Assembly: GCA_903860745.1 (NCBI GenBank)
Contig: CAIORQ010000030.1
Coordinates: 1-36,479, forward strand
From: an uncultured Actinomycetes bacterium
GTDB lineage: Bacteria; Actinomycetota; Acidimicrobiia; Acidimicrobiales; RAAP-2
Length of the DNA stretch: 36,479 nt
Direction of reading: 5' to 3'
Program-made: the position numbers and the translations under genes
In this document: positions 1-36,479 of the stretch, one piece after another
Layout: each line of letters starts with the position of its first letter
Position numbering within the stretch: the first letter of the stretch is position 1
Notes under the pieces: model-generated
Seen by the model: only the letters and a program-made list of their open reading frames with translations
What the model was told of the DNA's origin: nothing
Databases searched by the model: none

Positions 1-2
1 AG

Positions 3-419
3 TTACTTCTTGGTGGCCCAGAAGATCTCGGCGATGGCGTCGATCTCGGCGAGCAGCTTGTCCGCGACGGCGACGTCGTTGGTCTTCTTGGCCTCGCCCG
101 CGGTCTTGGTGGCCGACCAGAAGAGGTCGTGCAGGGTGGGGTGCGCCTCGAGGTGGGCGGGCTTGAAGTAGTCGGTCCACAGGACCCACAGGTGGTGCTT
201 GGTGAGCTCGGCGCGCTCCTCCTTGATCAGGGTCGCGCGCACCTTGAAGTCGGCGTCGTCGGAGGCGTTGTACTTCTCCATGCAGGCCTTGACCGACTGG
301 GCCTCGAGACGGGCCTGGGCCGGGTCGTAGACGCCACAGGGAAGGTCGCAGTGCGCCGACACGCTCAGCGGCGTCGTCGTCGCGTCCAGCAGGGTGTTGA
401 TGCGAGATAGAAGCGTCAT
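3..419 (-). CDS. sodN: Nickel superoxide dismutase precursor
   Basis: Converts superoxide to oxygen and hydrogen peroxide in the cytoplasm using a nickel ion. The 138-residue product has the diagnostic nickel hook HCDLPCGVYDP at residues 23-33; His23, Cys24 and Cys28 become His1, Cys2 and Cys6 of the mature enzyme. The first 22 residues (ending SVSA) form the propeptide that must be cut off so that the new N-terminus can bind nickel. The remaining 116 residues match the usual mature length. The start is backed by a ribosome site (GAAAGGTG, minus strand 432-425) five bases upstream of ATG. The gene is divergent from sodX, which encodes the likely processing protease, an arrangement known for this family. 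The stop lies three bases from the window edge, so the gene is complete. Confidence 0.96.
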   Translation of the reverse strand: MTLLSRINTLLDATTTPLSVSAHCDLPCGVYDPAQARLEAQSVKACMEKYNASDDADFKVRATLIKEERAELTKHHLWVLWTDYFKPAHLEAHPTLHDLFWSATKTAGEAKKTNDVAVADKLLAEIDAIAEIFWATKK

Positions 420-455
420 GGCTTCACCTTTCGGAATTGGGGCCGTTTCGACCGG

Positions 456-474
456 GACTTACGAAGTCAGGTTA
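456..474 (-). promoter_or_regulatory. sodN promoter -10 with palindromic operator candidate
   Basis: On the minus strand TAACCT (474-469) resembles the TANNNT -10 element seen before other genes here. It would start transcription near 462, giving a leader of about 43 bases. A perfect inverted repeat, GACTT-ACG-AAGTC (456-468), sits directly on the predicted start point, where a repressor would block initiation. The palindrome is seen directly; its function is inferred. Nickel-responsive Fur-family control of SOD genes is known in Streptomyces, but this short repeat cannot be assigned to a regulator by eye. Confidence 0.4.
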
Positions 475-489
475 GTCAGAGCTGTCGTC

Positions 490-495
490 TAGCGT
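490..495 (+). promoter_or_regulatory. sodX -10 element
   Basis: TAGCGT lies 8 bases before the sodX ATG. No ribosome site is visible in those 8 bases, so the mRNA is probably leaderless or nearly so. No convincing -35 box is seen. Confidence 0.4.
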
Positions 496-503
496 TCACC
501 CCC

Positions 504-836
504 ATGGAGCGGCTGTTCACTCTCGTCGCGCGCCGGGTCGTGGTGGAGAACCACTCGATGCTGCCGACCCTGGTGCCCGGCGAGCGCCTGACCGCGGTGC
601 GCAAGTGGCGCCGCGTCCGCGTGGGCGACGTGGTGGTCGTGCGCGACCCCCGTGAGCGTGAACGTTGGATCATCAAGCGGTGCGTCGCGCGCCGCCGGGG
701 GCTCCTCGACCTGCGCGGGGACAACCCCGCGGTGAGCAGCGATTCACGTGATTTCGGCCCGGTCCCCGCTCGAGCCGTCCCCTACCTGGTCGTGGGGCTC
801 GGGCCGTCGAAGGGTCGCCCGACGACCGTCCGCTGA
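504..836 (+). CDS. sodX: Nickel-type SOD maturation protease (S26 family)
   Basis: Small signal-peptidase-like serine protease of 110 residues, expected to remove the SodN propeptide. The S26 catalytic Ser18 lies in NHSMLPTL (residues 16-23) and the catalytic Lys58 in RWIIKR (54-59). The C-terminal S26 box GDNPAVSSDSRDFGPVP follows. Unlike true signal peptidase I there is no membrane anchor, in keeping with a cytoplasmic substrate. It is divergent from sodN with 84 bases between the two starts, the known sodN/sodX pairing. The ATG at 504 is chosen because the coding part begins with family-typical residues just before the catalytic Ser and a -10 element lies immediately upstream. Confidence 0.9.
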   Translation: MERLFTLVARRVVVENHSMLPTLVPGERLTAVRKWRRVRVGDVVVVRDPRERERWIIKRCVARRRGLLDLRGDNPAVSSDSRDFGPVPARAVPYLVVGLGPSKGRPTTVR

Positions 837-866
837 ATCCCGAGCACTCTTATCGGGTATTGCCGG

Positions 867-872
867 TAGGCT
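867..872 (+). promoter_or_regulatory. Leaderless promoter of the MshA-like gene
   Basis: TAGGCT, then exactly six bases, then the GTG start at 879. With transcription starting about seven bases after the -10 element, the first transcribed base would be the G of GTG. No Shine-Dalgarno sequence is possible in this space. Confidence 0.5.
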
Positions 873-878
873 CGGTCC

Positions 879-2096
879 GTGGCCCGTCTCTGCGTCCTCT
901 CGTACCACACGTCGCCCCTGGCCCAGCCCGGTACCGGAGACGGCGGCGGCATGAACGTCTACGTGCGCGAGCTCGCCAGCGCGATGGCCCGTCAGGGTCA
1001 CGACATCGACGTCTTCACGCGGCGCGACTCCTTCGACCAGCCCACCACCCAGCTCGTGGAACCCGGCTTTCGGGTGCACCACGTGGCCGCGGGACCGGCG
1101 CGGACGCTGGCGCGCGAGGAGTTGGCCGATCACGTCAAGGACTTCACGGACGCCGTGGCCGCCCACATCGAGGCTCACGGCCGTCCCGACGCCCTGCACG
1201 CCAACTACTGGTTGAGCGGCTTGGCGGGACACCGACTCAAGCACGAGCTGGACCTGCCGCTGATCATGACCTTCCACACCCTCGAGCGCGTCAAGGCCGA
1301 CCACTTCGAGGGCGAGTCGGAGGACCGTGCGCACCAGGAGGCGGCCATCTTCGCCTGCGCCGACGCGGTCCTGGCCAGTTGCGACGTCGAGGCGGCGCAG
1401 TTCGTCGAGTACTACAACGCCGACCCCGCCCGGGTCCACGTGGTGCCCCTGGGCGTCCAGCACGCCTTCTTCGCCCCCGGCGACCAGCGCGCGGCCCGTC
1501 AGGCGCTGGGGCGTGACGCGGACGAGACCATGCTGTTGTTCGTGGGACGGCTCCAGGCCCTCAAGGGCGTGGAACTGGCCCTCGAGACGCTGATCGCCCA
1601 ACGCCGCCGCGGTCGCCACACCAGCCTCGCCATCGTGGGCGGCCCCTCGGGCCCGGAGGGGAGATCCACCCTGGCGCGCCTGCACGAGCGCGTGAACGAG
1701 GCGCACGTCATCGACCACGTCAGCTTCGTGGCTCCCCAGAGCCATCAACTGCTCTCGACCTGGATGCGCGCGGCCGACGTGACCCTGGTGCCGTCGCGTT
1801 CGGAGAGCTTCGGCCTGGTGGCCCTGGAGTCCTCGGCCTGCGGCACTCCCGTGGTCGCGAGCGCCGTGGGGGGTCTGCTCACCCTGGTGCACCCGGGCGT
1901 GAACGGCCAGCTCGTGGCCCAGCGTGACCCCGAGGTCTGGGCCGACGCGGTGGACGAGATCCTGCGCGACAACGCCGACCACGCGATGTCCAACTCCGCG
2001 GTGATCGCCGCCCAGCGCTACACCTGGCGATCGGCCGCCGAATCGCTCGACCAGCTGGTGTCGCGGCTCATCGCCGCGGGCCTGGTGCGCTGCTAG
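879..2096 (+). CDS. mshA: MshA-like GT4 glycosyltransferase
   Basis: Retaining glycosyltransferase of 405 residues with the GT-B fold. MshA joins N-acetylglucosamine from UDP-GlcNAc to inositol 3-phosphate, the first step of mycothiol synthesis. The N-terminus carries the MshA-type stretch HTSPLAQPGTGDGGGMNVYV, and the C-terminal domain has the GT4 nucleotide-sugar motif around SRSESFGLVALES with the EX7E pattern and GTPVVAS after it. Length fits the family (about 400-480). The GTG start at 879 sits six bases behind a TAGGCT element. Donor and acceptor cannot be proven from sequence: related actinobacterial GT4 enzymes make other glycosides. No other mycothiol gene (mshB, mshC, mshD) is in the window, so the gene symbol is tentative while the family call is firm. 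Confidence 0.8.
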   Translation: MARLCVLSYHTSPLAQPGTGDGGGMNVYVRELASAMARQGHDIDVFTRRDSFDQPTTQLVEPGFRVHHVAAGPARTLAREELADHVKDFTDAVAAHIEAHGRPDALHANYWLSGLAGHRLKHELDLPLIMTFHTLERVKADHFEGESEDRAHQEAAIFACADAVLASCDVEAAQFVEYYNADPARVHVVPLGVQHAFFAPGDQRAARQALGRDADETMLLFVGRLQALKGVELALETLIAQRRRGRHTSLAIVGGPSGPEGRSTLARLHERVNEAHVIDHVSFVAPQSHQLLSTWMRAADVTLVPSRSESFGLVALESSACGTPVVASAVGGLLTLVHPGVNGQLVAQRDPEVWADAVDEILRDNADHAMSNSAVIAAQRYTWRSAAESLDQLVSRLIAAGLVRC

Positions 2097-2142
2097 CGCC
2101 CGTCCGCATTCACGAACCTTGACCCCGGGGGCCTCCAGGTCC

Positions 2143-2209
2143 TAGCGTGGTCGGAACCGCAAACGACGGTGCGCGTGTTGAACACACGCCGTGCGGGCGT
2201 CGTAGGAGG
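2143..2209 (+). promoter_or_regulatory. Promoter and ribosome site of the large secreted protein
   Basis: A -10-like TAGCGT (2143-2148) is followed by a leader with a perfect AGGAGG Shine-Dalgarno at 2204-2209. No ATG, GTG or TTG lies in the correct frame 4-10 bases behind this site; the codon six bases behind it is ATC (2216). The upstream in-frame GTG at 2147 overlaps the -10 element and so is unlikely to be transcribed as a start. Confidence 0.45.
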
Positions 2210-2215
2210 ATTGTC

Positions 2216-5200
2216 ATCAGTTCATCGTCGTGTCGAGGTCGGGTGCGGGCGGCACTCGCGTCGCTTCTCGTCGCCACCACCCTCGCGGCCGTCGCGGGGA
2301 CCAGCGCCGCCCACGCCGACGCGCTCCAGGGCTCCCTCGGCATGGCCAACAGTGGGTGGTACCCCGACGAGCCCGCCCTCACGCCTTCGGCGGTCGGCGC
2401 CGCCGGCCAGTTCGGCACCGTGTTCGACGCTCAACTCGAGGGCAAGATCTACGCCGAGCCGCTCTACGACCCCACCCCGTCGGCCTCCAACAGCGACCCC
2501 GTCGTGCTCGTGGTCACCGAGGACGACCTCGCCTACGGCGTGGACGCGACGACCGGCGCCGTGGATTGGCAGACCCCGTTGGGCACGGCCGCGACCCCGG
2601 CGACGGGCGGGGGCGTGCCCTGCGGCGACATCGGGCCCTCCATCGGGGTGACCGGCACCCCGGTGATCGACCCGGCGACGAACACCGCCTACATCGTCAA
2701 CGCCGAGACCAGCGGACCCGGCGGGTCGACGCAGTACTTCTTGCAGGCCCTCGACGTGGCGACGGGCCAGCCACCCGCGACCTGGCCCGCGGGCGGCGTG
2801 CCGATCCAGGGCCCGGCCGACAACGACGCGAACCTGGTCTTCGACGCCGAGTACCAGACCCAGCGCACGGCGCTGGTCCTCGTCAACGGCGTCGTCTACG
2901 CGGGGTTCAGCTCCCAGTGCGACTACGTGCCGCCGACGGGTAGCTATTCGGGCTGGGTCGTGGGTGTGTCGACCGCGAGCGCCTCGATCACCTCGATGTG
3001 GGCGTCGGAGACGGGGACGGGACAGGACGGCTCGGGGATCTGGCAGGCGGGCGGAGCGCCGGTCGTCGACGCCAGCGGCAACCTGTACTACGCGACGGGT
3101 AACAACTTCAACGGCGACGTGGAGCCGAACCCGGGCCCCGGCACGACGCCACCCCCCCAGTACAGCGACTCCCTGGTGCAGTTGTCCACGGCGGGTGGTC
3201 AGTTGGCACCGACGGACTACTTCATGCCGTCGGACGCTTCGGCCCTGAACATCGAGGACCTCGACATGAGTTCGGCCGGACCCGTCGAGCTCCCCTCGTC
3301 GATGAGCACGTCCCGTGAGCCCCATCTCCTCCTCGAGGGGGGCAAGGGGGGGACGCTGTACCTGCTCAACATGGACAACCTCGGCGGTTACCAGGACGCG
3401 AACCCGGCCTCGGGCTCCACCACCGGTGTCGACAACGTCCCCGACGAGGTGATGGTGGGTGGCGCGATCTACGGGCATCCCGCGCTGTGGCCGGGCGACG
3501 GCGGCTACGTCTACGTGCCGGTGAGCTACGGACAGGCTGGCGACCCGACGGGACCCCACGCCTCCAGCGTCAACGTGTTCCAACGCGTCGTGAGCAACAC
3601 CGGTGCCGTGGGCCTGCGCTACGTCGGCGAAGCCGGCGACGGGACCTTCAACTTCGGCATGGGCTCACCGATCGTCACCTCCGACGCGACGACCTCGGGC
3701 TCGGCCCTGGTGTGGGAGATCCATTCCCCCAACGCCAACGGGTCGGGCGCGGTGCTCGAGGCCTTCGACGCCCTGCCCCAGAACCCCGGGACCGACGGGA
3801 CCCTCGCCCCGGTGTGGACCTCGAAGACCTTCGACGGCGAGAAGTTCACGGTCCCGGGCGTCGGCGACTCGATGCTCTTCGTGGGGACCCAGGACGGGCA
3901 TCTCCTGGGCTTCGGCTTCGTCACGCCCACACCCGCGCTGAGCGGGGACGACGTGAACTTCAGCCCGACCGTGGTGGGCCAGAGCGTGACGGCCGGCGCG
4001 CGCTTCACCGCGACCAGCGCGACGCAGGTGACCGGCATGGCGGTCACCGGGACGGGCTACTCGTTGGGCGAGGCGCCGAGCACGATCAACCTCACCGCGG
4101 GTCAGACCCTCGACGTGCCCGTCACCTTCTCACCCCAGAGCATCGGGGACAACCCCTACGGGGAGCTCACCGTCACCACCAGCGACTCCGGCGCGATCAC
4201 CGTGGCCCTGGACGGCCAGGGCGTGGCGTCGCGGACCGTGAGCGCGTCGCCCGTCGAGGTGGATTTCGCGGGCCAGCCCATCGGTGGCGGGTCCGTGAGC
4301 CAGACGGTGGCCTTCACCAACAACACCTCGGGCACCGTCACCGTCGAGGGTGTCGAGGACCCGCCGAGCTGGTCGCCCTTCACCGTGACGGGCCTGGCCA
4401 CCACGGGGACCATCGCGCCGGGGGGCACCGTCAGTTTCACGGTCAGCTTCACGCCGCCGGGGACCTCGGGCGACTACGACCACGTGTACTCCTCGCTGGT
4501 GACCCTGCAGACCAATCTGGGTGACTTCGCCGTCCCGCTCTCGGGCTCGGCGGACACGCCCTCGGTCCTGACGGTGTCCCCCTCGAGCCTCGACTTCCAC
4601 GCGGTGACCGTGGGCGCCTCCGAGACGCTCTACTTCGACGTGGGCGACAACGGCGGACTGCCCCTGCATCTCACCAGCGCGACGTCCACTGGCTCGGACG
4701 GCTTCGCCGCGACGACGGCGTGGTCGACCTCGACGCAGGTCGACGCCAACTCCGAGGTCCAAGAGGCCGTGACCTTCACGCCGACCGTGGCGGGACCGGC
4801 CAGCGCGACCTGGACCATCACGTCCGACGCGAGCAACGGTCCCCTGACGCTGACCCTGAACGGTCTCGGCGTGGCCACCGTCCCGGGCGTCCCCGGCGAC
4901 GTCCAGGCGAGTGCGGGGTACCAGAGCGCGACGGTGTCCTGGTCGGCGCCGGCCAGCGACGGGGGAGCCGCGCTGTCGGACTACCAGGTCACTGCTCAGG
5001 ACCTCACCGACTCCGCGAGGGGGGCTCAGAGCTGTGCGACCGTCACGACCTCGTGCACCGTGCCGGGCCTGTCCGACGGCGACGCCTACGCCTTCTCGGT
5101 CGCGGCGGTCAACTCCCAGGGGACGGGCGCGTCCGCGACGTCGTCGCCCGTGGTGCCCTTCCTACCGACCTTGTCGATCACGACTGCCTCGGGTGCGAGC

Positions 5201-5683
5201 GGAGGCCCCCTCGTGCTCGCCACCACCGGTGACCCCCTGGGGGCGGGCACCAGCTACTACGCGGTCAACGGCACGGCCCAGGGGTGTCGCGTCGTCGCCG
5301 GCCAGCTCGTCACGAGGTCCGCCGGCACCTGCTGGGTCGTGGCGGTGCGCGCGGGGGACTCGAGCGTCCCCACGATCATGTCGGTGCCGACCCGCGTGAC
5401 GCTGGCCGGGCGCCCCGCCTCGTCCACGACCTTCACCGTGGGCCTGCGGTTCCCGCCGACGAGTTCGACCCTCACCACCTCGGCGATCGCGCTCCTCGAC
5501 GCCACCGTGGCGGCGCTGGCGCGCGGAACGAGCCTGACCCTCGTCTCCTACGACCCGACGGCGGCCCTCGCTCGATCACGGGGGCAGGAGGTCGCGGCCT
5601 TCCTCCGGCACCTCGCGAATGTGAGGATCACCGTGGTGAGCCGCGTCGGGCCGGCGAGCCGCGTGTCGATCACCAGACACTGA
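2216..5683 (+). CDS. Secreted beta-propeller / choice-of-anchor D / FN3 / OmpA-like protein
   Basis: Large exported protein of about 1,155 residues. A signal peptide (Arg-rich start, hydrophobic ALASLLVATTLAAVAG, cleavage after AHA at 2309-2317) is followed by a PQQ-type beta-propeller (about 2400-3920) with repeats such as AYGVDATTGAVDWQTPLG. Then come three Ig-like repeats of the ASH/choice-of-anchor D type (about 3930-4880), a fibronectin type III domain (4880-5160), a short linker domain, and a C-terminal OmpA-like module (about 5430-5683) with FPPTSSTLT and ARSRGQEVAAFL in family-typical positions but degenerate. The role is unknown; propeller and Ig/FN3 modules suggest surface binding and the last module peptidoglycan contact. 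The start is uncertain: ATC 2216 has ideal spacing from AGGAGG; GTG 2243 is the next ordinary start and still keeps a signal peptide; GTG 2147 overlaps the promoter. Confidence 0.8.
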   Translation: MSSSSCRGRVRAALASLLVATTLAAVAGTSAAHADALQGSLGMANSGWYPDEPALTPSAVGAAGQFGTVFDAQLEGKIYAEPLYDPTPSASNSDPVVLVVTEDDLAYGVDATTGAVDWQTPLGTAATPATGGGVPCGDIGPSIGVTGTPVIDPATNTAYIVNAETSGPGGSTQYFLQALDVATGQPPATWPAGGVPIQGPADNDANLVFDAEYQTQRTALVLVNGVVYAGFSSQCDYVPPTGSYSGWVVGVSTASASITSMWASETGTGQDGSGIWQAGGAPVVDASGNLYYATGNNFNGDVEPNPGPGTTPPPQYSDSLVQLSTAGGQLAPTDYFMPSDASALNIEDLDMSSAGPVELPSSMSTSREPHLLLEGGKGGTLYLLNMDNLGGYQDANPASGSTTGVDNVPDEVMVGGAIYGHPALWPGDGGYVYVPVSYGQAGDPTGPHASSVNVFQRVVSNTGAVGLRYVGEAGDGTFNFGMGSPIVTSDATTSGSALVWEIHSPNANGSGAVLEAFDALPQNPGTDGTLAPVWTSKTFDGEKFTVPGVGDSMLFVGTQDGHLLGFGFVTPTPALSGDDVNFSPTVVGQSVTAGARFTATSATQVTGMAVTGTGYSLGEAPSTINLTAGQTLDVPVTFSPQSIGDNPYGELTVTTSDSGAITVALDGQGVASRTVSASPVEVDFAGQPIGGGSVSQTVAFTNNTSGTVTVEGVEDPPSWSPFTVTGLATTGTIAPGGTVSFTVSFTPPGTSGDYDHVYSSLVTLQTNLGDFAVPLSGSADTPSVLTVSPSSLDFHAVTVGASETLYFDVGDNGGLPLHLTSATSTGSDGFAATTAWSTSTQVDANSEVQEAVTFTPTVAGPASATWTITSDASNGPLTLTLNGLGVATVPGVPGDVQASAGYQSATVSWSAPASDGGAALSDYQVTAQDLTDSARGAQSCATVTTSCTVPGLSDGDAYAFSVAAVNSQGTGASATSSPVVPFLPTLSITTASGASGGPLVLATTGDPLGAGTSYYAVNGTAQGCRVVAGQLVTRSAGTCWVVAVRAGDSSVPTIMSVPTRVTLAGRPASSTTFTVGLRFPPTSSTLTTSAIALLDATVAALARGTSLTLVSYDPTAALARSRGQEVAAFLRHLANVRITVVSRVGPASRVSITRH

Positions 5684-5752
5684 AGAGTCGCCGGTGCCCG
5701 ACGCGCGGCACGCGCCGCCCGACGAGGGCCCCGCTGCCCGGCGAGCTTCTTG

Positions 5753-5758
5753 TAACCT
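5753..5758 (+). promoter_or_regulatory. Leaderless promoter of proC
   Basis: TAACCT, six bases, then ATG at 5765. No ribosome site lies between them. Confidence 0.5.
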
Positions 5759-5764
5759 TCGTCC

Positions 5765-6571
5765 ATGTCCTTTGAGCTCGTCGTGGTCGGTGGCGGACGC
5801 ATGGGTTCGGCCCTCGTGGAGGGCCTCGTGTCGGCGCAGTGGTGCGCGCCCTCCTCGCTGGCGGTGGTCGAGAGCGCTCTCGAGCAGCGTGAGGTCCTGA
5901 GCGTGCGCTTCGCGGGCGTCAGCGTGCTGGCCACCCTGGAACTCGAGCACGTGGGTCCCGAGACGGGCGTGGTGCTCTGCGTGAAGCCCGACCACGCCGA
6001 GGGTGCGGCCCGTCTGGCGGCGGCCTGCGGCGTCACCCGCCTGCTCTCGGTGGTCGCGGGTCTGTCCACCCAGCGCATCGAGGCGGCCTTCGCCGCGCCG
6101 GTCGCGGTGGTGCGCTCCATGCCCAACACGCCGGTGCTGATCCGCCGGGGGGTGAGCGCCATCGCCGGCGGCTCGCACGTGACCGCGGCGGACCTTGACT
6201 GGGCCGAGTCCATCCTCGGGGCGGTCGGCACGGTCGTGCGCGTCACCGAACGGAACCTCGACGCGGTGACCGGACTCTCGGGTTCGGGTCCGGCCTACTT
6301 CTTCCTGGTCGTCGAGGCCATGATCGAGGCCGGCGTGCACCAGGGCCTCTCGCGCGAGGTGTCGCGCCAGCTCGTCGCGGGGACCTTCGCGGGTTCCGCC
6401 GCGCTCCTGGTCGAGACCGGGGACAGCCCCGAGGAGCTGCGCGCCCAGGTGACCAGTCCGGGTGGGACCACGGCGGCCGGACTGCGCATGCTCGAGGGTC
6501 GCGCCGTGCGCGCGGCCTTCCTCGAGGCGGTGGCCGCCGCCGCCGAGCGCTCGCGCCAATTGGGACGCTAG
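5765..6571 (+). CDS. proC: Pyrroline-5-carboxylate reductase
   Basis: Last step of proline synthesis: reduces 1-pyrroline-5-carboxylate to proline with NAD(P)H in the cytoplasm. The 268-residue product shows the Rossmann loop VVGGGRMG (residues 8-14), RSMPNTP (117-123), and the family signature TGLSGSGPAYFF (169-180), followed by the closing motif VTSPGGTTAAGL near the C-terminus. Length is normal for the family. It stands just before rex and the hem genes, as in many actinobacteria, but has its own promoter-like element. About 80 bases separate it from the preceding secreted-protein gene. Confidence 0.95.
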   Translation: MSFELVVVGGGRMGSALVEGLVSAQWCAPSSLAVVESALEQREVLSVRFAGVSVLATLELEHVGPETGVVLCVKPDHAEGAARLAAACGVTRLLSVVAGLSTQRIEAAFAAPVAVVRSMPNTPVLIRRGVSAIAGGSHVTAADLDWAESILGAVGTVVRVTERNLDAVTGLSGSGPAYFFLVVEAMIEAGVHQGLSREVSRQLVAGTFAGSAALLVETGDSPEELRAQVTSPGGTTAAGLRMLEGRAVRAAFLEAVAAAAERSRQLGR

Positions 6572-6609
6572 TCACCGTCGGAGCGCCGCCCGCGTCGGCC
6601 ATTCTTGGC

Positions 6610-6615
6610 TAGCGT
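6610..6615 (+). promoter_or_regulatory. Leaderless promoter of rex
   Basis: TAGCGT, six bases (GGGGCG), then ATG at 6622. The G-rich spacer could be mistaken for a ribosome site, but it directly abuts the ATG. Confidence 0.45.
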
Positions 6616-6621
6616 GGGGCG

Positions 6622-7317
6622 ATGGCGACCCCTCGTCTGCGTCCGCACCGGCTCTCCGAGCCGACCATCGCTCGGCTCCCGGTCTATCAACGCATCGTGG
6701 AGGGCTGGCAGCGCCGCGGCGAGACCAGCATCGACTCCCAGCAGATCGGCGAACTGGCGGGGGTGACCGCCACCACCGTGCGTCGCGACCTGGCGGGGCT
6801 GGGATCGCTGGGGACGCGGGGCTCGGGCTACGAGGTGGACGTCTTGAAGGCGCGCATCGGCGAGGCCCTGGGACACGACCGCTCCTACCAGGTGGTGATG
6901 GTGGGTATCGGCAACCTCGGGCGCGCCCTGGTGAACTCCTCGAGCTTCCTCATCCGCGGCGCTCACCTGGCCGCCCTCTACGACGCCGACCCGGCCATCG
7001 TGGGCCAGGAGATCGCCGGCCACGTGGTGCGCTCGATCGACGAGGAGATGGTCGAGGCCACGGTCGGGGTGATCTGCGTGCCGCCCGAGGCCGCCCAAGC
7101 GGTGGCCGACAAGCTGGTCGCCGCCAACGTTCACGCCCTGCTCAACTTCGCGCCCCAGGTGCTCACGGTGCCGCTGGGGACCGCGGTGCACTACGTGGAC
7201 TTCTCGATCGAGTTGCAGATCCTCATGTACCACCTCAACAACGGCACCGGGCCCCTGGGCGGGGGTCTGCTGCACTCCCTGGGCATCTCCGCGACCGGGC
7301 CGCTGCGTCCGTCCTAG
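6622..7317 (+). CDS. rex: Redox-sensing transcriptional repressor Rex
   Basis: Dimeric repressor that reads the NADH/NAD+ ratio and typically controls respiratory genes. The 231-residue protein has an N-terminal winged-helix DNA-binding domain (about residues 8-80, with TVRRDLAGLGSLGTRGSGY) and a Rossmann NAD(H)-binding domain starting at VVMVGIGNLGRAL (91-103). The C-terminal helix is expected to swap between subunits. It is directly upstream of hemA; its stop codon TAG (7315-7317) forms part of the -10-like TAGAAT that appears to drive hemA. In Streptomyces Rex controls cydABCD, rex-hemACD and nuo, which matches the genes in this window, but no clear TTGTGAA-type palindrome was found here. 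Confidence 0.95.
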   Translation: MATPRLRPHRLSEPTIARLPVYQRIVEGWQRRGETSIDSQQIGELAGVTATTVRRDLAGLGSLGTRGSGYEVDVLKARIGEALGHDRSYQVVMVGIGNLGRALVNSSSFLIRGAHLAALYDADPAIVGQEIAGHVVRSIDEEMVEATVGVICVPPEAAQAVADKLVAANVHALLNFAPQVLTVPLGTAVHYVDFSIELQILMYHLNNGTGPLGGGLLHSLGISATGPLRPS

Positions 7318-7351
7318 AATCTCGCGGATGAGGCGGACGTCATGGCACTGA
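7315..7351 (+). promoter_or_regulatory. hemA promoter with overlapping leader mini-ORF
   Basis: TAGAAT (7315-7320) overlaps the rex stop codon. Seven bases later ATG at 7328 opens a seven-codon frame (MRRTSWH) ending with TGA at 7349-7351, which overlaps the hemA ATG (7342) out of frame by ten bases. The open frame and spacing are seen directly; translation is inferred. Alternatively the AGGCGG at 7331-7336 simply serves as a weak ribosome site for hemA. Confidence 0.4.
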
Positions 7352-8601
7352 TCGCGGTGGGCCTCGACCACGAGCACGCCGGCCTCGAGCTCCTCGAGAG
7401 AGCGACCGTGCTCGAGCACGAGTGGGTCAAGGTGCTGCGCACCCTGGTGAGCCACCGCAACATCCACGAGGCGGTCTTCGTCTCCACCTGTCTGCGCACC
7501 GAGGTGGTGGCGGTCATCGACCGCTTCCACGGCGCCATCGAGGAGATCACCGCGACCCTGGCCGAGGCCACCGGGCTCGATCCCGCGCAGTTCGAGGAGC
7601 ACCTGAGCGTGCACTTCGACCGCGGCGTGGCCAACCACCTCTTCGCGGTGGCCGCGGGTCTGCGTTCGGTGGTGCCCGGCGAGTTCGAGGTGCTGGGCCA
7701 GTTGCGCCGCGCCCTGGAGCTCGCGAGCGACGAACACGTCGCCGGCTCGACGCTGACCGACCTCTTCCAGCGCGCCCTGACCTCGGGGCGCCGGGTGCGC
7801 CACGAGACCTCGATCGCCCGTGGGACGACCTCCTTCGCCCACGCCGCCGTCGAGGCGACCCTCGAGGCCCTGGGCGAGGCCGCTGGCGCGACCGTCGTCG
7901 TGGTCGGTGCGGGGCAGTTGGCCTCGGGCGTGGTGCGCAGCCTCCTCGACGCCCCGGCGCGCGTCGCGCAGGTCGTGGTCTGCAACCGCACGACGTCGCG
8001 CGCCGAGGACCTGCGCGCGGCCATCGGCGACTCCCGCGTGCGCGTGGCGACCCTCGAGGAGCTCGGCGCGCAGTTGTCGCTCGCCTCGGCGGTGGTCGTG
8101 GCGGCCGAGGTCCCCGAACCCGTCGTCACCCTCGAGCTCCTGGCCGGTCGACGTCGCCCGCTGGTCGCGATGGACCTCGCGGTGCCCCACGGGGTCGCGC
8201 GCGAGGTCGAGTCCCTGGCGCTGGTCGAGCGCTTCGACATCGCCGCCCTGCGTCGTCGCGTCGACCAGGCGCTCGACGACCGCCGGGAGGCGGTCGCCGC
8301 CGCCGAGGCCATCGTGGCCGAGGACGTCGAGAGGTACCTGGAGGACCAGCGCGCGCGCGGAGCCGCGGTCATCGTCTCGGAGCTACGGGGCCACTTCGAC
8401 GCGCTGGTGGCCGCCGAGCTCCAGCGGCGCGCCGGTGAGGTCGACGCGCTGGACCCGGAGTCGGCGGAACTGCTGCGTTCGGTGGTCCGCTCGGTGGTGG
8501 CCAAGATCGCCCACCGTCCCACGACCGCCCTCAAGGAGTCGGCCGGGACCGATCAGGGCGCGCGCCTGTCCGAGGCGGTCCGCACGCTCTTCGACCTGTG
8601 A
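7342..8601 (+). CDS. hemA: Glutamyl-tRNA reductase
   Basis: Commits glutamyl-tRNA to tetrapyrrole synthesis by NADPH-dependent reduction to glutamate-1-semialdehyde (C5 pathway). The 419-residue product begins with the family-typical ALIAVGLDHEHAGLELLER and has the catalytic Cys50 in STCLRTEV. The central Rossmann domain begins at VVVVGAGQLASG, followed by VCNRTTSRAEDL, and a C-terminal dimerisation helix region ends the protein. The unstable aldehyde product is normally passed to HemL, encoded here at 14820. The gene overlaps hemC by four bases (GTGA), so the two are translationally coupled. Confidence 0.96.
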   Translation: MALIAVGLDHEHAGLELLERATVLEHEWVKVLRTLVSHRNIHEAVFVSTCLRTEVVAVIDRFHGAIEEITATLAEATGLDPAQFEEHLSVHFDRGVANHLFAVAAGLRSVVPGEFEVLGQLRRALELASDEHVAGSTLTDLFQRALTSGRRVRHETSIARGTTSFAHAAVEATLEALGEAAGATVVVVGAGQLASGVVRSLLDAPARVAQVVVCNRTTSRAEDLRAAIGDSRVRVATLEELGAQLSLASAVVVAAEVPEPVVTLELLAGRRRPLVAMDLAVPHGVAREVESLALVERFDIAALRRRVDQALDDRREAVAAAEAIVAEDVERYLEDQRARGAAVIVSELRGHFDALVAAELQRRAGEVDALDPESAELLRSVVRSVVAKIAHRPTTALKESAGTDQGARLSEAVRTLFDL

Positions 8602-9497
8602 GGACGCTGCGCCTCGCCACTCGTCGCTCGCCCCTGGCGCTGCTGCAGGCCCGCCACGTGCAGGACCGCCTGGCGGCGATCGGCGTCGAGGCCGTCCTGG
8701 TGGAGATGCACACCAGCGGCGACGTCCGCGCCGACGCCCCCCTGCGCCAGCTCGGCGGCCAGGGCGCCTTCGCCGTCGAGGTGCAGCGCGCCGTGTTGAG
8801 CGGCGAGGCCGACGTCGCGGTGCACTCGGCCAAGGACCTGCCCAGCACCACGCCCGAGGGACTGGCGCTCGTGTGCGTGCCCGAACGACGCGACGCCCGC
8901 GACGTCCTGGTTGGAAGGTCGCTGGCCGGTCTGGGGCCCGGGGCGACGGTGGCCACCGGTTCGCCGCGCCGGCGCGCCCTCCTGCTCGAGCGTCGTCCCG
9001 ATGTGAACGTCGTGGAGTTGCGCGGGAACATGGCCCGGCGCCTCGCCACGCCCGGGCGCGACGGGGTCGACGCCGTGGTCGCGGCCGCCGCGGCGCTGGA
9101 ACGCCTGGGGGAGACCCACCGGGTCGCTGAGCTGCTCGACCCGACCTGGTTCGTGCCCCAGGTCGGCCAGGGCGCCCTGGCGCTCGAGGTCCGCGACGGC
9201 GACCTCGAGGCGACCGACGCGCTGGCCAGCCTCAACGACGCGGCGGCCTTCGCGGCCCTGTCGGCCGAGCGCGCCTACCTGCGAGAGCTGGGCGCCGGCT
9301 GCGCGGTGCCCGCCGGCGCCTACGCGACCTGGTCCGCGGGGGCGTTGTCGCTCTCGGGACTGATGATCGCCTACGACGGCTCGCGCAGCGTGCGCGACGT
9401 CGCGAGCGGCCGCGAGCCCGAGGAACTGGGACGGGGGCTCGCCCGACGTCTGCGTGACGAGCTCGGTGGCGCGTCCTTGCCGGGTTGGCGGAGCTGA
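8598..9497 (+). CDS. hemC: Hydroxymethylbilane synthase (porphobilinogen deaminase)
   Basis: Joins four porphobilinogen units into hydroxymethylbilane. The 299-residue protein has the catalytic Asp80 in HSAKDLP, the Arg-rich substrate-binding patch GSPRRRALLL (121-130), LRGNMARRL (141-149), and Cys235 in ELGAGCAVP, to which the dipyrromethane cofactor is attached. It starts with GTG inside the hemA stop (GTGA) and is followed after one base by hemD. Length is normal (about 300). Confidence 0.96.
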   Translation: MRTLRLATRRSPLALLQARHVQDRLAAIGVEAVLVEMHTSGDVRADAPLRQLGGQGAFAVEVQRAVLSGEADVAVHSAKDLPSTTPEGLALVCVPERRDARDVLVGRSLAGLGPGATVATGSPRRRALLLERRPDVNVVELRGNMARRLATPGRDGVDAVVAAAAALERLGETHRVAELLDPTWFVPQVGQGALALEVRDGDLEATDALASLNDAAAFAALSAERAYLRELGAGCAVPAGAYATWSAGALSLSGLMIAYDGSRSVRDVASGREPEELGRGLARRLRDELGGASLPGWRS

Positions 9498-9498
9498 C

Positions 9499-10179
9499 GT
9501 GCTGGTCGCGCTGACCCGCGAGCTCGGCCACAACGAGGACCTGCGCCGTCTCGTCGGCGACCTCGCCGAGGTCGTGGAAGTGCCCCTCACCCGCACCCAC
9601 TACCGCGACCTCGCCGACGTCGGGAGTGAGCTCGCGGCCCTGGCGGGCGGCCCCTACGCCACCCTCGTGGTCACGAGCGCGCGCGCGGTGCGCTACGTGC
9701 CCCTCGCGCTCGAGGTCGCCACCGACCACGTCGACCTGCTCAGCGTGGGCCCGGCGACCACCCGGGCCCTCGCGGAGGCCGGACTGGGGGTGGCGGCGCA
9801 GTCCGCGGGGACCGCCCTCGACCTGGTGGACGTGGTCGCTGAGTACCCGGTGCTGATCCTGGCGGCGCTGGGCGGTCGTGAGGAGTTGGCCGAGGCCCTG
9901 GCGTCACGCGGCGTCGCCTGCGACGTCGTGGCCTGTTACGAGACCGTGGGGGTCGAGCTCGACGCCGCGCAGGGGGCGAGTCTGCGCGGCGCCGACGTGG
10001 TCTTCATCGGCGCACCCTCGGCGTGGCGGGTGGCGCGGCCCTACGTGCGCCCCGATGCCTGGGTCCTCGTGCCGGGACCGACGACCCGCGACGAGGTGGC
10101 CGCCGAGCACGGTCGGGTCACCCTGGGCTGGGGCGACGACTTCCCCGCCGCCTGGGACGAGGTGAGTTCGGGCCGGTGA
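9499..10179 (+). CDS. hemD: Uroporphyrinogen-III synthase
   Basis: Closes and inverts ring D of hydroxymethylbilane to make uroporphyrinogen III. The 226-residue product is weakly conserved as usual for HemD but shows the two-domain pattern: ALTRELGHNEDLRRLV at the start, LVVTSARAVRYV in domain 1, SVGPATTRALAEAGL in the linker region, VVACYETVGVEL, and a VFIGAPSAWRVARPYV segment near the end. GTG 9499 is chosen because it lies one base behind the hemC stop and begins at the family-typical first strand; an in-frame start at 9454 would lie wholly within hemC and add residues unlike the family. Confidence 0.9.
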   Translation: MLVALTRELGHNEDLRRLVGDLAEVVEVPLTRTHYRDLADVGSELAALAGGPYATLVVTSARAVRYVPLALEVATDHVDLLSVGPATTRALAEAGLGVAAQSAGTALDLVDVVAEYPVLILAALGGREELAEALASRGVACDVVACYETVGVELDAAQGASLRGADVVFIGAPSAWRVARPYVRPDAWVLVPGPTTRDEVAAEHGRVTLGWGDDFPAAWDEVSSGR

Positions 10180-10230
10180 CGTCGCGAGCCCCTCGCGCCG
10201 ACGTCGTCCCCGCAGGCTCCCACAGGGTCA

Positions 10231-10259
10231 TTGATTTGCGCTCGGCGACGGTTTACCAT
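10231..10259 (+). promoter_or_regulatory. Promoter upstream of the small membrane protein pair
   Basis: TTGATT (10231-10236), 17 bases, TACCAT (10254-10259): the best -35/-10 pair in the window. Transcription would start near 10266, leaving a leader of about 22 bases that carries a G-rich ribosome site (AAGGGGGAG, 10274-10282). Confidence 0.5.
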
Positions 10260-10287
10260 TCGCGTGACCGCAGAAGGGGGAGTGTCG

Positions 10288-10893
10288 ATGGCCAACGTGA
10301 TCGGTGCTGACCCGGGGCACCCCGGCGCAACGCTCGAACGACCGAAGATCGCGATCGTGCCGCTCAAGGGACTGCCCTTCGCGGCCCTGGGGCTGGTCGT
10401 CGTGATTGTCGCGATCGGGACCAACTGGGAATGGCTGTTGATGTTCGCCCACGTGGCGGCGGGTGGTCTGTGGACCGCCATCGACCTCTTCGTGGGACTG
10501 GTCGTCGGTCCCATCATGGGGCGTCTGTCGGTGCCGGCGCGCGCGGAGTTCGCCTCGAGGTTCATGCCGGCGATGGTGGTGATCATGCCGACCCTGGTGA
10601 CGATGAACCTGGCGTCGGGTTTCCAGATCGCGCGATTCCTGGGGAACCTGGACCCGTCGAGCCCCAATCACGCGTGGCTCATCGTCTCGATGTGCGTCGT
10701 CGGGGTGATGGCGATCATCGCCCTGGGCATCCTGGAGCCGGCGAACATCGCGGTGCTCTTCGAGATGAACAAGCCGGTGCCCAACGGCGAGAGGATCGGA
10801 CGTCTGATGAAGCGTTTCATCTACACCGCGGGCATCACCGGGGTGATGCAGATCGCCACGCTGGTGATCATGACCCGGGTGGCCACCCAGTGA
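10288..10893 (+). CDS. Five-helix membrane protein of unknown function in the heme cluster
   Basis: Integral membrane protein of 201 residues with about five predicted helices (roughly residues 29-44, 48-76, 92-116, 129-152, 176-197). The second helix carries FAHVAAGGLW (54-63), with a buried His55 and Trp62. This resembles the His-containing helices of CopD/DUF2269-like and HemJ-like membrane proteins, but the likeness is too weak to assign a reaction. It is placed between hemD and hemB and overlaps the next membrane gene by four bases (GTGA). Start: ATG 10288 follows AAGGGGGAG with good spacing; GTG 10282 and GTG 10264 are in-frame alternatives. A heme-related role is inferred from location only. 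Confidence 0.8.
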   Translation: MANVIGADPGHPGATLERPKIAIVPLKGLPFAALGLVVVIVAIGTNWEWLLMFAHVAAGGLWTAIDLFVGLVVGPIMGRLSVPARAEFASRFMPAMVVIMPTLVTMNLASGFQIARFLGNLDPSSPNHAWLIVSMCVVGVMAIIALGILEPANIAVLFEMNKPVPNGERIGRLMKRFIYTAGITGVMQIATLVIMTRVATQ

Positions 10894-11306
10894 GCCAGAC
10901 CCCCACCCCCGCGGGCGTCGAGCGGCGCTTGCCGCCCGTCGCCTGGCTGACGACCCTGGCCCTGTCGACGGTCATCGTGGGCGGCATCGTGATGTCGGCC
11001 TACGCCCCACGACGCGCGCCGCTCGCCCCGGTGGGCGCGCTGCTCGCCCTGGCCGTCGTGCTGCTCATCGGGGTGGTGGTCATCTTCACGCGCCTGCGCG
11101 ACTTCGCCTGGTCGACCTTCGGCCGCGTGTTCAAGTGGGCGCTGTTGGCCTACGTCATCGAGGCGGCGGTCATCGAGTTCGCCTTCGTGCACGACCACAC
11201 CTCGGGAGCGACGCTGGCGGTCCTGAGCGGGATGCTGGTCGTCTTCGCCGTCAGCGTGCCCACGACCATCGCCTTCACCGTCGCGCGCTACGCCGATCCG
11301 TCCTGA
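10890..11306 (+). CDS. Small four-helix membrane protein
   Basis: A 138-residue protein not recognised as any named family. Four hydrophobic segments are visible (about residues 17-38, 46-67, 80-100 and 107-132), with an Arg-rich loop APRRAP between the first two and an EAAVIEFAFVHDHTSG stretch at the end of the third, which puts acidic residues and two His near a membrane face. The GTG start lies within the stop of the preceding membrane gene, so both are probably made together and may form a complex. No enzyme motif is seen. Confidence 0.75.
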   Translation: MSQTPTPAGVERRLPPVAWLTTLALSTVIVGGIVMSAYAPRRAPLAPVGALLALAVVLLIGVVVIFTRLRDFAWSTFGRVFKWALLAYVIEAAVIEFAFVHDHTSGATLAVLSGMLVVFAVSVPTTIAFTVARYADPS

Positions 11307-11350
11307 AGATTTCTCACCCGCCGTCGGTGCCTCGAGGGCCCGGAGGTGAG

Positions 11351-11422
11351 TAGTTTCGTCCAGTGGGCCGAGGGTGGGGAGAGTCATGGCAACGACGGAA
11401 GGGTCCAACGGCGCGGCGCTGA
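11351..11422 (+). promoter_or_regulatory. Aldehyde dehydrogenase promoter with leader mini-ORF
   Basis: TAGTTT (11351-11356), exactly six bases, then GTG at 11363. That GTG opens a 19-codon frame ending at TGA 11420-11422, out of frame with the dehydrogenase and overlapping its first 37 bases. The dehydrogenase itself has an ordinary G-rich ribosome site (GGGGAGAG, about 11376-11383) three bases before ATG 11386. The GTG may be a chance match or a leaderless leader ORF. Confidence 0.35.
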
Positions 11423-12906
11423 GTGACGCGGTGCTGAGCGCGCGCCCGCAGTGGGGCTCGTTCATCCACGGCGCCTTCCTCACCGACGAATCGGAGACCT
11501 TCGAGGTGCTCGAGGCGCACACCGCCCGTCCCCTGGCGCGAGTGGCCAGCGCGAACGCCGAGAGCGTCGCGGCGGCCGTGGAGGACTCGCGTCGCGCCTA
11601 CGAGGAGCTCTGGCGCGACCTGTCGGCGCGCGAACGAGGTGCCTACCTGCGACTGGTCGCCGCGAAGGTGCGCGAGCACGCCGAGGAGTTGGCCGAGCTC
11701 TGCGCGCGCGAGGTCGGCAAGCCCAAGCGCGACGCCGCGCGCGTGGACGTGGTCTCGTGCCACACCAACTTCGACTACTACGCGGGCATCGCCGACACGG
11801 TGCACGGCGAGCTCATCCACCAGGGCCCCGTCGAGGCCCGGGTGGTCTACGAGCCCTACGGCGTGGTCGCGGCCATCCTGCCCTTCAACTGGCCGGTGCA
11901 GCACCTGGCCAAGAAGTGCGCACCGGCGCTGGCCGCCGGCAACACGGTGGTGGTCAAGCCCGGCGAGCAGGCGCCGCTGGCGATCCTGCGCCTCGTCGAA
12001 CTGGCCAACGAGGTGCTGCCGCCCGGGGTGCTCAACGCGGTCAACGGCCTGGCGGCGGGGCCGGCGCTGCTGGCGCACCCGCGCGTGGAGCGGGTCACCT
12101 TCACCGGCTCGACCGCGACGGGACGACGCGTGATGCAGGCGGCCGCCGAGCACCTGACATACGTCACCTTGGAGCTGGGCGGCAAGAACGCGCTGCTGGT
12201 GCTCGACGACGCCGACGTCGACGCCGCGGTGGGGGTCGCCATCGAGGGGATGTTCTACAACAACGGCATGGCCTGCACCTCGACCTCGCGACTCCTGGTG
12301 CACGAGAGCCTCTACGACGAGTTCGCCCAGAAGTTCGTCGCGGCCGCGGCGCGGCTCAAGGTGGGTGGCCCCCTCGACGCCGACACCGACATCGGACCCC
12401 TGGTGGACCGCCGCCAGCAGCAGCGCGTCGAGGACTACGTCGCGACCACCCTGGCCGAGGGTGCGCCACTGCTCTTCGAGGGCGAGCTGCCCGACGACCC
12501 CGAGTGGGCGGACGGCTTCTGGGTGCGCCCGCGCGTCTTCGGCGAGATCACCGCGTCGAACACCATCGCGCGCGAGGAGGTCTTCGGTCCCGTGGCGGCC
12601 CTGATGAGGTTCACGAGCGACGACGAGGCGGTGAAGATGGCCAACGCCACCGACTACGGTCTGACTGCGGCGATCTGCACGCGCGACGAGACCCGCGCCG
12701 CACGTCTCGCCGCGCGCCTCGAGGTGGGCATGGTCTTCGTCAACCAGTACACGCGCCGCACCTTCATCGGCTCGCCCTTCGGCGGGGTCAAGGCCTCGGG
12801 ATACGGTCGCGAGTACTGCGCCGACACCCTGCGGGAGTTCGTGCGCGCCAAGAACGTCCGCTTCCCCTCCGGCCACGGCGTGGTCCCGACCTGGCCGCCG
12901 CGGTGA
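11386..12906 (+). CDS. NAD(P)-dependent aldehyde dehydrogenase
   Basis: Oxidises an aldehyde to the acid in the cytoplasm; the substrate is not known. The 506-residue protein has the full ALDH set: oxyanion Asn169 in PFNWP, VVVKPGEQAPL (188-198), FTGSTATG (239-246), general base Glu263 in LELGGKN, and catalytic Cys297 in GMACTSTSR. Near the end FGGVKASGYGRE is family-typical. Similarity looks closest to the succinate-semialdehyde/betaine-aldehyde type, but this is by eye. The start is ATG 11386; GTG 11374 in frame is possible. The gene overlaps the next one by four bases, so its function probably involves the binding protein encoded there. Confidence 0.93.
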   Translation: MATTEGSNGAALSDAVLSARPQWGSFIHGAFLTDESETFEVLEAHTARPLARVASANAESVAAAVEDSRRAYEELWRDLSARERGAYLRLVAAKVREHAEELAELCAREVGKPKRDAARVDVVSCHTNFDYYAGIADTVHGELIHQGPVEARVVYEPYGVVAAILPFNWPVQHLAKKCAPALAAGNTVVVKPGEQAPLAILRLVELANEVLPPGVLNAVNGLAAGPALLAHPRVERVTFTGSTATGRRVMQAAAEHLTYVTLELGGKNALLVLDDADVDAAVGVAIEGMFYNNGMACTSTSRLLVHESLYDEFAQKFVAAAARLKVGGPLDADTDIGPLVDRRQQQRVEDYVATTLAEGAPLLFEGELPDDPEWADGFWVRPRVFGEITASNTIAREEVFGPVAALMRFTSDDEAVKMANATDYGLTAAICTRDETRAARLAARLEVGMVFVNQYTRRTFIGSPFGGVKASGYGREYCADTLREFVRAKNVRFPSGHGVVPTWPPR

Positions 12907-13808
12907 CGACCACCAACCTCACCATCGGGACCTACACCCCGAGCTTCCTGATCGAGCTGGCGCGCCGCGAGGGGCGCCTGGCGGACGCGGGGATCAACCT
13001 CTTCGAGGCGCAGGTGTCGTCCTCGCCCCAGCAGTTCCGCTCGCTGCGCGACGGCGAGTACGACGTCATCTTCACCAATCCCGACAACGTGGTGGCGTAC
13101 CAGTTCGTCGACGACAACCCCCTGGGCGAGCGCATGGCCCTGCGCGTGCTCGCCGGGATCGACCGCGGGCTGGGCCTGGGCCTGTACCGCGGCGCGCACG
13201 TCGACCCCGGCGCCCTCGAGGTGCGCCTGGGGGTCGACGTGGCCACCTCGGGCTTCGCCTTCATCGCCTACGAGATCCTCGCGCGCGAGGGCTTCGACCT
13301 CTCGCGCGTCAGCGTCACGAGCCTCGGGGCGACCCCGCTGCGCGCCGACGCGCTCGTCGAGGGGCGCTGCGACTACACGGTGATCAACGCGGGCAACGAG
13401 CAGCGACCGCGGGCCCACGGCTGCACCCTGGTGGCCTCGGTGGAGAGCATCGGGCCCTACCTCGGCACGGTCCTGGCGACCCGGGCCGACCTCGACGCCG
13501 ACGTCGCGGCGGCGGTGGAGCGCCTGCGCGACGTCCTCGAGGGCGTCGTGACCGAGGTGCTGGCCGGAGGGCGCGACCACGACGTGGTCCAGGCGGTCAC
13601 CTCGCGCCTGGGCATCGACGAGGGCGGGGCGCGCTCGCACCTCGAGGTGATCAAGGACCCCGTGCGCGGGCTGGTCGCCGGCCTGGGCGTGGACCGCGCG
13701 TCGATCGCCACCGTGGTGGGCCTGCGCCGGCGGCACCTTCCCAGTGACGGCGTCGACCACGTGCTCGACGTCCTGGACAGCTTCATCGACGCCGCCGCCC
13801 TGCGCTGA
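12903..13808 (+). CDS. Periplasmic-binding-protein-fold (NMT1/THI5-like) protein without signal peptide
   Basis: A 301-residue protein of the type II substrate-binding fold. It begins directly with the first strand, TNLTIGTYTPSFLIELARREGRLADAGI, as mature ABC-importer binding proteins of the SsuA/ThiY/NMT1 kind do, and continues with LRDGEYDVIFTNPDNVVAY, RLGVDVATSGFAFIAYEIL and ALVEGRCDYTVINAGNEQ. There is no signal peptide or lipobox, so it is probably cytoplasmic. No ABC permease or ATPase gene is nearby. GTG 12903 overlaps the stop of the aldehyde dehydrogenase. It may bind or process a small molecule linked to that enzyme; THI5-like enzymes are a known example of this fold acting as an enzyme, but this is only a comparison. 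Confidence 0.75.
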   Translation: MTTTNLTIGTYTPSFLIELARREGRLADAGINLFEAQVSSSPQQFRSLRDGEYDVIFTNPDNVVAYQFVDDNPLGERMALRVLAGIDRGLGLGLYRGAHVDPGALEVRLGVDVATSGFAFIAYEILAREGFDLSRVSVTSLGATPLRADALVEGRCDYTVINAGNEQRPRAHGCTLVASVESIGPYLGTVLATRADLDADVAAAVERLRDVLEGVVTEVLAGGRDHDVVQAVTSRLGIDEGGARSHLEVIKDPVRGLVAGLGVDRASIATVVGLRRRHLPSDGVDHVLDVLDSFIDAAALR

Positions 13809-13830
13809 GTCGGGCGCGGCGCTCTCGTCG

Positions 13831-13836
13831 TAGGCT
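13831..13836 (+). promoter_or_regulatory. Leaderless promoter of hemB
   Basis: TAGGCT, six bases (GGGGAC), then GTG at 13843. The hexamer is identical to that before the MshA-like gene, with the same spacing. Confidence 0.5.
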
Positions 13837-13842
13837 GGGGAC

Positions 13843-14823
13843 GTGTTCCCCATCGAACGACCCCGCCGCCTGCGACGCACCGCCGCCCTACGACGCCTGG
13901 TCGCCGAGACCACCCTCGCGCCCTCGGACATGGTCGCGCCCCTCTTCGTGGCCGAGGGTCGCGACGAGCCCCGACCCATCACCTCGCTGCCCGGGCAGTT
14001 CCAGCACACCCTCGAGAGCCTGAGCGCCGAGGCGCGCGCGCTCGTGGCCTGCGGGGTCGGCGGGGTCATCCTCTTCGGGGTCCCCGCGACCAAGGACGAA
14101 CTCGGCTCGGGCGCCTACGACGCCGACGGCGTCGTGCAGGTGGCGCTGGCGCGCCTGCGCGAGGAGTTCGGTGACGAACTCGTGGTGATGGCCGACCTCT
14201 GCCTGGACGAGTACACCAGCCACGGCCACTGCGGTGTGCTGCGCGCCGACGGCACCGTCGACAACGACGCCACCTTGGACCTCTACGCGCGCGCCGCGGT
14301 GGCCCAGGCGCGCGCCGGCGCCGCGGTGGTGGCCCCCTCGGGGATGATGGACGGACAGGTCGGGGCGATCCGCGAGGCCCTCGAGGCCGAGGGTCTCGTC
14401 GACACCGTGATCATGGCCTACGCCGCCAAGTACGCCTCGGGCCTCTACGGACCCTTCCGCGAGGCGGTGGGGGTGCAGATCGCCGACGGCGGCGACCGGC
14501 GCAGCTACCAGCAGGACTACCGCAACCGTCGCGAGTCCTGGCGCGAGGCGCGCCTCGACGTCGACGAGGGCGCCGACATCGTGATGGTCAAGCCCGCCAT
14601 GACCTACCTCGACGTGTTGAGCGACCTGCGTCGCGAGGTGGACGTGCCGCTGTGCGCCTACCACGTGAGCGGGGAGTACGCGATGGTCAAGGCCGCCGCC
14701 GCGCAGGGCTGGATCGACGGCCCGGCGGTGGCGCTCGAGCAGCTCACCGCGGTGCGCCGCGCCGGCGCCGACTTCGTGCTGACCTACTTCGCGCGCGAGG
14801 TCGCCGAGGTCCTCAACCCGTGA
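13843..14823 (+). CDS. hemB: Porphobilinogen synthase (delta-aminolevulinate dehydratase)
   Basis: Condenses two 5-aminolevulinate molecules to porphobilinogen. The 326-residue product has both Schiff-base lysines, Lys196 in AAKYASGLYGPF and Lys250 in MVKPAMTYLD. The metal-binding loop reads ADLCLDEYTSHGHCG (117-131): Cys120, Asp122 and Cys130 where the zinc type has three Cys. The replacement of the middle Cys by Asp is common in actinobacteria and indicates a mixed or magnesium-using site. It overlaps hemL by four bases (GTGA). The GTG start fits the leaderless promoter directly upstream. Confidence 0.95.
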   Translation: MFPIERPRRLRRTAALRRLVAETTLAPSDMVAPLFVAEGRDEPRPITSLPGQFQHTLESLSAEARALVACGVGGVILFGVPATKDELGSGAYDADGVVQVALARLREEFGDELVVMADLCLDEYTSHGHCGVLRADGTVDNDATLDLYARAAVAQARAGAAVVAPSGMMDGQVGAIREALEAEGLVDTVIMAYAAKYASGLYGPFREAVGVQIADGGDRRSYQQDYRNRRESWREARLDVDEGADIVMVKPAMTYLDVLSDLRREVDVPLCAYHVSGEYAMVKAAAAQGWIDGPAVALEQLTAVRRAGADFVLTYFAREVAEVLNP

Positions 14824-16103
14824 CGGGCAACCAGGAGTGGTTCGACCGCGCCCTCGCGGTCATCCCCGGGGGCGTCGATTCGCCGGTGCGCTCCTTCCGC
14901 TCGGTGGGCGGCACGCCCTACACCGTGGTGAGCGGTTCGGGGGCCTACGTCACCGACGTCGAGGGCAAGACCTACATCGACTTCGTCCAGTCCTACGGCG
15001 CCTCGCTCCTGGGCCACGCGCATCCCGCGGTGGTCGAGCGCCTGCGCGAGGCGGCGGGGCTGGGCACCACCTTCGGCGCGCCCACCCCCGGCGAGGTGCT
15101 GCTCGCGGAGTTGATGACCTCGCGCGTGGCCGGCCTCGAGCAGGTGCGTCTGGTCTCCTCGGGCACCGAGGCGGTGATGAGCGCCGTGCGCGTGGCGCGC
15201 GGCTTCACCGGACGCGACCGGATCCTCAAGTTCGACGGCTGCTACCACGGCCACTCCGACGCCCTGCTGGTCGCCGGGGGCAGCGGGGTCGCCCAGCTGG
15301 GTCTGCCGGGCTCGGCCGGGGTGACCGCCGGGGCCATCGCCGACACCCTGGTGGCCCCCTACAACGTGGTCCCGCGCCTGGACGAGACGGTGGCCGCCGT
15401 GCTGGTCGAGCCGGTGGCGGCGAACATGAACATGGTGGCGCCGCGCGAGGGCTTCTTGGCCGCGCTGCGCGCCGAGTGCGACCGCGTCGGGGCCCTGTTG
15501 ATCTTCGACGAGGTCATCACGGGCTTCCGCCTGGACTACGCCGGCGCCGAGGCCCACTTCGGCGTCACGCCCGACCTCTTCTGCTTCGGCAAGGTGATCG
15601 GCGGCGGACTGCCGGTGGGCGCCTTCGGCGGACGTCGCGAGGTCCTGGCGGCCCTGGCCCCGGCGGGACCCGTCTACCAGGCCGGCACGCTCTCGGGCAA
15701 TCCCCTGGCCACCGCGGCGGGCGCCGAGGTGCTCTCGCGCGTGACGCCCGCGGACTACGCGGACCTGAGCGCGCGCGTCGCCGCCTTCGCCGCCGAGCTC
15801 ACCGAGGCCGTGGGCTCGGCCGGCCTCTTCGCCCAGGTCCCGGTGTGCGGACCCTTGGCAGGCCTGTACCTGTCGCGCGAGGCCTTCGCGGCGCCCCTCG
15901 ACTTCACGCAGGCCCGCGCCCTGTGCGACAACGGTCTGTATCGCCCCTTCTTCCACGCCCTGCTCAAGCGCGGCGTCGCCCTGGCGCCGGGCGCCTACGA
16001 GATCCTCTTCGTCTCGCTGGCCCACAGCGACGAGGACCTCGCGCGCAGCGTCGAGGCCGTGGCCCAGGCCGCGCGCGTGGCGGCCGACGCGCCGACGTCG
16101 TGA
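14820..16103 (+). CDS. hemL: Glutamate-1-semialdehyde 2,1-aminomutase
   Basis: PLP enzyme that moves the amino group of glutamate-1-semialdehyde to give 5-aminolevulinate, thus feeding HemB and completing the C5 route begun by HemA. The 427-residue product shows IPGGVDSPVRSF (15-26), VSSGTEAVMSA (112-122), YHGHSDALL (142-150), Asp230 in FDEVITGFR that contacts PLP, and the PLP-binding Lys258 in FGKVIGGGLPVGAFGG. The GTG start lies inside the hemB stop and family-typical sequence begins within a few residues. Another 4-base overlap joins it to the next gene. Confidence 0.95.
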   Translation: MTGNQEWFDRALAVIPGGVDSPVRSFRSVGGTPYTVVSGSGAYVTDVEGKTYIDFVQSYGASLLGHAHPAVVERLREAAGLGTTFGAPTPGEVLLAELMTSRVAGLEQVRLVSSGTEAVMSAVRVARGFTGRDRILKFDGCYHGHSDALLVAGGSGVAQLGLPGSAGVTAGAIADTLVAPYNVVPRLDETVAAVLVEPVAANMNMVAPREGFLAALRAECDRVGALLIFDEVITGFRLDYAGAEAHFGVTPDLFCFGKVIGGGLPVGAFGGRREVLAALAPAGPVYQAGTLSGNPLATAAGAEVLSRVTPADYADLSARVAAFAAELTEAVGSAGLFAQVPVCGPLAGLYLSREAFAAPLDFTQARALCDNGLYRPFFHALLKRGVALAPGAYEILFVSLAHSDEDLARSVEAVAQAARVAADAPTS

Positions 16104-17215
16104 CGCTGCGCAGCGAGGGCTGGAGCGTCCAGCCCAGCTTCTCGCCCCACGGGCCGACCTCGCCGGTGACGCTGCTCCTCGACGACGCGGGCTTCACCCA
16201 GTTGGCGGGCCAGCCGGCGGTGGCCTGGCAGACGCCCTGGAGCGAGGTGGCCCAGCTGCGGCTGGTGCGACGTCGTCGCGGCACCACCATCGTGATGCTC
16301 GTGGCCGGCACCCTCTACCAGTGGCGCCGCGACGGGGCCCTGGGCCCCGAGGAGTCCACCGAGCTCGCCGCGCTGCTGGGCGCCCACGGTGGGCGAGAGG
16401 CCCCGCGACTGCGACGCGCGGGCGCGCTCGTCGTCGCGCTCGTCGTCACGCTCGCCTCCTTCGGGGGCTACTTCGCCTCCCTGGCCTCGCCCGCCAGGGC
16501 CACGAGCTCGGCGCAGCTGCGCGCCCTCGAGGCCGTGAACCTGAACGCGGGCGACGTGTCGAGCACCTGGGGGGCGTCCGACTCGGTCAACTCCTCGGCG
16601 CTGCAGCTCATCTTGACCCCGCCCGGTGAGGTCCTCACGCTGACCACCGACACCACCGCCCCGCCCGCCGACAGTCCCTACGCCCTGGCGGCCTTCCACT
16701 TCCAGCGCTGCCTGGGCGTCTCCAACGTGGACGACCGGGTCTTCGGCCAGGCCGGCCAGGAGCCGCTCTACCAGGTGGCCTCGCCGATCTTCTCCTCGTC
16801 GAGCTTCGGCGGTGTGCAGGTCGAATCGGTGGCGCAGTACTACCCGAACCTGGCCGACGTCGCCGCCGACCAGTCCGAGATGTCGCGCGGCGACTTCTCG
16901 CGCTGCTTCGTCGAGGCCGAGGCCGACGAGCTGGTGGGAGCGAGCGGCTCGCTCACCCCGGACCTGCGCGGCGCGACGGTGCTGTCGCTGCACCCCTTCG
17001 TCAAGGGGTGGGTCCGCGCGGCCTCCGAGGCCGTGTCGCTGCCCCTCGCGGGCCTGGCGCACGTGGACCTGGTGATCGTCGTGGAGGTCTCGGGCCACTA
17101 CGAGGTCACGCTGGCGGCCCTGGTGGGCTCGCTGTCGTCCGCCAGGGCGACCTTGGCGAACCTGGTCAACGCGCAGATGCTGCGCGTCACCTCGACGCCC
17201 GCCTCGGCGGCCTGA
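16100..17215 (+). CDS. Membrane-anchored protein with N-terminal PH-like domain, unknown function
   Basis: A 371-residue protein not assigned to a named family. Residues 1-100 look like a small PH-like domain (alternating strands, with LRLVRRRRGTTIVMLV and LYQWRRDG). A single transmembrane helix spans about 107-128, preceded by Arg residues, so the N-terminus should be cytoplasmic. The remaining 240 residues are outside and contain only two Cys (204 and 269), a likely disulfide pair, in FHFQRCLG and FSRCFVEA. It is coupled to hemL by a 4-base GTGA overlap, so it is made with the heme enzymes. Its end faces the FTR1 gene with a single base between stop codons. Confidence 0.75.
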   Translation: MTLRSEGWSVQPSFSPHGPTSPVTLLLDDAGFTQLAGQPAVAWQTPWSEVAQLRLVRRRRGTTIVMLVAGTLYQWRRDGALGPEESTELAALLGAHGGREAPRLRRAGALVVALVVTLASFGGYFASLASPARATSSAQLRALEAVNLNAGDVSSTWGASDSVNSSALQLILTPPGEVLTLTTDTTAPPADSPYALAAFHFQRCLGVSNVDDRVFGQAGQEPLYQVASPIFSSSSFGGVQVESVAQYYPNLADVAADQSEMSRGDFSRCFVEAEADELVGASGSLTPDLRGATVLSLHPFVKGWVRAASEAVSLPLAGLAHVDLVIVVEVSGHYEVTLAALVGSLSSARATLANLVNAQMLRVTSTPASAA

Positions 17216-17216
17216 G

Positions 17217-18059
17217 TCAGAGGGCGCGGCGGGGACGTCGTCCCCAGGAGATGAAGACGCCGACGCTGACGGCCACGTAGGCGAGCCAGACGATGCCCTG
17301 CAGGATGGTCGGCTGGTCGGCGTAGCCCAGCAGCGAATGGAAGACGTCGCCCAGGCTCGAGGACTCGCTCATCATGCCACTGGTGTTCCAGAGCACGTGC
17401 GAGCCGATGGTCACCCAGCCCAGCTGCTGCAGGTTCTCGATGGCGTCGGCCAGCAGGCCGGCGGCGAAGAGCATCAGGGTGACGCCCAGCACGCGGAAGA
17501 AGACCTTCAGATTGACCTTGGTGCCCAGGCGGTACATGGCCAGGGCCAGGGCCAGGGCCACCAGCAGTCCCGCCGCGCCGCCGGCGAGCAGCAGGTCGCC
17601 GTGCACCGGCGTGGCGGCCTGGCGCGAGTTGGCGAAGATGATGGCGAGCGTGAAGACCATGGTCTCGAGCCCCTCGCGCCCGACGGCCTGGAAGGAGAGC
17701 AGCCCCAGCCCCCAGCGGTTGCCGCGCGAGAGCGCGGCGTCGCTGCGCGCCTGGAGCTCGCGACCCATGGTGCGCGCGTGCTTGTGCATCCAGAAGGTCA
17801 TGACGGTCAAGAACGCCGCCGCCACGACGTAGGTCGCGGTCTCGAAGTAGGTCTGCAGCTTCGACCCCGAGTACTGCGAGATCGCGGCGTAGACGCCCAC
17901 CCCGCCGGCCACCACGAGAACCATGGCGGCGCCCACGCCCCAGAAGACGTCGCGGAAGTGCTGGGTCTGGCCCAGGCGCTTGAGGTAGGCGAGCAGGATG
18001 GCCACGATCATCGAGGCCTCGATGCCCTCGCGCAGGAAGATGATGAAGGTGGGGATCAC
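17217..18059 (-). CDS. FTR1/EfeU-family iron permease
   Basis: High-affinity iron importer of the cytoplasmic membrane, 280 residues with about seven hydrophobic segments. Both REXXE iron-binding motifs are present: REGIE at 10-14 in the first helix and REGLE at 128-132 in the fourth. FTR1 proteins in bacteria usually work with EfeO/EfeB or a P19-like partner; none is encoded in this window. The GTG start at 18059 is supported by the very short N-terminus before the first REXXE, as in the family, and by a GAGGT nine bases upstream. The start also overlaps the stop of a possible leader peptide. Iron supply fits the adjoining heme and complex I genes. Confidence 0.93.
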   Translation of the reverse strand: MIPTFIIFLREGIEASMIVAILLAYLKRLGQTQHFRDVFWGVGAAMVLVVAGGVGVYAAISQYSGSKLQTYFETATYVVAAAFLTVMTFWMHKHARTMGRELQARSDAALSRGNRWGLGLLSFQAVGREGLETMVFTLAIIFANSRQAATPVHGDLLLAGGAAGLLVALALALAMYRLGTKVNLKVFFRVLGVTLMLFAAGLLADAIENLQQLGWVTIGSHVLWNTSGMMSESSSLGDVFHSLLGYADQPTILQGIVWLAYVAVSVGVFISWGRRPRRAL

Positions 18060-18115
18060 GGCGCGGGGACCTCGCGGGGCAAGGACGTCGACGCACTCAT
18101 CACTCGTTTATCCTA
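18056..18115 (-). promoter_or_regulatory. FTR1 promoter with leaderless leader-peptide ORF
   Basis: On the minus strand TAGGAT (18115-18110), exactly six bases, then GTG (18103-18101) opens a frame of 15 codons (GTG, ATG, then SASTSLPREVPAP) whose TGA (18058-18056) overlaps the FTR1 GTG in the form GTGA. The spacing equals that of the predicted leaderless genes in this window. The mini-ORF could couple FTR1 translation to its own. Seen: the -10-like box, spacing and open frame. Inferred: that it is translated. Confidence 0.45.
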
Positions 18116-18131
18116 GGTGCGTGTGAGAAAT

Positions 18132-18149
18132 GGGCACGCCGGGCGTCCC
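18132..18149 (-). terminator. Weak terminator-like hairpin behind the MenJ-like gene
   Basis: Six paired bases with one bulge (GGG-c-ACG with CGT-CCC around a CCGGG loop), followed on the minus strand by ATTTCTC. It lies just after the MenJ-like stop and before the FTR1 promoter. The short stem and poor T-tract make it doubtful. Confidence 0.3.
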
Positions 18150-18154
18150 AGGCC

Positions 18155-19477
18155 CTAGCGCGATCCGAGCAGGAGCTCGTAGGCCTCGTCGGGCACGGCG
18201 TGCGCCAGGCGCACCATGGCGCGATAGCCCAGTTCGGCGGGTCCCTGGGCGTCGTTGCGCATCAGGTTGGCCATGATGGCGAGCAGCTCGTTCATCAGGG
18301 GCTTGATGCGCAGTCCCGCCCCCACGCAGACCGACAGGATCCGGGGTTCGGAGATCAGGCGCACGAAGGCCCGCGCCACCTTGTAGTAGTCGCCGTAGGC
18401 GGCCTGGAGGCGCTCCTCGTAGAGCGCGAGCTGCGAGGCGTCGTCGCGCACGAGGGCCTCGCCCAGCACGCCGGCCGCCAGGCGCCCCGACTCGTAGCCG
18501 TAGGCGATGCCCTCGCCGTTGAAGGGGTTCACCGTGCCCGCGGCGTCGCCCACCACCAGCGTGTTGGGTCCGCGGTGGGGCCCCAGCGCCAGACCCATCG
18601 GCAGGCGTCCGCCGGTGGCCGGACCCTGACAGGTGGACTCGTTGAGACCCCAGGCCTGCGCCGTCTGGTCCACGAAGTACTCCTGGAGCTTGGTGGTGTT
18701 GACGCCCTTCCAGGCGCCCCCGGTGGACAGCAGTCCCACCCCGACGTTCACCCGACCGTCGCCCAGGGGGAAGATCCAGCCATACCCCGGCACGACGTCG
18801 CCCTTGGGGTCGCGGATGTCGAGGTGCGACTCGATCCAGGGCTCGTCGTGGCGATCGCTGGTGTAGTAGCCGCGCAGCGCCATCCCCAGCGGCCAGTCGC
18901 GGTTGCGCGTCACGCCGAGCTCGCGGCCGATGCGCGAGTTCTGCCCGTCGCCCACCACCAGGTAGCGCCCCCGGAGCTCGGCGGTCTCGCCGCTGGCCTT
19001 CTCCTTGACCACGACGCCGGACGCGCCCTTGAGCCCGTCGGGGGAGTCGACCGCGTCGAGCAGTTCGAGGGCCTCGGCACCGGTCACGAGCGTCGCGCCG
19101 TGGGCGACGGCGTGCTCGGCCACCAGCCCGTCGAGGTCGTAGCGGGTGATGGTGTAGCCGTAGTTGGGAAAGACCGGGTGCTCGGGCCAGTTCATCTCCA
19201 GAGACGCGCCGAAGCCGAAGGAGCGCAGCCCGCGGTACTGGTGGCCGTGACGCGCCACCTCGGGCTCGAGGCCCATCTCGATGATCTGGTGCACCGAGCG
19301 CGGCGTGAGGCCGTCGCCGCAGGTCTTCTCGCGCGGGAAGCTCTTCTTCTCGATCAGGCAGACCGACCATCCGGCTTGGGCCAGCCAGTAGGCGCAGGCC
19401 GAGCCGCTGGGTCCCGCACCGACGATCACGACGTCGTAGGGAGTGGTGCGGGAGGCGGCTTCGCGGAGAGTGGGCAT
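18155..19477 (-). CDS. menJ: Geranylgeranyl reductase family flavoprotein, likely menaquinone reductase
   Basis: FAD-dependent reductase of 440 residues that saturates isoprenoid double bonds; the mycobacterial member MenJ acts on the menaquinone side chain. The N-terminal dinucleotide fold YDVVIVGAGPSGSACAYWLA (14-33), the family signature FPREKTCGDGLTPRSV (48-62), YDLDGLVAEHA (113-123) and the second FAD motif VVGDAAGTVNPFNGEGIAYG (308-327) are all visible. It is divergent from nuoA with only 72 bases between starts, so quinone tailoring and complex I sit back to back. Archaeal and plant-type relatives act on lipids or chlorophyll, so the exact substrate is inferred from context; menJ is a tentative symbol. 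Confidence 0.85.
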   Translation of the reverse strand: MPTLREAASRTTPYDVVIVGAGPSGSACAYWLAQAGWSVCLIEKKSFPREKTCGDGLTPRSVHQIIEMGLEPEVARHGHQYRGLRSFGFGASLEMNWPEHPVFPNYGYTITRYDLDGLVAEHAVAHGATLVTGAEALELLDAVDSPDGLKGASGVVVKEKASGETAELRGRYLVVGDGQNSRIGRELGVTRNRDWPLGMALRGYYTSDRHDEPWIESHLDIRDPKGDVVPGYGWIFPLGDGRVNVGVGLLSTGGAWKGVNTTKLQEYFVDQTAQAWGLNESTCQGPATGGRLPMGLALGPHRGPNTLVVGDAAGTVNPFNGEGIAYGYESGRLAAGVLGEALVRDDASQLALYEERLQAAYGDYYKVARAFVRLISEPRILSVCVGAGLRIKPLMNELLAIMANLMRNDAQGPAELGYRAMVRLAHAVPDEAYELLLGSR

Positions 19478-19483
19478 CGAGAC

Positions 19484-19489
19484 AGATTA
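19484..19489 (-). promoter_or_regulatory. Leaderless promoter of the MenJ-like gene
   Basis: On the minus strand TAATCT (19489-19484), six bases (GTCTCG), then ATG at 19477. No ribosome site is possible in the spacer. Confidence 0.5.
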
Positions 19490-19539
19490 CGCCCTCGTGC
19501 GTCGGACCCTGTCCGGAGGGGTGTGGTGGGGAGTGATAG

Positions 19540-19547
19540 AAAGGAAG
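19540..19547 (+). promoter_or_regulatory. nuoA ribosome binding site
   Basis: AAAGGAAG two bases before GTG 19550, with AAGGA as core. The operon's -10 box is not obvious; TGATAG at 19534-19539 is the nearest candidate but lies too close to the start to leave room for this site in the transcript. The real start point may lie further upstream, within the first part of the divergent reductase gene. Confidence 0.4.
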
Positions 19548-19549
19548 CC

Positions 19550-19993
19550 GTGAACCAGTATTTACCGATACTGGGACTCCTGATTCTGGGAGCGCTCTTC
19601 GCGTCCGGATCGTTTGTCGCGTCGGCCTTCCTGGCGCCGCACAAGCGGCCCACCGACGCCAAGGTGGCCCCCTACGAATGCGGGATAGTCCCTGAATTCG
19701 AGCCCCCGGCGCGCTTCCCGGTTCGCTTCTACCTCGTGGCGATGATCTTCGTCATCTTCGACATCGAGGTGGTCTTCATGTACCCCTTCGCGGTGGTCTT
19801 TCGCCAGTTGGCGGGTTTCGGGCTGATCGAGGTCCTGGTCTTCTCGCTCACCGTCTTCGGCGCCCTGCTCTACCTCGTGCGCGAGGGCGCCCTCAGTTGG
19901 GGCCCGCGTCAGCACCTCACGGTGGCCATGCCCGAGCGCACCAGCTCGTCGACCATCGTGCGCATCGGCGCCGAGCCCGAACAGGCGGCGTAG
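19550..19993 (+). CDS. nuoA: NADH-quinone oxidoreductase subunit A
   Basis: First gene of a complete 14-subunit complex I operon. The 147-residue membrane subunit has three hydrophobic segments and the conserved loop [24 protein letters not shown] cut at the typical Cys, which lies near the quinone channel (shown here in two parts: YECGIVPEF and [11 protein letters not shown]), followed by [15 protein letters not shown]. The C-terminal tail of about 30 hydrophilic residues is longer than in E. coli. GTG 19550 is chosen for the preceding AAGGA and the hydrophobic first helix. The TAG stop overlaps the nuoB GTG by one base. Confidence 0.95.
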
Positions 19994-20556
19994 TGGCCCT
20001 CGAAGACCTGCAGCACAACTTCCTCACCGCGCCCCTGGAGGACCTGGTGCGCTGGGCCCGCCGCGCCTCGGTGTGGCCGGCCTCCTTCGGTCTGGCCTGC
20101 TGCGCCATCGAGATGATGGCCGCGGGCGGCGCCGACTTCGACCTCGCGCGCTACGGCATGGAGGTGTTTCGCAACTCCCCGCGTCAGGCCGACCTGATGA
20201 TCGTGGCCGGACGGGTCAGCCAGAAGATGGCCCCGGTCCTGCGCCAGGTCTACGACCAGATGATGGAGCCCAAGTGGGTCATCTCGATGGGCGTGTGCGC
20301 CTCGACCGGTGGGCTCTTCAACAACTACGCCATCGTCCAGGGCGTCGACGAGATCGTCCCGGTCGACGTCTACGCGCCGGGCTGCCCGCCCAGCCCCGAG
20401 ACCCTGATGCACGCCATCTTGACGTTGCACGAGCAGATCCGTACCGGTGAGATCATGAAGCGTCGCACCGAGGGCCGTCCGACTCACCTCGGCGAGGACA
20501 GCGGTGTCTGGACTCCCGAGGTGCCGGTGACAGTGAGGATGGGAACGCCGAAGTGA
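19993..20556 (+). CDS. nuoB: NADH-quinone oxidoreductase subunit B
   Basis: Carries the terminal [4Fe-4S] cluster N2, which hands electrons to quinone. The 187-residue product has all four ligands: the tandem Cys36-Cys37 in [10 protein letters not shown], Cys102 in GVCAS and Cys131 in APGCPPSPE. The core ends around residue 155, followed by a hydrophilic tail. GTG 19993 shares one base with the nuoA stop; the stop overlaps nuoC by four bases. Confidence 0.96.
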
Positions 20557-21047
20557 TCCCCCTCCCTCCCTCGGCCCCCCCAGCCGTCCTCTGCGAGGAC
20601 GCTCTCGCCTGCGACGGAGCCTTCTTCCCGACCCGTGAGCAGTACCTCGACCTCGTCGCCGCCCTCAAGGCCGACGGTTTCGAGATGTGCGTCGACGTGT
20701 GCGGCGTGGACTACCTCGAGCACCCCGGTAGGGCCCTGCCCGCGGGCGTGACGCCCACGCGCTTCGAGGTCGTGGTGAACCTGATGTCGTTGTCGAAGAG
20801 GCAGCGCGTGCGCGTGCGCGTCCAGGCCGGCACCGAGCGGCCCGTCGTCGATTCGCTCTTCTCGCTCTACCCCGGCTCCGAGGCGCCCGAGCGCGAGGCC
20901 TTCGACATGTTCGGCATCCTCTTCGAGGGCCACCCCGACCTGACGCGCATCCTCATGCCCGAGGACTGGGAGGGGCACCCCCTGCGCAAGGACTACGGCA
21001 TGGGCCACGTACCGGTCCAGTTCAAGGAAGCGCCGGGTCCGCGGTGA
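20553..21047 (+). CDS. nuoC: NADH-quinone oxidoreductase subunit C
   Basis: Peripheral-arm subunit of 164 residues (30 kDa-subunit family). The signature region [27 protein letters not shown] is present in parts ([32 protein letters not shown]), followed by [10 protein letters not shown]. It is encoded separately from NuoD, unlike the fused NuoCD of E. coli. The GTG start lies in the nuoB stop; GTGA overlap also joins it to nuoD. Confidence 0.94.
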
Positions 21048-22393
21048 GCGACGACGTCCGCATCGCCGACCGGCCCGACCGGCTGACCTCGGAGACCTCC
21101 GAGGGCGCCCAGGAGTTGTCGCGCCGCGTCGCCACGCCCACCGAGGAGCTCGGTCGCGAGGTCGGCGCCGTGCTGCGCCTCGACGGGGTCACCCTCGACC
21201 CGCGCCAGGTGGACTACGAGCGCAAGGACGACGAGACCACCATCATCAACATGGGCCCGGCCCACCCCTCCACCCACGGCGTGCTGCGCCTCATGCTCGA
21301 GCTCGACGGCGAGTTCGTGCTGCGCACCAAGGTGGTCATCGGCTACCTGCACACCGGCATGGAGAAGACCGCCGAGGCGCTGAGCTACGTCCAGGGCGCG
21401 ACCAACGTCACGCGCATGGACTACCTCTCGCCGGTGATCAACGAGCTCAACTACTCGCTGGCCGTCGAGAAGCTGCTCGGCGTCGAGGTGCCCGAGCGCG
21501 CCACCTGGATCCGGATGATGATGTCCGAGCTCAACCGCGTCTCCTCGCACCTGGTGTGGATGGCGACCAACGGCATGGACCTGGGCTCCACCTCGATGAT
21601 GATCTACGGCCTGCGCGACCGCGAGCTCGTCCTGGCCTTCTTCGAGAAGACCGCCGGGCTGCGCCTCAACCTGAACTACGTGCGTCCCGGCGGCGTGGCC
21701 GCCGACCTGCCCGACGGGTGGGAGGACGACATCGAGGTCATCTGCAACACGATCGAGGAGCGCACCGACGAGTACGACCAGCTCCTCACCGGCCAGCCGA
21801 TCTTCCGCAACCGCCTCATCGGCGTGGGCGCCATCACCGCCGAGGAGGCGCTGGCGCTGAGCCTCACGGGTCCGCTGCTGCGCTCGACGGGCGTGCCCTG
21901 GGACCTGCGTCGCACCATGCCCTACCTGGCCTACGACCAGGTCGACTTCGACGTCATCGTGGGCACCTACGGTGACAACTTCGACCGCTACGCGATCCGC
22001 CTCAACGAGATCAGAGAGTCGATCAAGATCATCCGCCAGTGCGCTCAGCGCATGCCCGCCGGCGACTACCGCAGCCAGGACCCCAAGGTGACCCCGCCGC
22101 CGCGCGCGCGCATCGGCGAGTCCATGGAGGCGCTGATCCACCACTTCAAGCTCTTCACCGAGGGCTTCCACGTCCCCGCCGGCGAGGTCTACTCGGCGGT
22201 GGAGTCCCCGCGCGGCGAGATCGGCTGCTACCTCGTGTCCGACGGCGGGCCCAAGCCCTACCGACTGCACGTGCGCACGCCCAGCTTCGTCAACCTGCAG
22301 GCCATGCCGCTGCTCATGCGCGGCGCGTCGCTGTCCGACGCCATCACCATGATCTCGACGGTCGACCCCGTCCTGGGAGAGGTCGACCGATGA
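21044..22393 (+). CDS. nuoD: NADH-quinone oxidoreductase subunit D
   Basis: The 49 kDa-type subunit (449 residues) that forms the quinone site together with NuoB. The conserved start of the core, NMGPAHPSTHGVLRL, appears at about residue 68, then YLHTGMEKTAE, SPVINELNYSLAVEKL, RTMPYLAYD and a C-terminal half with SPRGEIGCYLVSDGG and RLHVRTPSFVNLQ. About 60 hydrophilic residues precede the core; this extension is longer than usual but the coupled GTG at 21044 and the lack of another ribosome site favour it. Its stop overlaps nuoE (ATGA). Confidence 0.95.
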   Translation: MSDDVRIADRPDRLTSETSEGAQELSRRVATPTEELGREVGAVLRLDGVTLDPRQVDYERKDDETTIINMGPAHPSTHGVLRLMLELDGEFVLRTKVVIGYLHTGMEKTAEALSYVQGATNVTRMDYLSPVINELNYSLAVEKLLGVEVPERATWIRMMMSELNRVSSHLVWMATNGMDLGSTSMMIYGLRDRELVLAFFEKTAGLRLNLNYVRPGGVAADLPDGWEDDIEVICNTIEERTDEYDQLLTGQPIFRNRLIGVGAITAEEALALSLTGPLLRSTGVPWDLRRTMPYLAYDQVDFDVIVGTYGDNFDRYAIRLNEIRESIKIIRQCAQRMPAGDYRSQDPKVTPPPRARIGESMEALIHHFKLFTEGFHVPAGEVYSAVESPRGEIGCYLVSDGGPKPYRLHVRTPSFVNLQAMPLLMRGASLSDAITMISTVDPVLGEVDR

Positions 22394-23034
22394 GTCACTT
22401 CCGTGCCGACATCCGCCAGCGCTGCGAGGAGCTCGTCGCGCTGTACCCGCGCAAGCGCTCCGCCATGTTGCCCCTGTTGCACCTGGCCCAGGAGAACGAC
22501 GGTTACCTGAGCGAGGAGGGCATCGCCGAGGTCGCGGCCCTCACCGGCACCACGCCGGCCGACGTGCGCGGCACCGCCGCCTTCTACGACATGTTCCACC
22601 TCGAGCCCGTGGGCAAGTACGTGGTGGGCGTGTGCACCAACATCGCCTGCCTCCTGGCCGGAGGCGAGGAGATGCTCGAGCACGCCGCGGCCACCTTGGG
22701 CTGCGCGCCCGGATCCACCTCGGCCGACGGCCTGTTCACCCTCGAAGAGAGCGAGTGCCTCGCGGACTGCAACATCGCGCCCTGCGTACAGGTGAACCAC
22801 CGCTACGTGCGCACCACGACCCCCGAGGCCTTCGATCAGCTGGTCGACGACCTGCGCGAGGGGCGACTCGACCACGACGTGCCGAGCCACGGCACCCTGA
22901 TCCGCGTCAAGCGACAGGGCGGGCTGCGCGTGTCGGCCGAGGACATCGCCGCCGAGCGATCCGTGGCCATCGCCGCGCGCAGCGCGCGCGCCGAAGCCGC
23001 GGCCGCGGCCGCGGCGGCCCAGGGGAGCACGTGA
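22390..23034 (+). CDS. nuoE: NADH-quinone oxidoreductase subunit E
   Basis: The 24 kDa-type subunit of the NADH dehydrogenase module, with a thioredoxin-like [2Fe-2S] cluster (N1a). Ligands are Cys82 and Cys87 (VCTNIACLL) and Cys123 and Cys127 (ECLADCNIAPC). The core ends near residue 160; the last 50 or so residues are charged and then Ala-rich (poly-Ala from a GC-repeat at about 22994-23019), making this 214-residue protein longer than the usual 160-180. The stop shares one base with the nuoF start. Confidence 0.95.
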   Translation: MSHFRADIRQRCEELVALYPRKRSAMLPLLHLAQENDGYLSEEGIAEVAALTGTTPADVRGTAAFYDMFHLEPVGKYVVGVCTNIACLLAGGEEMLEHAAATLGCAPGSTSADGLFTLEESECLADCNIAPCVQVNHRYVRTTTPEAFDQLVDDLREGRLDHDVPSHGTLIRVKRQGGLRVSAEDIAAERSVAIAARSARAEAAAAAAAAQGST

Positions 23035-24338
23035 TGGCCTCCCTCGACGCCCCCCGCATCGTCTCGTCGCGTCGCGACTTCGCGGACTCCTTCACCCTCA
23101 CCCGCTACCTCGAGACCGGCGGCTACGTGGCGCTGCGCAAGGCGCTCACCATGTTCCCCGAGGCCGTGGCCGCCGAGGTCGACGTGGCCTCGCTGCTGGG
23201 CCGCGGCGGCGCCGGCTTCCCCGCCGGGCGCAAGTGGTCGATGCTGCGTCGCGCGCCCATCTCCTATCTCGTGGTCAACGGCGACGAGTCCGAGCCCGCG
23301 ACCTTCAAGGACCACTACCTCGTCGAGCGCGACCCCCACCAGCTGGTCGAGGGCGTCATCATCGCGGCCTACGCCCTGCAGGTCAACCAGGCCTTCATCT
23401 TCTTGCGCGGTGAGTTCGCCCTGGGCCTCGAGCGCGTGCAGCAGGCCCTCAACGAGGCCTACGCCCACGGCGCGCTCGGCGCCAAGATCTTCGGGTCGGA
23501 CTTCTCCCTGGACATCGTGGTGCACCCCGGCGCGGGCGCCTACATCTGCGGCGAGGAGACCTCCCTGCTCGAGGCCCTCGAGGGCAAGCGCGGCTTCCCG
23601 CGCATCAAGCCCCCCTTCTTCCCCGCCGTGACCGGCCTCTACGGCGAGCCCACGGTCGTCAACAACGTCGAGACCATGTCGAACCTGCCCTGGATCGTCA
23701 ACAACGGCGGGGCCGCCTTCGCCGCCCTGGGCGCCGGTCGCTCCACGGGCACGCGCCTCTTCGCCCTGGCGGGCGACGTCAAGAACCCCGGCGTCTACGA
23801 GCTCGAGATGGTGAAGAACACCTTCCGCGACCTCATCTTCGATCCCGCCCTGGGCGGCGGCCTCGCCGAGGGGCGCCGCCTCAAGGCCTTCGTCCCCGGC
23901 GGCGTCTCGGCCCCGTGGTTCGGACCCGACCAGCTCGACACGCCCCTGGGCCAGGACGAGGTCGGGGGGCTGGGCTCGATGCTGGGTTCGGGCTCGGTGG
24001 TCGTGCTCGACGACGCCAGTTGCGTGGTGCGCGCGGCCTGGCGCATCACCAAGTTCTTCTCGCGCGAGTCCTGCGGCCAGTGCACGCCCTGTCGCGAGGG
24101 CTCGGGCTGGATCGAGCGCATCATGTACCGCCTCGAGCACGGCGGGGGCCGCATGGAGGACCTCGACCTCGTGCTCGACCTCTGCGACAACATCGCCCCG
24201 GGACTGAGCTGGCCCCCGCAGCAGACCACCATCTGCGTGCTGGGTCCGTCGATCCCCTCGTCGGTCCACTCCGCGCTGACCATGTTCCGCGACGACTTCG
24301 TGGCCCACGTGAACCACGGAGGATGCCCCCATGACTGA
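23034..24338 (+). CDS. nuoF: NADH-quinone oxidoreductase subunit F
   Basis: The 51 kDa-type subunit that binds NADH and FMN and holds cluster N3. The 434-residue product shows the NADH/FMN glycine-rich loop GRGGAGFPAGRKW (56-68), VVNGDESEPATFKD (80-92), GAGAYICGEETSLLEALEGK (166-185), and the [4Fe-4S] motif ESCGQCTPCREG with Cys347, Cys350, Cys353 plus Cys401. It overlaps nuoE by one base and nuoG by eight bases. Confidence 0.96.
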   Translation: MASLDAPRIVSSRRDFADSFTLTRYLETGGYVALRKALTMFPEAVAAEVDVASLLGRGGAGFPAGRKWSMLRRAPISYLVVNGDESEPATFKDHYLVERDPHQLVEGVIIAAYALQVNQAFIFLRGEFALGLERVQQALNEAYAHGALGAKIFGSDFSLDIVVHPGAGAYICGEETSLLEALEGKRGFPRIKPPFFPAVTGLYGEPTVVNNVETMSNLPWIVNNGGAAFAALGAGRSTGTRLFALAGDVKNPGVYELEMVKNTFRDLIFDPALGGGLAEGRRLKAFVPGGVSAPWFGPDQLDTPLGQDEVGGLGSMLGSGSVVVLDDASCVVRAAWRITKFFSRESCGQCTPCREGSGWIERIMYRLEHGGGRMEDLDLVLDLCDNIAPGLSWPPQQTTICVLGPSIPSSVHSALTMFRDDFVAHVNHGGCPHD

Positions 24339-26919
24339 CGAAGCCCGCACCACCGTGAGCATCACGGTCGATGGCCGCAGCGTCGAGGCCCGGCCCGGCG
24401 AACTGCTCATCGAGGCCGCCGAGCGCGCGGGCTCGTACATCCCGCGCTTCTGCTACCACCCGCGCATGGAGCCCGTCGGGGTGTGTCGCATGTGCCTGTG
24501 CGAGGTCGACGGCCCGCGCGGCCCGAGCCTGCAGCCGGCCTGCTACCTCAAGGTCGCCGACGGCATGAAGGTCACCACCGACTCCGAGAAGGTGAAGAAG
24601 GCCCAGGACGGCGTCCTCGAGTTCCTCCTCGCCAACCACCCCCTCGACTGCCCGGTCTGCGACAAGGGTGGCGAGTGCCCCCTCCAGGACCAGACCCTGG
24701 CCCACGGCTCGGGCGAGACCCGCTTCGTCGAGGAGAAGCGTCACCACGTCAAGCCCATCTCGATCGGCGAGCTGGTCCTGCTCGACCGCGAGCGCTGCAT
24801 CCAGTGCGCGCGCTGCACCCGCTTCGCCTCCGAGGTCGCCGGTGAGGCCCAGATCGCCTTCTCGGGTCGCGGCGACCTCATCGAGGTGGCCCCGTCGCCG
24901 ACGCAACCCTTCGACTCGGTCTTCTCGGGCAACACCGTGCAGATCTGCCCGGTCGGGGCCCTGACCGCCAAGCCCTACCGCTTCAGCGCGCGCCCCTGGG
25001 ACCTCGAACAGGTCGAGAGCACCTGCACGACCTGCGCCGTCGGCTGTCGCGTGGCGGTGCAGTCCTCGGGCAATCGCCTCACCCGCGTGCTCGGCGTCGA
25101 CTCCGAGCCGGTCAACCACGGTTGGCTCTGCGACAAGGGCCGCTTCACCCTCGACTCCATCGACGGCAACCCCGACTCCCACGACCTCACCTCGGCGGCG
25201 ACGCGCGTCACCCAGCCGATGGTGCGCGAGAACGGTCGACTGGTCCCCGTCGCCTGGGGCACCGCGCTGGCCGAGGCCGCCCGACTCCTGCACGAGGCCG
25301 GTGAGGGCGACGCCATCGGCGCCATCGGTGGCGCGGCGCTGACCAACGAGGGCGCCTTCGCCTGGGAGCGCTTCGTGCGCGGGGCCCTGGGGTCGGAGAA
25401 CCTCGACGCGCAGTACGGCGACGGGCTCGACCCGGTGCTCCTGCAGACCCTGCCCCTGGCGACCATCGACCAGGCCTGCGCGGCCCCGGTCGTGGTGACC
25501 CTGACTGGTGACCTGCGCGAGGAGCTGCCGGTGCTGTTCCTGCGCCTGCGCGAGAGCTTCGCGCACCGTCACCACACCCTCATCGAACTCGCGAGCGGCC
25601 CCAGCGCGCTGCGCCCGCTGGCCACCCACGCCCTGGCGCTGCGCCCGGGTGAGGCGCCGGTCATCGCGCGCGCCCTGGTGAGCGGGCACCTGCCCGTGGG
25701 CACCCTGGTCCACGACGACGAACTGGCCGGCGCGCGCGCCGCGATCGGCGACGGGTCGGGCGTGGTCGTCGTGGTGGGACGCGCCAACCTCGCCGAGGAC
25801 CAGCGTCTGGTGGACGAGGCCGTGCGCACCCTGGCCGAGGGCCTGCCCCAGGCCAAGTTCCTGGTGGCCCTGCGCCGCGCGAACGTGCGCGGCGCCCTCG
25901 ACATGGGACTCAGCCCCCGGCTGCGCCCGGGCCGGGGCTTCGACGCCACGGTCGACGGTCGCGACACCGCCGCCCAGCTCGCCGCCATGGTGGCGGGCAC
26001 CCAGCGCGCCACCATCCTGCTCGGCGGCTGCCTCCTGGGCAACGTCGTCGACACCGAACTGGCCAGCGCCGCCCTGGCGGCGTCCAAGGTCATCGCGGTC
26101 ACCGGCCACGGGGGAGCCACCCTGGCCCACGCCGACGTCGTCTTGCCGGCGGCGGTGTCCTACGAGCGCACCGGCACCGTCACCAACCTCGAGGGCCGCG
26201 TCACCGCGCTCGCGCCCAAGATCTCCGCGCCGGGCTCGGCGTGGTCCGACGTGGCCATCGCCGCCGAGCTCGCGCTCGCCTGGGGCCAGGATCTCGGGCT
26301 CGGCTCGGTCGAGCTGGCGGCCCAGGCCATCGAGGAGACCACCGGCTACGCCGCCTTGTCGGTCCTCCAGGACCAGGCCTTCGAGGGCGTGGTCGTGGGA
26401 CTCGACGCCACGCCCATCGCGCGCCACGCCATGGACCCCATGGCCTTCCCGGGCATCCGCTCGACGCGCACCGCGGGGCTCGGCGACTCCACCGGCGCCA
26501 CGGTGCAGCTCGACGTCGAGGGCGTCGCCGCCACCGCGGCGGCCCAGCGCTCCGACGTCAGCGTGACCAGCCTGGACGTGCCCCCGGCCGACGCCTACGC
26601 CCTGCGCGTGGTCCTCGTGCACCGCCTCTACGACCGCGGGATCGCCATGCAGGGCTCGCCCGCGCTGGCGGGTCTCGTCGAGGAGACGACCCTGGGCGTG
26701 CACCCGAGCGACCTCGACCGCCTGGGCGTGGCCTCCGGCGACGTCCTGACCGTGCGCGCCAGCGGCGGCGACTTCACCGCGCCGGTAGTGACCGACGAGT
26801 CCATCGTGCGCGGCACCTGCGTGGCGGCGGTGGCGACGCAGCGTGACGGGGTCGACCTGGTGGCCAAGATCCTCGACCCCTCGAGCCCCGTCAGCCAAGT
26901 GCGACTGGAGACGCGATGA
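24331..26919 (+). CDS. nuoG: NADH-quinone oxidoreductase subunit G
   Basis: The 75 kDa-type subunit (862 residues) that wires electrons from NuoF toward the membrane. All cluster sites can be read: N1b with Cys41, 52, 55, 71; N5 with His103 and Cys107, 110, 116; N4 with Cys156, 159, 162, 206; and the extra cluster N7 with Cys232, 235, 239, 267, which is found only in part of the bacteria. The rest is a molybdopterin-oxidoreductase fold without visible cofactor use, ending in a molybdopterin-dinucleotide-binding-like domain (residues near 740-860). ATG 24331 lies eight bases before the nuoF end. Confidence 0.95.
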   Translation: MTDEARTTVSITVDGRSVEARPGELLIEAAERAGSYIPRFCYHPRMEPVGVCRMCLCEVDGPRGPSLQPACYLKVADGMKVTTDSEKVKKAQDGVLEFLLANHPLDCPVCDKGGECPLQDQTLAHGSGETRFVEEKRHHVKPISIGELVLLDRERCIQCARCTRFASEVAGEAQIAFSGRGDLIEVAPSPTQPFDSVFSGNTVQICPVGALTAKPYRFSARPWDLEQVESTCTTCAVGCRVAVQSSGNRLTRVLGVDSEPVNHGWLCDKGRFTLDSIDGNPDSHDLTSAATRVTQPMVRENGRLVPVAWGTALAEAARLLHEAGEGDAIGAIGGAALTNEGAFAWERFVRGALGSENLDAQYGDGLDPVLLQTLPLATIDQACAAPVVVTLTGDLREELPVLFLRLRESFAHRHHTLIELASGPSALRPLATHALALRPGEAPVIARALVSGHLPVGTLVHDDELAGARAAIGDGSGVVVVVGRANLAEDQRLVDEAVRTLAEGLPQAKFLVALRRANVRGALDMGLSPRLRPGRGFDATVDGRDTAAQLAAMVAGTQRATILLGGCLLGNVVDTELASAALAASKVIAVTGHGGATLAHADVVLPAAVSYERTGTVTNLEGRVTALAPKISAPGSAWSDVAIAAELALAWGQDLGLGSVELAAQAIEETTGYAALSVLQDQAFEGVVVGLDATPIARHAMDPMAFPGIRSTRTAGLGDSTGATVQLDVEGVAATAAAQRSDVSVTSLDVPPADAYALRVVLVHRLYDRGIAMQGSPALAGLVEETTLGVHPSDLDRLGVASGDVLTVRASGGDFTAPVVTDESIVRGTCVAAVATQRDGVDLVAKILDPSSPVSQVRLETR

Positions 26920-28166
26920 TCCTCGCGACGGCCGACCCGCTCTTCAACAACGGGGTGCACGTCACCCTGGCCATCCTGCTCATCTTGGTCATCAAGGTCC
27001 TGGTGGGTTTCGCGGCGCTCATGGGTGCGGTCGTCATCATGATCTGGTTCGAGCGCAAGGCCATCTCGGACATGCAGAGCCGCATCGGGCCCCAGCGCTG
27101 GGGGCCCTTCGGCCTCTTCCAGACCTTGGCGGACGGTATCAAGCTCTTCGCCAAAGAGGACCTGATGCCCGCCGAGGCGGACCGCTTCGTCTTCAAGCTC
27201 GCCCCCTACCTCGTGCTGGTGCCCGCGCTGATCACCTTCTCGGTCATCCCGGTGGGCGGCACGGTGACGGTGGCCGGACACGTCATCGAGCTCCAGGTGG
27301 CCAATCCGCCCATGGGGATCCTGGTGATGCTGGCCATGTCGGGCATCTCGGTCTACGGCGTGATGCTGGCGGGCTGGGCCTCGGGCTCGAAGTACCCGCT
27401 GCTCTCCTCGGTGCGCGCCAGCGCCCAGATGATCTCCTACGAGGCCGCCCTGGGCATGACCATCGTGACCGTGGCGCTGGTCACCGGCTCGCTCTCCACC
27501 CACGACATCGTGACCAGCCAGGCCGACGGCATCTGGCACTGGAACCTGATCCGCCTGGGCTTCGTGCCCTTCTTCCTCTTCGTCATCGCCATCACCGCCG
27601 AGCTCAACCGTCCGCCCTTCGACGTGGTCGAGGCCGAGAGCGAGCTGGTGGGCGGTTTCCACACCGAGTACTCCTCGCTACGCTTCGCGCTGTTCTTCAT
27701 GGCCGAGTTCATGAACACCATCACGATGTCGGCCTTGATCGTGACCCTCTTCCTGGGCGGACCGGCCGGCTACGTGCCCAACATCGCGCACCTGCGCTGG
27801 GTCTTCCCGATCCTGTGGTTCCTCGTCAAGACCGTCGCCTTTGCCTTCTCCTACATCTGGTTCCGCGCCGCGCTGCCGCGCTTCCGCTACGACCAGGTCA
27901 TGGAGCTGGGCTGGAAGCGCCTGATCCCCCTGTCGCTCGGGTGGATGCTCATCGTGGCGGGCTTCCTCATCAAGCCGGCCGACGGCTTCGCCATGGCGGC
28001 GGCGGTCATCCTGGCCTGGACCCTGCTGAGCCGCGCCTTCGAACTGGGCGACGACCGCGGGGCCGGACCCGGCGCGCTGATCCCGATCGTGGGCGAGCGC
28101 CCGCTGCCCGGCGAGGTCATCCGCGCCCTCACCGACCAGCACGACGAGGAAGAGGGGGAGCAGTAA
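26916..28166 (+). CDS. nuoH: NADH-quinone oxidoreductase subunit H
   Basis: Membrane subunit of 416 residues that connects the quinone site to the pump modules, with eight or more helices. Conserved segments are WFERKAISDMQSRIGPQRWG, LADGIKLFAKEDLMP, LNRPPFDVVEAESELVGGFHTEYS in two parts (AELNRPPFDVVEAESELVGG; FHTEYSSLRFALFF) and WFRAALPRFRYDQVMELGWK. A hydrophilic C-terminal tail of about 45 residues is longer than in E. coli. ATGA overlap with nuoG; TAATG junction with nuoI. Confidence 0.96.
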   Translation: MILATADPLFNNGVHVTLAILLILVIKVLVGFAALMGAVVIMIWFERKAISDMQSRIGPQRWGPFGLFQTLADGIKLFAKEDLMPAEADRFVFKLAPYLVLVPALITFSVIPVGGTVTVAGHVIELQVANPPMGILVMLAMSGISVYGVMLAGWASGSKYPLLSSVRASAQMISYEAALGMTIVTVALVTGSLSTHDIVTSQADGIWHWNLIRLGFVPFFLFVIAITAELNRPPFDVVEAESELVGGFHTEYSSLRFALFFMAEFMNTITMSALIVTLFLGGPAGYVPNIAHLRWVFPILWFLVKTVAFAFSYIWFRAALPRFRYDQVMELGWKRLIPLSLGWMLIVAGFLIKPADGFAMAAAVILAWTLLSRAFELGDDRGAGPGALIPIVGERPLPGEVIRALTDQHDEEEGEQ

Positions 28167-28921
28167 TGGCCTCGTGGACGGACTTCTTCGGCGGCTTTCG
28201 CCTGACCCTCGCGCACCTGGGCAAGCCGCGGGTCACCAACTCCTACCCCAAGGTCAAACGGCCCAAGCAGCCGCGCCAGCACGGTCGCCACGTGCTCAAC
28301 CGCTACGAGGACGGCATGGAGAAGTGCATCGGCTGCGAACTCTGCGCCGGCGTGTGCCCCGTGAACTGCATCTACGTGCGCGGCCTGGACAACCCGGCGG
28401 ACCACCCGGTGTCGCCCGGCGAGCGCTACGGCTACGTCTACGAGATCAACTACCTGCGCTGCATCCACTGCGACCTGTGCGTGGAGGCCTGCCCGACCCA
28501 GGCCATCACCGAGTCCAAGATGTTCGAGTTCTCCTTCACCAACCGCGCCGACGCGATCTACACCAAGAAGCAGCTGCTCGTCGACGACGAGGGCTTCCCC
28601 CAGCGCCTGCCCTGGGAGGACTGGCGTCCCGGCGAGGCCGCCCTCACCGGTGGCTGGATGCGCGCGACCTCGCCCTCGGGCGACGCGTCCTTCGAGGGCG
28701 AGGTCCAGTGGACCGGCGACCTCGGCGTGGGCGTGCGCGCGCCCGAGGGTGGCCAGTCCGACAAGCGTGACGACGTCGCCACCGGCACCAAGTCGATCCG
28801 CGAGGCCTTCTCGCGCCACCTAGAGCCCGACGACGTCCCCCTCGACCAGCGCGGTCTGCAAGGGTTGCTCAAGTCGCTCGAGGACAAGCGTCCGCGTCGT
28901 CGGTCCGGGGGGGAGAGCTGA
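28166..28921 (+). CDS. nuoI: NADH-quinone oxidoreductase subunit I
   Basis: Ferredoxin-like subunit carrying clusters N6a and N6b. The two motifs are CIGCELCAGVCPVNC (Cys54, 57, 60, 64) and CIHCDLCVEACP (Cys99, 102, 105, 109). The core is normal up to about residue 150; roughly 100 further residues, hydrophilic and acidic with a basic end (KRPRRRSGG), make this 251-residue form longer than the 160-180 of E. coli. Such extensions occur in actinobacteria. ATG 28166 shares one base with the nuoH stop. Confidence 0.95.
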   Translation: MASWTDFFGGFRLTLAHLGKPRVTNSYPKVKRPKQPRQHGRHVLNRYEDGMEKCIGCELCAGVCPVNCIYVRGLDNPADHPVSPGERYGYVYEINYLRCIHCDLCVEACPTQAITESKMFEFSFTNRADAIYTKKQLLVDDEGFPQRLPWEDWRPGEAALTGGWMRATSPSGDASFEGEVQWTGDLGVGVRAPEGGQSDKRDDVATGTKSIREAFSRHLEPDDVPLDQRGLQGLLKSLEDKRPRRRSGGES

Positions 28922-29559
28922 TGTTCGCCACGGCGTACGCCATCCCGGACGTCCTCGTCTTCGCCGCCGCGGCGCTGTTCATCCTGATGGGCGCGATCGG
29001 CGTCATCTCGATGAAGAACCCGGTGCACTCGGCGCTCAGCCTCATCCTGGCCCTGTTGGGCGTGGCGCTGGCCTTCCTCGCGCAGAGCGCGGACTTCCTG
29101 GCCGCCGTCGAGGTCATCGTCTACGCCGGCGCCATCGTGGTCCTCTTCTTGTTCGTCATCATGTTCCTCGGGGTCGATTCCTCGCGCCACCCCCACGTCG
29201 AGCCCCTGGTGGGCCAGCGCTGGCTCGCCGCGGTGGGCGTGCTGGTCACGGTCGCGGGCGTCATCACCCTGATGGTCAACTCGCACTGGGTGAGCGGGGT
29301 GCTCTCGGCCTCCACCGGGGGGACGCCGCTGGCCACGGGTTACCAGAACGTCACCCAGCTGGGTGACTCCGTCTTCACCACTTACCTCCTGGCCTTCGAG
29401 GCCACGGCGGGCCTCTTGATCATCGCGGTCGTCGGCGCCGTCCTGCTCGCTCGCCGCGAGCGTCCCGCCGAGGACGACGTCGAGGTCGAGGTCGAAGCGA
29501 CCCGGTTCGACGAGCCGGTGGCCGAGAACGACGAGACGACAGAGGAGGTGGAGCAGTGA
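28921..29559 (+). CDS. nuoJ: NADH-quinone oxidoreductase subunit J
   Basis: Membrane subunit of 212 residues with five helices. Family-typical stretches are [38 protein letters not shown] (with the helix that forms a pi-bulge in complex I structures) and VIMFLGVD. A Glu/Asp-rich C-terminal tail (about 30 residues) follows the last helix. The TGATG junction with nuoI and the GTGA overlap with nuoK indicate tight coupling. Confidence 0.95.
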
Positions 29560-29864
29560 CGACCATCCCCGCGTCGTGGTACCTGGTCCTGGCGGCGGTG
29601 CTCTTCGGCATCGGGGCCTTCGGGGTCCTGACCCGTCGGAGCGCGCTGATCATGTTCATGTGCATCGAGCTGATGCTCAACGCCGTCAACTTGACCTTCG
29701 TGACCTTCGCGCGCACGATGAGCGACATCGGCGGCCAGACCACGGTCTTCTTCATCATGGTGGTCGCCGCCGCGGAGGTCACCGTCGGGCTCGGCATCGT
29801 GGTGGCGGTCTTTCGGCGCCGCTCCTCGACCTCGGTCGACGAACTCACGGAGCTGCAGGGCTGA
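29556..29864 (+). CDS. nuoK: NADH-quinone oxidoreductase subunit K
   Basis: Small three-helix pump subunit (102 residues), related to MrpC. It carries the two buried glutamates needed for proton transfer, in [16 protein letters not shown] and in [16 protein letters not shown]. The GTG start is in the nuoJ stop; one base is shared with nuoL. Confidence 0.96.
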
Positions 29865-31735
29865 TGGCACACCTCGCCCCCCTCATCTTGACCTTCCCGC
29901 TGCTGGGCTTCCTGCTCGTGCTGGTCAACGGCCGTTCGCTGAGCGACCGCGCCACCGGGACCATCGCCACCTCGGTGGTGGGACTGAGCTTCGTCGTGAG
30001 CGTGATCGCCTTCGTGCTGTTGCTGCACGACAAGAGCCGTGAGGTGACGGTGAACCTGTTCACCTGGATCTCGGTGGACACCCTGCACGTGCCCGCGGCG
30101 CTCCTCGTCGACCCCCTGTCGATCACCATGTGCCTCTTCGTGACCGGCATCTCGACGCTGATCCACCTCTACTCCACCGCCTACATGGCCGGCGAGAAGG
30201 ACTTCCGCAAGTTCTTCTTGTACCTCAACCTCTTCGTCTTCTCGATGCTGACCCTGGTGCTGGCCAACAACCTCGTGCTCACCTTCGTGGGCTGGGAGGG
30301 CGTGGGCGCCTGCTCCTACTGGTTGGTGAGCTTCTACTTCGACCGCGACTCCGCCGCGAGCGCCGGCAAGAAGGCCTTCATCTACAACCGCGTGGGCGAC
30401 GTCGGACTGCTCCTGGCGATGTTCCTGCTCTTCGAGCACACCCACACCCTGACCTACCTGTCGATCTTCTCGTCGACCTCGGCGCTGAGTCCGACGGTGG
30501 CGACCCTGGTGGTGCTCGCCCTGCTGCTGGGCGCCACCGGCAAGAGCGCCCAGATCCCGCTGTTCAACTGGCTCCCCGACGCGATGGAGGGTCCGACCCC
30601 GGTGTCGGCGCTGATCCACGCGGCCACCATGGTCACCGCCGGCGTGTTCCTGCTCGTGCGCATGTCGCCGGTGCTGGCCCTGTCGTCCTCGGGGCGCATG
30701 ACCATCGCGGTCATCGGCGGCGTCACCGCCTTCGTCGCGGCCACCATCGCCACCGCCCAGAAGGACATCAAGAAGGTCCTGGCCTTCTCGACCGTCTCCC
30801 AGATCGGCTACATGGTCCTGGCGGTGGGCGTGGGCGCCTACGGCGCGGCCATCTTCTTGATGGTCAGCCACGCCTTCTTCAAGGCCCTGCTCTTCCTCGG
30901 ATCGGGCTCGGTCATCCACTCCCTGGGCGGCGAGCAGGACATGCGCAAGATGGGCGGGCTGGCCAAGTGGCTCCCCCTCACCTTCCCGACCTTCCTCATC
31001 GGCTGGCTCACCATCTCGGGCGTGCCGCCCTTCGCGGGCTTCTGGGCCAAGGGCGACGTGCTCACGAACGTCTTCGCCCACAACAAGCTCCTGTGGGCGC
31101 TGGGCGTGGTGACCGCCATCTTGACCGCGTACTACATGAGCCGCCTCTTCGTCCTGACCTTCCGCGGCGGCGAGCGCTTCCGCGAGGTCACCCACGACCA
31201 CGACCCCCACGAGTCGCCCCTCGTCATGACCGCCCCGCTGCTCATCCTGGCGGTGCTCAGCGTGCTGGGCGGGCTGCTCGACCTGCCCTGGGCGCACGGC
31301 TTCTCGCTGTCGCACTTCCTCTCGCCGACCTTCGGCTACGTGGCGCCCAGCGCCGCCCAGAGCACCGGCCTGCAGACGGGCCTGGCGCTGGTGGACGTGG
31401 CCGCCGCGCTGATCGGCCTCTTCGCCGCCTTCACCATCTGGCGCAACACCGTCGAGTCGCCCACCTTCGAGAAGCCCTTCTTCGAGCACGTCTGGCGCTG
31501 GGACGACGCCTACGACGCGACGCTCGGCCGCCCGCTCACCGCCCTGGCCCACGTCACCAGTGACGTGGTCGAGACGCGCGTCATCGACGGCGCGGTCGAG
31601 GGGATCGGCGCCTCGGTGCGCCGCAGCGGCGAGGGGATCCGCAAGCTGCAGGCGGGCCTGGTGCGACAGTACGCGTTGGCGATGGTGCTCGGGGTGACCG
31701 TGATCGTGGTCTACCTCGTGGGACGGGTGAGGTAG
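29864..31735 (+). CDS. nuoL: NADH-quinone oxidoreductase subunit L
   Basis: Distal antiporter-like proton pump of 623 residues with about 16 helices including the long lateral helix at the C-terminus. Conserved elements are FVGWEGVGACSYWLVSFYF (key Glu), GATGKSAQIPLFNWLPDAME and GPTPVSALIHAATMVTAGVF, and DIKKVLAFSTVSQIGYM, which contain the charged residues of the proton path. ATG 29864 follows nuoK with one base shared; two bases separate it from nuoM. Confidence 0.96.
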   Translation: MAHLAPLILTFPLLGFLLVLVNGRSLSDRATGTIATSVVGLSFVVSVIAFVLLLHDKSREVTVNLFTWISVDTLHVPAALLVDPLSITMCLFVTGISTLIHLYSTAYMAGEKDFRKFFLYLNLFVFSMLTLVLANNLVLTFVGWEGVGACSYWLVSFYFDRDSAASAGKKAFIYNRVGDVGLLLAMFLLFEHTHTLTYLSIFSSTSALSPTVATLVVLALLLGATGKSAQIPLFNWLPDAMEGPTPVSALIHAATMVTAGVFLLVRMSPVLALSSSGRMTIAVIGGVTAFVAATIATAQKDIKKVLAFSTVSQIGYMVLAVGVGAYGAAIFLMVSHAFFKALLFLGSGSVIHSLGGEQDMRKMGGLAKWLPLTFPTFLIGWLTISGVPPFAGFWAKGDVLTNVFAHNKLLWALGVVTAILTAYYMSRLFVLTFRGGERFREVTHDHDPHESPLVMTAPLLILAVLSVLGGLLDLPWAHGFSLSHFLSPTFGYVAPSAAQSTGLQTGLALVDVAAALIGLFAAFTIWRNTVESPTFEKPFFEHVWRWDDAYDATLGRPLTALAHVTSDVVETRVIDGAVEGIGASVRRSGEGIRKLQAGLVRQYALAMVLGVTVIVVYLVGRVR

Positions 31736-31737
31736 TC

Positions 31738-33249
31738 ATGCATTCCTCGGTGTATTTGACCGTCCTGATCGCGCTGCCGATGTTCGGCGCGCTGGTGGCG
31801 ATGCTCGTGCGAAGGGCCCCGGGAGCCGCCTACGCGGTGGGCGTGGCCACGGGCGTCGTCGAGCTGGTGATCTCCCTCGTGGTGGCGGTGCTCTACAAGA
31901 GCAACATCCCCGGCGCCGCGGGCACCGCCGGCTTCGACTTCTACACCCGCCACGTGCTCTCGGCACCCCTGGGCCTCGCCTACGACGTGGCCCTGGACGG
32001 GCTGAGCCTGCTGATGGTGGTCCTGACGGCCCTGGTGCTGGTGCTGTCGCTGCTGGGTGGTCGCGACCGTCGACGCGAGCCCTCCTTCGTCGCGTGGCTG
32101 TTGATCCTGACGGGGCTCACGATGGGCTCCTTCGTCAGCCACGACGTGCTGGAGTTCTTCATCTTCTTCGAGCTCACCCTGGTGCCGTGCTACTTCATCA
32201 TCGCGGGCTGGGGCGGCCGGGAGCGCAACCGCGCGGCGCTGAAGTTCTTCTTGTACACCTTCACGGCCTCGGCGTTCCTGCTGGTGGGCATCTTGTACAT
32301 GGGCTTCGCCCTCCAGCACCAGCACCCCACGAGCGGCCTGAGCTTCGCCTACGGCGCGCTGATGGGCACCAGCCTCTCGCACGCCACCGCCGTGTGGCTC
32401 TTCGTGGCCTTCGCCATCGCCTTCGGCGCCAAGTCGCCGATCTGGCCGTTGCACACCTGGTCGCCCCTGACCTACGCCGAGGCGCCCACCGCGGGCTCCA
32501 TCGAGCTCTCGGCGCTGTTGGCCAAGCTCGGCAGCTACGGCCTGTTGCGCTTCGCGGTCGGACTCCTGCCCCTGGCCCAGGTGAGCGTGCGGCCCTACGT
32601 GATGACCCTGGCGGTCATCGGCATCCTCTACGGCTCGATCCTGGCGGCGGTCTCCACCGAGCTCAAGCGCTTCGTGGCCTACTCCTCGCTGGCCCAGATG
32701 GGCTTCATCACGCTGGGCGTCGTGTCGGGTTCGACCATCGGCGTCACCGGTGCGGTGCTGCTCATGTTCAACCACGGCATCATCACCATGGGCTTCTTCC
32801 TCGTGATCGGCTTCCTCGAGCGCCGCCGCCTCTCGACGCAGATCGCCGACTTCAGCGGCCTGCAGCGGCCCATGCCGGTGATGGCCGCGATCTTCACGGT
32901 GACCATGCTGGCCTCCATCGGCCTGCCGGGTCTCTCGGGCTTCGTGAGCGAGTACCTCATCCTGATCGGCACCTTCACCACCCACGCGTGGTGGAGCGTG
33001 GTGGCCGCCCTGGGCGTGCTGGCCTCGGCGGTCTACCTGCTGTGGGCCTACCAACGCGTCTTCCACGGCCGCGCCGAGGGCGAGAACGCCGGTCTCGCCG
33101 ACGCCAGCGCCAAGGAGCGCTGGGTGCTGGTGCCCGTCGTGGTGCTCATCGTGGCACTGGGCGTCTTCCCCAAGCCCGTCCTTGACAAGATCAGTCCCTC
33201 CGCGCACGTCCTCGTGACCCAGGTGAGCACTGCGAGCGTGACCAAGTGA
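31738..33249 (+). CDS. nuoM: NADH-quinone oxidoreductase subunit M
   Basis: Second antiporter-like pump, 503 residues with about 14 helices. Key elements: FFIFFELTLVPCYFIIAGWG with the conserved Glu, AFGAKSPIWPLHTWSPLTYA with the conserved Lys, EAPTAGSIELSALLAKLGSYG, and VAYSSLAQMGFITLGV. The usual LPDAH is replaced by SPLTY in this line, a conservative group difference. It overlaps nuoN by four bases. Confidence 0.96.
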   Translation: MHSSVYLTVLIALPMFGALVAMLVRRAPGAAYAVGVATGVVELVISLVVAVLYKSNIPGAAGTAGFDFYTRHVLSAPLGLAYDVALDGLSLLMVVLTALVLVLSLLGGRDRRREPSFVAWLLILTGLTMGSFVSHDVLEFFIFFELTLVPCYFIIAGWGGRERNRAALKFFLYTFTASAFLLVGILYMGFALQHQHPTSGLSFAYGALMGTSLSHATAVWLFVAFAIAFGAKSPIWPLHTWSPLTYAEAPTAGSIELSALLAKLGSYGLLRFAVGLLPLAQVSVRPYVMTLAVIGILYGSILAAVSTELKRFVAYSSLAQMGFITLGVVSGSTIGVTGAVLLMFNHGIITMGFFLVIGFLERRRLSTQIADFSGLQRPMPVMAAIFTVTMLASIGLPGLSGFVSEYLILIGTFTTHAWWSVVAALGVLASAVYLLWAYQRVFHGRAEGENAGLADASAKERWVLVPVVVLIVALGVFPKPVLDKISPSAHVLVTQVSTASVTK

Positions 33250-34724
33250 CCTTGACCATCCCCTCCATCCACTACCTGGTGATCCTGCCGGTCCTGATCT
33301 TCTTCGGGGCCTCGCTGGCGCTGCTCATCGCCTCGGCGATGTGGCGCCGCTCGGTGCCCCTGGCCTTCTCGACCACCGTGAGCGTCGCGGCCTCGCTGGC
33401 GGTCGTGGTGGTGTCCTTCTTCCAGTGGCACTGCCTCGACAAGAGCGGCGCGTCGACGACCATCGCCCACGCCGTGGTGCTCGACGGCTTCTCGGTGGTG
33501 GCCACCGCCGTCATCGCCGTGTGCACCGCGCTGTCGTCCCTGGTGGCCCGGGACTGGCTGCGGCGCGAGAACGTGCGCGGCGCGGAGTACCAGATCCTGG
33601 CGCTGGCCTCGACGGCCGGCGCGATGCTCATGACCCAGGCCAACGACCTCATCGTCATCTTCTTGGGCCTGGAGATCCTCTCGCTGGGCCTCTACGTGCT
33701 GGTCGCGCTGGACCGGCGCAAGACCGAGTCGGCCGAGGCGGCCCTGAAATACTTCATCCTGGGCGGCTTCGCCTCGGCGATCTTCATCTACGGCGCCGCC
33801 CTCGTCTACGGCGCCACCGGCTCGACCAACATCACGACGGTCTCGTACTTCCTGGGCTCGAACGTTCTCCTGAAGCCGGGTCTGCTGGTGGCCGGCGGCG
33901 CGCTGCTGCTGGTGGGCTTCGCCTTCAAGATCGCCGCGGTGCCCTTCCACATGTGGTCGCCCGACGTCTACGAGGGCGCGCCCACGCCGGTGACCGGCTT
34001 CATGGCCTCCATCGTCAAGGTCGGCGCCTTCGCGGCGCTGGTTCGCGTGATGATCTCGGGACTGGGCACGCAACTGGCGACCTGGCGGCCGATCTTCTGG
34101 GCCCTCATCGTCTTGACCACGGTGGTGGGCGCGGCGCTGGCGGTGCCCCAGCGCAACGCCAAGCGACTGCTGGCCTACTCCTCGATCAACCAGGCCGGTT
34201 TCATCCTCATCGGCGTCTGGTCCGCGGACGCGCGCGGCGTGGCCGCCTCGCTCTTCTACCTGGCGACCTACGCGCCCGTGGTGGTCGCCACCTTCGCCAT
34301 CGTCTCGGTGATGGGGGGCCTCGGCGACGAGCGCCACTCGATCGAGAGCTACCGCGCTCTGGCGCGGCGCCAGCCCTGGTTGGGGGCCTCGCTGGCGGTG
34401 CTGCTGCTGACCCAGCTCGGCGCGCCCCTGACGGCGGGCTTCTACGCGAAGTATTCGGTGCTGGCCTCGGCCGTTGACGCGGGTGGCGCGCCGCTCGCGC
34501 TGATCGCCCTGTTGAGCGCGGCGATCGCCGCCTCGGTGTACCTGCGATGGACCGTGGTCCTCTACGCCGAGCCCGACGAGGAGCTCGACGTGAGCCGGGT
34601 GGTGGTGCCCACGGGCACGCGCATCACCATCGGCGCGGGCGTCGTCGTCGCCCTGTTGTTCGGCGTCTGGCCGGGTCCCTTGGCGACCCTGGCCCAGCAC
34701 GCCAGCGTCTACTTCCTTCCGTGA
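33246..34724 (+). CDS. nuoN: NADH-quinone oxidoreductase subunit N
   Basis: Third antiporter-like pump, 492 residues with about 14 helices. Conserved parts are FLGLEILSLGLYVLVA (Glu), GFAFKIAAVPFHMWSPDVYE, GAPTPVTGFMASIVKVGAF, and RLLAYSSINQAGFILIG. It completes the nuoA-N set in the standard order with no gene missing. The stop overlaps the start of the ATP-grasp gene by four bases, extending the operon by one gene. Confidence 0.96.
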   Translation: MTLTIPSIHYLVILPVLIFFGASLALLIASAMWRRSVPLAFSTTVSVAASLAVVVVSFFQWHCLDKSGASTTIAHAVVLDGFSVVATAVIAVCTALSSLVARDWLRRENVRGAEYQILALASTAGAMLMTQANDLIVIFLGLEILSLGLYVLVALDRRKTESAEAALKYFILGGFASAIFIYGAALVYGATGSTNITTVSYFLGSNVLLKPGLLVAGGALLLVGFAFKIAAVPFHMWSPDVYEGAPTPVTGFMASIVKVGAFAALVRVMISGLGTQLATWRPIFWALIVLTTVVGAALAVPQRNAKRLLAYSSINQAGFILIGVWSADARGVAASLFYLATYAPVVVATFAIVSVMGGLGDERHSIESYRALARRQPWLGASLAVLLLTQLGAPLTAGFYAKYSVLASAVDAGGAPLALIALLSAAIAASVYLRWTVVLYAEPDEELDVSRVVVPTGTRITIGAGVVVALLFGVWPGPLATLAQHASVYFLP

Positions 34725-35590
34725 GCCGCGTCGCTCTCGCCACCTCCCTCTTCGCCCTGCCCGGAGCGGGTCCGTCGGTCACCTCCCACCTCGACGAGGA
34801 CATGCCCGTCCTCGTGGCCGAGCTCGCGCGCCTCGGCGTCGAGGCGCGTGCCGAGGTCTGGGACGACGAGCGGGTCGACTGGGAGTCCTACGACCTGGTG
34901 GTCATCCGCTCCACCTGGGGCTACGCCGACAAGTACCCCGAGTTCCTGGCCTGGGCCCACGCCCGGGCCCACCTGGTCAACCCCTACGCCGTGGTCGAGT
35001 ACTCGAGCGACAAGCACTACCTCGGCGACCTGGCGGCCCAGGGTCACCCCGTCATCGAGACCGGATTCTGCGAGGTGGGCGAGGAGCCGGCCTGGCCGGA
35101 CGGTGAGTTCGTCGTCAAGCCGGCCATCGGGGCGGGGTCCGTCGACGCCGAGCGCTTCACCACCGACCAGCACGAGACGGCCCGCGCGCACGTCGGGCGC
35201 CTTCACGCAAAGGGTCGCGCCGCCGTGATCCAGCCCTACGTCGCGGCGATCGACGAGGAGGGCGAGCGGGGGCTGGTGTTCTTGGACGGGGAGTTCTCCC
35301 ACGCGTTGGCCAAACGCGCCCACCTCAAGGTGGCCGCCCACGAGCGCGACGGGGCCTTCCGCAACCGTCAGACCTACGCGGTCACCGCCGAGGACGGCGC
35401 CCTCGACGTCGCGCGGGGGCTCCTGAGCGGCGGCTTCGCCGACCTCACCTACGGGCGCGTCGACCTCGTCAAGACCCCCGCGGGGTGGCAGCTGATGGAG
35501 CTCGAGCTCGTCGAGCCGGCTCTCTATCTGTCCTTCGACGAGGGGGCGGCTGCGCGCTGCGCCCGGGCCATCGCTCGACGCATCCCCTGA
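34721..35590 (+). CDS. ATP-grasp family protein coupled to nuoN
   Basis: A 289-residue protein with ATP-grasp features, the fold that joins a carboxylate to an amine or thiol through an acyl phosphate. Visible are VIRSTWGYADKYPEFLAWA (61-79), the ATP-binding strand FVVKPAIGAGS (130-140) with its Lys133, IQPYVA (170-175), and the metal-binding ELELVEPALYLSF near 260-272. The pattern resembles the RimK/glutathione-synthetase-like group that includes DcsG, but the substrate is unknown. GTG 34721 lies in the nuoN stop (GTGA), so it is co-translated with complex I. No partner enzyme of a biosynthetic pathway is adjacent. Confidence 0.85.
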   Translation: MSRVALATSLFALPGAGPSVTSHLDEDMPVLVAELARLGVEARAEVWDDERVDWESYDLVVIRSTWGYADKYPEFLAWAHARAHLVNPYAVVEYSSDKHYLGDLAAQGHPVIETGFCEVGEEPAWPDGEFVVKPAIGAGSVDAERFTTDQHETARAHVGRLHAKGRAAVIQPYVAAIDEEGERGLVFLDGEFSHALAKRAHLKVAAHERDGAFRNRQTYAVTAEDGALDVARGLLSGGFADLTYGRVDLVKTPAGWQLMELELVEPALYLSFDEGAAARCARAIARRIP

Positions 35591-35624
35591 GGTCGCCGGC
35601 CACGCGTCTCCAGAGCCGCGAGGA

Positions 35625-35630
35625 TACACT
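35625..35630 (+). promoter_or_regulatory. DUF805 gene -10 element
   Basis: TACACT, five bases, then ATG at 35636. Spacing is one base shorter than in the other predicted leaderless genes. No ribosome site is present. Confidence 0.4.
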
Positions 35631-35635
35631 TCGGC

Positions 35636-36148
35636 ATGCGCGCGGTGGCCCCCTTCGGTGACGGCGAGGTCTCGCACGCGGCACCACCCGTGAGTTTCGG
35701 CGAGGCGATTCGTCGCGGGGTGACGGACTGGCGTTTCGGGGTGCGCGGCTCCCGCTCGGAGTACTGGTGGCTGGCCGTGTTCTCCTCGCTGGTGACGATG
35801 GCGATTCGCGCCGCGCTCGGTCCCCACGACAAGGGTCCCGTCGCCATCGTCGTCGCCGTGTTCTTGTCGGTCATCATGTTCAAGGCCTTCGTACGCCGGT
35901 ACCACGACATCGGTCGCTCCATGTGGTGGGCGGTGCTCAACTACGCCGTCGGTTACGTGGCCACGATTCTCGCGATCATCGGATTCGTTGCGGTGGTGGT
36001 GTCGGCCCTTGGACCAGGATTGTCCACGCGCACACACAGATTCATCGACTTTGGGGAGGCTGGTCTCGTCGTGGCTGTCATCAACGGGGTGTGGACGTTG
36101 ATATGGCTGTGCCGAGCGGGAGAGAAGGGCCACAACCGCTGGGGATGA
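35636..36148 (+). CDS. DUF805 membrane protein, C-terminus possibly truncated
   Basis: A 170-residue membrane protein with the DUF805 signature pieces GVRGSRSEYWWLAVF (a variant of the FxGRxxRxEYW motif), RRYHDIGRSMWWAVL and, at the end, GEKGHNRWG. Three or four hydrophobic segments are present. The function of the family is unknown. Relatives usually continue after NRFG/NRYG with a short GPDP-like tail; here the stop follows NRWG directly. Codon choice also changes after about 35985 (GGA, GTT, AGA, ACA, TTT, ATA become frequent), unlike the strongly GC-ending first two thirds. Just 23 bases behind the stop an antisense recombinase gene ends, so the tail may have been replaced by an inserted element. 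Confidence 0.85.
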   Translation: MRAVAPFGDGEVSHAAPPVSFGEAIRRGVTDWRFGVRGSRSEYWWLAVFSSLVTMAIRAALGPHDKGPVAIVVAVFLSVIMFKAFVRRYHDIGRSMWWAVLNYAVGYVATILAIIGFVAVVVSALGPGLSTRTHRFIDFGEAGLVVAVINGVWTLIWLCRAGEKGHNRWG

Positions 36149-36171
36149 AGGTTCATCGAACGAGTGCGGGT

Positions 36172-36479
36172 TCACGTCGGCCCACCGACTTGCACGTTCT
36201 CCGATCCCTTGAGACCGACCTCCGAGTAAAGCACGTGAAGCGCGGGACTACCTACCGCTTTCACTTCCAAGTGATCGGGAAACACTGTCACCGACTCGAC
36301 CATGTTCTCGATGAGGACGCGTCGCTCGCGGTCGTCTGCGGCTTCCCAGAGCGTTTCAATGTCGAAGTTGGCCAGGACTGCCGCGACCTCTTCGAATCGG
36401 GTCTCTAGGTCCGTCTGAGCCTCAATCCACCGTCGAGCTCTCGTCGTTGGTGAAGTTCGGCCATCGTGGGATCGCTGAT
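36172..36479 (-). CDS. Large serine recombinase, C-terminal part (runs off the right edge)
   Basis: The minus strand is open from the window edge to TGA at 36174-36172: 101 residues of a protein whose start lies outside. A coiled-coil-like stretch (RRWIEAQTDLETRFEEVAAV) leads to DIETLWEAADDRERRVLIE, then SVTVFPDHLEVKAVG and, at the very end, SEVGLKGSENVQVGGPT. This is the well-known C-terminal ending of large serine recombinases (resolvase/invertase superfamily with recombinase and zinc-ribbon domains) used by integrating elements. Base composition is less GC-rich than the rest of the window. The catalytic domain is not visible, so whether the gene is intact is unknown. Confidence 0.8.
   Translation of the reverse strand, partial: QRSHDGRTSPTTRARRWIEAQTDLETRFEEVAAVLANFDIETLWEAADDRERRVLIENMVESVTVFPDHLEVKAVGSPALHVLYSEVGLKGSENVQVGGPT

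Follow-up and report, generated by a model that had tools for sequence, protein, structure and literature searches.

Integrase-side end of a probable small integrated element, interrupted by an IS1380-type insertion, at a contig end of an uncultured Acidimicrobiales bacterium

The window analysed here (36,479 bp) takes up all of contig C30, one of the 110 contigs of a 2.13-Mb genome rated 96.6% complete, and the contig holds nothing further to the right. At this right-hand extremity we find what is very probably (roughly 85%, in our estimate) the integrase-side end of a small mobile element (36164-36419), later hit by an IS1380 insertion sequence, with relatives that most likely are integrated elements able to excise. 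The element would have entered the chromosome downstream of an ATP-grasp-like gene and a DUF805 gene, through a large serine integrase that would recombine the element end with a chromosomal site and whose gene reads toward that end. The features on which this reading rests are as follows:

34721 to 35590, plus strand: ATP-grasp-like gene, a host neighbor outside the element, for which 96 of the 148 genomes give a hit at E<=1e-20
35636 to 36148, plus strand: DUF805 gene, the last host-side gene before the boundary (PF05656, 55 bits, cut-off 25.7)
36164 to 36183, plus strand: element end (L end, GTGCGGGTTCACGTCGGCCC), at the start of similarity common to L111, L112, L114 and L115, with different host flanks
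36172 to 36419, minus strand: terminal 81 codons, with the stop, of a large serine integrase gene (3' end), with 100% DNA identity to the intact gene of genome G082 and a paralog on contig C40
36420 to 36479, no strand assigned: IS1380-family edge inside the integrase gene, with the contig end within it (62 bp 100% identical to the copy on contig C81)

A preliminary description of this DNA had singled out an open minus-strand frame at the contig end with the C-terminus EVGLKGSENVQVGGPT, and such a frame is indeed there, with 101 codons (36172-36477), open at the contig end and with its stop at 36172. It is made of two pieces joined by chance, an integrase tail and an IS1380 edge. By itself the 101-residue frame retrieved nothing at E<=1 in a Pfam search and a single weak PHROG match, to an integrase (E 0.015). 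In a protein comparison against 148 genomes its last 81 residues proved to match, at 100% identity, the C-terminus of an intact 476-codon integrase frame in G082, another species of the same genus, and the DNA of the two is likewise 100% identical from 36162 to 36419, where the identity stops. Hence the proposed recombinase C-terminus stands for the tail and falls for the first ~20 residues, which are insertion sequence, and the frame is not a piece of a single gene. The low GC content noted earlier also holds: 36172-36417 has 59.3% GC, against a mean of 70.7% (sd 3.5) for 246-bp windows taken every 50 bp over 1-36148, none of which is as low.

The next best tails are those of G034 (93% identical), G058 (90%) and two copies in G028 (88% and 86%); the integrase frames of the best relatives are open over 486 codons, or 476 counted from a GTG start. 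A second match within the same genome, on C40, is 53-54% identical and covers only residues 20-100 of the 101-residue frame; in the reverse search with the C40 integrase the matching part of C30 is 36178-36417, corresponding to residues 438-517 of a 518-residue ORF. The domains that the preliminary description expected in a full gene are largely present in these intact relatives: 1) the G082 integrase contains Resolvase (139 bits) and Recombinase (36.6 bits, cut-off 21.1) domains, with a zinc ribbon at 24.5 bits, just below its cut-off of 25.3. 2) The C40 ORF has Resolvase, Recombinase (26.9 bits) and zinc ribbon (30.5 bits), all above the Pfam cut-offs. In integrase alignments the motif YCRVS with S10, as well as D79-R80, is invariant (numbering of the G082 gene; this region is absent from contig C30), and by family analogy we take S10 to be the nucleophile. 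Run against the PDB, the integrase profile retrieves the integrases of TP901-1 and A118. Judged by these similarities, a large serine integrase gene has its 3' end at 36172-36419.

The remainder of the frame has a different source. The last 62 bp of the contig (36418-36479) agree at 100% identity with one end of an insertion sequence of ~1.6 kb that is complete on C81 (C81:19804-21390; L019:7805-9391), and the 19-20 codons with which the reported frame opens come from this sequence. The 440-residue transposase of the C81 copy passes the NCBIfam model NF033539 (IS1380) with 307 bits (cut-off 180), which, together with imperfect terminal inverted repeats (CCTCAATCCACC / GGTGGATCCAGG), assigns it to the IS1380 family; it differs from that family in that the one complete copy, flanked by TTTAG on the left and CTAAG on the right, lacks an exact target duplication. 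The dinucleotide AG at 36418-36419 is common to the integrase gene and the IS end. All five left junctions in the genome (the window, C81, C96, C91 and C92) read [CT]TNAG followed by CCTCAATCCACC; that of the window is preceded by CTGAG, and at the same point G082, in which the gene is uninterrupted, has GTCTGAGACTTGG. This junction pattern and the uninterrupted sequence together place the IS between 36419 and 36420. A second mobile element, of the IS1380 type by its sequence, has thus jumped into the integrase gene at the contig end, separating the last 81 codons from the rest, and we suggest that the window copy has lost its function and is probably inactive unless served in trans. Further IS edges occur on C96 (100% identical), C60 (the other end, 99%), and C91 and C92 (84-85%). 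Contigs C60, C91, C92, C96 and C30 all start or stop inside IS1380 copies, which are of two sequence types.

On the host side, the intact relatives resemble the window only from 36162-36164 rightward, and the DNA before this point differs among them. This edge falls past the stop of the DUF805 gene (36148) and short of that of the integrase (36172), precisely where the preliminary description had sought the beginning of an element, and the integrase stop codon (36172-36174, minus strand) falls inside the L end. The ATP-grasp-like gene, usually single in the genomes that match it, hits Pfam R2K_3 weakly (E 0.19). We compared its loci in 29 relatives, the best of the 96 genomes with a match. None of them has a match to DUF805, a gene that is variable at this place and may be an earlier arrival. 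The GC content of the DUF805 gene (64.7%) is below the window average. More than 60 bp are available past the ATP-grasp gene in 27 of the 29 relatives, and 18 of these 27 have a convergent gene of ~990 codons there (at ~3.1 kb from the ATP-grasp gene in G045). In the genome of the window this convergent gene (81% identical) is encoded on C86, where it is followed by other DNA, so that the usual right-hand neighbor is on a different contig from the integration site. G009 carries a bare end motif without an integrase ~85 bp behind the ATP-grasp gene. The locus behind this gene is a variable place. The integrase tail is likewise not a fixed resident: it is present in 36 of 148 genomes, the window's own included, all of one genus, and in none of the other 35 does it adjoin the ATP-grasp gene, being on other contigs in 34 and, in G014, a degenerate copy ~8.7 kb away on the same contig.

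The intact relatives define a compact family. An integrase of their own and delimited ends are found in L112, L114, L115, L118 and C40, whereas the window copy has one end visible. From end to end these elements measure 2.7 kb (C40), ~3.1 kb (several), 3.9 kb (L115) and 4.2 kb (L114). Two copies at different places in G028 have a 3.05-kb core that is 83% identical, followed by variable cargo and then a common 38-bp right end. The right-end sequence is GCGGGTGCTGTNATACAG...CGCACCC; the right end of the G082 element is unlike this common form. The gene set in relatives with listed ORFs comprises the integrase, a Rep-like protein of ~350-390 residues and mostly a protein of 127-150 residues, and the cargo of L114 includes a trypsin-like protease. 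Two features that the preliminary description advised looking for did not turn up: no phage or conjugation genes were seen in the delimited relatives with ORFs listed, and tests of six elements found no direct repeat linking one end to the other, apart from scattered 8-9 bp matches. The lack of such a repeat, and of any copy of the tRNA T-arm past the right end in L118 and C40 (two tRNA-Leu elements), speaks against a straightforward insertion into the tRNA gene. The genome that contains the window has a complete cousin at C40:60628-63345 (L023:10618-13347), with tRNA-Leu(GAG), integrase, Rep-like gene and right end; past it lie degenerate integrase pieces (C40:65185-65690). Two contigs, L111 (G082:C3, 3153 bp) and L113 (G058:C212, 3129 bp), are each almost exactly one element, which is what an assembler would produce by collapsing several copies, or a circle.

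The Rep-like gene lies upstream of the integrase, in some cases truncated, in 15 of the 18 loci searched, and was not found in L198, L200 and L205. Neither the Rep-like nor the small protein receives a confident name from Pfam and NCBIfam, with Rep_trans being matched weakly by two of three Rep-like proteins tested (E 0.15 and 0.014), and the Rep profile, searched against PDB sequences, hit only two proteins, weakly, both of them unrelated. Tyr179 of the Rep-like protein is invariant. For its AlphaFold2 model (pLDDT 86) the five best PDB matches are all rolling-circle initiators (chains of 4cij, E 2e-9 to 4e-9, and 4cwe, E 2e-7), with modest TM-scores of 0.37-0.57, and the next are TATA-binding proteins at E 4e-4 and weaker. 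Among plasmids the Rep-like protein matches six small ones of 1.7-1.8 kb, one from Mesotoga and five from Synechococcus. The predicted fold thus points to a rolling-circle-type replication initiator of the Rep_trans type. Given this gene content, in which an integrase, such an initiator and usually one small gene lie between two conserved ends, we propose that the relatives most likely excise as a circle, replicate, and are perhaps mobilised by a helper, much like an integrative mobilizable element (IME) or an integrating rolling-circle plasmid.

Two kinds of integration site are seen. In C40, L198, L200, L201, L202, L203 and L206 the integrase gene ends within tRNA-Leu(GAG), its TGA stop being part of the T-arm read antisense, and G084 (L120) has the same arrangement. 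ARAGORN detected no tRNA in the window, L111-L115, L197, L199, L204, L205, L207, L208 or L273. In the subfamily of the window the end reads GTGCGGGTTCACG[TC]CGG and is preceded by different DNA at each locus: the DUF805 gene in the window itself and, as we read the ORFs, presumably nrdJ in L114 and an acyl-CoA dehydrogenase-like gene in L115. The three comparable host flanks have at most one 9-bp match in common (E 0.38). As it is found in at least three unrelated places, the window subfamily looks, from these flanking sequences, to be multi-targeting.

What became of the rest of the window's element admits more than one answer. Searches of its own assembly, at the protein level with the C40 integrase and at the DNA level with the entire G082 element, matched only the C30 tail and the C40 relatives (the protein query also a distant recombinase on C37), and the right-end motif occurs on C40 only. 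The claim that the element continues beyond the window is therefore unproven; as nothing but the tail was found in the assembly, an interrupted and a truncated copy look the same. It could be that the tail is a remnant, the rest having been deleted, perhaps by recombination between IS copies, so that unrelated chromosome lies behind the IS; we rate this as a serious contender, at somewhat short of even odds. The empty searches in a 96.6%-complete genome agree with it, as does the fact that short tails without the rest are common among relatives. However, IS copies are points at which this assembly is broken (C96 and C60 end or start in one), so that a short contig from the middle may just have gone unassembled, and the tail has kept 100% identity to an intact gene, which makes the event a recent one. 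Three candidates for the far side were set aside: 1) the end of C37, considered as the 5' half of the gene, where a second, distantly related serine recombinase (C37:4777-5711, L018) is cut by the contig end, as it is 33% identical to the N-terminal part of the C40 integrase, runs off the contig and has no IS match there. 2) The IS edge of C60, which is flanked by CTTAG rather than CTGAG on a contig without any recombinase part, a weak argument given that this IS lacks exact target duplications. 3) The DNA behind the convergent gene, in view of its position on C86.

Two further readings concern the junction itself. Contig ends within repeats are where assemblers err, and the integrase gene could in principle be intact with the 36419/36420 junction an assembly chimera; we regard this as very unlikely, since the junction falls exactly at the IS terminus and follows the [CT]TNAG that also precedes the other four left junctions, and since G082, with its gene uninterrupted, has CTGAG at this very point. 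Still more improbable is the view nearest to the preliminary description, in which a single recombinase frame, open as it is up to the contig end, would continue past that end and open a large phage or conjugative element: going rightward the frame enters the IS1380 element, where the contig ends, so that a continuous recombinase frame is refuted, and the delimited relatives measure only 2.7-4.2 kb. We thus retain the reading of a small element's integrase-side end that was later hit by an IS1380 copy.

The 17-base end motif (at most one mismatch) is present in 61 of 148 genomes, with a maximum of 13 copies (G005), whereas the reversed-motif control scored 0 or 1 on each strand of all the genomes. 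Many copies without an integrase occur in G005, G009, G028, G074 and other relatives (L164-L183, L121). The integrase-less sites that were fetched retain ~20-35 bases of the end before diverging; at some of them the left flanks are homologous and the right flanks unrelated, and in the pairs compared the solitary motifs stand at synteny breakpoints. No right-end motif was found in G005, or near the solitary motifs in the loci scanned. That they are plain empty targets was rejected on two counts: at the nrdJ locus the similarity between G017 and G028 (86% over 5.7 kb) stops at the motif, and the right flanks of 36 integrase-less sites compared are mutually dissimilar. They could be remnants, non-autonomous elements or hotspots. 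A speculative and rather doubtful scenario would join these observations into a lineage-restricted family of ~3-kb integrating rolling-circle replicons (serine integrase, Rep_trans-type initiator and one small protein) that began in tRNA-Leu(GAG), where a T-arm copy with the integrase stop became the movable end, and later turned multi-targeting, leaving up to a dozen end copies per genome, some of them element-less hotspots of integration or rearrangement.

A serine-integrase element and an IS1380 copy are ordinary kinds of mobile DNA; the small family pairing this integrase with a replication protein looks little described, and the literature searched, mostly outside subscription journals, yielded no account of it. 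In the excerpted text of one review, IMEs include forms with Rep_Trans/MobT-type proteins and a Tn4451-type serine-integrase IME of low site specificity (PMC5704250). The present elements resemble IMEs as excerpted there in being small, with an integrase of their own and a predicted rolling-circle-type initiator possibly serving both replication and mobilization, in that no transfer apparatus was seen, and in the several integration sites of the window's subfamily; they differ in being only ~3 kb, and in that the cousins at tRNA-Leu use a serine integrase, unlike the tRNA-targeting IMEs tabulated in that text, which use tyrosine integrases (PMC5704250). With AICEs, as characterized in the consulted part of an older survey, they have in common Actinobacteria as hosts, an integrase beside a plasmid-type replication protein, and tRNA sites; they depart from them in that no FtsK/SpoIIIE-type translocase was found in the 3.1-kb G082 element (three ORFs, Pfam scan), and the same part of that survey describes the Acidimicrobidae as devoid of AICEs (PMC3218068). 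Closely related integrases at unrelated host sites recall the multi-targeting large serine recombinases, for which the abridged source reports DUF4368 to be common in the clade, a domain not found in the G082 integrase (PMC10083194).

Scans of genomes and viral contigs with short peptide patterns, which are not exhaustive, recovered integrases at least 51% identical at 17 of 80 loci among the matches listed, the remainder being at most 37% identical; the 17 comprise 10 labelled Acidimicrobiaceae, 4 with other actinobacterial labels, 1 labelled Frankiales and 2 from one Acidobacteria-labelled MAG. On viral contigs 1 of 18 loci reaches 57% identity and the others at most 34%. The viral contig L273 (IMG/VR, 16.2 kb), with its 57% identical integrase, also encodes a Rep-like protein and has both ends, at a distance of 3.1 kb. 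Plasmid and phage records gave no match reaching 60%, the ten best listed in each being 24-28% identical. The contig end is thus resolved into one mobile-element event nested in another, with edges placed to the base, and is tied to a compact element family of a peat and soil Acidimicrobiaceae lineage, in which the tRNA-bound and multi-site integrases, 60-62% identical to each other, would offer material on how a site-specific serine integrase abandons its tRNA target.
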